From Adineta ricciae (lineage: Eukaryota; Rotifera; Eurotatoria; Adinetida; Adinetidae): a DNA stretch of 64,000 nt. The stretch spans positions 124,001 through 188,000 of the forward strand of contig CAJNOJ010000202.1 in NCBI GenBank assembly GCA_905250025.1, in the 5' to 3' direction. Position 1 is the stretch's first letter; every line of letters starts with the position of its first letter. Below the pieces are notes generated by a model. The model was not told the origin of the DNA and made no database searches. It saw only the letters and a list, made by a program, of their open reading frames with translations. Shown in pieces: positions 1 to 64,000 of the stretch. The position numbers and the translations under genes were made by a program.

Positions 1-1470
1 ACCAATTAACTTATTTCTGGTCACTCCCGAAGCATCCGTCGATTGTGTGATCATTGTGAACGGTGCTGTCTCAATAACTGCTATACGCAAATTAACACCG
101 CTAAGCGATGCATAGCCGGTCGGTGTAGTCAACGAATTGCCTGGCCAAACAATAACACTGGTCGATGAATACAGAGTCCAGTCGTTCTCATAAGACCACA
201 CCATTACAGGCACAGCGTCGATGCCTTTAGTGAATAATTGAATATTCTTCATCACATAATAAATCCCATCTATACGATCAGTTGTGTCACTTGCAAATTG
301 TATTGCGCCGGACACACCGAGGTATTTCATACTATTAACAATATTGAACAAGGCAGTTGAATTGATAAGACGTCGATCGAAGCAGAAGTCATCGCCAGTA
401 TATTGAATACAGGGCGAATAATCTACCGTGCTTGTTAAACATAATTGCTGCAATGACTTAATTAGCAACCAAGCTGCATCGAATGCAAATAGAGCATAAT
501 AATCGACATTTACTGCGCCGGGAAAAGTCTCAGGCTCATATTCTTGCCAAAGACTGTAAGCCAAATTTAATAATGTATCATTGATTGGCGCACTGACAAC
601 ACTAGCAACGACCGGCTCAACAACTAACATTCCATTTAAGTTTGGATAATACACCGAATCGAATTCGTTCCATCGAATATTGGCACTTAATATCCACGTG
701 AATTGAGGACCAAGAACATCAGCACGAAGTGCATTATTTAAAACTATCGTGGCGTAGACATCGATTGCCCACAGAATGATGATTCGTGCTGAATTTTTCG
801 TCAAAATTGCCTTCAAACTACCACGAACAGATTGTGCTGCAATGTCGAATACAATCGTATCAGATACTGTCAAGTTATATTTATCGAACGCATCACTGAT
901 GGCACTCATACCACCCGATCCGAAGGCATCATTCTGGTAGATAATGATACATCGCGTCCAATTGAATCTAACGAACAATTTTGCAATGGTTACAGCTGCA
1001 ATGTTATCGGACGGAACAGTTCGATAGAACGCAGGATATCCTTTCCTGTCTGATAGAGAAGGATCAGTCGAAGCATATGACACAACAGGAAAACCCAACT
1101 TGTCAGCAAACGGACTGATTATATGAGATTCTCGAGAATAACCTGGCCCAATAACACCGACTATGTTCGAGTCATTCAATGCACGGCATGTGTCAGCAAG
1201 AGCATATATTCCGTCACCGTTGGTTAGAAACGATTCATAACCGATGGATTTTCCCTCAACCGTCATGTTAGACTGTTGTGCAAGTGTAACAGCTGCTTGA
1301 AACATGGCACGTGAATGAACGGATAATGATGTTGTCTTAGACGAGTTGTACTGATCAGGAAAAAGACCAATCAATCGAATATTTGACAGATTCGATGAAG
1401 GCCATATTGTATCCGAAGGCTGTGATAAAACTTGAATTACTAGTAAAATTCTCAACCACAAACTCAACAT
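1..1470 (-). CDS. Ionotropic glutamate receptor-like protein, N-terminal part (truncated by window edge)
   Basis: Reading the minus strand from the ATG at 1470 gives an unbroken frame of 490 codons that is still open at base 1. It begins with a hydrophobic signal peptide (MLSLWLRILLVIQVLS) and continues as a bilobed periplasmic-binding (ANF receptor) amino-terminal domain, with segments such as GVIGPGYSRE and SYASTDPSLSD. It then enters the ligand-binding S1 start (VNLRIAVIETAPFT). The S1 core, pore and M4 would lie outside the window. It is clearly a paralog of the complete receptor at 47606-50281: both share the order CRA, GPxxSxE, YRTxPSDN, WPGNSL and LRIxVIE. Single-exon structure also matches that gene. 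Protein similarity is moderate, so this is an old paralog, not a recent copy. Ligand and ion selectivity cannot be judged without the pore. Confidence 0.88.
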   Translation of the reverse strand, partial: MLSLWLRILLVIQVLSQPSDTIWPSSNLSNIRLIGLFPDQYNSSKTTSLSVHSRAMFQAAVTLAQQSNMTVEGKSIGYESFLTNGDGIYALADTCRALNDSNIVGVIGPGYSRESHIISPFADKLGFPVVSYASTDPSLSDRKGYPAFYRTVPSDNIAAVTIAKLFVRFNWTRCIIIYQNDAFGSGGMSAISDAFDKYNLTVSDTIVFDIAAQSVRGSLKAILTKNSARIIILWAIDVYATIVLNNALRADVLGPQFTWILSANIRWNEFDSVYYPNLNGMLVVEPVVASVVSAPINDTLLNLAYSLWQEYEPETFPGAVNVDYYALFAFDAAWLLIKSLQQLCLTSTVDYSPCIQYTGDDFCFDRRLINSTALFNIVNSMKYLGVSGAIQFASDTTDRIDGIYYVMKNIQLFTKGIDAVPVMVWSYENDWTLYSSTSVIVWPGNSLTTPTGYASLSGVNLRIAVIETAPFTMITQSTDASGVTRNKLIG

Positions 1471-1895
1471 TACTCTTATGTATATGCGCAGTCAGTCGGT
1501 AAAAATGTCAAAAGAAAAGACAAGATAAACTCAACGAAATGTATGCTTTTCCATCGTATATAACAACGTATCTCATTATAAATCCATGTTTTTTTTTATA
1601 GTTTTTTATTTAACATGAGAATAATTGAATGGGCATACATTGCTTTCGAATATTATCTATATCTAATGATTGAAATTATTTTTATAATCGGTGTCATAAG
1701 CGAAAATGCAAACAAATAATTGATCGTTAGTGTTGAATAGAAGCAATTGTTTTTGACATAATTATTAGCGTTGATTATTTTTTTTTTTGAGCACATTTAA
1801 TTATATTATTTTCGATCTCAATGTCAACCAGTTTCATATAGAAAATCGATTATTGCACAAATAGAAATCTAACGAATCTTATATTCGCTAAGTAC

Positions 1896-1972
1896 CACGG
1901 AAATCCGTGCTGACAATAAAATTTGCACAGAATGTTAGTTGAACATCCGTTTAGAAGTACTTAGTACTTCTA
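1896..1972. repeat. Two close perfect palindromes
   Basis: CACGGA and TCCGTG are separated by two bases at 1896-1909. TAGAAGTAC and GTACTTCTA are separated by three bases at 1952-1972. Both could form small hairpins. They sit directly upstream of the transposon-like terminus at 1985 and may belong to the same mobile remnant. Confidence 0.6.
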
Positions 1973-1984
1973 CCGCAGAATACA

Positions 1985-2130
1985 TACAGGATGTCCCGAA
2001 AGTAAGAAAGGGTAATTATCTCCCCTTTGTAACAGATTGACGACTAATTTGTATCAAATATGCTCTTTCGTAACACCACTTATGTGTAAATGGAACAAAA
2101 GGAGGCCATTATTTCTTACTTTTCTTGAGT
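1985..2130. mobile_element. Short mariner-like inverted-repeat remnant
   Basis: The left end reads TACAGGATGTCCCGAAAGT, which resembles terminal repeats of Tc1/mariner-type elements (pattern CAGGGTGTCCCAAAAGT). The motif AAAGTAAGAAA followed by CTCC and TTTGT recurs in inverted orientation at about 2090-2130, so the unit can fold back on itself. It has no coding capacity. The right terminus is degraded, so the element type is an inference. Confidence 0.4.
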
Positions 2131-4037
2131 GATTCAATCCATCTCAAGACACTTTGTTGAATTTCTCTTGCGCTCGACATCGGTGCCACATAATTGGAAA
2201 GTGCAATAGAAGTGCAATATATGTAGCCTATAATTCTGAAAAAGAGGAACAACTCAATAGCTCAACACTCAAAAAACGCTCCTGTCGGAAAGTAATTTTG
2301 CACATTGCGTTAGGGTTTGTGTCTGAAAATCATAATATATTGCCCTCACCCAGTGAGTGCAGAATTAAAGAACGAAAATTCAATATTTTGCATATTTCGA
2401 ATCATCCTATGGTGAGTGTTACTACGGGACCAACCGTCACATTTCAAGGACCTTTTATTTTTTCAGGTGTTGGCCATTGTTACACTGGTATCTTATGATA
2501 TCATCTCGTCCACACCTTTGTCTTCTCTCTCTATATATACATCTGAGGTGTCGCCTCCCAATACACCGATCTTTTCTCTCTTGCTCTCATTGTCTCCTAA
2601 CAGTGAGTAACAGACGACTATGCATGTTTTGTAAAAGTTTATTTTTAAGGTCGCTCGAAATGTTACGAAACATCACACCATGTCGATTTTCAAGAAGAAA
2701 TCGAACTGTACGAAAGTCATTCGGTCTATTCTCGGAGTAGAGATACTCATATGAGCGCCTACGGAAGAAGAAACGTGTACTAGAAACATCAATTCTTATT
2801 ACTAACTCTGTCATCTTTGCATATTCCACAGTCAAAGTCATGGTTTTGTGAACGAGAGTCGAAAAACACTTCGACACTTTCATGTACGGTCTGGTATCTC
2901 TAATTGATTTTCTTCGATTGCTTACATCTTTATTATTCACTGTTTGAGAATTCACCCTAGTCAGAAGGTTTCTCTTCACTAAACTTTGTGTCAAAGACAG
3001 CGTACAGCGTTATAGCATAACAGTACACTTTCTCTCTCTCTCTCTCGCTTTGTGTGATTGATTCTGTTACGTTTTAATCTGTTCTGTTTCTTATATGCAT
3101 TCGGTCTTTGACTATATAAATAGACTGCACAGAGGAGAAAAACGACAAACAGAAGACGAAGGTTATATGCAAATTTCTGAGACAGAGACACAGAATTGGA
3201 TTCTGACGATGCTGCCATAATTAATCACTAATAAAGAAATATTCCAGTCGATATGTGCTATCAACGATTCTTTCTCTCAGATAATTAGTATTTGAAACTC
3301 TGACGTACTTCTCAAGATTGACAGCTGGTATATTATTCATGATTTCCATCATAAAAGAAGTGTATTTATAAATTAAAATATATAAAGTAGACGGATGAAA
3401 AATTTCTCTCTATATGCATATATCGAAGAACAAACAGCTGAAAATCGATCGTACCGTAAGCGATGTTGTACACGCCGAAGACTATGAAATAACATTATTT
3501 GTCGGCGAATATTTTCATCAGTCTACAGTTGCTGCGAGATTCTTTTTCTTTGGTTCATCGTCATTAAGTTAATCGTCACACTTTTCAATCATACTTTTAA
3601 TGCACACACATTTTTGCCATCGTTTCTCGAAAATAGTTTCTTTCGGTGTGTGGCGTGCAAGTATTGCACTCTTGTATTTCAGTTCGAAATTTTTTCTTTT
3701 AATACATATATATCAAAACTTGTGAGATTATCACGGCATTGCCTAATCTGTTCTATATGTCAGACAGTCTCATTTGAAATTTCTTCATACATTGGAAACA
3801 TATATCAGACGATTTCCACTGTTAATTTTTTTCACAGAACAGAAAGCACAATTTGCCTTGATCACTCTAGTAGGATATTTTTTTACAAGCGCATGTGTTC
3901 CGTGTAACATTCTTTTGTATGAAAAAACACACTTTTGAATCGCTTCTAATTGCAACAAACGAAGATAATGTGCTTTTCTGTTAAAGATTGTTCTATTGAA
4001 GAAGGTAATAGCTCCTATCCAAAAGACCACCTGTTCC

Positions 4038-5123
4038 ATGGTTTTACCCAACTATCTGAGTCGTTCACACATCAAATACGTATTAATTTATATCTTTTTT
4101 ATGTGTCTGACTATCTTTATCTATGCATCTTTCGTCGCCTCACCTCACAATATTCTATCATTCGCTCTACCATCTCAAGCAACTATCACACCTACCACCA
4201 CTACAACTACCATCTCGTCATCAACATCGACATCAACATCGACGTCGCCATCGACGTCTAAGAAGCCGACTTGCATTCCATTTACTATACCAGACTCTCG
4301 ACCTTTCTTCGACCAAGAACAGTCTCAACTAAATCTACCACCGAAACTACCAAACTCGTCCTATGAACAAGTAGTTCAACAGCTGCGATCTCTTCGACTG
4401 ATCGTCGTCGGATGTGCTCGTAATGTCGGGGCAAATGTCGATAACTATCGAACTCACGTAGACCAGATCGTCGATCTTTTTCACCCATCATCTCGTGTAT
4501 TGATATTCGAAAGCGATTCCACGGATAACACAGTTGCGAAACTGCAGAACTGGACAAGAGCAGAAGTGTTCTCACAAGGAAAGCTAGTTCCACAAATTGC
4601 ATCTCGTACCGATCGACTCGCTCTCTGTCGCAATACACTCCTGACAAAAGCATACAACTACACGCCTGATTACATCTTGGCTACAGATGTTGACATGTTT
4701 TCGACTACTGTTCCTTCGTTTCTGTCGAACTTCTATTACAATAGAGATGACTGGTCGGTGATGACTGCATCAATCACTGGTGGATATTATGACATATGGG
4801 CGTTGAGAACACTATCGGATAACGTGATGAACTATGATGTCTGGCATCGCATATGGCATTTGCAAAATATTCAGGGCAAATACTGTAATCATAATTTTGT
4901 GGATCTGGTTATTGGTACTCACCAGAAACAGATTCCTATCGAACGTGATCTGATAGAAGTACGCTCTGCTTTTGGCGGTGCTGGCCTGTACAAAGTGAAT
5001 TCGACATATGGGTGCAGATATGACGGTAGTAGGACAACTTGTGAACATGTTCCGTTTCATCTGTGTATGCGAGAGAAGAATCGAGCGAGAATATTTATTA
5101 ATCCGAGGTTTTTACTTCGTTAA
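4038..5123 (+). CDS. Type II membrane glycosyltransferase, GT-A fold with DxD motif (copy 1)
   Basis: Single exon, 361 aa. I start at the ATG at 4038; the frame extends upstream to 3996 only through a TTG, and the tandem copy has exactly the same length from its ATG. There is a short cytosolic tail, one membrane anchor (about residues 15-35, LIYIFFMCLTIFIY), then a Ser/Thr-rich stem (TTTTTTISSSTSTSTST). The catalytic domain carries VVGCARNVG, IFESDSTDNT and DRLALCRNTL, then ATDVDMFS with a DxD-type metal and nucleotide-sugar site, and YDIWALR and FGGAGLYKV near the end. The motif order resembles CAP59/CMT1-like (GT69) and related transferases; the family call is moderate and the acceptor is unknown. 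It probably acts in the Golgi lumen. It is nearly identical to 6907-7992 except for one divergent block (4861-4945). Confidence 0.82.
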   Translation: MVLPNYLSRSHIKYVLIYIFFMCLTIFIYASFVASPHNILSFALPSQATITPTTTTTTISSSTSTSTSTSPSTSKKPTCIPFTIPDSRPFFDQEQSQLNLPPKLPNSSYEQVVQQLRSLRLIVVGCARNVGANVDNYRTHVDQIVDLFHPSSRVLIFESDSTDNTVAKLQNWTRAEVFSQGKLVPQIASRTDRLALCRNTLLTKAYNYTPDYILATDVDMFSTTVPSFLSNFYYNRDDWSVMTASITGGYYDIWALRTLSDNVMNYDVWHRIWHLQNIQGKYCNHNFVDLVIGTHQKQIPIERDLIEVRSAFGGAGLYKVNSTYGCRYDGSRTTCEHVPFHLCMREKNRARIFINPRFLLR

Positions 5124-5174
5124 GTAGCAGCATTATGTATACGAGACTGCTTTTCAGGATGCTATAGAAAGTGC

Positions 5175-5193
5175 AATAAATGATTGTAATAAA
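5175..5193 (+). promoter_or_regulatory. Poly(A) signals after glycosyltransferase copy 1
   Basis: Two AATAAA hexamers at 5175-5180 and 5188-5193 lie 52-65 bp past the stop codon, a usual distance for 3' end processing. Confidence 0.5.
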
Positions 5194-5499
5194 CATTTTT
5201 TAGATTAATTGCACTTATCTATAACACTCGTTTGAGTTGTCTGATGGTTTGATTGTTATCTATTTATCGACACCAATAGTATGGATTATTCGATTTAGTT
5301 AGACGAGCAATATTCAAAAGTAAAGCAACAGTAATCGGGGAGATACGAACTGATTCAGAGTTTGATTGTGTACTTTATTATTACTTGAATTCTTAAACGA
5401 ACTTTGTGACGACGTGCTCTGAGAAACATGAATGACAATGCATAATTAACCGTGTTTGAGTTCGAGTGAACACCGGCTTTTTTACAGTGGCTTCAATTT

Positions 5500-6040
5500 C
5501 GATTAGACTCGTCGAAATTACACATACATTGGTGTTTTCAAAAGGAAAATTTATACAGAACTTTGATACTTTCATGTACACCCTGATATTTTTTGTTCAT
5601 ACAGACAAAATACAGCGCGTTACCAGCAATTTTTTCTCTCCTCCTGTATGATGGATTCTGTCACATTTCAACTAGTTCTGTTTTCTCATGCGTTCGATAT
5701 TCGATTCAAGATTACACATGCTAGAAAGAACAGCAATACAAGAGAAATGTAACGGATAAAATTGTGAGTTAGAGAGGCAAAGGTCTGGATTCTGATAAGC
5801 ATGTTAAAAATTGCTCTATGTGTTTATCTCCTTTCGATGATTGTAATAATCTTTATATGATTTCGATTGTGACAGAAGCATATTTATGAAATAAAATATG
5901 TAAACTAGACCAACGAAAAATCTCTCTCTATGCATATGTCAATGAATAAACAGCCGGAAAGCAATCACACTGTGAGTGGTTCTGTACACATAGAAGACTG
6001 TTAAATAACATTAATTGCCGACGAATATTTCTTTTGCTTG
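5500..6040. repeat. Diverged duplicate of 2840-3540
   Basis: Recognisable shared blocks include the stretch around CTTTCATGTAC (2877 and 5571), the region after the CT run (3040 and 5636), and the run from AAATTAAAATAT/AAATAAAATATG through the CTCTCTATATGCATAT-type block (3370-3540 and 5890-6040). Similarity is clearly lower than between the two coding regions. It marks an old tandem duplication unit that includes the glycosyltransferase gene. Confidence 0.6.
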
Positions 6041-6906
6041 AATTATAACTATTTTCTTCTTTTTCGTTGATTCAATCCCGTGTAGAAGAATGGTGTAGAA
6101 ATCTTCATTTAATCGATTATTTCGCGATAGAAAAAAGGGTTATAATCTGTGATAATTTTTACTAGGCTTTAACTTTGATAAATACATCAGTTTAATCTGG
6201 TTCTCTTTGAGTAGGTAAGTATCGAACTATTTAGCGTCTAGAACAATCTCACGAGTATCATAAACTATTATCGTGTGAACTAGCTATTTTCCAATATGAA
6301 GATGTTCGGATACGGTTAAGAAGTTTTTCTTCATTGCGATCGAAATCGAAATTCTCTGTATGTTTAGTCGATATATGTTATGTTTGTCAGGTTTTTCGAT
6401 GAAGCACTGATTTAAATCATATTTTTTCATAGTTGTTTTTTCATGAACTGCTATTGGATTGATTATAGTCTTCTATTTACACGTTTTTATTTTTCATAAA
6501 GAACAATTGTATTGAATGTTCTGTGACAGCATCGTAATCACATATTTCACCTCGACTTTTTTTCTTTTCCTACACAGACACACATACACACACACACACC
6601 AAAACTTATGATTTTGTTGCGTGCTGCTGTCACTTCCATTCCGCCCACATGACAAGAGGCGATGAATGAAATAAATTATTAGATGAGTCACACATATTCA
6701 CGTTGGCCTTTTACTCAGAATACTCTTCCGCAGTTCGGATCGTACTTTGCAGACATTCATAAACTCCTGTCTCCTTTAGTTAAACGTAAAAATTCTAGTT
6801 TTCAGTCGCTTATGATTCTAATAAACCAACAAAAAAACATCTTTTAGGTTCAAGGTTTCCCTATTCAAGAAGAGATTAACTTTCGTCTGAACAAAACGTC
6901 TATTCA

Positions 6907-7992
6907 ATGATCTCATCCACTCACATTAGTTGTTTAAAGAACAAATACTTATTAATTTATATCTTTTTTATGTGTCTGACTATCTTTATCTATGCATCTT
7001 TCGTCGCCTCACCTCACAATATTCTATCATTCGCTCTACCATCTCAAGCAACTGTCATACCTACCACCACTACAACTACCATCTCGTCATCAACATCGAC
7101 ATCAACATCGACGTCGCCATCGACGTCTAAGAAGCCGACTTGCATTCCATTTACTATACCAGACTCTCGACCTTTCTTCGACCAAGAACAGTCTCAACTA
7201 AATCTACCACCGAAACTACCAAACTCGTCCTATGAACAAGTAGTTCAACAGCTGCGATCTCTTCGACTGATCGTCGTCGGATGTGCTCGTAATGTCGGGG
7301 CAAATGTCGATAACTATCGAACTCACGTAGACCAGATCGTCGATCTTTTTCACCCATCATCTCGTGTCTTGATATTCGAAAGCGATTCCACGGATAACAC
7401 AGTTGTGAAACTGCAGAACTGGACAAGAGCAGAAGTGTTCTCACAAGGAAAACTAGTTCCACAAATTGCATCTCGTACCGATCGCCTCGCTCTCTGTCGC
7501 AATACACTCCTGACAAAAGCATACAACTACACGCCTGATTACATCTTGGCTACAGACGTCGACATGTTTTCGACTACTGTTCCTTCGTTTCTGTCGAACT
7601 TCTATTACAACAGAGATGACTGGTCAGTGATGACTGCATCAATCACTGGTGGATATTATGACATATGGGCGTTGAGAACACTATCGGATAACGTGATGAA
7701 CTATGATGTCTGGCATCGCATATGGCATTTACATAATAATAGGAAGAAATATTGTAATAACGACTTCGTTGATCTCATCATTCTGATCCACAAAAAGCAG
7801 ATTCCCGTTGAACGCGATCTGATAGAAGTACGCTCTGCTTTTGGCGGTGCTGGCCTGTACAAAGTGAATTCGACATATGGGTGCAGATATGACGGTAGTA
7901 GGACAACTTGTGAACATGTTCCGTTTCATCTGTGTATGCGAGAGAAGAATCGAGCGAGAATATTTATTAATCCGAGGTTTTTACTTCGTTAA
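6907..7992 (+). CDS. Type II membrane glycosyltransferase, GT-A fold with DxD motif (copy 2)
   Basis: Single exon, 361 aa from the ATG at 6907, the same length as copy 1. Residues 1-14 differ between the copies, but from the membrane anchor to the stop codon they differ at only about a dozen bases outside one block. That block, 7730-7814, encodes HNNRKKYCNNDFVDLIILIH where copy 1 has QNIQGKYCNHNFVDLVIGTH. The DxD site (ATDVDMFS), ESDSTDNT and the C-terminal FGGAGLYKV are all intact, so both copies look functional. The near-identity starts and stops almost at the coding limits, which suggests gene conversion or a recent copy event. The gene converges on the GPCR at 8208-9089. Confidence 0.82.
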   Translation: MISSTHISCLKNKYLLIYIFFMCLTIFIYASFVASPHNILSFALPSQATVIPTTTTTTISSSTSTSTSTSPSTSKKPTCIPFTIPDSRPFFDQEQSQLNLPPKLPNSSYEQVVQQLRSLRLIVVGCARNVGANVDNYRTHVDQIVDLFHPSSRVLIFESDSTDNTVVKLQNWTRAEVFSQGKLVPQIASRTDRLALCRNTLLTKAYNYTPDYILATDVDMFSTTVPSFLSNFYYNRDDWSVMTASITGGYYDIWALRTLSDNVMNYDVWHRIWHLHNNRKKYCNNDFVDLIILIHKKQIPVERDLIEVRSAFGGAGLYKVNSTYGCRYDGSRTTCEHVPFHLCMREKNRARIFINPRFLLR

Positions 7993-8041
7993 GTAGGAAA
8001 TTCAGTTAAGTAAATGGTTTCGAAGGTGTTCTTGGCACTCA

Positions 8042-8047
8042 AATAAA
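8042..8047 (+). promoter_or_regulatory. Poly(A) signal after glycosyltransferase copy 2
   Basis: AATAAA 50 bp after the stop at 7992. The flanking 3' sequence is unrelated to that after copy 1. Confidence 0.45.
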
Positions 8048-8207
8048 AAATTAGGCTGAGATGAAAAAATATTTTAGATAAACAGAACTAAATAAAGTAG
8101 TACACTTGACGGGGAAGTACAAAATTAGGATTGATATTGTATGTGACAATGAAAAAGAGACACGCCTTTCATTGAAACTACAGAAAAAGACAGGAAAGGT
8201 GTGATAG

Positions 8208-9089
8208 TTATGGATGTCGCATAATTATTTGTTTGATAAAATTGCGCACAGGTTGATTGGTATAGATTATTACAATAACATCGTAAAGAATGGTTATTGA
8301 TGGTAGTACCTGAATACAAGCATTAAGAAATGATGGAATTAAATTGTTCTTGTTGAAGAGCTGTATTGCAAGAAGAGGAGTCCATCCAATTAGAAAAGCC
8401 ACAAACGTGCCGATTGTTGTTTTCAGTAAAAATACATCACGTGAATGTGAATTTTGACCACTACCACCCGTGACACCAACTCGACGAGTAGACTGCCGTA
8501 CAAACAGAAAGATACGTATGTTACACAGGCTGACAATAGCTACCGGAAGGAGCAGAGTAGTTACTAGGGTGTAATACGGCATAAATTCGGGCTGCTCATC
8601 ACCCGGACAAGTGAAACTATTTGAAAATAACTGTGGTAGAGCAATCAGCAAGGCAAAAGCCCATCCAAGTCCAATACAGAGCCAAATATAAGAATTTGAA
8701 CGGAAAAATTGCTTATTCGAATACACAATTGTGAATATTCTACTAATCGCAACCACACAATGCGAGTACATCATTTGACATGCAGCCATATCTGCTAGAT
8801 ATGCTTGCAATCGACAGGATAAACCACTAGATACTGTCAGAAGCTGTTGAATGCTTATTTGTAGTATAATACTACATAGGAACACACTAGTTAAACATAC
8901 ATTGACGGTGAACCAATTGAGTTTATTCTTCCGAAACAATGGTCTAGTGGATACGAGGACCATATACAAGACGGCAAGAATGATAGATAAGATCGAGACC
9001 GATATTTGAATGCTGAAAACTGCTGAATCATTGCTGATATAGAGACGATTTGCGGATTGATTATACGTATTACTAGCGTTTTCATGCAT
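8208..9089 (-). CDS. Rhodopsin-class (class A) orphan G-protein-coupled receptor
   Basis: Single exon, 293 aa from the ATG at 9089. A short extracellular N-terminus carries possible N-glycosylation sites (NAS, NQS, NDS), followed by seven hydrophobic segments; TM1 is ISVSILSIILAVLYMVLVS. A cysteine before TM3 (SGLSCRLQAY) and one in loop 2 (NSFTCPGD) could form the usual disulfide. TM6 has the typical FLIGWTPLL. The DRY motif at the end of TM3 is replaced by SRI (VAISRIFTIVYS), and TM7 lacks a clear NPxxY (YDVIVIIYTNQPV). This is typical of the large set of divergent lophotrochozoan/rotifer peptide-like orphan receptors; the ligand is unknown. It is short for class A but complete. Confidence 0.82.
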   Translation of the reverse strand: MHENASNTYNQSANRLYISNDSAVFSIQISVSILSIILAVLYMVLVSTRPLFRKNKLNWFTVNVCLTSVFLCSIILQISIQQLLTVSSGLSCRLQAYLADMAACQMMYSHCVVAISRIFTIVYSNKQFFRSNSYIWLCIGLGWAFALLIALPQLFSNSFTCPGDEQPEFMPYYTLVTTLLLPVAIVSLCNIRIFLFVRQSTRRVGVTGGSGQNSHSRDVFLLKTTIGTFVAFLIGWTPLLAIQLFNKNNLIPSFLNACIQVLPSITILYDVIVIIYTNQPVRNFIKQIIMRHP

Positions 9090-9754
9090 GTCAAATGCCT
9101 TTCAGTTTCTAGTAAGCAGCCACGAATAAGTACGGTGAATCCCGCTGATCATCATTATTTCCGCTCTTATTCACATCGAGAAAAAATGATAGTTTAGTAA
9201 CGCGACTTGCCATTTTTGGAAACATGCAAATGAGTATTCCAGACAAGAAAACCTCATCTAATAGAACAATAGCCTAATCTGCTATAAATATATAAATAAT
9301 TACACTGAAGGATATATTCGACTTCTAATGAATCATTTGATCGAGTAAAATTAAAATATTAATTGAATGCACATTAAGTATCTGAGCAGAAGTTTCATTT
9401 CTATTTGACAACTTACTCATTCTTTTCGTCAAGGTGAAATGTGCAATCGCTTGTTTAATATACTTTCTTCGTTTCTCTTTCGCCTTTTTTGCACATTGCC
9501 ACCATGCTCTTACGTTCTCCAATTGTACAGTGTAGAAAAAGAAAAAGTGGTCGATTACAAACGCACACATATATAGACTCAATCAAATGTATGCTTGTTA
9601 TTCCGTCAGTGTAGAAGAGCGATGCTTATAATATTTTTTTCGTTTTGCCATCCACCCTATTGATCATTACAATACGAGGACATAGAAACGTGAGTAACTA
9701 GCACAATTACATTCGACATGTTTTCAAATATTGATTCATATTTTTGCTATAGTT
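9090..9754. other. Divergent intergenic region between GPCR and TRPM genes
   Basis: No gene supported. It separates two divergently transcribed genes (GPCR minus, TRPM plus) and so should hold both promoters. A minus-strand open frame at 9325-9582 starts without ATG and has no recognisable domain. Confidence 0.6.
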
Positions 9755-12700
9755 ATGGAAAACACTGAAGTCAGTATATTAGTCGACGATGGTGAAGACA
9801 ATCATTTTGATGCGTATCCATTGCAAATGATTTCACCAAATAATAAAACTTCAGGTAAATGCATCAAATGAAAAACCTCTCTTTTTTCAGTGTTCATTCT
9901 GATTCGATTAGAACGAAGTGTTTATCCAACTACGACATTGGATTTAGAAAAACGTGTGAAAAATGTATGTTCATTTTAGAAATGAAAACTTAAATTACAA
10001 ATATTGTTTCACAATCTAGGCCATCCATACTTTGAAACTCCGTCTTGCAGATGCAGCTAGGTGAGTTCTTTTCGCACAATTTCATGTCATATCATATCAA
10101 TAAATATGTATTCAGCGATACTCCAGCTTACTTTGGCTTTTTAAAATTTGTTTACGCTAATGATGCGGACAAAAACAATCGTCTGTCATCGGTAAGTCAT
10201 CGTCTATCTGAAGTTTCTATACATCTCATTGTTTAGTTCGTCCACTTGGCAACGAAATCACGACCATGGATGGTCGCCAATCTCATAGAAGCATACTATC
10301 TACCGACTCCGGATTTTATTCTATCGATACAAACGGGAGGTATTCAACAATATGGACCATACAAAGATAGATCGGGGATTCAAATCGAAACTGAACATGC
10401 AATTCAACATGGTCTAACTGCTCTTGCGACAGTCACACGTAAGTGATAGAAAATAAATCATGGCAAATAGAGATTTTCTGATCTAGGCCCGTGGGTCACG
10501 ACGAGTTGTAACAAACAGGATATGATTCGTTTGGTTGGAAATGCGTTGCATCGAGATATGTGTGGCACGGATGTTCCTTGTATTAGCTTTTGCAATTGGA
10601 AATCTGTAGCAGGTAGAAGTGATTATCGAAACTCAAAGGATAAGTAAATTAGATTTTCCGATGCACAGATCATTATCAATTGGAAAGGCAACGGACTGTA
10701 ATTTCAAAACTTTTCGAGACACGATTCATGGTGAAACATCAAACTAATCTGATATGAGAACTTCAGTTTTGATTATTTATGATTAGATGAATGATGATGA
10801 TAATGAACCACGTTCGGTTCATGAATATCAATTAACAACAAATAACGATTATGAAACGAACATTTCCGGTTGGCATCTCGATCCAAATCATACTCATTTT
10901 CTTCTATTCGACGATGGGTCAAATGACGTGAAAAATATGCTATTAAAACGTCAAGAAGTCGAACATGAATTGAGTATTAGTCGACCATTAAAATCACCTG
11001 TGAATGGTTATAAATCAGCAAGTGACAGTACGTATCTTTCGATGTTCAACCATATCCTACGTGTCATTTACTACAGTACATGATAGCGAGATTCCTATTG
11101 TTATGCTATTATTGGGCGGTAATTTTACCACATTAATATCCATATGCCAAGGTTTAGAAAATGGAACACCTGTTGTTGTTGTTCGAGTAAGTTATACATT
11201 GTTGATTTGACATATATGAAAGATGCTCTGGTATGCGTTCAGGATACTGGTGGTTTAGCTAATATCATTGCTCAACTCTGTCGAAAACTGTCACCAATGG
11301 ATGAACTCGGCGAATTTCGAAAAATTACATACATCGGAGAATGTAAAAACGAATTAAAGAGGTTATGTTACGAAGAAGGAATATTAGCAATGAACGATGA
11401 TGAAATCAAAATTAACGATCAACTTGCTGAAATTGAAAAATATGTTGATGTTTTAACAGAAATGGAAACGCTCATTGTCATATTCGATGCTATCGAACGA
11501 AAAAATAAGCTGGAAGATGCTATTGCGAATGCTATGTTAAATGGTATTAAGTATCGAGTGGAAAATTACGAACAACATTTCACTGCAGACATCAGGGCAG
11601 CGGAAGCAGCATGGTGTTTGGTAAGATCTTGAGTTGTGACTAGGAATGTAAAAGATTCGTTTGTCGGCCAGATATGGAATCGAGATGATCATGCGCGTCA
11701 ATTATTAATCGATCGTAACGACAAAACGATCATCTCAATGAATGATAATAATCTAAACAAAGATCAGGTAAGCGAAGAAGGATTGATTCGAACCAGGTGA
11801 CAAGATTTTCTTCTTAATAGAAACTTACCTTGACTCAACAGTTATTATACGAGGCATTGTATCGGAATAATGTACTTTTTGTTCGTTTGCTGGATGAATG
11901 TGGTGCATCGATCGAAGAACTAGCAGAAGAACAGTTGGTTGTTATTTGTATTAAAACGATGGTAATGTGATCATTCATTATTCGATTTCATTTCTTTCTC
12001 TTCTTTTGCAGAATGACAATGCTCTTCCGCTAGATCATTTGTCTCATAAAACACACCTGTCGAAGCATGATACGACTATCAACGCGTTGAAAATATATGT
12101 CGAACGAGTTTATAATAGTTATCTTCGAGAATATTTAGGTCATTATGTAAGTATTTTTTTGAACTCAAAATCGAATGTGTTGAAAGCGGTTCATATATTG
12201 TAGATTTCGCAAGAGAAAAGTCGAAAACGGATACGCAGAAGAAATGAACGCTTCAGTGGATTTAATATTGGCAGAATTCTAAATTCCAATACCATGAAAA
12301 TAGCGGACATATTTGGAGGACGAAAAACGGAAGCACTCTATCTCTGGTTTGTCTTTATGAATCTACCAGGTATGGCTAAGTATCTCTGTTTTCGATCTCG
12401 AGTAAGATGAAAATTATGCATAGTATCACTTATCATGTACGATTTATTCATGATCATAGAATCAGACAGTGGGCACTCTTCTTGCCAGTGACATTTATTT
12501 GGCAGCAGCGAAGAAGAATGCAAAAAACAAAAGGTATTTGACAACAATGGCACAGTAAGTTGATTAAATCGGGGAGTACCTAGTGTATACCTCAATGAAT
12601 ATAGAGAATTTGACCGGCATTCGAGAGGAATTATCGATACGTGCTTTGCCAAAGATGATGATTTCGCACTCAAGTTACTGAAATCGAAAGCGACGATGTT

Positions 12701-14810
12701 CTACACCTGCTTTCCGTTACATATCGCACGACGAGCAGATTGCCGAAGTTTTCTCGCTAGTAATACAGTACAGAAGCATCTTCAAAATAAATGGTTTCAT
12801 AATTTCAATTACCAACGACGATTGATGAAAATTCCAGTTGCAATTTGGGTTCGTTCACAACGTGTACAATAGTATCTCATTGACATTTTGCTTTCAACTT
12901 CAGATTTGTCTCGCATCATTGCTGTTACCAATGTTACCTTTTGCATCAGTGTTTGTACCAGCGCTTTACAAAAAGATATCTACAGAAGAGAATTCAGCAT
13001 CGGTAAGATATCCGTATGAATGATCTGTAACTATTTGGCAACTCGTTTAGGAACATAAAATTTCGAATCGATATCGTGCTGTGGTAACTTATCATTTACC
13101 CCCGGAAAAGACAACACGACGAGATTCAGATACACCAAATCTGCGTGAACGTATCAAGTGGTTTTACGAAGCACCAGTCGTGCATTTCTATTACTATTTT
13201 GTTAGTCTAATCTATCCGCTTCTTACCATACATTTATTTCATAATTAGATCTTCTTTGTCTCCTTCTTGGGTTTGTTCAGTTACGTTCTTCTTTTCGATT
13301 ATTTTCCGTTGAATATCTACGGCGAAAAACGATCTGGAATTCAAAATCTGCCGATACCAATTACTGAAATTTTGCTTCATATCTGCGTTGCTAGTTTGAT
13401 CATCGATGAAATATATCAAGTTAGTTCTCTTTATTTGTCGAAATTGTTTCTCACCATTGCTCGGATAGTACACTTTGCAAACAATCAAAGAATATCAGTA
13501 CAGTACTAATCCTTGGAATTGGATGGATCTGACCGGCATTTTATTTTATCTAATTGCGTTCGTTCTTCGTTGGTTCGTCAATGAACACATATTTATCTGT
13601 TCAAAGTAAGATATTAAAGAAGATTCGAGTGAATAGATTGCAACATCGACTGTCTAGAATATTTATGTCTATTGACTTGATCATCTGGTATATTCGAATA
13701 CTTTATCTGTTTGCTGCGTATGAAATCTTGGGACCGAAATTAACGATGATCTACGAAATGGTGAGTATATTCGATGTGGAAGGATATTAAATGATTTAGA
13801 CGATGTTTGTGTTGCAGATGAAGGATGCTCTCTTGATCTTTCTATGCTTCATTCTTATTCTTTTGTTTGGCTTTTCGATTGCTTCATGGTCGCTTCTTAC
13901 TACAACTCAACAAGTCGTTTGGATAAATATGACTAATGGTACATCGATGAACAAGTTCGTTATAGCAGAAGGAAGTGGTGAACTACGAAGTTGGCAACTA
14001 TTGAGAGATGTACTCAATTGGGGTATTTGGAAAGTATTCGGACAAGTCGCTGAACCTTACAATGGCGCTGTTAGTGGTAGGAATGAATTCTTCATGTGCG
14101 GGAATATCAGCAAATGTATTTAACTACTTTAGAAAATGATGCTTATGGCACGTTTGTTTTCATATTTGCAATTGGTTTCACTGTGATATCAAATGTTCTT
14201 CTTCTGAATGTTCTCATTGCAATGTTCAAGTGCGGGTTTATAAATGAGCGATTAAAATAGATCACGAACGTTTCTCTTTCTAGTGAAAAGATATTACGTG
14301 TTCAGGAGAAATCGAATGAACTATGGCGATATCAACGATTCTGGCTGATTAATGAATATAAAGACAAAACAGTATTACCTCCTCCATTGAACATTTTATG
14401 CTACATAATCCAGTTTTTCACCTATATCGTCTGCTGTAAATGTCGATCTAAGTCTGTGGCTTTACTCGATCCAGATTCTGGTATAGTTGCATCTCTTGGG
14501 AATGGATATTTCGTTTCAAGTTGTTCTTCTTCACAGATTCATCGTCGGATGAGGACTCATCTACTATCAATGCACCTGAACAATCATTGGTCGACACTCG
14601 TCAAATTAATCGTGAAAAAAATCTCGCAGAAGTATATTGGCGACAGACATTCGAAGAAGAAGAGAAGGAGAGAAAACCGTCGGTTACTTGAAGACAAATC
14701 AATTTTTCTCAATTTTTTTTCTATGTTTTAGTTTGAACAAACAACAAGATGACACTGCTGAAAACAATCAGAACTATGATTCTCAGAAGCCACTAAATTC
14801 AACATTACAA
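9755..14810 (+). CDS. TRPM-family cation channel, many small exons; apparently continues into LRR exons
   Basis: Start ATG at 9755. My first exons are 9755-9854, 9891-9964, 10020-10060, 10116-10191 and 10237-10438, joined by introns of about 36-60 bp with consistent phase. The N-terminal TRPM homology (SLOG/LSDAT) region is clear: KSRPWMVANLIEAYYLPTPD, PWVTTSCNKQDMI, LGGNFTTLISICQGLENGTP and DTGGLANIIAQLCR (10246-11330). Transmembrane segments lie at 12900-14220: S1 and S2, then DLTGILFYLIAF (S3) and IWYIRILYLFAAYEILGPKL (S4). The pore helix/filter has WGIWKVFGQV (about 14018-14050) and S6 is NVLLLNVLIAMF. The TRP helix reads ELWRYQRFWLINEY, followed by LPPPLNIL, a TRPM hallmark. The C-terminus is acidic (SSSDEDSS, FEEEEKER). 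Exon 14792-14810 or a longer version reaches the first LRR in phase 0. No Nudix or kinase domain was seen. Confidence 0.85.
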
Positions 14811-14870
14811 GTACGGAATACTATACGTAGACTATTTCAAACTGGTTGCTTACTTGAGATTTCTTCATAG

Positions 14871-17800
14871 ACATTAGAACAACTTGATTTTAGCAACAAA
14901 CAAATTGGATATAAAGGCGCTGAACAACTCGCCGATGCTATTCGAAAGAGCACCGTTCGTTCGACATTGCACTTGACACCACAGTACTATCGATTTTCAT
15001 TGTTTCTTTTTCATCCAGCCGCTCACTCAACTTGATTTATCGAAAAATCGAATTGGCGATCAAGGAGTTCAGTATCTGGCTGATGCTTTAACGCATAATA
15101 AAGTGAAATATATTTTCTCTGTTTGTTGGATTCTTCTCGAAGTCGAGGTTTTTACATATAGACAATCACTATGCTCAATCTTGCCGACAATGATATCGGC
15201 GCACATGGCGCTTCTTATCTTGCCAGCGCTTTCGAAAACAATAAGGTAATCATTATTTTTACTCAAATCCATGTTCTTCAGGTATCTCCGCAGACACTTA
15301 TCGACATCGATCTTTCAAATAATCGAATCAACGATGAAGGAACCGAATATCTAGCCGACGCTTTTCGATACAATACGGTAAATGATAGACTCGTTTTTAA
15401 AGATGTATATTCTATTGATTGTGTCATATATAGACACTCAATGTATTAAAACTGTCAGCTAATCAACTGACAGATTATGGTGCTGAATGTCTGGCGAAAA
15501 CGTTGAAAAATAATACTGTAAGTTTGTTTTTGTTAGAAATGTTTTCGTGGAAAATTTCTTTTTCATTAAAAATAGACCATCGAGTTTCTCGATCTTCGGT
15601 GGAATAAGATTTCGACTAAAGGAATCCAGCAGCTAGCCGAAGCTCTACCACACAATACTGTAGAACGTTTTTACCCATCTTATAGATCATCAATTTTATT
15701 CTATTAGACGCTGACTCATCTCAATCTCTCGTGGAATGATATAGATGATAACGGCGCTCAATCATTGGCTGACGCCCTACAGAATAATAAAGTATATCTC
15801 ATTTGAATTCATTCTATTTTTATTTGATTATATCTAATGCAGACACTGGTAACACTCGATCTCGCATCGAACAGAATTGGCGGACAAGGAGCTGAACAGC
15901 TAATAGGTTCTCGACGAAATCACGAAGTAAGCATGTCTCTTCGCTGGATCTCCGTACTTCTATTTTAATCGCGCAGATTTCGACACGATTCGATCTTTCA
16001 AATAATCAAATAAAGCATGATGGAATTAAACTTTTGACCGATGCTTTAAAAAATAATACAGTAAATATACTTTAACTTTAGAGATAAAATCTTCATTCTT
16101 TTTAACAGTCAGTTGTTACACTCGATCTCAGCAGCAATCGAATTGGAAACAATGGAGTTCAACATTTAATCGTTGCATTAAAAAGCAATAGTGTAACTAC
16201 ACTTCAGTACCAAAAACAACGTTTCCCATCATTCTTCTTCAGACATTGACGACATTGAATCTAGCGAGTAATCAAATTCGTCCGTCCGGAATCGAATACT
16301 TGGCTCGAACGACCGATGCTACTACTGTAAGTTCCACAGTGGCAGTTGTAAATGCGTATAGATTGCTATTTTATGTCCAGCCATTATCAACACTTGATCT
16401 TAGTTACAATGAAATTGGAGTCCTTGGCTCTAAAGATCTGGCGACTATTATTTTAACGAATACTGTACGCGAATTTAGTTCATATATTCGATTTATTGAA
16501 ACCTATCTTGCCTGTTTAGACAATTACTACTTTACTACTTTCGAGCAATCAAATTGGCACGATCGGCATTCAAAATCTATCATATGCTTTGCAGAATAAC
16601 ACAGTACAGACTTATTGAATTTCATCATGGATTTTTTTTAGCTATAAACTTTTCATAGACAATCGTTACTATCGATCTGTCAAAGAATCAAATTGCAGAT
16701 GCCGGTATGAAACATTTCGTGAATGCGTTAAAGCACAATACGGTAGGAAAAACAACTTTCGTTGTATTAGAACATTCTCTCATCTACTTACTTATATGTT
16801 TGTTTCATATGCAGACAATTAGTACGATTGATCTATCGCAAAACCAAATAACAGATAAAGGTGTAGAGCATTTAGCAAATGTTTTGAAGTTTAATACGGT
16901 AATTTTGCTGCAACAAGTTTCTTCGTCAGCCATTGGTGAAAATTTGACTTTTGTTATAGACACTGGCCATCATTCGTCTTGTAAGCAACAAAATTACAGA
17001 TAAAGGAGCTCATTCTCTGGCTAGTTCCATTCAACAGAATAAAGTACAGTATATTATTCTATGACTTATATTTCCTTCTTATATCTGATTAGGTCAGGAT
17101 AAAAGAGCTGGATTTATCCTACAATGCAATCGAAGATCAAGGAGCTCGATCGCTGGCTAATTATCTGCAATATCAAATGGTAAGGATGTTATTGATCTTT
17201 CATTTATATACAATCAGAAGATTGTTTGTAGTCACTGGTCAAATTAGAACTTACAGGTAATCCCATTACACGTAACGCGGCTCGATATCTGTCCGAAGCT
17301 TTTCGACATAACAAGGTAAAAACGGTTCTTTTGTATTCATGTAAATTATGCTCATCGATGTGTAGAAATTGATAATTCTGAATGTTGCATTGAGCCAAAT
17401 TGATGAAGAAGAAATTCTAACAATCAAAAATGCAAATGACACCAATTCGGTTAGAATATTTGAGTAATTACACAGACTTACATTTTTGTTTACATCCAGA
17501 CACTTACGAGCCTTGATCTTGAAAACAGCGGTATCGGACGTACAGGTGCACAAGCTCTCACAGTTTTATTACGGCTGAATACTGTAGGTTTTACCCTTTT
17601 GTGACAACATAATTTTAGTATTTTTCACTACAGACTCTGACTACACTAAATCTGCGATACAATAAGATAACTGGCAAGGCAATTCAATATCTCTCAGAAG
17701 CTATACGAACTAGCACGGTAAGTGAAGATAATTCTGACACTTCTATTTTTTTTCCAAGATACGAATTTTTCTGTACAGACATTGACCACTCTCGAACTCG

Positions 17801-20800
17801 CAGGAAATGAAATAGGCGTCGAAGGAATGGAACGTTTAGCTGATGTCATCAAACTTAATAAAGTAATAAGACTTGTCATCGATTACTGATTTTATTGGAA
17901 ACTTTTCCTTCAGACTCTCACTACACTTGATCTCGCAGCGAATGAACTCGGATTTGAAGGAGCTCGGTACTTAGCTGATGCCATTCGAAACAATACGGTA
18001 GAACTATATCTCGTCATTGCTACTCTTCTGATTCGCACATTTGACTGATTTAGACAATCACGTCGTTGGATCTTAGATCAAATAAAATCGGTAGTGAAGG
18101 CGCAAAGTATTTAGCTGATGCTTTTCGTAACAATCAGGTAAATATCGTACTGTTATTTGTATTCTTATGATTCTTTCATTCAGACTCTTACTGCACTCGA
18201 TCTCGGATCGAATGGAATCCGTGCCGAAGGAGTACACTGTCTGGCCGATGCTTTCCGTGACAACGAGGTGCGTGTGTTTGCCCATCATTCGTCACTTTCG
18301 TTAAATTATAGAGGATTTTCTCTTATGTAGACGCTTCGCACACTCAACTTGGGAACGAATGGAATTGGTATTGATGGAGCTAAATACGTTGCGAATGTTT
18401 TCCGACACAGCACGGTAAACGACTTTCTATATGTATTTAACATTCTATATATTTCCTTCTTCGTGTAGACGTTGACTGCGCTCGATCTTCGTGGAAATGA
18501 ACTTGGTGCAGATGGTATACGGCATCTCGCTGATCTATTCCGAGAAAGCAAAGTAGATTTTTACATTTACATAGCGCTGAGAACTTCTCTCTTGTCGTAC
18601 ACAGACACTGAATTTGCTAGATCTTCGATCGAACGGAATCGGAGATCGAGGAGCACAATATTTAGCGGATGCTTTTCGAAATAATAACGTAAGTATTTGT
18701 TCAACATACTTTAAAACTTCAATAATTTCAATATAGACTCTTGCGACACTTTATCTTGGATCAAATGGCATCCGTGCAAAGGGAATATACCATTTACTCG
18801 AAGCTTTTCAAGGCAATCAAGTAAATCATCTTACAACCAAAATCACTACTGACTATAAACTGATTCATAGACGCTCACAAATTTAGACCTCTCAGAGAGC
18901 AAAATTACTCTTGAAGGAGTGAAATATCTTGCTGATGGTCTTCGAAATAATAAGGTGTCTAGAATTTTGTCTCTTCTCTTATGATTCGAATATAATTTCT
19001 TATCGAATAGACATTGAAAATTATGAATCTTGGAAATAATGAAGTTGGTGTTGAAGGAATACAACGTTTAGCCAATGCTCTACGCGAGAATACGGTATGT
19101 TTGAATATCTGTCGACTGTCTTTGTTCACACCTAAACTTATTTACTGTAGACTCTCACAGAGTTGGATCTATCGGGAAATAAAATGAATGTTATAGGAGT
19201 CCAGAGGCTTGCAGATGCTATTCATAATAACGAAGTAAGTCGAATTCGTATTATACGGTGTTCAATTGACATAAATTTTTAAGACACTTACTGTTCTTCA
19301 TCTGGCGAATAATAATATTGGTGATCAAGGAGCTCAATATTTGGGTGATGCTCTTCGGAACAATACCGTAATCAACATGCTCTGAATGTTCTTACTTGCT
19401 TAGACCGATGCTCTTTCTTTTTCCGTAGACATTGACTACACTCGATCTCTCGGATAATGAAATTGGCACTGAAGGAGCACGATACTTAGCTGATGTTTTC
19501 GAAGACAATCAAGTAACTTCTAATCAGTCAAATCTTTGTTTTCATCTTCATCTACTTTGCTTAGACATTGACTAGAGTCTATCTACAAAAAAGTGATAGA
19601 AACGGCAAAGACTCACAACGTGTGTCGGATGCTTTAAGAGCACATGTGGTAAATAGTACCAGTACCACCATCTCAGTTTAAAATATGCCTTGTTATGATT
19701 CATTTTAGATACAAGCAGTTCCAACACACAATACACCGACGACAGAGTTTCTAACAGACGTATCACAAGTTATAGCCGATACATTACGAGATAATCAAGT
19801 ACTATACTAAATGTCCCCTTTGGACTTTGTCGGACATTGATTTTATTTTCGGCATTGTAGAATGTAACTAGACTTTGTCTACGCGATCTGAAACTCGGTC
19901 CTGAAGAGATTCAACGTCTCACTGCTGCTCTTAAACTAAACCAAGTTTGTTACTTTTCGTGATTGAACATTTACCACTGTTTTTTCGGTGCAGACACTCA
20001 CCATATTGGATTTGACTTCCAATGCAACCGGATCCCAAGGAGCAAAATATTTAGTGGATGCCTTACAAAATAACAAGGTATCAAATTGATACTTCTTGTC
20101 TGCATCTATACTTTTCCTCACCATAGTCACTCGTCTCATTGTCACTCGGATCGAATAAGATAACTGATGACGGCATACGTCATCTGGCTAATGCTTTCCG
20201 AAATAATACGGTAGAATTGATTATTCTATAGTTGCTTTTCATTCCATTCTCAAAAAATTGATCTAAATTTAGACCTTGACTACATTGGAACTCTCAGCAA
20301 ACTTGATCAGCAGTGAAGGAGCACACTATCTAGCCGATGCTCTACGAGAAAATACAGTGAGTACCTATATATTGTTTCTTCTATGTATACAGTTTCTCCT
20401 ACAGACGCTGACAACACTCGATCTTCGGTCAAATGATATTGGGACTGAAGGAATACGATACCTCGCTGATGCACTTCGAAATAATCAAGTAACAAAATAT
20501 ATGTGTATTCTATTAACTAAGAAACCCATATATCTTCCCCACAGACATTGCTGTCACTTGACGTTAGTTCGAATAGGATTGAGTGATGTCATAATATCAT
20601 TACCCCAGGTATCCGTTTAAAAATCGACAACAGTATATCCAGAATCAGGAGGAATTTGAGTGAATTCGGTCAATATCCAGCAGGTAACGAGATGGATATC
20701 GACGAATGGTCTCTGAAGGCGTTGCTGTTCAAGACCAGAGTCTAATGGAAACACTTAATGGTATCAGAGACAGTAAGAGGTATGATAATCCAGAAGAGAA

Positions 20801-22178
20801 TGTAATTGGGTACTGTACGCCTAAGTTGCTGAGCTAGAGTTGATGAACATACGAAGCCCTCGTCGAGGTATCACTTGTTGGAGTTAAAATCCTAAAAGGC
20901 TTTTGTCCACGTACCAAGCTTTTCCCCACACCCTCAACAGTTTGGTTATCCGGTATCGGATAACGAGACGTTCAGCTCTGGATACCCAGCTAATGATATT
21001 ATGACAGCTATGATAGGATTAGCAATGACGGAGCACAATATTTAGTTGATATTTTCCGTCATGGTACAGTGAGCAATTTTCCTTTGCATCTCAACCAATA
21101 ATTCGTTCACCTCAATGATATAGATGCTTCATACATTACGTCTCGGATCGAATGAAATCGATGCAGAAGGAATGGAGCAGTTTGCTGATGCCGTTCGAGA
21201 AAACCAAGTGCGTATAGTCGTTTGATAAACTCATTCTTTCCATTCACTGGTCTAGACATTCGTCGTTCTTGATCTTCAATCCAATGAAATCGGCGATAAA
21301 GGAATCCAATATCTGACCGATGCTCTTCGAAATCATCAAGTAATCATCATCCATCAGATTGATTACCATGGAAATTATGTTCTTTAGACATTGACTACAG
21401 TAGATCTCTCAGATAATAGTATCAGTGCCGAAGGAATGCAATATTTGGCGAACGCTCTCCGTGATAATACTGTAATCATCTTCCTCAATTTGTCTTCGTC
21501 CAGATATGCGGGTACCTGTTTCTATTCTAGACACTCACAACGTTAGGATTCTCCTTGAACTCTATTGGTCCTGAAGGGGCTCAGCACTTGAGTGAAAACA
21601 TTCGAGAAAATATGGTGATTATCCTCTTGTTTTCCCAATACGATCTTATACTTATGACAAATCTTTAGACACTCACTTCATTGAATCTCAATTCGGATAA
21701 GATCGGCGCTGAAGGAGCAGAATATCTAGCTGATGCATTCAGAAATAACAAAGTCAATCATTGTCATTCTTTCTCATGGAAAATTTCGATTTTTCTCCTA
21801 TAGACACTAACAGTGATCAATCTTCGCTCGAATGGAATTGGCGATAGAGGAGCACAGTGTCTAGCTGATGCATTTCGGGACAACAAAGTATCAGAATCCA
21901 TGGTTTTTTGTCGCTAATCTCACTTTTCGCATAGACATTGATCCATCTGGATCTTGCCGACAATGGCATTGGAGACAAAGGCGTGCAACCATTAGCTGCT
22001 GCTTTACGAGATAATAAAGTAATTGTATTTCTTCGCACCACTTGACTATCATTAATTTACTTTTCTTATGTAGAATCTCACCGTTTTTCATCTGGAAGGA
22101 AATCAAATAGGAAAAAAAGCCAAACATCGTGTGATGCAAGCATTCAAAGAACATCTTGGATTAAAATTGTTCTTCTAG
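14871..22178 (+). CDS. Leucine-rich repeat array, about 50 one-repeat exons; probable C-terminal part of the TRPM gene
   Basis: From 14871 to the TAG at 22176-22178 I count about 50 exons, nearly all 84 bp (28 codons), phase 0, each opening right after AG with ACA and closing before GT. The repeat is LxxLDLSxNxIGxxGAxxL followed by ADALRxNT, the ribonuclease-inhibitor/NLRC3-type LRR. The first is 14871-14954 (TLEQLDFSNKQIG), and the last ends FHLEGNQIGKKA...LGLKLFF. Introns are about 45-75 bp. Such arrays form a curved protein-binding solenoid of about 1,400 residues. No ATG lies in frame in the exon preceding the first repeat, so a separate gene start is not evident. The repeat near 20545-21070 is split by an inserted element; the repeats at 19572-19800 are degenerate. 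Confidence 0.85.
20581..21012. mobile_element. 432-bp non-autonomous inverted-repeat element (MITE-like) with 8-bp target duplication
   Basis: The element is flanked by ATAGGATT at 20573-20580 and 21013-21020. Its ends are inverted repeats of about 34 bp that share GTCATAATATCATTA without mismatch (20588-20602, and reverse-complemented at 20991-21005), then GGTATCC after a short mismatched stretch. It has no coding capacity. An 8-bp duplication fits hAT-type or related cut-and-paste transposases, but the termini are not classical hAT, so the superfamily is open. It lies inside one LRR exon. Removing the element and one flank restores exactly 28 codons with a normal repeat (DVSSNRI then SNDGAQYL). 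Confidence 0.85.
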
Positions 22179-22227
22179 CATGATTATATAGCATCCTTTC
22201 TACTTACATCTGATGATCTATCTAAGA

Positions 22228-22233
22228 AATAAA
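22228..22233 (+). promoter_or_regulatory. Poly(A) signal after the LRR array
   Basis: AATAAA 50 bp past the stop codon at 22178, consistent with the end of the TRPM-LRR transcription unit. Confidence 0.5.
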
Positions 22234-22739
22234 TCAGTTCTATCATATTAACCAGTTGTTCGTACTTGACACACCAAAGAATGCTAACGTTAGTCTGATC
22301 TACCAACATTCAAGCTTGTAATTAATGCACGACGGCATGACGTGTGCAGTATTCTGTCTGTCACAAAGGATTATCTTTGATTAGCTTGCAGAATATTGTA
22401 TTTCTCCGAAATTCGCTATCATATTGAGCGCATACGGTCAAAGTTTTAAAGAAGTGTGTATATGTGTCGAGAAACTAGTTAGAAGTTCATGCTACTCTAG
22501 ATTACAAGTGGGACGCTTCGATTGGTTCATGACTGTATATGAGTTGGAGTCATGCAAGCGATTTTGTTTTGAAAATTCATTGAACGTAATGCAGTACAGT
22601 GGAAACGATCCGATATGATAGATAATACAAGTATTGAATTGAGCCATCAAAACGAATGATACACAACTGTATGTACCTATATTGACATAATCCAGCGTTG
22701 CCACTGTTTTTCCACTAGGTCTGTATCTGTCTGCTTCTG

Positions 22740-23115
22740 TACCGAGGACAATGAAGACGACTAGCTGATATAAAGCAATCCACATGTACGAATACTCGAA
22801 GCCAAGTAAAATAGTTTTAAGAACCTGAAGATCTTACATGTCGGAGAAGAATCTGTCAAAGGCAGAAACCTATGTACGATAGGAAGATAATGATCAAGAT
22901 TCCACCCGAATAACATGAGAATGTCAAAGATTGCTATTGTACGCGTATAGTGGATGGTTGCCTATTTCTTCGTATCTCGAAACGTTGGGCGGTAAAGAGT
23001 GAACAAAGTTGAAAGGTTCAGTATGGTGCCCACAATAACTAATGTTAGTGGATAATAAGCTGCAAACAATGGTTCACTTGATTCTGCATTTGCGGCTGAT
23101 GTATTGCTTGACACA
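22740..23115 (-). pseudogene. Rhodopsin-class GPCR relic
   Basis: The minus strand reads SNTSAANAESSEPLFAAYYP, then LTLVIVGTILNLSTLFTLYR (TM1), an in-frame TAG at 22962-22964, and TIAIFDILMLFGWNLDHYL (TM2), PTCKIFRFLKLFYLASSIRTC (start of TM3), followed by another stop. The glycosylatable N-terminus, TM1-TM3 order and the cysteine before TM3 fit a class A receptor of a type different from 8208-9089. There is no ATG in frame upstream and nothing recognisable after TM3, so it is a truncated and interrupted copy. Confidence 0.65.
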
Positions 23116-23825
23116 ATTGCTCAGATTACTCTGCGCTATACGTAATGGCATAGAAGGCAGGCTTGAAAGAGACAGACGACACTTATAGAGTAAATTGTTT
23201 CTAGAGATGTTACGAAGCAGCGATGTTTGTGAAAATAACTAACTCGATCCTCTAGCAGATTTTTTGATTCCAGCAGTAGAGCACGAAGGAAATTGTAACT
23301 ATTTACGATTAGGAAATGCGTTAACTACATGTCCTTGTATATACCTATAGGGAAAATAAATGTGAAGTCAAATCTCTACGGGATATTTTCCACTGTGACT
23401 TCAAGGTCATCATACACACCTATAGAACAACTAAATCTGTTCAATTCCGAGAGACTACACAGTTTGACATCAATTTGTGATAAACGAATCAGAAATATTC
23501 GTTGTGACAGATCCAAATGTGAATAATTATAGCACATATTGTTTTTCGGTGGATAACTGTTTCTTATTTTCCATTTGGCATTCTTTTCGCGTCATGGTAT
23601 TTCATCCAAACGATTTAGTTCGCCATTTGTGCCCGAATACCCACTGAATAAGCGTCAAATCAGAGGAAGTGACACCCTTTCAAAGTTTTGTCTATTTGCA
23701 TGAATAGTACAATCCACACTGCTTTTGACATATATCTGTGTTGTTTATACGTAAAAAATAATTTACCTACTAATAAATATACGTCGTCACGTACTTATGT
23801 ATAGTGTCGTATGGAACCCTCACTA

Positions 23826-24250
23826 TACAGGGTGATCCAAAAGTCACGCACCTAAGGAAAAAATTTTCATACTTCCATTACCACTCAACCGAATGGGCTT
23901 ATTTTTTTACCAAGTATATAGGCAAGGTTAGTCAGAACTTTTGTTAAGTATCATTATTGTCCGCAACAAGAAGTTTTACTTTTTCACAAAACAATATACG
24001 AAATGGTATACAAATGACTTTATCGAAAAAGAAAATTGAATATCTCCATTACCGCTCGAGCTAACAAACTTATTTTTTTTAACCAAACACATAAGCATGT
24101 TTGCATTCGAAATCCATACGGGCGGCAATACTGAGAACCTAGATTAAGTATAATGTTTTCTTCTCCTATTTATGAACAAGTAAAATTTTCTTGTTGAGAA
24201 CAATAGTGATACCTAACAAAAATTCTTACTAACCTTATCATACTATAATA
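23826..24250. mobile_element. Mariner-like palindromic repeat, right end missing
   Basis: It starts with TACAGGGTGATCCAAAAGTC at 23826-23845, close to Tc1/mariner-type terminal repeats. A stretch at about 23928-23990 (AAGGTTAGTCAGAACTTTTG onward) recurs in inverted orientation at about 24183-24240 with few mismatches. A stretch around CCATTACCACTC (23876) recurs directly at 24057. No transposase frame remains, and the matching right terminus is not seen. Confidence 0.55.
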
Positions 24251-25377
24251 TATTTGCTTCGTGCATAAAATATTCCGTTCTATTGAAAAAAAACGTGCAT
24301 GTATTTGCAAACAGTATAGATCGAGCATACTGAATACATAGATGCACTTTTTGATTGGATGAACAACAAGCTTACAAAATATGAATCATGCTTTTACAAT
24401 ATGTTAATGACTTGAGCAATAGTCTAATTCGATTTAAGTGCGTAGTCACTAGCAGCACGAATTAATTTTTCGTTTTTACAGTCCATTGATTGTGTGTAAC
24501 GGCAGACTGTGCAGGCGAAAAGGAAATTGAAAAGAGCTGATCGAACTCAGTACACGATGCAAAACAAAATCTATTTTCAGTGTGGGAGTATCATCGTTTC
24601 AATCTTCACACTAGCGCATATAGTTGGGTGAGTAAGTCAACAGAACGCAAATTATTTCTTGTGTCTATTCTGTCTTCAACTGAGCATACACAGGCACCTA
24701 AGACGTTCATATAGTTTTATCAATAACTCAGCGAATCCTGAGATTGAACTCTAAACTCAGCTGCCGAACATCCGCTTGCACAAGATGCCAAGAAAGATTA
24801 CTCTTAATGGTGTACAACTGTAATGCAAACGCAAACTGAGCATGCTCATACGATTTCAACCAGTTGGATTGCATGTCTGCGCTTTTTCACATAGATACAC
24901 AATCGCAAAGTATAGATCCGAAGTGCACATCTGCTCTGAATTAACTTTATACTTACGAAGAAAACTAAATTCAAACAGAAACAATGATTGGATAGAATTG
25001 TCAGGAAAGAAGTCAGTGTGGGTGTATAAATAAACGACGACAATTGCTGATTTTTGAAAATGTTATTCGAAGTGCACAAAAATGCCATGTTTGATCAAAA
25101 ATCCAATGACGTTGTTTTGAATGATTTTTCTTCCCTTCATCTATAAGTGCTCAGATAATTGAATTTTTTGTAGTCACGTTAACAAAAAGAAAAAGAAGGA
25201 GTCAGAGTTGTTTTTCGATGCATTATTTTTCACATATATTTTATCGTCACTTCCTCGCAAGTAAATTTTGAAGAAAAGAACATTCAAGTTTCTTTTTGTG
25301 TAAACTATAACACAAAGAGAACAGCGTCAAACGAATTTCAATCGTTAATGTTGGCGTCGTCATTTTGCTGAAAAGAA

Positions 25378-27051
25378 ATGAAAAAGTTACTAGCACTTTT
25401 TTTCATCGGTATAATTCAATTCTACATAATAAGTATATATTCATAATTTCTGTTCATCTAATATGATCGTCATAAATTAATATGTTTAGATCTTGCAGCA
25501 ACTTCATCTGATTATGTCTGCGGTCAGAGTAATACTGCTGCGAAATTTAGCTCTTCCCTACAGGATCATTCTGCTCGGAACACAGCGGCGAATTGTTCTG
25601 TATCACAATGCCCCTCAAGTAGTGCCGATGATAATAGTTGTCGCGCTTCATCAACACCGTGCTTTCAATATAGTCTGAACAATAGCAATTATGTTTGTGG
25701 ACCAGCTGTGGACTGCTCAATTTTTCAAGCATGTGATAATGTTACGTATCAATGTGCATCAAACGCATCTGTTTGCGTCGTTGATACATGTTGTTCGCCG
25801 AGAACTGTATGTTTGCCATTGTATACATTGGACTTTTGCAAACCGGGAGGTAGGATATCTTACGTATAAAATATCGCTAACACACTAACGTAGAAGTAGG
25901 TTAAGGAAAAGCTTAAACGTGGATTACTTTTGAGTTCAGTGCGAAAGGTCTTGGTAGCTCGTTTTTCGAAAAGGCTAGCGTATAACACGTTGTTGGTTTC
26001 GGCTCATGTCACACATAGATTTAAGTCAGAAGACGATTTTCTTATTTGTGTCTTTTGTTCAGATTGGTCAAGCGTCGGTAATTTGAATATCGCGCGATAC
26101 TCTCACACAGCGTCAGTAGTGGACGATGGCAAAGTGTTAGTAGCCGGTGGAATAACTAGTAGCACTTCTTTACAGAGTGTTGAACTATTTAACCCGCTAA
26201 CAGAAACGTGGATGCCTATCAATTCCATGAATATGCCGAGGCGTTTACATACAGCATCGGTTTTACCTGATGGAAAAATCCTGGTTGCTGGTGGTTTTCA
26301 TACCAATACTTTGGCTTCAGCTGAAATCTACGATCCATTAACGGGAAACTGGACGAGAACGGGTGACATGAATTTTCCACGATATTCACATCAAGCAATC
26401 GTATTGTCCAATGGAACAGTATTAGTTGTTGGTGGAACCGATGGAACTGCATCGCCCCATTGTGAAATGTATGATCCAGTATCAGGGAACTGGACAGTTA
26501 CAGGAGATTTGACCAATCGACGATACGGGCACACGCTGTCATTATTGCAGAATGGATCAGTGTTAGCTGTAGGTGGATATGATGGTTCATTTCTAAACAG
26601 TGTAGAATTATTCGATCCAAACATGGAAGTTTGGACGATGGTACAGAGCTTGAACGTTTCTCGTAGGTTTCATACTGCATCCTTGTTATCGAATGGTTCA
26701 GTGTTAGTGGTAGGCGGAAGAGGTCAATCAGATGCTTTGTCTAGTTGTGAATTATTTGACATAGCAAATGGAACATGGTCTCTTGTAGGTAGTTTAAATA
26801 ACAAACGATACGCACACACAGCAACTGTTTTACCTAATGGAAAAGTAATGGTGACTGGTGGTGATGACTATACAGGTAATCTAACAAAGACAGAATTGTA
26901 CAATCCATCAACTGGCAATTGGACAATAATTAGTAACTCAGATACATCGCGATATTCTCATACAGTATCGGTATTACACAGCAGAAAAATATTGATTGCT
27001 GGCGGACAACTAAATACCAGCACAGCACTATCTACTACACTATTATTTTAA
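25378..27051 (+). CDS. Secreted Cys-rich and kelch-repeat protein
   Basis: Three exons: 25378-25408, 25490-25849 and 26063-27051, all phase-1 introns, giving 459 aa. Exon 1 encodes a signal peptide (MKKLLALFFIDLAATSS across the junction). Exon 2 is a Cys- and Ser-rich domain of about 120 residues (VCGQSN, NCSVSQCPSSSADDNSC, VCVVDTCCSPRTVC) with several NxS/T sites. Exon 3 is a run of about seven kelch motifs, each with HTASVLPDGKILVAGG-type strands followed by Y/FDPxTGNW, enough for a full beta-propeller. It ends in a plain TAA at 27049-27051. The protein is probably extracellular; similar kelch arrays are found in galactose-oxidase-like proteins, but no catalytic domain is visible. It converges on the fibrocystin-like gene 234 bp downstream. 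Confidence 0.85.
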
Positions 27052-27217
27052 TTTCCGAAAAACAAACTCATATGGACGAACCGCGCAGAATCCTCTGTCG
27101 ACAAATGCAACAGTTGTTTTTTAATATTTCATTGTGTTTTCTTTAAATAACCGACACGATATGACGAGCTTGTATGTTTTTTTTCGCGATCGAGAGAAAT
27201 ATATGCACAAAAGCTGT

Positions 27218-27223
27218 TTTATT
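27218..27223 (-). promoter_or_regulatory. Poly(A) signal of the fibrocystin-like gene
   Basis: AATAAA on the minus strand (TTTATT on plus), 63 bp past the stop at 27286, in the short gap between two convergent genes. Confidence 0.45.
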
Positions 27224-27285
27224 TCAAATCTTTAAAAAAATTCACTGTTTACTAGAATGTTCCATCGATTATTTCAATGCATATA

Positions 27286-30200
27286 TTATTCAGCTACATC
27301 CAAATTAAGCTCTGTGAATTCATGTATGACTCCATCCATACGTTGCCGAATACCGACTTCATCTAAACAAATTTGAACGAAATTTTAGTAATTGAAGAGA
27401 ATCGCAGGCAAATACTACCTTGTGAATATTTATCTTTCGTCTGTTTTTGTTTTCTGTTCTGGAAAAAATATACAGTTGCGCCAACTATGCCAACTATGAT
27501 AATGATACCAATCACACCCACAGGGATACCAACAAGTAAGCTAGTTTTATTGTCGTCATTTGGCTTCATGTTTTGATTTGTTGTAGGCGAAACTGAATAC
27601 GAACGACCGTTAATGTTCACGGAGGAAACGGTTAAATCAGGTATGACATTGGGATTGGATAAAATCGTGGTTACTGCTCGGTCAATATCCACAGGAAGTG
27701 CGTCCACTTGAAACAATACAACCATCTCTCCTAGAAAGTGAATAGATATGAAAAAATGAATGTTCACTAAGTCTTCCTATGGCATGATATACCTTCTTTT
27801 AAAACAACATCACTAATCAATGGCATACTAATACTCAACAAATAATTGTAAATCATGGCTCGTTTTATTTCAAGTTGATTCGAAGCTTTGAGATCATCGT
27901 AATTATTCACAAACGTTATATTACTAGTCAGATAGTTGACATCAGTTACGAAATTATCTGTAAAATAGAAACGAGAATGTATACATAAATATTTTCATGT
28001 GGCATACCAGTATCATAGTCATCAATGCCACTAGTACCCTGAAAGGCATTTTTCACAAGAATACCATTTGATGTCAAGGTCACAATATATTGATTATTTG
28101 TTGATACTAACAATATATTTAATATATACATGCCAAGGCTATCGATGGTCAAATCAGGTATGGTAACGGGTTTATTTGGTCGACTGAGTAAAGATCTCGA
28201 GGTATTAAGTTTGATTACTGTGCCTTGAGGTTGAAATTTCGGAAGAGTATAAATTGTGACATTAGCTGTCCATTTCCAATCATCCCATTGAGTCTGTCCT
28301 ATTTGACGACGAGTGACGTTATCAATAAGTAGAATAGATATGTCGAATGCTTGACTAATATTAATCACATAGACATTGTTCAGTTGTTGACCAGCTAAAG
28401 TAGCATTTGTCACAGTGATAGGATCAGTCTGAACAGTAAGATTCGCATTTTGAAAAAATGAACTAAAACAAAGAAAGATCAAACGAATGATGAAATACAA
28501 CATCAGAACAAGTACCTGTTAGAACCATCTGGTTTAATAAATGCGAATTGAACTTCAAATGTACCAATATTTGGTAAACCAAAAAGTGTATATTGTGTCT
28601 GTCCGTTTGTATAATTAGCGATAGCACCGGGTAAGGTGACATTTGGTTGATTAACAATCGTAGCTTTAACTTGCCAAGGATGATCGTTTGAACCCAATTT
28701 TTCAATGACGTTACCGTCCGAGTCGTAGGCAATAATAATTGGTTGAATAGTGCATGGACTTTGTTGACGACATTGATCGGGTACTGTCCAAAGTTTAGTT
28801 CGATTAATAATGCGTAAGTTGATATTTGAATCATTCAATGGTTCCTGAACATTCAAACTAGTGGGAACTATATCACCTGTGATATTGTAATTTTTCCAGT
28901 TTTGAGTCAATTCACCAGATTGATAGGTATTGATGATCTTTGCAGCAATAATCGACAGAACTTCCGAGCTAAGGCTACCAGTTGATTGTAAAGAAAACCG
29001 AGGTTCATCACGAATTTCGATAAGTAATACACTCGATTCCTCATTATTGGAGCTGCGGCTATTATGAATCAAGTATTTAGAGAATCATACAAAATATATA
29101 TTTAACCTACCCTGTACGAGATTCTTTGACGATTTTCACGCGTCGAATTTTGGTTCGATCAAAGCCGAACACGTAAGCTAGGTTACTAGCAACATTATCC
29201 GTATAAAACGTAGAATCATTCAATGCCCGTAAACCAAAGCCAAGAATAAGCAGTGATGATTCTTTTGCTTCGATTGTAGTGTCACCAGTGATTAGGAAAT
29301 AGAGCAATCGATATGTTCTATTTAGAAAGAAGAAGAGTGAATGAAAAGTTCCAATCGCTAGTTCTAACCTATCGTAATAGTTGGCTCCAATTGGGGATGA
29401 CAGATTCACTTTATTGGGCTCATCGAGCAACGTTAGTACAGTGGACTGATTTCGATTAGTTGGTGATACATATGTACCATTAGCATAAACATCGATTTGT
29501 TGTATTGAGTTGTAATAAACAGCTACAATGCATCTAACTGATGGATTCGCATTAATTAAACGAAACCGTATGTGTTGTGGCGGGTAATCATGAAAATAGA
29601 TTTTATAAGTAATATCAGAATGGACAATTGCTGTAAATGTTGGTAAACGTGTCGACTGATAAAGTCTGGGCCCAGCGAGTAGATCAATATAACCACTAGC
29701 AGACAATATTGCAACAGGTGCGAGAGTACGGGCTTTGTCATAAGAAACCATACTCTCAATGATTAACAAGTAATAATCAGTCTTGTGGTCGCAAATATAC
29801 ATTGGCAATGCTTTTTGAAGAGAGCATGCAAGACTACGAGCGATACCACGATATGGATACTCTACAGAAATATTAATTTGCTGTCCTGATAAATCAGTTT
29901 TTGCCGCAGACGGGATCTCATTATCATCAATACCACGACCTGGCGTATCTATAAATGAATTCTGATTAGATAAGCGCTAAACTAATGCGAATATTTACTT
30001 CCAAAAATATCTGCTTGAGAAATGGCACTAGTAGGGGCACTAAATATAGTACCGTCGAGATCCTTAAGCAAATTCTTTTTTCGACCATCGCAATAAATGC
30101 CTGGATCAATAATTCGTATAAGACTCTTACAATAATAGGTTTAGTCAACTTACCATTATTACAAATGGCGGGTTCTCGCTCCGCTATATCTGGTTCTCCG

Positions 30201-33200
30201 TTAAAGATTATGTTGGAATCCGATACATTGTATCGAGATATTGAAGATGTTTCAATAGGAAATTTCGCATCAGTATTACTTTGAGGCACTTGAATAACCG
30301 TGTCATGTCGGCCACAAACATCATTGAAGAGTGCAATAGTCGTATTTCTAATCGATGTCGATCCATCAACTAATTTGAGATAGGAAAAAACGACTTTTCC
30401 AATACAAACTGTTCGTCTGAACTTACGAGACGGATTAGAAATAGTGTTTGTCCAACTTTGTATAGGTGCTCCATTAGATATCGAAAAAAGTGGATATACA
30501 ACACCAACCCTACTACCATTTCCATTTATAAGTGGATCTTGTGATACGGTCGGCATCGCTATCGTTGAATATTGAATATTTGACGAACTCAGATTGATTT
30601 TGTCATTGCAATCATTTGGAGTTATCGATCCAACGATAACTGAATTTTGTATTACAACACGACTGCGTGAAATTTGATGCGATTCGGCTAATGTTCACAA
30701 GAATGATAGATTAAGATGACTATAAATCACACTTAATTCTTACCTGCTGGTCCAACGACAAACGCGAATATACCGATATAATTGTCGACTGATGTGCATG
30801 AGTCAATAGTTACGTTTCGAATTGAATTAATGTACAAACCGTAGTACCATGCTTTGTAAACTCTAAACAATAACCAAGAATAGCACGTTTGTCGCTTCTT
30901 TATTTCTATAGTTCTCCTTACTTGAAGCCTTTGATAAGGAGGCATTCTAAACAAAAGCGTAATTTTACGTGTTATTGAAACAAGTTTCGAAGCACTTACG
31001 TCGATCAAAAACAGATCCTCGATCGTTTGGCCAAATACTAACACCAGCCATTGCTGAATGAACTTCGTTGTTCGAATGCGTATTATTGATATAACTGGGA
31101 ATAATTACACCAGGACATACATCACCCTTGATACGAAAAGCTAATCGTTCCACACCGGCAACTAAGTTGTTCTATTTTAAAACGAAAAATGATTTCTTCG
31201 ATTTCAAAGGTTGATACATACTGTCATAACAACACTCGTGGTTTTATCAGTCGTTATTGCCGCATCGTAGTCTGTGTTCTTTTCCGCTACTGAACGAGAT
31301 TGAGCTGTACCTGACCAATATACAGTTGTGACCAAATTGCTGTCGATGATATTATTTCTTCCAGAAATTATCGTCAGTGCCGATCGATATGTGTTGTAGA
31401 TAACATTATTTGCAATCGACATGAAATGTGTACTTTTAAGGCTTACTCTATAATCGAAATATGTAGACAAAGAATCAAAGTCTGCATTTTGCTTACGCAG
31501 TGTTAAATCCACCATCAAATGAACATCCACGAATATATGTAGGCCATGCAGACTTAGATGCATTTATACTACTGATAAATATACCGGATTTTTCAATCTC
31601 TGACGATGAGTCGCTGAATTCTCCAATACCAATAAATTGTACGTTTGATAAACTAACATGGAAGATGTTAGGTCTGTAAATTGACGAAGTGTTAACAATA
31701 GAAATTTTTACACTGGCTCGATCGGATTGTACACCAGTGCTAATGATGCGTATATTACGCGTCAATAAACCAACGGCAGCAGCGATATAAACAGACGATC
31801 CATTAGAAAATGAACGTCGAATAACTTGATGAGTATAACTCAACGGCTTTGTTGTACGTATAATTCTGTTGTTTGTTATCCCGGCAATGCGATGTCTTTC
31901 TGTATGTGATATACTTGTATCGGTTGTTGTTATCACAAATTCATCACCGATTTGCCAATCGACTGATTCCGCTAATGTAATAGAATAATTACCTGGTTGC
32001 ACAGTATCAGCAATACGCGTCCATGTGATATTATGCGTTGATCCATGCAAATCGAGACCACTTTTATCAACATACGCTGTTGTATAAGCAGATCGTGATG
32101 TATTACTTAAAGTGCTCGTGATTGTACCGCTAGCAGGTAAGATTATATCGATGTTTTGAACAAATGGACTCTGTTCTGAACCTATGAATGACATTCAACG
32201 AGGTTCACATTTTGTATGTGAGATAAATCTGATATTTACCGGCAATTAATCGTCCGCCATCAATAACGATATTGTCAACGTACATCGTGTGATTTCTTCC
32301 CTATTGAGCATAACAATTCATTAAAAAAAAACAAACACTAGTTTGCCTCTAACCGATAGAAATTCAAGAGTGCCCTCGATTCTTAGCATTTGAATGCGTG
32401 GCAATGGTTGATCAATGATCATTTGATAGCACCAAGGAATAGTGATGTTTTGATAATCACCCGGTTTTTGTTTATCTGTAAAAGAGAATATTAAAAGAAT
32501 TCAACATGGCCGTTAACAAAGGCTGTTTATTTACACCAATTAGGATATGTTTGCTGCTCTGTCCAGTCAGCATTATTTGACCAGTATCTCGTCGTGGGAT
32601 AGAAACACTAGAGAAAAAAGTTCAATATATACTTGTTATGTAGAAGTATTTCCACAGTTTGTATAAGATATTTCGGTACAGTCTACTATCATATTTCCAT
32701 CATAAAAATGACATAAAGGATATGAGAAGTGCTTTCGTATGTACTATGTGTCGCAAAATTAGGGTGAGAAAGACTTTACTTCCAATTAATATAGAATCTA
32801 CTTACTTCCGTTTGGGTTATGATTCCACCGCCACCACCACCGCCTCCTCCACCACCGCCGCTGTATTTATTAAAATTTACTCGTAACTGAACATCATATG
32901 GTGTGTTGGATGTTGGTGGATTCTTAACTGGAAAATAAAATGATGACTAATTGCATGTCATCAAATGAGCTTTACTCACTTATGTAAGAAAAAGTTTTGT
33001 TTTCGGAATCGTACATTGAAGCGCCACTGAAACTAAAACTAGAATATGATGTCATCGGCGAGTAGAAATATCCGCTGTCAGGCTTGCTGTCCATATTGTG
33101 CTTAATAATAATGTAATCACCGGGAGCCATATCATAAAGCGTAATCCAATACTCATGGTATAACCAACTCTAATAATGATCAACATAAGCAGAGATTTTA

Positions 33201-36200
33201 TAGGCAAGTACAGTACAAGTTTGTAACTTACTCGAGAATCGCTATAGTCAATATGGTATGTCCTATTTACTTGCAACGCTGTGACATACCCTTTGGCATA
33301 AGAAAGTCCTCCTTCAGTCCATGGCACATACGTTGTGTGATTGTTATCATCAGTTATGAACAATGGCCCATTATTTCTACCACCGTAAACATTGTAGTTC
33401 TCAGTTAAAGTCATGCGAATCCATGGCCCATTTGATAGCGGGCATTGGACAGCATTTTCAAACAAAGAAGTTGGTGCACACGAAGATGATTCGTTATTTA
33501 GACCATTCTGTGTTAATACAATCATTGATTGATTTTGACTAGTTAACGTTCCATCTTCATCAACGTATATACCATCGTAATCCCACCGAAATTTCGCACG
33601 AAGTTGAACATTAGTGAATGATAAGTTTGCAAATTTAGTTGTGTAACCTATCAATAGGTTTCCATATAGAATCTTATTCTATTAGAAGAAAGTTCATACC
33701 TGCACAATGATCATTGCATGGCTCGACATAAATTGGTCCAATAATAGGTATCGTACTGTTTTTCAGAAAGTTGATAAATGCAACATTATAGACACGAAAA
33801 TCACGATCACTTGGAACTATAAATCATTCAGAAATAGGCCAATAAGAACTTAAAAAATGAACTTACTGATCAGACCAACTACTGCTTCCGCTATAGCTTC
33901 ATTTGAAACATTCGAGTAGGCGATAATTATAGAATTGATCACGGATGAGCTATTCTCGATATCATAGGATCTTATGAGATTTTGCGAAAAGCCAGAGTTC
34001 TCTTGAGAAAACACATAGATACAACTAACACTCGCATCTGTGTTATCAAAAAAGAGTGAATCCGTAATCTGAATAGGTTTTGACTTGTAGTATTCAATGC
34101 CTTTTCTATTTTTCCACGACACTACTCCTTCAAAACTAGCTTTCGATGAGCTATTATCAGATGAACTGCCCGAGATAGTCGGTGCGTATTCCGGATAGAT
34201 CCACACGCCATATAAACCTGTGCTGTGAACACTATTGTTATAAAAAACACCAAATGGTTGTTTGTACGGATAGTATTCTTTAATTGTGCTATTTGATGAT
34301 TCATCAATTATCGGAACCAATCGATACCAGTAGCCGTAATGAGTACAACCAGCTACAGCATTATGCTCCAATGTATTATTGGGATTGGTTAACTATGAGA
34401 ATATATCGATTTAGAGCATGTGCGAGAGTTCTTTACTCACCCAAAAAGCAGCCGGTGTAACGTCTTCGTCGAGAAGACTCGAAAGTCCTCGAACCCAAAC
34501 TAGCAAATTACTTCGAAAGACGTTGCCAATCTCTCTACCATCATTGAGATGAATACCGTGTCCCCTACAAAAAAGATAGAGACTTGCGCGTCTGACAATC
34601 ATACATTTCAAAAATGAAAATCTTACGAAATATCATAGACAACATTATCTTCGATAGTAACATAGTTACTAAGATGAATACCGATCGCACGATTGTGTGA
34701 TAGATGAATTGATGATGATTTGACATAGGACATGCTTATGTTTCCGTTTTTACGGAAGTATATTGGAAAACGATATTTATTTTGATCGTATTTTCGACTA
34801 ACATTATTTTGACCCACATTGAATAACTATAAAAGAAGAAGAAATGAAAAACGAAGGAATCAAATCGTTGTCCGAAGTGTGTACTTCAACATTTGAGATG
34901 CGAATCAGAACTTCTTGAGTGTCGATATATTGTGTATCGGGGCCAGCTATGATCACTGCACCAAATTTATCCAAACCGACTTCATTATTATATTGGCCTG
35001 ATGAACATGTGTCGATAGTAAAAATGTCTAAAAACATGAATAAATCCTAATAAATTTGTTTTACTTGATATGATGTCAGCCTACCATGAGTGAAACTGGA
35101 GGTACACTCAACTACTGAAAAATTTTGTGTGGTGGTAAACGTGCCTAAATGAAATCGGAATGCCTTTTAAACATGAAGACAACTAGTGTAGAAATTAAAC
35201 CTTGAAAAATGATGTTATGCGATAGAAGTCCAACTTCAGCACGAACTTCGATAGTTGTTGCATTGAACTGAAGAACAACGCCCAAATGGGTAAAGTCTAA
35301 TGGTCTATCGAGTGTTAGCGTCCGTCCATCCGACGAAATATTTGTTACTCGACGAACTTCACTCTCATTTTGACTGGCAAAATTACTAGTAGTAGCAATG
35401 ATTATTTGACTATCGATTGTCCAGTTAACTGAATGTTGAAGAGTAATTATTGATGAACCGCTTTCAGCTGTCTTGTCTAACTTTGTCCACGTTGTGGCTG
35501 TCGTCTGTCCATGCATATCGAGTATGCCGTGACGTACGGCTAATACTTTCGCACCAACTACACACGCTCGAAATAAGCAAAACAACGTACGAGAAACAGA
35601 AACTCGATACTTACAAATAGGTAATTGAGTCGCTCGTAAATTTCCATACATCGTGATAATAGCACGATGTTGAAATGGTTCTGTTTCAGTGCCGATTTGT
35701 AAACGCCCACCATTTACAATAATGATATATTCTGCATTCAAGCTAATATCTTTTTCGTCAAAAATCAATGTAGCATTATCGATCACTAATGCTTTCAGTA
35801 TAGGTGTTGAAATATCTAAATAGACTGTAGTGCCATTTTCGATTGATACAATCGTGCCGGCTTCTGGTGGGACATCGCCACCCCATGTCCATGGACTTGA
35901 CCATAAGTCTATGTAAGCGAATGTAACATCGCTGATAGCAGAAGTACTACCACCGAAATAGACGCGCACAGCTGCATTTAGATTCGTTCGTAAATGGAAG
36001 CCTGTTTCACATGTGATACTTGTTGAATTAACTGATACTACAGAACAATTTGCATCATCAATAGTCACCCTGGTCTCATTCGACGAATACCTGTAAACAA
36101 AATACAGAATACATGTTGGAAGAATGATTTACACGAGTAACTCACGGAAAGTTAGTACCATTGATAGTAACTATCGTACCACCACCAGTTCCTCCTCGCT

Positions 36201-39200
36201 GTGGACTAATTGATGTTATTCGTGCTGTTAGATTTGCTGCATAAGTAAACATTTGACTTTGACTCATATCATCCACAGTTACAGTTAAATTACAGGAATA
36301 TGCTGTTTCATTCATTAATATATCAGGCGTTTCACAGATCATTCGAGTATTCGATAAAATTTGTACTGATAAACATGATCGATTACACATACGAACGTTT
36401 ATATTCGTACTGTTGAATCCATCACCTTCGATGTGAATGTGAAGACTACTGCCGTAGCCTCCTTCCGTAGGTGATATGCGGTTCACACGGAGATCATAAG
36501 TGTAGTTGCGATCAGAGTTAGACATACCGCTATCAGTCACATAGACAACTACTGGATGATGCCCAGCTGGTTGATATGGGCTAACTGTGCATAGGATAGA
36601 CATAACAGACATGTTCGTAATATTACAGGGGAAATTTCCAACAAATACAGTCGTGTTTCCAACTATGAAATGATCCCCATTAATTGTAAGTACAGTTGAA
36701 CTATTTTCCGAAGTTGAATAAATAGATGTGACTATCGGTGTTAGTGAATTATTGTAGCTAAACAAAAGTGACGAGTCTAAAGTGAGGTTATTCGTGATAA
36801 CTGTGACGTTAGCCTGATCCGAACTATTGCCTTGAGCAGGAATGATACATCGAATTTCGTTTACTGTTGCTCGAACAACACGGCATGAATTTTCACCAAT
36901 CATTACTTGAATATTTCCAATCGTATTAGAAAATCCATTACCAAAGATGCTCATTTGAGCGCCACCGTAGATACCAGTCGTAGACGGTGATAAGCTGGAT
37001 AGAATGCCTAGTGATGTGATATTGAGAGAAGAGATGACTTGTCCAATACCTAAATTAAGATTATTCGGTACATGTTCAGTGCAACTTAGGATTACCAACC
37101 ATCGATGAATGCTATAACTTGATGAACACCCATCTCTACACCAGTGATTGAACAAATTAACGAGTCATTTGTCACTTGGCTAACATTGCAAATATTGTTA
37201 TTTATATACACACGTGCATGTATGTCTGTGGTATTGTTATTAATGAGCAAATTTCGACCAGTAAAGGTAAGATTTGTCGAGCTATTAATGACTTGTGGAG
37301 TCACTGAATCAAGATACGGTGTTACACTTGTTGACCAAGAGAAAACACACGATGGCATTGAACACAGAATGAGAGTATCACGAACTGCCACACTGACGGT
37401 GTAATTATAATTGACATATAATGGTTGTAGTAAAGTTTTGAATACAATTTTCGAGTAAGATACATTTGTAACATTCGTATATTCAGTAGTACCGATAAAT
37501 AGACGTGTGGATCCTGGAATGAATCCGACACCCTCAATTGTTACTTCGGTGCCACCATAGATCGAACCTATCAATGATCAAAAGCAGTGCTATATGAAAT
37601 GTGACATAAGAAAAGAAGCGTTTACCAATCATGGGAGTAATGTTTGATATTGATGCCTCAAATCTGAACCATAATAGACTTTGCCTGTTCAAATAACCGT
37701 AATCACGGCGAGCTACGCGAACAGTATAAGCAATGGTACCACTCAGCATTGAACCAGATGTTATTTGACAGATAAGTTCAGTTGATGTCATATTTACAAT
37801 CGGACAATGGTAAGATGTGCCTATTTGAATATCATATTCACACATATTTCCAGAAAAGTTCGTTCCTAAATATAGTTCATTGCTTATCACGTGGACAAGT
37901 CGATGAAAGATCAACAGTACCTGTTACTGTCAACAAAGTTCCAATAATACCATTGGTAGGTGAGATCGAAAGAACAGTATCCGATGTACATTGGCTAACT
38001 AGGATCTGTGATGGTCCGAGAGATGATGCTGATGTTTGATTGCATAGATTTTCGTCGAAAATATTCGATGTACATGATGCATTCGATGATGCAGAAACTA
38101 AGTCGATCGTTAGGTTTACATTTAGAATTTTAATAGTTTGTTGTCAAACATACCTGCTGGTTTACAATAGAGTCGTTGACCTGTGTATATTGATGTTGGA
38201 GAACACCATGGCTGAGTATCATTTTCCAAAGTGCAATTTGTATAAGTCACCGAATCATATGTAAATGGAAAGACACATGCTTGAGCTAGATAGGAAACAA
38301 GTTAATTCATTCATAGAAGAACAGCATATCATACCGTTGTTTCCATTTGAAACTACTTCAACCGTCCATACTTCTGATTCCGATGGGATAACGTCGATGA
38401 TGCCACGAATGGATATATCTCGATACGGTGTAATCGATGGTGACCAATAATAGTAAGTACCTAACGAATTGAATTGATGGGAAAATGTACCTGCAATACA
38501 TACATATATGCACACCAGGCATTGTCCTAAATGGTGTTTACCTGACGAAGTTGCGCTACCAGAATCAAAGCCATCGACAACTGGATCTGTACTATAAGCG
38601 TTGGCTACTTGCTGAATTCTATATTGACGTGTCACAAGGTTCACTGACGAATCCCATTTCCAGGTAACGATGGCACCTTGCTGTACAGTTTGTCGTTGAG
38701 GTGACCAAGCAAAACCAGGACCATATGATGGATGAACACCATCAGCTGTGATCGTTACTTGTTGGACAAATGATGGTGCTTGACAATGTATTTGATTGGA
38801 TTGCAGAGAAATGATGTCGCATGAAAGAAGACGATTGTTTTCGTTACGAAATTGAACCGATGTCCCGTTAGGGAAATCAACACCGTCGATATAAACATCA
38901 CTGCCGCCATATAATGAATTAATCGAAGGTTTAATTTGTTGGATATAAAATCGATATTCGATAGGAGTAGGAGATTGAACAAAGCCTGTTGACGTACTAA
39001 TGATAATGGGATAAAGGCCGGGTGGTAACTGAGGTAAATCGATTCGAATCAAATTCATGTACGATGATACAATGGTAGCACTCTTTGAACCAACATACAC
39101 GGAGAAGGATTGATTTCCAAAGCCTGAGCCATTTATATTCACTCTCCCGCCGGCCATTGTAACAACAGATGGTTGGATAGACATAATAAAAGGCTGATTA

Positions 39201-42200
39201 GTTGAATTATATGTAAATAGTGTTGATGCATTCACCAACATTTGTCCATCAACAGCAGATAGGATAACCTGGCGATCATTGTATGACATAGAAGGAGGTA
39301 CAGTACAGCGAATCGACGAATAACTCATCAATTGAGAGTTAATACACAATTTTCCGTCCACAGTAATAATCGTGTTCGGTGAAAAGCCATTACCCACAAT
39401 TCTTAATGAATAACCTCCGCCAATTCCTCCTGCTGGTGGATCAAACGAATGAATAGTTAGAGAGACATTAACTGTGAGATTAGTATTGCTTGATGCAAAA
39501 CCTTTATTAATAACATTAACTCGCACCATCTGTGAACCCGATGGTGCATAGCTAATTTCACAAATAATGTACGTTTGATTAGCATCGGTGACATTACATG
39601 AACCTTGTTCGCCAATCAATACTTTGTTTTCTTCTTTTGATGAACTAAATCCATCACCTAAGATGACTAAATGTGTTCCATTTTGTTCTATTGATATAAT
39701 CATTGGTGTTTGTGCCATCGAAACCTGGAACTGACAGCTATTATTGAGATTTGAACAATACGATGCAAAGCCATTAACAAGAACTTCAACCTAAAGATAC
39801 TTGGTGAAGTAGATCACTAAAAAATAGTAAATTCGATATCTACTTGCGGTGTATCATGACACGTTCGCATCATGTCATTTGGAAGATCGTAAAAAACATT
39901 CCCATCGTTGCCAACTTGCACCGATGACGAACGAACTGATAAACCTATCGGTCGTACATTTGTTGTATTGACAATCGTTATTCGTGGTTGTTGTCGCTTC
40001 GCAAACCAACTTATGTCATACGAATAAGATGGACATATACCTGCACGATTCACTGATACATAGCCGATCTTATCAAATGATTGAAAAAGATCTGCCATTT
40101 GAACAGCAGTTAATTTCACTGGGACTGATGGATAGGTTTCTCCGTCGAATTGAATATCATATGTGCCCTCAAGTGGTTCGGATGTTTTGCTGAAAGATGT
40201 TACATTGGTGTACTAAATGATAAAAACAATAGAACGATCTTCAGGAACATCGAGCACTTACGATGGCAGGCAATGCTTTAATCAATGTTGGTGAACGGCA
40301 TGTTGTGTATTGAAATGAAATGTCAATTGTACGATTCAGCGATGTATGTCTTATTTGGAGAGAATTGTATAGAAGTTGATATTTTGGATAAAATCGTCGA
40401 ACGCCTTCGATTGACGAACTTTGACAGTAATATATTTGATTCGTGGATGATAGACAAACAGGAAGATTTTCTTCGTTGATAATAATACATCGAGAATAAC
40501 TTTCACCATTGTACTTGAATGGAAATGTGCAGGCATTTGATGCTGATTGATCGCTGGACATAATTTTAGCCTCATTTTCATATCCATTGGGAACACTTTT
40601 TCTTAATGTAACTGTGTCGAACATGACACCTTGGGAATCCGAATCGAGAAAAACATCTTGAACGATGAGATAGTTAGCATAAGAAAAGTAAGAAAAATAT
40701 TCTTCAATTGTGTCTCGTAATGCAATACATGTGTAATGCCAATAGTTGTCGGAAATTAGTAATCGAGGTATTGACAATGTTTCGGTGATCGATGAATCGA
40801 AGTCGCGATCACTTTCGACTTTAAAATACATTGTAATATTTGACTTTCCTTGAGGCAGTTTGTATGCAAAACAGATGTATTCAGCAGACTGATCTGAGTT
40901 ACCCGTGACTAGACTTGTCTCAACATTAGTAACTGTAGCTGCACCGCGACCACAAAATGCGCTTTCTCTCACGTTGAATGTGTCATCGTATGGATAAAGG
41001 TTGCTTTCGAAATCATTTGCAATGATTATATCTGGATCTACGCTTTGATCATAGAGTGAGGGTGGACATCGAATGGTAAATAGCTGCCTGAATTCATTGA
41101 CAAGCATTTGATTGGTCAGAGATCTGTTTGAAAAATCCAAATACTGTGTGACTGCACCGTCTAATTCCAAAGCAATATAAGAACCAGATGGTACACCTTT
41201 CGTAACTTCTGTTACATTTCGTCCACTGCTGTTACTTGATGAGATGATTGTCAATAATGGAACATCACCCATTTGTTGCGGAAACGTGACTACAAATGAG
41301 TTGGTATCTAAAGTTACATTGACCGCTAGTGGATAAACTGTTGGTAAATCATTTAAAGCTTTGGCAACATCGTCCTTATTAGCATAAAGTGGCATTTCGA
41401 CTAAACGTTACATAGAAACATACATATGTATTAATTCACATGAACAAAATTACTTGTATAAACCCCTCGGAAACCAAGTTGAAATGATGCGGATTGAAAA
41501 ACTACTTTTTGCACTTCGGATACGGCGGTGGCGGATGAATTGATCGTATAGGCGATTCTCTACAAAAGACAAATAGACCGCTACAATATGCACGAAGAAA
41601 CGAATTTACTTGTTGTTCTCGGATATCCGAACTATTATAACTAATCCGTTGAACTTCGACTATTCCTGAATCTCCATTTCCGATGGCTGTATTTTCTTCA
41701 TACATTTTCACTTTGATAGATAAACGGAAAACGCCTCGTTGGCTTATTGATCCGATGCATATCAGATAATAACTGGAATATCAAAAATTGTGTACGAATA
41801 TATGAATATGTCTTTCATTTACTTCGTGTTATTATTTAAACGGATTTTCTTTGATCGGCTCGCATTTCTGCTGGCAATTTGACTGGCATTATTTGGAGTT
41901 TCATCCGTACTCAGAAACAAAACACTACCAACATTCGTATCCAATTGAAATATAAAGCACGCAGTCTTGGGCGGACGTAAATATCCAATGAACCATACAG
42001 TAGTATTGGAAGCGTTCGCAGCAGAGAACGACGCCCCCTCTACCCATGTTCTATTTGCGTTTACACCAGGCATTGGAGGAGTGGAATTTCCCAAGCGATC
42101 CTAAAACAGTACATAGAAGACAATGACAGTAAACATAATAATCACGTACTAAATCAATAAATATATTCTCGGAGTACATATGAAAGCCACGGCCACCTAA

Positions 42201-43915
42201 ACAATTACAACAGAGTATTACATGCATTTTTTTCTAAATAAAACTACCGTGATAATAAGAACGATTAGTGTTGAACATTTGTGATGTTTGACATCGAATG
42301 GTTGTCAAATTGATACTGAGAATTGTGCAAGGTGCATCAGCAATATTGACTGCTAGCAGGTGTTGATTGTTATTACTGAAATACTGCCCATTGATAGTTA
42401 GGACTGTACCGCCTTGTAGACTTCCGTTAGTCGGCGAAATATTCGAAATAGCTATGTAGAAACAATGTAGAAAGCAATGTATTGACAATGGAAGGACTTT
42501 TACTAGGATAAGTTTGAAAAGTATACAACTGGCCAGTAGCTGACAGTTTGTACAGACTCATCGATGTAGAAGAACGACCATAAGAATATGTAACGATCAA
42601 ACTAACATTGAATATTCCTATAAAAGATGTGAATCGTTTGTTACGAAGAAAGAACGTGAAATGAATCATTTTTACCAATAACATTGCTGTCGAAACGGCA
42701 TTGAAGAGAGGTGTTTGTAACGTTCGCATAACTAATTGAAATTTTCATAGGTAAATGCAGTTTTCATAATGAACTAGAGAAACTTACAGGGTTCCACGAA
42801 TAGGATCGACCAAGTTACAAATATAATCACCGATATAAATACTACACAAACATAGAAATTTTAAAAAACCCAAAAAACTACATCAGAAGCATCTGATTTA
42901 CCGTGAAATGATTGGAGTTTTGTCTTGAGCACAATAATCCGTATCACGTGAATAACAATTCGTTCGAAAATTACCATTTATCGAAATCAAACTTTGTGGT
43001 AAACCAGATGCCATCGAGATACCTGTTATCATCGGTGTATACTGTTGCGCTACATTGACAAAAGCGTAATACAATGTCGCACCATAGTTCTCCAATGGCA
43101 CCAAGACGTTATTAACATAAACCCGAACCAAATACCTGTCCTCAGGCATTGCCGTTGTATAGCATAATATTCGAGTATCAGTGATCTCATTGACGGCAAC
43201 ATCACAATCATATGCAGTGTAGTTATTCACTAATTTGACCTCGTAGGTCTTGTTCGCGGATGATAATCCAGTGAATGCATTAGGTACGAAGCCGGCACCT
43301 CGAATCCACAATTCTGTGTCGCCATTCGTACCTACGTTACTTTCATTTCGACCACCATTCTTTCGAGTGGTGACGTAGTATATATCCGTAGTTAAAACTG
43401 AAAGATCGAAGAAAATAGTAAATCATCATTGTCTTGTCTTAGATATTCGGTGATTACAAGTCTTCGATACTATCAAACAATTGATATTATTTGTTTTCAT
43501 TATGTGTGCTTATTCTTGGAAAAGAAGGAATTGCGCTTTAGTATGTTACTGTTTATTCTATTCTTCTGGTTGAAGTGGACGGCAAAAAGCAACAAAATGG
43601 AAGACCCATTAAAAGTAAAAACGCATGGATAAATAGAAAAGAAAGGAAGTGTTATGTTCGCATGTTTATGAAAAATCATGCAAAATATTCGTTAGTTTTT
43701 TCAAATTTCTCAAAAACTGATAATAGTTATTTCCAACGTCAGCACAGCATAGATGATGTTTTGGCTTATTAGTAGAAAATGAAATTTGAATTTCCAATAC
43801 GGGATTTACAGTAAAAGATATACTCGAACATTAATTATGTATAGAACTACATACCAGTTTTGACAATAAGAGCCCAAATCAAGAATTGACTTGCGAGTAG
43901 ATTTCTAAACCTCAT
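27286..43915 (-). CDS. Fibrocystin-L (PKHD1L1)-like giant receptor, many exons
   Basis: The start ATG at 43915 opens a signal-peptide exon (43855-43915, MRFRNLLASQFLIWALIVKT) followed by a 450-bp intron. In order: IPT/TIG domains (43.4-42.9 kb; AISNISPTNGSLQGGTVLTI near 42.4 kb), a PA14-like domain (42.1-41.5 kb), a further extracellular stretch (41.4-39.8 kb), then many IPT/TIG repeats (39.7-36.1 kb, e.g. ITSISPQRGGTGGGTIVTI). A G8 domain follows (35.9-35.5 kb, SSPWTWGGDVPPEAGTIV), parallel beta-helix sequence, a second G8 (33.0-32.2 kb) and another beta-helix region. The last exons encode SLLVGIPVGVIGIIIIVGIV, a single membrane span, and a short basic tail ending DVAE (stop 27288-27286). 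This matches the animal PKHD1L1/PKHD1 architecture: a large ciliary/surface protein whose ligand is unknown. No break was seen in the sampled exons. Confidence 0.88.
32823..32862 (-). repeat. Poly-glycine codon run in the second G8 region
   Basis: A run of GGN codons (plus strand CCACCGCCACCACC and onward) encodes about eleven glycines followed by IIT. It lies just before the second G8 domain of the fibrocystin-like protein and is likely a slippage-prone flexible linker. Confidence 0.6.
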
Positions 43916-44282
43916 TTTGTGAAATGGCCTATTGTTGAATGATCATTGATTTTATATCGAACTGTTTTTGCGTTCTTTGTCGTTTGTATGAATTTTCGGA
44001 CGTTTTTTTTTCCACTCAAAACTGTTTTCATTTGTCTTCTGTGACTACAATAGCTCGTTCACTTAAAATCATCGACAGTTTTATTTAAATAACGGAACTG
44101 AATTGAAAAGACGAAAATTGACAACGTAAACATACGTCATGCCTGCAAAAATACATCTCTGCCATTCACATTTCTAACGCGATGGTTTCTCTACGAATTC
44201 TTCCAAAACATGAAGAAAAAGCTGCGTTTCTCTCAAGTGATTTCTTCTATTCAATACGTTTTGAATACATAGTGATGACTCA
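43916..44282. other. Spacer between reductase 3' end and fibrocystin-like gene 5' end
   Basis: AT-rich, with no gene. It should hold the promoter of the fibrocystin-like gene (starting at 43915, minus) and the 3' untranslated region of the reductase, with a minus-strand AATAAA at 44080-44085. The same spacer recurs at 61747-62111. Confidence 0.55.
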
Positions 44283-45335
44283 TTAAAAAATGAGTCTCGA
44301 GTCACCGCATATTTTACTCATCGGATGATTCAAATAGGAAAGAAACATCATATCTTGTCTGTCAAGTTCAAAATCAAAAATCGTCAGATTTTCCATCATT
44401 TGATCAGCATCACTTGTGCGAGGATTTATTACAATTCCTTGTTGCCAATGCCAACGAAGCACCACTTGAGCTGGCTTCTTCCGATGTTTATCAGCAATTT
44501 CGATCACGCCAGGATGTTGTAGTAAACATGGGATGGGATTCCAATCCGACCCTAAGAGTCTGCCACGATCAGGACAACCAATCGGTGAATAACTGTTAAA
44601 TGTGATATTATGTTTTTGACAAAAGTCAAGAAGTTCATCTTCGTGCCAATAAGGATGAAACTCGACCTAAAAATCGAGGAAAAGCTACAGAAATCATGAA
44701 TAAATGTTAATCAGACTTGATTGACACTTGGTAGCAAAGAATTTAAACTAAAAATTTCAAGCAGATGATTGACTTGATAATTACTGACACCAATGGCACG
44801 TACCTGGAAGAGAGAGAGAGTTTTATTCATAGATAAATAAATATTACACTTGTCTAATCCTCACTTGTTTCCGTTCAAGCATTGTTTCCAATGCTCGCCA
44901 TGTCTGTATACGTTGATCACGAAACGATGTCATCGATTTATCGAATATTTGACCAGGCCAATGTATAAGGAGAAGATCGATATAATCCGTTTGTAATGAT
45001 TTGAGAATAGTAGCAAAATTGTCTAATGCTTGATCATAAGTAGATACATCCACTTTTGAGGTGATAAATATTTCCGAGCGAGGTATACCGCTAGCGATCC
45101 ATCCCGTTCCAATACCATCACGAGATGCATAATCATCGGACGTGTCTATACGACGACCACCCATTTTTAACCACGTTAACGTGGCATTATGACCTTGATC
45201 ACGTCCCCAGTATTCGCCACCCACACCATTAGGTGTTCCATAACCTCCAGTACCTAACCCAACTACAGGCATGAAGACATCTTGTTGCGCAGCATTTCGC
45301 AGCCTGACACTGATTTGCTCTTTTACGGGATGCAT
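44283..45335 (-). CDS. Aldo/keto reductase (copy A)
   Basis: Three exons, 44865-45335, 44717-44803 and 44283-44666, all phase 0, giving 313 aa, a normal length for the family. I start at the ATG at 45335 (MHPVKEQISVRLRN). The NADPH-dependent oxidoreductase barrel shows the tetrad: Asp in RRIDTSDDY, Tyr in the same motif, Lys in FITSKVD and His in LLIHWPG. Further family marks are GVSNYQV (exon 2), VEFHPYWHEDELLDFC and NSYSPIGCPDRG, then QVVLRWHWQQGIVINPRTSD (exon 3), the last part binding the cofactor. The substrate cannot be told. A tidy insertion, GGEYWGRDQGHN, precedes the Asp. An almost identical second gene lies at 62112-63168. It diverges from the PAN-like gene at 45941. Confidence 0.88.
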
Positions 45336-45940
45336 CGTTAAAATCACAAGAATTAAATTGAAATAAACGCGTTGAGAATATGTGTGTGTATAATGGGATA
45401 AAACAGCACATGTTAGTTGCTAAAAGAAACAGTATGAAAGCCTCCATTATTGTGAGTTTAATCTATTTTCATTCAACTGCCGTAAGCTACAATAAATAAT
45501 ACATTTTCCATCGACATTCTTTTGAAGATATCTCAGTATGTCACGATCCAAATAAATCTGTGCATGACTTTTCATCCGACACAAAAATATCCATAATGAG
45601 TTTTTAGTGTCAATCGCACCGTCAATTATCACACACACTTCGAACGAAAGATGTACACTCCATTATGCTGTCACATTTATTTTAAATGTAGAACTTTTTT
45701 TAAGTGCCTTTTCAACGATTCGATAAAAAAAAGAACGCTGCTGCAACAACAGCAGCGTCACTTGAAAGTCTATTCGATAAATTTGCGCCTCACTTGAAAA
45801 CCTGATAATGTTCCTACAAAGATAAATTTCATGGTCTTAGTGTGAATCAATTTAACACATTCATTCTTTCTTGAAGATAAATGAACATTGTACTTTTAAA
45901 AAAAAACAATTTTTCCGTTAGTCGTATTCATTGGCAAATA
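45336..45940. other. Divergent promoter region with a perfect hairpin
   Basis: This region lies between the divergent reductase and PAN-like genes. It contains ACGCTGCTG at 45735-45743 and its exact inverse at 45750-45758 with a 6-base loop. No gene is seen. The frame at 45229-45447 on the minus strand encodes a hydrophobic start but is not joined in frame to the reductase. Confidence 0.55.
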
Positions 45941-47151
45941 ATGAAGAGTCTAACTATTTTTCTATATTTTATCTGGATATCAAAGGCTTTCGAACCTGTT
46001 CTATTCGACTTGAGTCCGTATGGAAACCAATTTCAACCAGCAGATTCAATCGAACTTCTTGCAGCATTTCACAATATTTCCTCAGTTCTTCGTTGTACTT
46101 TAATTTGCTACAAGAATATACAATGCCTCACGTTCGATTATGACGTCAACTCGCAACAATGTCGTCTTTTTGAAGGATCTGCTGATACAGGCGCACTTAT
46201 ATCCTCTTCTGCGACAACCAAGGTTGGTTGGGTCGTTTTAAATCACTTGTTATACAATTTCTATAATTTTACAAGTGATAAATGCACCAACGATCGATTT
46301 TTGTACAGTGATAATGTATCTGGTTTGTGCCAATGTGTCATACACACATTTTGGAATGGATCTATATGTGTTAATCAACGATATTCAAATCAAGGATGTA
46401 TTAATGACAACTGGTGTCGAACCGATCTAAATCTTACCTGTGTTTCATCGATGTGCACTGGTAAGCATCATTCGGAGGATTTATAACATTTTATTGTACT
46501 ATACTTTAGATGCTGCGAATTCTCCAACAACTCAATTACTCAATACAACACAAACGTCACAGCTGACTAGTATGCACACGACACAGATATTAGCAACCAC
46601 TGACTCGTATACAACAGGTTCGACCTCATTAAAATTCGCCTTTCATTTCACATAAAAGCATCTTCTACATAGATAATCCTCAGTGCGTTTTTCTATCTTC
46701 AACAAGTAATACATTGTTGTATATTCTCAATCCAAATTCTTCTATTTATCCTGTATACACTTGTTATGCATATACATGGATAGCAACAGGTCCATCGGCG
46801 ACATTATCTTTTTTCTTTCGTCATGATCCGGGTGGTTGGATGATCGACGACGTTACAGTGTATCACAACTCAACACAGTTAATTGTTAATGGAGGATTCG
46901 AAACAGGTAATTTAAGTGCCTGGAGTCTTACCGGCACATGCAATCTCAATTACGGACAAGTTTATTATGGCAGTACCTACGCTAAATCGGGTAATTGGTA
47001 TTATTATGATCGATGCGCTGGAGCTGGAAATGGTGATACATTGAGTCAAACATTTAATACAGTCGCTGGTGACACCTATTATGTTAGTTTTTGGCTAACC
47101 AATTATGACTGTTGCAATACAACTGAAATTGCCAATATTACATTGATGTAA
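45941..47151 (+). CDS. Secreted PAN/apple-like plus jelly-roll domain protein
   Basis: Three exons, 45941-46460, 46510-46617 and 46673-47151, phase-1 introns, 368 aa. An in-frame ATG at 45881 exists, but the ATG at 45941 gives a clean signal peptide (MKSLTIFLYFIWISKAFEP). Exon 1 holds a Cys-containing module (RCTLICYKNIQCLTFDYD...QQCRLFEG) that resembles a PAN/apple domain, then a small EGF-like Cys cluster (DKCTNDRFLYSDNVSGLCQC...NGSICV). Exon 2 is a Thr/Ser/Gln linker, probably O-glycosylated. Exon 3 resembles a galactose-binding or CBM-like beta-sandwich (LIVNGGFETGNLSAWSLTG, then DTLSQTFNTVAGDTYYVSFWL). A carbohydrate- or surface-binding role is an inference. The start of a second copy is at 63775. 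Confidence 0.8.
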
Positions 47152-47605
47152 TTACTAGTTGTTGTGGTAGTGAATAAAATACATGAATGAAGACATGGAA
47201 AAAAGTGAAAAACAGTAAACCATTTGTGCTTTGAATGAGAATGTTTGTCTTTTTTTCGTAAATAAATACGATACGCCACACATTTCTTTGCCAAAAATTT
47301 AGACTTTTTCTTTCAAAGATTTCTTTTTCAAACAGAACTTCAAATCACGTTCATTGCGGTTTTAATTCTAATTGACACGATACTATTTGCTAATGAAAAA
47401 AAAAGCAGGAAAAAGAACAATACAATGATGAAAAAAGCCGTTTCACAAAAATTACCTTGATGATTATTTATAACATATTGGGATGAAGGAAAAGAATAGC
47501 AAAAGACGCTCGCTTTTCTTGTTCTTTTTTTTGTCATTTTTAATCGAGATATTTCTAAATCACAAGAAAAATGTCCTGTTTAGTTTATAAGTTCATACCG
47601 TTGAC
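47152..47605. other. Spacer upstream of the glutamate receptor
   Basis: AT-rich, with no gene seen. It holds the 3' end of the PAN-like gene and presumably the promoter of the receptor starting at 47606. Confidence 0.55.
47172..47177 (+). promoter_or_regulatory. Poly(A) signal of the PAN-like gene
   Basis: AATAAA 21 bp after the stop at 47151; another lies near 47262. Confidence 0.45.
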
Positions 47606-50281
47606 ATGAAAAACTCTCGTAAGGACATTTCATGGTTTTTACTGCATATCATGTGTAATTTCACGAATATTTCGGCAAGCTGGCCATCGATAAGCAATTC
47701 TCGCGTTCAATTATTTGGTCTGTTTGACAAAGCAGAAAACGCTTCTGAAATAACAGAATTCACTCTTCATTCTCGAGCAATGTTCAAAGCAGCTATTTTA
47801 CTTTCTCAACAGTATAATATTACCATCGCAGGACATTTTATTACTTGGCAAATGTCTTCAACCGATGGAAATACAATGGTAGCCCTTGGCGATACATGTC
47901 GAGCGATGTCTTCTTCCGATATTTTTGGTATTGTTGGCCCAGTGTTCTCGCAAGAAGCACATCAAATCGCTGATTTTGCCAATCTAAGTGGCATTCCTGT
48001 GGTATCCTATTCGGCGACTGATTTTGCTCTGTCCGATCGAAACAATTATCCAACTTTTTACCGTACAAGTCCATCGGATAATACCTTAGCATTGGCACTT
48101 GCAACGTTATTCATTCGGTACAACTGGACATCGTGTATCATTATTTATCAAAATGATGCATACGGTGTTGGTGGCACAAAGATTCTGAGCGAAACGTTTC
48201 TCAAATACAATATTGAAATAACGAATCTTATCGTTTTCGACGTTGTTACACTTTCAATACAAGGAAATTTGAAAAGTTCTCTGTCCAATAGTGCATCACG
48301 CATTGTAATTCTTTGGAGTGTGCTCACTTATATCGAACAGATTCTTCGATCTGCTCTTCAGGCCGATGTTGTTGGCCCACATTTTACGTGGATATTAACT
48401 TCAAGTATCTCGTTGGATTCGTTCAATCAAATTTATCATTCGAAATTGATTGGAATCCTCACAGTTGAGCCTGTCACCGGCTCGATTGTTGATGCACCGG
48501 TTAATACAACGCTGTTGAGCGCTGCTTATCAAGTTTGGAAAAAGTATGACCCTGAATCATTTCCAGTAACGACAAGAGTCAGTCCTTATGCACTATTTGC
48601 TTTCGACGCGACATGGGCTCTAATTCAAGCCTTACAAGAATTTTGTTCTTCGATCGAGAGTAGCTCGTCATCATGCTTATCTTATGACGGACCATCCTTT
48701 TGTTTCGATCGCCGTTTAGTTTATTCACATTCATTGTTAAAAACAATGAATTTACTACATTTTCTGGGTGTTTCAGGTTTGATTCAGTTCGATATGAACG
48801 TCACAGATCGATCTAATGGATCATACTATTATGTTCAGAACGTTCAGTATACTTCTGATCATATCAGTTTTACTCCTGTGTTAAAATATGATACATCGAA
48901 TGGCTGGAAAACATACTCAAAGACGCAGGTCATCATTTGGCCCGGAAATTCTTTAAATCCTTCCACGGGTCGAGCTATGCTCGCAGGTGTCACTCTACGA
49001 ATTGGCGTGATTGAATCGATTCCATTTACGATAGTCACTAATGTAGTAGACTCATCTGGACAAAATGTAACGAAAATAACAGGCTATGTACCGGATTTAC
49101 TTGAATATCTACGTGATCGTATGGGATTTGTTGCAGATGTACAATTAGTACCATCGAGTTTAAGCTATTCGGGATTAGTTCAAGCAGTAGCCAATGGCGA
49201 TTATGACATAGCCGTAGGTGACATCACAGTAACTAGTGCACGAAGAGAACTCGCAGCATTTTCTAATTCCATTTCGGATAATTCCATGCGCATACTTATA
49301 CGTAAAACAGCGACTGTTCCCGTTGATCTCTTGTCCTATTTGAAACCATTTTCACCAAATTTATGGTTGTTAGTGTTAACTGCCATGGTTTTTGCCAGTA
49401 TCATTCTTTGCATATTCGAACGAAAAGACAATGAAGCACTACAGAATCGTTCGATCATCTCATCCGGTGCTATGAGTTTGTGGTTTGCATTTGGAACTCT
49501 CGTCGGATATGGTGCCGACTTTCACGCTCAGACGGCAGCTGGACGCTTAATCAGTGTCGGATTGTATATGTTGAGTTTAGTTCTGGTTGCATCGTATACT
49601 GCTAATTTAGCATCGGATTTAACGATTTTGAAAACAAAAGATTTAATCGATGGAATCGACGATATGAAAAATGGCAAGATCCCATACAACCGGATAGGTA
49701 TTCGCGTTGGCACTGCAGGTGAAGATTATTATTTACGCGAAATCTCCGGTGGCAATCGAAATTTTTATTCTTTGAAATCTCGACAAGAAATGTATGATGC
49801 TCTACTCGCTGGACTTATCGATGCATCATTCATGGATTCTGGCACCGCTGAATACGTAACAAATAATATTTATTGTAATTTAACATTAATCGGGGAGGAT
49901 TTTGATAAAAGTGCATTTGGTATAGTTACACCAAAACAGTGGCTGTATGCGAAAGATCTTGATGTCAACATTTTATCACTAAGAGAGACAGGCATTCTTG
50001 ATAATTTGAAGAAAAAATGGTTTGAAGCGAAGCTATGTCCAACAGCTAATGAACCGTCAACCGCCTTAGGGCTTGAGTCATTAAGTGGCCTATTTCTTAC
50101 ATTTGCTATTATCTGTGTTATGTCATTGGGAGTATTCGTGTGGTACAATCGAGATACTGTGCAGAATTATTTGCCGGATATGCTAGCTCGCAAAATACTA
50201 TTACGTAGAACAGAAACTTATATCGTAAATTTTTCAATTAAGAATCAAACTTCAACATTATCTTCACCTCCTGGATCGTAA
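47606..50281 (+). CDS. Ionotropic glutamate receptor with potassium-channel-type pore
   Basis: Single exon, 891 aa from the ATG at 47606, a full receptor length. Order: hydrophobic leader, ANF-receptor domain (to about residue 440), and S1 from about 464 (LRIGVIESIPFT, YVPDLLEYL, DIAVGDITVTSARRELAAFS). M1 is about 587 (LWLLVLTAMVFASIILCIF), then the pore loop with T631-L-V-G-Y-G636. M3 carries SYTANLASDL, the family signature normally SYTANLAAFL. S2 includes FMDSGTAEY, and M4 is about 826-848. Residues of the S1 ligand site (Arg in SARRELA) are present, though the usual TxxR spacing is only approximate. The known Adineta vaga receptor AvGluR1 has a K+-type filter and is K+-selective; this gene appears to belong to that bdelloid type. 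It converges on the TPR gene, with only 91 bp between stops. Confidence 0.9.
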   Translation: MKNSRKDISWFLLHIMCNFTNISASWPSISNSRVQLFGLFDKAENASEITEFTLHSRAMFKAAILLSQQYNITIAGHFITWQMSSTDGNTMVALGDTCRAMSSSDIFGIVGPVFSQEAHQIADFANLSGIPVVSYSATDFALSDRNNYPTFYRTSPSDNTLALALATLFIRYNWTSCIIIYQNDAYGVGGTKILSETFLKYNIEITNLIVFDVVTLSIQGNLKSSLSNSASRIVILWSVLTYIEQILRSALQADVVGPHFTWILTSSISLDSFNQIYHSKLIGILTVEPVTGSIVDAPVNTTLLSAAYQVWKKYDPESFPVTTRVSPYALFAFDATWALIQALQEFCSSIESSSSSCLSYDGPSFCFDRRLVYSHSLLKTMNLLHFLGVSGLIQFDMNVTDRSNGSYYYVQNVQYTSDHISFTPVLKYDTSNGWKTYSKTQVIIWPGNSLNPSTGRAMLAGVTLRIGVIESIPFTIVTNVVDSSGQNVTKITGYVPDLLEYLRDRMGFVADVQLVPSSLSYSGLVQAVANGDYDIAVGDITVTSARRELAAFSNSISDNSMRILIRKTATVPVDLLSYLKPFSPNLWLLVLTAMVFASIILCIFERKDNEALQNRSIISSGAMSLWFAFGTLVGYGADFHAQTAAGRLISVGLYMLSLVLVASYTANLASDLTILKTKDLIDGIDDMKNGKIPYNRIGIRVGTAGEDYYLREISGGNRNFYSLKSRQEMYDALLAGLIDASFMDSGTAEYVTNNIYCNLTLIGEDFDKSAFGIVTPKQWLYAKDLDVNILSLRETGILDNLKKKWFEAKLCPTANEPSTALGLESLSGLFLTFAIICVMSLGVFVWYNRDTVQNYLPDMLARKILLRRTETYIVNFSIKNQTSTLSSPPGS

Positions 50282-50309
50282 ATTCCTATGTAGAAATTAT
50301 TTTATAGAA

Positions 50310-50315
50310 AATAAA
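50310..50315 (+). promoter_or_regulatory. Poly(A) signal of the glutamate receptor gene
   Basis: AATAAA 29 bp after the stop codon at 50281, inside the 91-bp gap to the convergent TPR gene. Confidence 0.5.
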
Positions 50316-50372
50316 GTTCTTGATTAGTGATGTAAGTGTCTCCTATGTATATGATGCGACTATCTCTGTGTT

Positions 50373-53035
50373 TTATAGTAAGCGACGGATTCTGTCCACT
50401 AGAGCTTGATTTTCTGCTACTTCGGCATGATCGGGACCATAGCCTAGACGAGCGCTGCTAACAGATTTTTCTGCATGTCTGACCGCTGCTGCATAGTCTT
50501 TGAGTTTAAAATAAATCATCGCTGTATTATAATAGGTGGTCGCCATTGACTGATGGTCAGGAGACGGCAATGATTCTCGAATTTTGAGTGACTTTTCGTA
50601 GAAATCAACAGCAGCTGAATTGTTATCTGTTGATGAATGTATTGCTGCAATATTTTGATAAAGTGCAGCCAATACAGGATCATTTGGTGGTAGTTTCTTT
50701 TCTCGAATCGCTAGCGATTTTTGATAGTACTGAAGGGCATTTGTTTTATCATCGATGCGACTGTAGGCGATACCAATGTTATTGTAATTGGTTGCTAGAT
50801 CAAGTTCGTCACTTGAGGGAGAATTTTCACGAACCGCCGCAGCCTTCTGATAAAACGAAATGGCTTTAGGATAGTCCGTCATGCTGAAATACACGGACGC
50901 GATGTTATTGTAGGTTGAGGCAAGTGTTGGATCATTTGCTGGAAGTTTTTTCTCTCGGATATCCAATGATTTTTGATAGTACTGAAGAGCATTTGTTTTA
51001 TCATCGATGCGGCTGTAGGCGATGCCAATGTTATTGTAATTGGTTGCTAGATCAAGTTCGTCACTTGAGGAAGAATTTTCACGAACCGCCGCAGCCTTCT
51101 GATAAAACGAAATGCCTTTAGGATACTCCTTCATGTCAAAATACACGGACGCGATGTTATTGTAGGTTGAGGCAAGTGTTGGATCATTTGCTGGAAGTTT
51201 TTTCTCTCGAATTTCCAGTGATTTTTGATAGTACTGAAGGGCATTTGTTTTATCATCGATGCGGCTGTAGGCAATGCCAATGTTATTATAATTGGTTGCT
51301 AGATCAAGTTCGTCACTTGAGGAAGAATTTCCAAGAACCGTAGCAGCCTTTTGATAAAACAAAATGGCTTTAGGATAGTCCGTCATGCTGAAATACACTG
51401 AAGCGATGTTACTATAAGTGGAAGCAAGTACGAGACTGCCGGTAGACAACTTGTTCTCACGAATGGCACGTGCTTTTTCGTGATATTCTAAAGCTTTTGG
51501 ATAGTTCTTCATTTCGTTGTAAGCTATACCGATGTTACTATAGGAAGTTGCCATATCTTTATGGTCCTCTGGAAGAGTTTTCCGCTCGATTTCTAGTGTT
51601 TTAGAATAACACGAGAGCGCTTTCTCGTAGTCTTTTAGCGCAGAATAAGTTATACCCATGTTGTTATATGTAACCGATAAACTACGATCGTTTTGAGACA
51701 ACGATTTCTTTAGTGTTTCCAATGCTTTTTCAAAATACGATAACGCTTCGGAATACTTTTTCATGACATTGTACACCGATCCGAGTTTGTTATAAGTTGT
51801 CACCATTTTATCTGATTGAGTTAATTGTTCAGTTTTCTGACAGATTTCAAGTGCTTTCTCGTACGAAGACAGCGCTGCTGTGTAGTCCTTCATCAGCTGA
51901 TAAACCGATCCAATGTTGTTGTGCGAAGTAACCAGGGATGGATGATTTGAAGGTAATGTCATTTCTTCAATCTCTAGCGATTTTTGGTAGCTTGATAATG
52001 CAGCTGATTTATTATTCATGGAATAATACACAGATCCGAAATGATTGTAAGTATTAGCAATACTTGGATGATTTTCTGGTAAAGTCTGCTTCTGAATTTC
52101 CAAAGCTTTTTCGAAACATGATAACGCTTCGGAATAGTTTTCCATTGAATCATGTACTGATCCGATACAGTTGTAGGTAGTGGCAATGTCAGGATGGTTG
52201 GCGGGCAACGATACAGTTTGGATTTGTTGTGCTTTTTGGTAGTACTCTAACGCTTGTTGATAATTTCGCATCGAACTGTAGACCGAGCCAAAGTTAGCAT
52301 AGCTTGACGCTAGATCTGGATGCTTTGGAGGAAGAGACCTTTCTCGGATATCAAGCGCCTTCTTAGAATAATTTAACGCCTCGGAATAGTTTCCCATATC
52401 TTTGTATATTCCGCTAATGTTACCATACATTGTTCCAAAATCAGGATGATTTGGTGGTACTCGCTTTCGGCGAATATCTAGTGCTGTTTCATAGAATAAA
52501 AGCGCTTTGCTGAAGTCCGCTAATGTTCTGTAAATTAGACCAATATTACCATACGTGGTAGCGAGTGCAGGATCATCAGAAGGAAGAGATTTCTTTTGTA
52601 TTTCTAACGCTTTTTGATATTCGGTCAGCGCAGATGTATAGTCACCTAGCGATTCATAAACACCGGCAAGATTATTATAGGTTGTTGCCAGTGATGAGTC
52701 ATCTGATGGCACGAACTCTAATTCGCTTTTAAGAGCTCTTTGATAGTATTCCAATGCTTTCTGATAGTCGCCCTTTTCAGCGAACACATACCCAAGTTGA
52801 TGGTTAAGATGCGCTTGTCTGCGCCAATTACCTTCATCTACAGAAGCAAGTTGTGCATCATATATTTCATGAGCGTGATTAAATTCGCCCATTTTAATCA
52901 TTAAGTGACCAAGTTTACTGAGTGGAGTACCTTCGCCCAGTTCTTTTTTCATGTAATCCGAGAGGATTTTCAAATCCGGATCATTATCGCTTGTTAGAGA
53001 TAAGTTCACTTGCCAGAATCGATCAACAAGTTGTT
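50373..53035 (-). CDS. Kinesin-light-chain-type TPR repeat protein, N-terminus lost at the N
   Basis: The minus frame is open from 53035 to the stop at 50373, about 887 residues. It starts inside a protein (QLVDRFWQVNLSL), so the true N-terminus lies beyond the N at 53036; residues read across the N belong to another gene's antisense. After a linker (SKLGHLMIKMGEFNHAHEIY) there are about 19 TPRs of 42 residues with the pattern ATTYNNIGxVYxxMxxYxxA and LEIxxKxLPxNHP. In bdelloids such arrays often follow an ADP-ribosyltransferase-like domain, and the linker fits that, but none can be seen here. The role is probably a protein-binding scaffold. Repeats 12-17 are three nearly identical 84-residue units, a recent expansion. 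Confidence 0.85.
50690..51450 (-). repeat. Three 252-bp tandem coding modules in the TPR gene
   Basis: The same sequence (for example GGTTGCTAGATCAAGTTCG) recurs at 50790, 51042 and 51294, exactly 252 bp apart, equal to two TPRs. The modules differ at only a few bases, whereas the other repeats of the gene are strongly diverged. Confidence 0.9.
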
Positions 53036-53036
53036 N
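53036..53036. other. Single N: assembly join
   Basis: One undetermined base separates two sequences that break within genes: the TPR gene (left, missing its start) and a fibrocystin-like gene (right, missing its 3' part). The antisense frames simply run across it. It most likely marks a scaffold join or a local misassembly of unknown true length. Confidence 0.75.
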
Positions 53037-56000
53037 TGTTATGCGATAGAAGTCCAACTTCAGCACGAACTTCGATAGTTGTTGCATTGAACTGAAGAAC
53101 AACGCCCAAATGGGTAAAGTCTAATGGTCTATCGAGTGTTAGCGTCCGTCCATCCGATGAAATATTTGTTACTCGACGAACTTCGCTCTCATTTTGACTG
53201 GCAAAATCACCAGTAGTAGCAATGATTATTTGACTATCGATTGTCCAGTTAACTGAATGTTGAAGAGTAATTATCGATGAACCACTTTCAGCTGTCATGT
53301 CTAATTTTGTCCACGTTGTGGTTGTCGTCTGCCCATGCATATCGAGTATGCCGTGACGTACGGCTAATACTTTCGCACCAACTACACACGCTCGAAATAA
53401 TCAAAACAACGTACGAGAAATAGAAACTCAATACTTACAAATAGGTAATTGAGTCGCTCGTAAATTTCCATACATCGTGATAATAGCACGATGTTGAAAT
53501 GGTTCTGTTTCAGTGCCGATTTGTAAACGCCCACCATTTACAATGATGATATATTCTGCATTCAATCTAATATCTTTTTCGTCAAAAATCAATGTAGCAT
53601 TATCGATCACTAATGCTTTCAGTATGGGTGTTGAAATATCTAAATAGACTGTAGTGCCATTTTCGATTGATACAATCGTGTCGGCTTCTGGTGGAACATC
53701 GCCACCCCATGTCCATGGACTTGACCATAAGTCTATGTAGGCGAATGTAACATCGCTGATAGCAGAAGTACTACCACCGAAATAGACGCGCACAGCTGCA
53801 TTTAGATTCGTTCGTAAATGAAAACCTGTTTCACATGTGATACTTGTTGAATTAACTGATACTACAGAACAATTTGCATCATCAATAGTCACTCTGGTCT
53901 CATTCGACGAATACCTGTAAACAAAATACGGAATACATATTGGAAGAATGATTTACACGAGTAACTCACGGAAAGTTAGTACCATTGATAGTAACTATCG
54001 TACCACCACCGGTTCCTCCTCGCTGTGGACTAATTGATCTTATTCTTGCTGTTAGATTTGCTGCATAAGTAAACATTTGACTTTGACTCATATCATCCAC
54101 AGTTACAGTTAAATTACAGGAATATGTTGTTTCATTCATTAATATATCAGGCGTTTCACAGACCATTCGAGTATTCGATGAAATTCGTACTGATAAACAT
54201 GGTCGATTACACATACGAACGTTTATGTTCGTACTGTTGAATCCATCACCTTCGATGACAATTAAAAGACTACTGCCGTAGCCTCCTTCCGTAGGTGATA
54301 TACGGTTCACACGGAGGTCATAAGTGTAGTAACGATCAGAGTTAGACATACCGTTATCAATCACATAGACAACTACTGGATGATGTCCAGCTGATTGATA
54401 TGGACTAACTGTGCATAGGATAGACATAACAGACATGTTTGTAATAGTACAGGGGAGATTTCCAACAAATACAGTCGTGTTTCCAACTATGAAATGATCC
54501 CCATTGATTGTAAGTGCAGTTGAACTATTGTCCGAAGTTGAATTTATAGATGTGACCATCGGTGTTAGTGAATTATTGTAGCTAAACAGAAGTGACGAGT
54601 CTAAAGTGATGTTATTCGTGATAACTGTGACGTTAGCCTGATCCGAACTGTTGCCTTGAGCAGGAATGATACATCGAATTTCGTTTACTGTTGCTCGAAC
54701 AACACGGCATGAATTTTCACCAATTATTACTTGAATATTTTCAATCGCGTTAGAAAATCCATTACCAAAGATGCTCATTTGAGCGCCACCGTAGATACCA
54801 GTCGTAGACGGTGATAAGCTGGATAGGATGCCTAGTGATGTGATATTGAGAGAAGAGATGACTTGTCCAATACCTAAATTAAGATTATTTGGTACATGTT
54901 CAATGCAACTTAGGATTACTAACCATCGATGAATGCTGTAACTTGATAAACACCCATCTCTACACCAGCGATTGAACAAACTAACGAATCATTTGTCATT
55001 TGGCTAACATTGCAAATATTGTTATTTATATACACACGTGCATGTATGTCTGTGGTATCGTTACGAGTGAGCAAATTTCGACCAGTAAAGGTAAGATTTG
55101 TCGAGCTATTAATGACTTGTGGAGTCACTGAATCAAGATACGGTGTTACACTTGTTGACCAAGAGAAAACACACGATGGCATTGAACACAGAATGCGAGT
55201 ATCACGAACTGTCACATTGACGGTGTAATTATAATTGACATATAATGGTCGTAGTAAAGTTTTGAATACAATTTTCGAGTAAGATACATTTGTAACGTTC
55301 GTATATTCAGTAGTACCAATAAATAAACGTGTGGATCCTGGAATGAATCCGACACCTTCAATTGTTACTTCGGTGCCACCATAGATCGAACCTATCAATG
55401 ATCAAAAGCAGTGCTATGATGAAATTTGACATAAGAAAAGAAGTGTTTACCAATCATGGGAGTAATGTTTAATATTGATGCCTCAAATATGAACCGTAAT
55501 TGACTTTGACTGTTCAAATAACCGTAACCACGACGAGCTACGCGAACAGTATAAGCAACGGTACCATTCAGCATTGAACCAGATGTTGTTTGACAGATAA
55601 GTTCAGTTGATGTCATATTTACAATCGGACAATGATAAGATGTGCCTATTTGAATATCATATTCACACATATTTCCAGAAAAGTTCGTTCCTAAATATAG
55701 TTCATTGCTTATCACGTGGATAAGGTGATGAAAGATCAACAGTACCTGTTATTGTCAACAAAGTTCCAATAATACCATTGGTAGGTGAGATCGAAAGAAT
55801 AGTGTCCGATGTACATTGGCTAACTAGGATCTGTGATGGTCCGAGAGATGATGCTGATGTTTGATTGCATAGATTTTCGTCGAAAATATTCGATGTACAT
55901 GATGCATTCGATGATACAGAAACTAAGTCGATCGTTAGGTCTACATTTAGAATTTTAATAGTTTGTTGTCAAACATACCTGCTGGTTTACAATAGAGACG

Positions 56001-59000
56001 TTGGCCTGTGTATATTGATGTTGGAGAACACCATGGCTGAGTATCATTTTCCAAAGTGCAGTTTGTATAAGTCATCGAATCATATGTAAATGGAAAGACA
56101 CATGCTTGAGCTAGATAGGAAACAAGTTAGTTCATTCATAGAAGAACAGCGTATCATACCGTTGCTTCCGTTTGAAACTACTTCAACCATCCATACGTCT
56201 GATTCCGATGGAATAACGTCGATGATGCCACGAATGGATATATCTCGATACGGTGTAATCGATGGTGACCAATAATAGTAAGTACCTAACGAATTGAATT
56301 GATAGGAAAATGTACCTGCAATACATACATATATGCACACAGACATTGTACTAAATGGTGTTTACCTGAAGAAGTTGCGCTACCAGAATCAAAGCCATTG
56401 ATAACTGGATCTGTACTATAAACGTTGGCTACTTGCTGAATTCTATATTGACGTGTCACAAGGCTCACTGACGAATCCCATTTCCAGGTAACAATGGCAC
56501 CTTGCTGTACTGTTTGTCGTTGAGGTGACCAAGCAAAACCAGGACCATATGATGGATGAACACCATCAGCTGTGATCGTTACTTGTTGGACAAAAGATGG
56601 TGCTTGACAATGTATTTGATTGGATTGCAGAGAAATGATGTCGCATGAAAGAAGACGATTGTTTTCGTTACGAAATTGAACCGATGTCCAGTTAGGGAAA
56701 TCAACACCGTCGATATAAACATCACTGCCGCCATATAATGAATTAATCGAAGGTTTAATTTGTTGGATATAAAATCGATATTCGATAGGAGTAGGAGATT
56801 GAACGAGGCCTGTTGACGTACTAATGATAATGGGATAAAGGCCGGGTGGTAACTGCGGTAAATCGATTTGAATCAAATTCATGTACGACGATACAATGGT
56901 AGCACTCTTGGAACCCACGTACACCGAGAAGGATTGATTTCCAAAGCCTGAGCCATTTATATTCACTCTCCCACCGGCCATTGTAACAACAGATGGTTGG
57001 ATAGACATAATAAAAGGTTGATTAGTTGAATTATATGTAAATAGTGTTGATGCATTGACCAACATTTGTCCATCAACAGCAGATAGAATAACCTGGTGAT
57101 CATTGTATGACGTAGAAGGAGGTACAATACAGCGAATCGACGAGAAATTCATCAATTGAGAGTTAATACACAACTTTCCGTCCACAGTAATAGTCGTGTT
57201 CGGTGAAAAGCCATTACCATCAATTCTTAATGAATAACCTCCGCCAATTCCTCCTGCTGGTGGATCAAACGAATGAATAGCTAGAGGGACATTAACTGTG
57301 AGAGTAGTATTGCTTGATGCAAAACCTTTATTAATAACATTAACTCGCACAATCTGTGAACCCGGTGGTGCATAGTTAATTTCACAAATAATATACGTTT
57401 GATTAGCATCGGTGACATTACATGAACCTTGTTTGCCAATCAATACTTTGTTTTCTTCTTTTGATGAACTAAATCCATCACCTAAAATGACTAAATGCGT
57501 TCCGTTTTGTTCTATTGATATAATCATTGGTGTTTGCGTCATCAAAACTTGGAACTGACAGCTGTTATTTAGATTTGAACAATACGATGCAAAGCCATTA
57601 ACAAGAACTTCAACCTAAAGATACTTGGTGAAGTAGATCACTAAAAATAGTAAATTCGATATCTACTTGTGGTGTATCATGACATGTTCGCATCATGTCA
57701 TTTGGAAGATCGTAAAAAATATTCCCGTCGTTGCCAACTTGCACTGACGACGAACGAATTGATAAACCTATCGGTCGTACATTTGTTGTATTGACAATTG
57801 TTATTCGTGGTTGTTGTCGCTTTGCAAACCAACTTATATTATACGAATAAGATGGACATATACCTGCACGATTCACTGATACATAGCCGATCTTATCAAA
57901 TGATTGAAAAAGATCTGCCATTTGAACAGCAGTTAATTTCACTGGGACTGATGCATAGGTTTCTCCGTCGAATTGAATGTCATATGTGCCCTCAAGTGGT
58001 TCAGATGTTTTGCTGAAAGATGTTACATTGGTGTACTAAATGATAAAAAAAAATAGAATTATCTTCAGGAACATCGAGCACTTACGATGGCAGGCAATGC
58101 TTTAATCAATGTTGGTGAACGGCACGTTGTGTATTGAAATGAAATATCAATTGTACGATTCAGTGGCGTATGTCTTATTTGGAGAGAATTGTATAAAAGT
58201 TGATATTTTGGATAAAATCGTCGAACGCCTTCGATTGACGAACTTTGACAGTAATATGTTTGATTCGTCGATGATAAACAAACCGGAAGATTTTCTTCGT
58301 TGATAATAATACATCGAGAATAACTTTCACCGTTGTACTTGAACGGGAAAGTGCAGGCATTTGATGCTGATTGATCACTGGACATAATTTTAGCCTCATT
58401 TTCATATCCATTGGGAATAGTTTTTCTTAATGTAACTGTGTCGAACATGACATCTTGGGAATCCGAATCGAGAAAAACATCTTGAACGATGATATAGTTA
58501 GCATACAAAAAGTAAGGGAAATATCTTTGAATTGTGTCTCGTAATGCAATACATGTGTAATGCCAATAGTTGTCGGAAATGAGTGATCGAGGTATTGACA
58601 ATGTTTCGGTGATCGATGAATCGAAATCGCGATCACTTTCGACTTTAAAATACATTGTAATATTTGACTTTCCTTGAGGAAGTTTGTATGCAAAACAGAT
58701 GTATTCAGCAGACTGATCTGAATTACCCGTGACTAAACTTGCCTCAACATTAGTAACTGTAGTTGCACCGCGACCACAAAATGCGCTTTCTCTAACGTTG
58801 AATGTGTCATCGTATGGAGAAAGGTTGCTTTCAAAATCATTTGCAATGATGATATCTGGATCTACGCTTTGATCATAGAGTGAGGGTGGACAACGAATGG
58901 TAAATAGCTGCTTGAATTCATTGACAAGCATTTGATTGGTCACAGATCTGTTTGAAAAATCCAAATACTGTGTGACTGCGCCGTCTAATTCCAAAGCAAT

Positions 59001-61746
59001 ATAAGAACCAGATGGTACACCTTTCGTAACTTCTGTTACATTTCGTCGACTGCTGTTACTTGATGAGATGATTGTCAATAGTGGAACATCACCCATCTGT
59101 TGCGGAAACGTGACTACGTATGAGTTGGTATCTAAAGTTACATTAACCGCTAGTGGATAAACTGTTGGTAAATCATTTAAAGCTTTGGCAACATCGTCCT
59201 TATCAGCATACAATGGTATTTCGACTAAACGTTACATAGAAACATACATATGTATTAATTGACATGAACAAAATTACTTGTATAAACCCCTCGGAAACCA
59301 AGTTGAAATGATGTGGATTGGAAAACTACCTTTTGCACTTCGGATACGGCAGTGACGGATGAATTGATCGTATAGACGATTCTCTACAAAAGACAAATAG
59401 ATCGCTACAATATGCACGAAGAAACGAATTTACTTGTTGTTCTCGGATATCCGAACTATTATAACTAATCCGTTGGATTTCGACTATTCCTGAATCTCCA
59501 TTTCCGATGACTGTATTTTCTTCATACATTTTCACTTTGATAGATAAACGAAAAACACCTCGTTGGTTTATTGATCCGACGCATGTCAAATAATAACTGG
59601 AATATCAAAAGTTGTGTACGAATATATGAATATATCTTTCATTTACTTCGTATTGTTATTTAAACAGATTTTCCGTGATACGCTCGCATTTCTGCTGGCA
59701 ATTTGAACGGTATTATTCGGAGTTTCATCCTTACTCCAAAACAAAACACTACCAACATTCGTATCCAATTGAAATATAAAAAACGCAGTCTTGGGCGGAC
59801 GTAAATATCCAATGAACCACACAGTAGTATTGGAAACATTCGCAGCAGAGAACGATGCCCCCTCTACCCATGTTCTATTTGCATTTACACCAGGCATCGG
59901 AGGAGTGGAATTACCCAAGCGATCCTAAAACAGTACGTAGAAGACAAAGACAATGAACATAATAATCACATACTAAATCGATGAATATATTCTCGGAGTA
60001 CATATGAAAGCCACGGCCACCTACACAATCACAACAGAGTATTGTATGGATTTTTTCCTAGATAAAACTACCGTGATAATAAGAACGATTAGTGTTGAAC
60101 ATTTGTGATGTTTGACATCGAATGGTTGTCAAATTGACACTGAGAATTGTGCAAGGTGCATCAGCAATATTGACTGCTAGCAAGTATTGATTATTATTAT
60201 CACTGAAATACTGTCCGTTGATAGTTAGGACTGTACCGCCTTGTAGACTTCCGTTAGTCGGTGAAATATTCGAAATAACTATGTAGAAACAATGTAGAAA
60301 GCAATGTATTGACAACGAAAGGACTTTTACTAGGATAAGTTTGAAAAGTATACAATTGGCCAGTAGCTGACAGTTTGTACAAATTCATCGATATGGAAGA
60401 ACGACCGTAAGAATATGTAACGATCAAACTAACATTGAATATTCCTATAAAAGATGTGAATCGTTTGTTACGAAGAAAGAACGGAAAATGAATCATTTTT
60501 ACCAATAACATTGCTGTCGCAACGACATTGAAGAGAGGTATTTGTAACGTTCGCATAACTAATTTGAAATTTTCATAGGTAAACGCAGTTTTCATGATGA
60601 ACTAGAGAAACTTACAGTGTTCCACGAATAGGATCGATCAAGTTACAAATATAATCACCGATATAAATACTAGTCAAACATAAAAATTTAGAAAAAAACT
60701 ACATGAGAAGTATCTGATTTACCGTGAAATGATTGGAGTTTTGTCTTGAGCACAATAATTCGTATCGCGTGAATAACAATTCGTTCGAAAATTACCATTT
60801 ATCGAAACCAATCTCTGTGGTAAACCAGATACCGTTGAAATACCTGTTATTACCGGTGTATACTGTTGCGCTACATTGAAAAAAGCATAATACAATGTCG
60901 CACCATAGTTCTCTAATGGCACCAAGACGTTATTAACATAAACCCGAACCAGATACTTGCCCTCAGGCATTGCCGTTGTATAGCATAACATTCGAGTATC
61001 AGTGATCTCATTGACGTCAACATCACAATCATATGCAGTGTAGTTATTCACTAATTTGACCTTGTAGGCGGTGTTCGCTGATGAGAATCCAGTGAATGCA
61101 TTAGGTATGAAGCCGGCACCTCGAATCCACAATTCTGTATCGCCATTCGTACCTCCGTTACTTTCATTTCGACCACCATTCTTTCGAGTGGTGACATAGT
61201 ATATATCCGTAGTTAAAACTGAAAGATCGAAGAAAATAGTAAGTCATCATTGTCTTGTCTTAGATATCCAGTGATTACAAGTTTTCGATACTCTCAAACA
61301 CTTAATATTATTTTTTTCATTATGTGTGTTTATTCTCTGAAAAGAAGGAATTGCGTTTTAGTATGTTACTATTTGTTCTATTTTTCTATATGAGTATCGG
61401 TTGAAGTGGACGGCGAAAAACAACAAAATGAAAGACCCATTAAAAGTAAAAACGTATGGATGAATAGAAAAGAAAGGAACTGTTATGCTCGTATGTTTAT
61501 GGAAAAATCATGCAAAATATTCGTTAGTTTTTCAAATTTGTCAAAAATTGATAATACTTATTTCTAACGTCAGCACAGCATAGATGATTATTTGGCTTAT
61601 TAGTAGAAAAGGAAATTTGAATTTCCAATACGGGATTTACAGTAAAAGATATACTCAAACATTAATTATGTATAGAAATACATACCAGTTTCCACAATAA
61701 AAGCCCAAATCAAGAATTGACTTGCGAGTAGATTTCTAAACCTCAT
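53037..61746 (-). CDS. Second fibrocystin-L-like gene, 5' part only (cut at N)
   Basis: The ATG at 61746 starts the same signal-peptide exon as copy A, and the same exons follow: IPT/TIG domains, PA14-like region, a 382-residue open exon (59213-58065), the IPT series (57.5-54.0 kb), the start of G8 domain 1 (53.9-53.4 kb) and the first beta-helix piece (to 53037). All large exons sampled remain open, with no stop or frameshift, so the copy is not an evident pseudogene. Its second G8, later beta-helix and membrane span are missing because the sequence ends at the N. Many substitutions are non-synonymous (roughly 7 percent of residues in a 337-residue exon). Confidence 0.85.
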
Positions 61747-62111
61747 TTTGTGAAATGGCCTATTGTTGAATGATTATTGATTTTATATCGAACTTTTTCT
61801 TGCGTTCTTTGTCATTTGTGTGCATTTTCACACTTTTTTTTCACTCAAAACTGTTTATATTTGTCTTCTGTGACTACAATAGACTGTTTATTCAAAATCA
61901 TGGACAATTTTATTTAAATAACGGAATTGAATTTAAAAGACGAAAATTGACGACGTAAACATGCATCCTGACTGCAAAAGTACACTACAGTCATTCACAT
62001 TTCTAACGCGATGATTTCTCTACGAATTCTTCCAAAACATGAAGAAAAATCTGCGTTTCTCGTAAGTGATTTATTCTATTCAATACGTTTTGAATACATA
62101 GTGATGACGCA
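61747..62111. other. Spacer, copy B equivalent of 43916-44282
   Basis: No gene. It matches the copy A spacer with scattered substitutions and should hold the promoter of the second fibrocystin-like gene. Confidence 0.55.
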
Positions 62112-63168
62112 TTAAAAAATGAGTCTCGAATCACCGCATATTTTACTCATTGGGTGATTCAAATAGGAAAGAAACATCATATCTTGTCTGTCAAGTTCAA
62201 AATCAAAAATCGTCAGATTTTCCATCATTTGATCAGCATCACTTGTGCGAGGATTTATTACAATCCCTTGTTGCCAATGCCAACGAAGCACTACTTGAGC
62301 TGGCTTCTTTCGATGTTTATCTGCAATTTTGATCACGTCAGGATGCCGTAGTAAACATGGAATGGGATTCCAATCCGACCCTAAGAGTCTACTACGATCA
62401 GGACAACCAATCGGTGAATAACTATTAAATGTGATATTATGTTTTTGACAAAAGTCGAGAAGTTCATCTTCGTGCCAATAAGGATGAAACTCGACCTAAA
62501 AACCGAGGAAAAACTAAAGAAATCATGAATAAATGTTAATCAGACTTGATTGACACTTGGTAGCAAAGAATTTAAACTAAAAATTTCAAGCAGATGATTG
62601 ACTTGGTAATTACTAACACCAATGGCACGTACCTGAAAGAGATAGAAAGAGAGTTTTATTCATAAATAAATAAATCTGACATTTGTTTAATGCTCACTTG
62701 TTTCTGTTCAAGCAGTGTTTCCAGTGCTCGCCATGTCTGTATACGTTGATCACGAAACGATGTCATCGATTTATCGGATATTTGACCAGGCCAATGTATA
62801 AGGAGAAGATCGATATAATCCGTTTGTAATGATTTGAGAATAGTAGCAAAATTGTCTAATGCTTGATCATAAGTAGATACATCTACTTTTGAGGTGATAA
62901 ATATTTCCGAGCGAGGTATACCGCTAGCCATCCATCCCGTTCCAATACCATCACGAGATGCATAATCATCGGACGTGTCTATACGACGACCACCCATTTT
63001 TAACCACGTTAACGTGGCATTATGACCTTGATCACGACCCCAGTATTCGCCACCCACACCATTAGGTGTTCCATAACCTCCAGTACCTAACCCAATTACA
63101 GGCATGAAGACATCTTCTTGTGCAGCATTTCGCAGTCTGACACTGATTTGCTCTTTTACCGGATGCAT
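62112..63168 (-). CDS. Aldo/keto reductase (copy B)
   Basis: Same three-exon layout as copy A, with first exon 62698-63168 (471 bp) and last exon ending at the stop 62112-62114. The start is the ATG at 63168. The catalytic Asp and Tyr (RRIDTSDDY), Lys (FITSKVD) and His (LLIHWPG) are conserved, and the C-terminal cofactor segment (INPRTSDADQMMENL) is identical in the sampled part. Only a handful of residues differ from copy A, for example ETLLEQKQ against ETMLERKQ and GTGWMAS against GTGWIAS. It looks functional. Confidence 0.86.
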
Positions 63169-63774
63169 CGTTAAAATCACAAGAATCAAATTGAAATAAA
63201 CGCGTTGAGAATATGTGTATGTTTAATGGGATAAAACAGCACATGTTAGTTGCTAAAAGAAACAGTATGAAAGCCTCCATTATTGTGAGTTTAATCTATT
63301 TTTATTCAATTGCCGTAAGCTACAATAAATTGTGCGTTTTCCATCAACATTCTTTTGAAGGCGTCTCAGTATGGCACCATTCAAATAAATATGTGCATGA
63401 CTTTTCATCTAACACAAAAATATTCATAATGAGTTTTGAGTGTCAATCGCACCGTCAATTATCACACACACTTCGAATGAAATATGTACACTTCATTATG
63501 CTACCACATTTATTTTAAATATAGAGCTTTTTTCGAGTGCTTTTTCAACGATTCGATAAAAAAAAAGAACGCTGCTGCAACAACGACAGCGTTACTTGAA
63601 AGTCTATTTGATAAATTTGTGCCTCACTTGAAAACCTGATAATGTTCCTACGAAGGTAAATTTCATGGTTTTAGTGTGAATCAATTTTAACACATTCATT
63701 CATTCTTGAAGGTAAATGAACACTGTACTTCTAAAAAAACAATTTTTTCCGTCAGTCGCATTCATTGCTAAATA
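63169..63774. other. Divergent promoter region, copy B, with a degraded hairpin
   Basis: Equivalent of 45336-45940. The hairpin seen in copy A is shortened here: AACGCTG and CAGCGTT still pair around 63570-63595, but the inner bases no longer do. No gene seen. Confidence 0.5.
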
Positions 63775-64000
63775 ATGAAGAGCCTAACTGTTTTTTTATA
63801 TTATATCTGGATATCAAATGCTTTCGAACCTGTTCTATTCGGATTGAGTCCATACGGAAACCAATTTCAACCAGCAGATTCAATCGAACTTCTTGCAGTA
63901 TTTCACAATATTCCCTCAGTTCTTCGTTGTACTTTAATTTGCTACAAGAATATACAATGCCGCACGTTCGATTATGACGTCAACTCGCAACAATGTCGTC
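63775..64000 (+). CDS. PAN/apple-like secreted protein, start only (copy B, cut by window end)
   Basis: ATG at 63775 with a signal peptide (MKSLTVFLYYIWISNAFEP), followed by the same Cys module as copy A (RCTLICYKNIQCRTFDYD). The frame is open to base 64000. Differences from copy A are few (KAFEP to NAFEP, NISSVL to NIPSVL, CLTF to CRTF). Confidence 0.8.
   Translation, partial: MKSLTVFLYYIWISNAFEPVLFGLSPYGNQFQPADSIELLAVFHNIPSVLRCTLICYKNIQCRTFDYDVNSQQCR

Follow-up and report, generated by a model that had tools for sequence, protein, structure and literature searches.

A single gene of the rotifer Adineta ricciae very probably encodes a TRPM channel that carries, as a cytosolic C-terminal extension, a solenoid of about 50 ribonuclease-inhibitor-type (RI-type) leucine-rich repeats (LRRs). 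This gene lies on the plus strand at positions 9755-22178 of the window, by which we mean the whole 64,000-nucleotide stretch of DNA that was analysed (contig CAJNOJ010000202.1, positions 124,001 to 188,000), and its product is predicted from the genomic DNA. A sequence-only reading of this DNA had proposed an in-frame fusion of TRPM and some 50 LRRs, and our spliced model confirms it, being open across the junction and containing 50 repeat units. Across the genome searched (130 Mb in 1,033 contigs), five copies at three loci have the C-terminal half of a TRPM followed by LRR exons. Named by contig, these are the window gene, a sister copy in C202 near 58 kb (94% DNA identity to the window over 3.9 kb), two copies in C218 near 126 kb and near 88 kb (the latter on the minus strand), and one in C38 near 105 kb.

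A 2026 survey of metazoan TRPM evolution presents the TRPM C-terminus as a site of module gain and loss, and the C-terminal domains described in its main text are NUDT9-H and the kinase, the latter being the acquired C-terminal domain of TRPM6 and TRPM7; that main text contains none of the words 'rotifer', 'leucine' and 'LRR', and the species table includes no rotifer (PMC13143021). A TRPM-LRR fusion was not found among the papers listed by our searches of the open literature (titles and the starts of abstracts), and automatic database entries may exist. An old and selected LRR tail would add a further module to the TRPM C-terminus, and through it a protein-binding solenoid and a Ca2+-type channel would be coupled directly. 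Such a protein would be a natural system for asking how a TRPM tail drives gating.

Gene structure and the channel region

The gene comprises 26 exons for the TRPM part and a linker, followed by 50 LRR units. With one interrupted LRR exon omitted, the spliced model has 75 exons and 2,625 residues, and all of its introns (74/74) are GT-AG, with a median length of 53.5 bases and a maximum of 635 bases across the interrupted exon. The model has no internal stop; its single stop codon is at the end (TAG, 22176-22178), and an AATAAA follows 49 bases 3' of it (22228-22233), with an AATAAA also present after the LRR stop in the C202, C218 (126 kb) and C38 copies. An automatically derived exon path over-split several TRPM exons and was replaced by the hand-curated model used here. 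The T-rich stretch at 9740-9754, which ends in TAG two bases 5' of the start ATG, resembles a splice or trans-splice acceptor. Open frames adjoin the gene on both sides (8208-9101 and 22492-23120, both on the minus strand); we take these to resemble seven-transmembrane receptors.

The first 14 exons (9755-12401; hand-curated, GT-AG and in phase) encode the N-terminal cytosolic TRPM region (SLOG/MHR; PF18139 and PF25508), and the next 10 (12460-14480; assigned by phmmer against PDB) encode pre-S1, S1-S6, the pore, the TRP helix and a following segment. The last TRPM exon (14537-14678) encodes an acidic segment and NREKNLAEVYWRQTFEEEEKERK, which we take to be like the rib helix, and a related exon occurs in 5/5 TRPM-LRR copies. 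Pfam matches to the spliced model included the TRPM2-like domain (E 1.3e-18) and SLOG in TRPM (PF18139, E 4.8e-18), above the cut-off. Ion_trans gave no Pfam match to the model at E 0.01, and the window itself was not among the matches of a SLOG search run over the genome exon by exon; the channel assignment therefore leans also on solved TRPM structures. These match the gene from pre-S1 to the TRP helix (phmmer against PDB), the best being the TRPM2-like channel 6co7 (E 5.8e-43), and the chains matched are of TRPM2, 1, 5, 8, 3, 4 and 7. The SLOG/melastatin N-terminal region and a TRPM-type S1-S6, pore and TRP helix are all present, and the Pfam and PDB matches together bear out the TRPM architecture that had been described.

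Alignment to 6co7 places E, Q, N and D at the positions of the TRPM2-type Ca2+ site in S2-S3. Two pore-loop cysteines are usual in TRPM channels. The pore stretch of this gene (translated exons 13818-14229, with S5 and S6 limits of our own reading) contains no cysteine. The missing pair is not an exclusion criterion for TRPM; cnidarian TRPMs without the two cysteines are described in the main text of the survey (PMC13143021). Family searches of the 1,272-aa model and of LRR units 1-10 and 20-28 found no alpha-kinase. From what is known of the family, we infer that the tail is cytosolic and present in four copies per tetramer.

The LRR array and its possible role

Repeats were scored with a table built from those of the window, C202 and C218 (126 kb) copies. 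Scanning positions 14701-22300 of the window for LRR-scoring exons of the form AG, 84 open bases, GT returned 46 on the forward strand and 0 on the reverse, and the same scan returned 47 in C202, 44 in each of the C218 copies and 46 in C38, again with 0 on the reverse strands. In the window the LRR exons start at 14871, 15019, 15162 and onward to 22178, and the 46 that are exactly 84 bp long are all in phase 0, beginning with the first (14871-14954), so the claim that phase-0 LRRs follow the TRPM exons stands. Four further units, namely one of 87 bp (17093), a degenerate one of 90 bp (19709), one that is interrupted (20545) and the terminal one (22074-22178), bring the array, with one unit per exon over 14871-22178, to a total of 50.

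The earlier count of about 50 is upheld with one correction, namely that unit 42 (from 20545) is interrupted by an insertion. This insertion of 432 bp (20581-21012) has 8-bp flanking direct repeats, ATAGGATT (20573-21020), and imperfect inverted ends, and it looks like a non-autonomous DNA transposon. The sister-copy counterpart, C202:64814-64897, is uninterrupted. A strict LRR pattern gave 0 matches in C38, which had suggested that this copy is unfused; a profile derived from the repeats found LRRs there, and the idea was therefore dropped.

The repeats are tandem and 28-29 residues long, as in RI-type LRRs, and the Pfam family LRR_6 matched units 1-10 with E 1.3e-51 and units 20-28 with E 1.2e-50. 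Against PDB, repeats 20-28 matched RNase inhibitor (E 1.4e-36, with 1dfj among the matches), NLRPs and other RI-type LRR proteins, and further matches were to LRRC34, DRC5, radial spoke protein 15 and CARMIL/LRRC16A.

Several known systems share parts of this organization. TRPM2 with NUDT9-H (TRPM-beta; 6co7 is the best match) has the same SLOG/MHR region, S1-S6, TRP helix and large cytosolic C-terminal domain, but in the present gene the LRR array comes where NUDT9-H sits, and the 1,272-aa model has no Pfam match to Nudix. The channel-kinases TRPM6 and TRPM7 likewise join a TRPM core to an acquired C-terminal domain, which here consists of LRRs and not of a kinase. LRRC8 volume-regulated anion channels, which are pannexin-like hexamers of four-transmembrane subunits, are likewise ion channels whose C-terminus is a cytosolic LRR domain; they are unrelated anion channels with fewer LRRs of another type, whereas here a TRPM carries 50 of the RI type. 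Ribonuclease inhibitor and NLR proteins (PDB 1dfj, NLRPs) have RI-type repeats as well, but in this gene the array is attached to a channel and is about 3x as long as that of RNase inhibitor, and the 1,272-aa model has no NACHT match.

We propose that the four LRR arms would stand where ordinary TRPMs have their terminal helix exon and would dock a conserved cytosolic partner or ligand. Binding of this partner would be relayed from the arms to the TRP helix, and that relay would gate or position a Ca2+-regulated cation channel, in the manner of the NUDT9H tail in TRPM2. Taken as a whole, from the replacement of the helix exon to the gating or positioning of the channel, this mechanism is tentative, and we put its chances slightly below even. 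In its main rival, possible if somewhat doubtful, the LRR arm would be a tether that anchors the channel to a structure such as the ciliary axoneme or the cortex and does not gate it. The matches of repeats 20-28 to LRRC34, DRC5, radial spoke protein 15 and CARMIL/LRRC16A, whose presumed cell sites lie behind the axoneme or cortex reading, agree with a tether, but RNase inhibitor and the NLRPs were matched too, and the similarity is one of repeat type only.

The junction between channel and repeats

Between the last TRPM exon and the array lie a phase-2 intron (14679-14731; donor GTCGGT, acceptor TTTTAG) and a linker exon, LNKQQDDTAENNQNYDSQKPLNSTLQ (14732-14810). The intron contains a TGA (14689-14691) that is in frame if this last intron is unspliced and that lies 6 bases past a possible donor at 14683. 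The donor GTCGGT, shared by the window and the sister copy, scores weakly (3.1), and the acceptor at 14731 scores well (6.5). The linker had been described as a bridging exon open in the LRR frame and free of in-frame ATG codons; both points hold, and LRR1 and LRR2 of the window are ATG-free as well.

All five copies have a phase-2 intron at the corresponding place followed by a related linker, which supports splicing from 14679 to 14731, the second of two options that had been offered. The first option, a donor at 14683 with acceptors inside the linker, was rejected because it would discard a stretch upstream of 14772 that has a similar counterpart in C218. After a conserved NREK anchor the exon continues for 77 bases in the two C202 copies (the window and its sister) and for 74 in both C218 copies and C38, so that the distance from anchor to junction differs by one residue between the C202 copies and the others. 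The residues at the junction, for the window, C202, the two C218 copies and C38 in that order, are KERK-P, KERK-T, KQKL-A, KQKS-A and KQSK-T; the intron lengths are 53, 54, 55, 55 and 121 bases and the donors GTCGGT, GTCGGT, GTTCGT, GTTCGT and GTAAAT. The linker exon also differs in length in a way that keeps the frame (79 bp in the C202 pair, 76 bp in the C218 pair), and the C38 linker was compared over its first 64 bp, ahead of an inserted element. This apparent insertion in C38, a stretch with GGCCC-rich ends at about 106430-106920, lies between the linker and the first LRR exon. Neither AATAAA nor ATTAAA occurs in the junction of the window, C202 and C218 (126 kb) copies, and the C38 junction has four poly(A) hexamers, one at the donor and three nearer the first LRR.

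It is unlikely that the gene makes two products under a regulated switch, a short TRPM without LRRs that retains the intron and ends at 14691, and the full TRPM-LRR. The donors GTCGGT (C202) and GTTCGT (C218) are non-consensus and have short alternative ends behind them, as such a switch would use. However, the ends encoded by the retained intron vary between loci, being PSVT in the window, TSVT in C202, and longer and different in the C218 pair, so that no conserved protein sequence marks the short end.

Selection and age of the fusion

Changes in the linker are 3 synonymous and 1 replacement between the window and C202 and 1 and 0 within the C218 pair, or 4 and 1 over the two copy pairs, and the probability that at least 4/5 changes would be synonymous is 0.004 given 27/153 synonymous sites. 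For the LRR exons dN/dS is 0.216 between the window and C202 (46 pairs) and 0.111 within the C218 pair (44 pairs), and for the TRPM exons from 12460 together with the linker (12460-14810) it is 0.10 between the window and C202. By these measures, the linker and the LRRs evolve as protein under purifying selection in both copy pairs, and the TRPM part does so between the window and C202. Between the window and C202, the LRR introns diverge by 9.2% and the linker exon by 5.1%; the junction intron differs at 2/53 aligned positions, so a rapidly changing intron next to a slowly changing exon is not what is seen here.

Between loci, LRR dS values of 2.7, 2.0 and 1.9 are near or past saturation, which indicates that the TRPM-LRR order is old. 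Reciprocal best units number 4/41 between the window and C218, and 8/42 and 17/43 in the other comparisons, and identity is 0.47-0.54 in register against 0.38-0.39 off register. This weak unit-by-unit matching, the little-diverged junction intron, the interrupted LRR exon of the window, the weak donor of the window and C202, and the poly(A) hexamers and inserted element of C38 count against a fused gene. That the whole gene is expressed as one transcript had been suggested earlier, and comparison supports this, in that five copies at three loci have the phase-2 junction intron and a related linker, with purifying selection.

Replacement changes per site are 0.026 at core, 0.053 at concave and 0.069 at other LRR positions (90 unit pairs, with position classes of our own). 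Since the replacements avoid the core and show no concentration at concave positions, we read the LRR arm as a conserved docking or sensing surface and not as an arms-race receptor. It follows that the earlier suggestion of pathogen sensing, for which changes would be looked for at the concave, ligand-type positions, is left unsupported. A fast-evolving receptor for pathogens or danger signals that opens the channel is improbable: its RI-type LRRs are like those of NLR proteins, but the concave positions are not enriched in replacements and overall dN/dS is low in both copy pairs (0.11-0.22). Most improbable are two adjacent genes, namely a TRPM that stops at TGA 14689 and an independent LRR gene whose transcript, perhaps from an operon, would receive a spliced leader at 14731. 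Trans-splicing does occur in rotifers, and the TGA just past the possible donor and the good acceptor speak for this reading. Against it speak the lack of an ATG in the window from linker to LRR2, the maintenance of the linker as protein with a length difference that preserves the frame, the intron phase shared by the three loci, and the hexamer-free junctions of the window, C202 and C218 (126 kb).

Copies in the genome

When the genome was queried with the linker and the exon 5' of it, 7 matches were returned (E up to 10), each of them in one of the five TRPM-LRR genes. The linker portion matched the two C202 copies only, the C218 and C38 linkers being seen by reading the DNA, and diverged linkers elsewhere may therefore be missed. 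In a tree of the pore-to-TRP region within this genome, the five LRR-bearing copies fall on one side of a branch with values of 97/98; the tree has 15 rows (13 different), is drawn from TRPM places with fetched loci, and leaves out C115, a fragmentary match. A search of the genome contigs by pattern for relatives of the pore gave 20 matches, with 0 confirmed.

No LRRs were found near the other TRPM copies (C446, C272, C17, C81, C792, C158, C70 and C115) within loci of about 3 kb, which extend about 0.8-1.5 kb past the matched TRP exon; in the fused genes the first LRR lies at 0.4-1 kb. In C446, C17, C272 and C81 the rib-helix-like exon is followed by short open frames, for example LHELKERVLNN (C17) and RIDKLNDGINRILQ (C446), which we infer to be coil helices. 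Genome-wide, there are 1,804 candidate LRR_6 places (150 of them scored), and a genomic pool of LRR exons therefore seems to exist; several of these places are spaced 141 bases apart, as expected of 84-bp exons with short introns. With somewhat less than even confidence, we suggest that these genes form a lineage-specific TRPM class in which exon shuffling would have put a pool-derived RI-type solenoid of about 50 repeats where the terminal helix exon would otherwise lie, and whose four arms would engage a conserved partner in the cytosol and gate the entry of cations.

TRPM genes occur in close pairs of the same orientation on the same contig in C202, C218, C446, C272 and C158, and paired SLOG matches were seen in C205 and C162. 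Such pairs could reflect either segmental duplication or two haplotypes that the assembly has joined, and for this reason the fused copies are counted as three loci and not as five independent cases. Elsewhere in the window, positions 30-35 kb match C202:73.6-78.2 kb at 95% and positions 55-60 kb match C202:161-166 kb at 96%, and both blocks match C121 at 74-79%.
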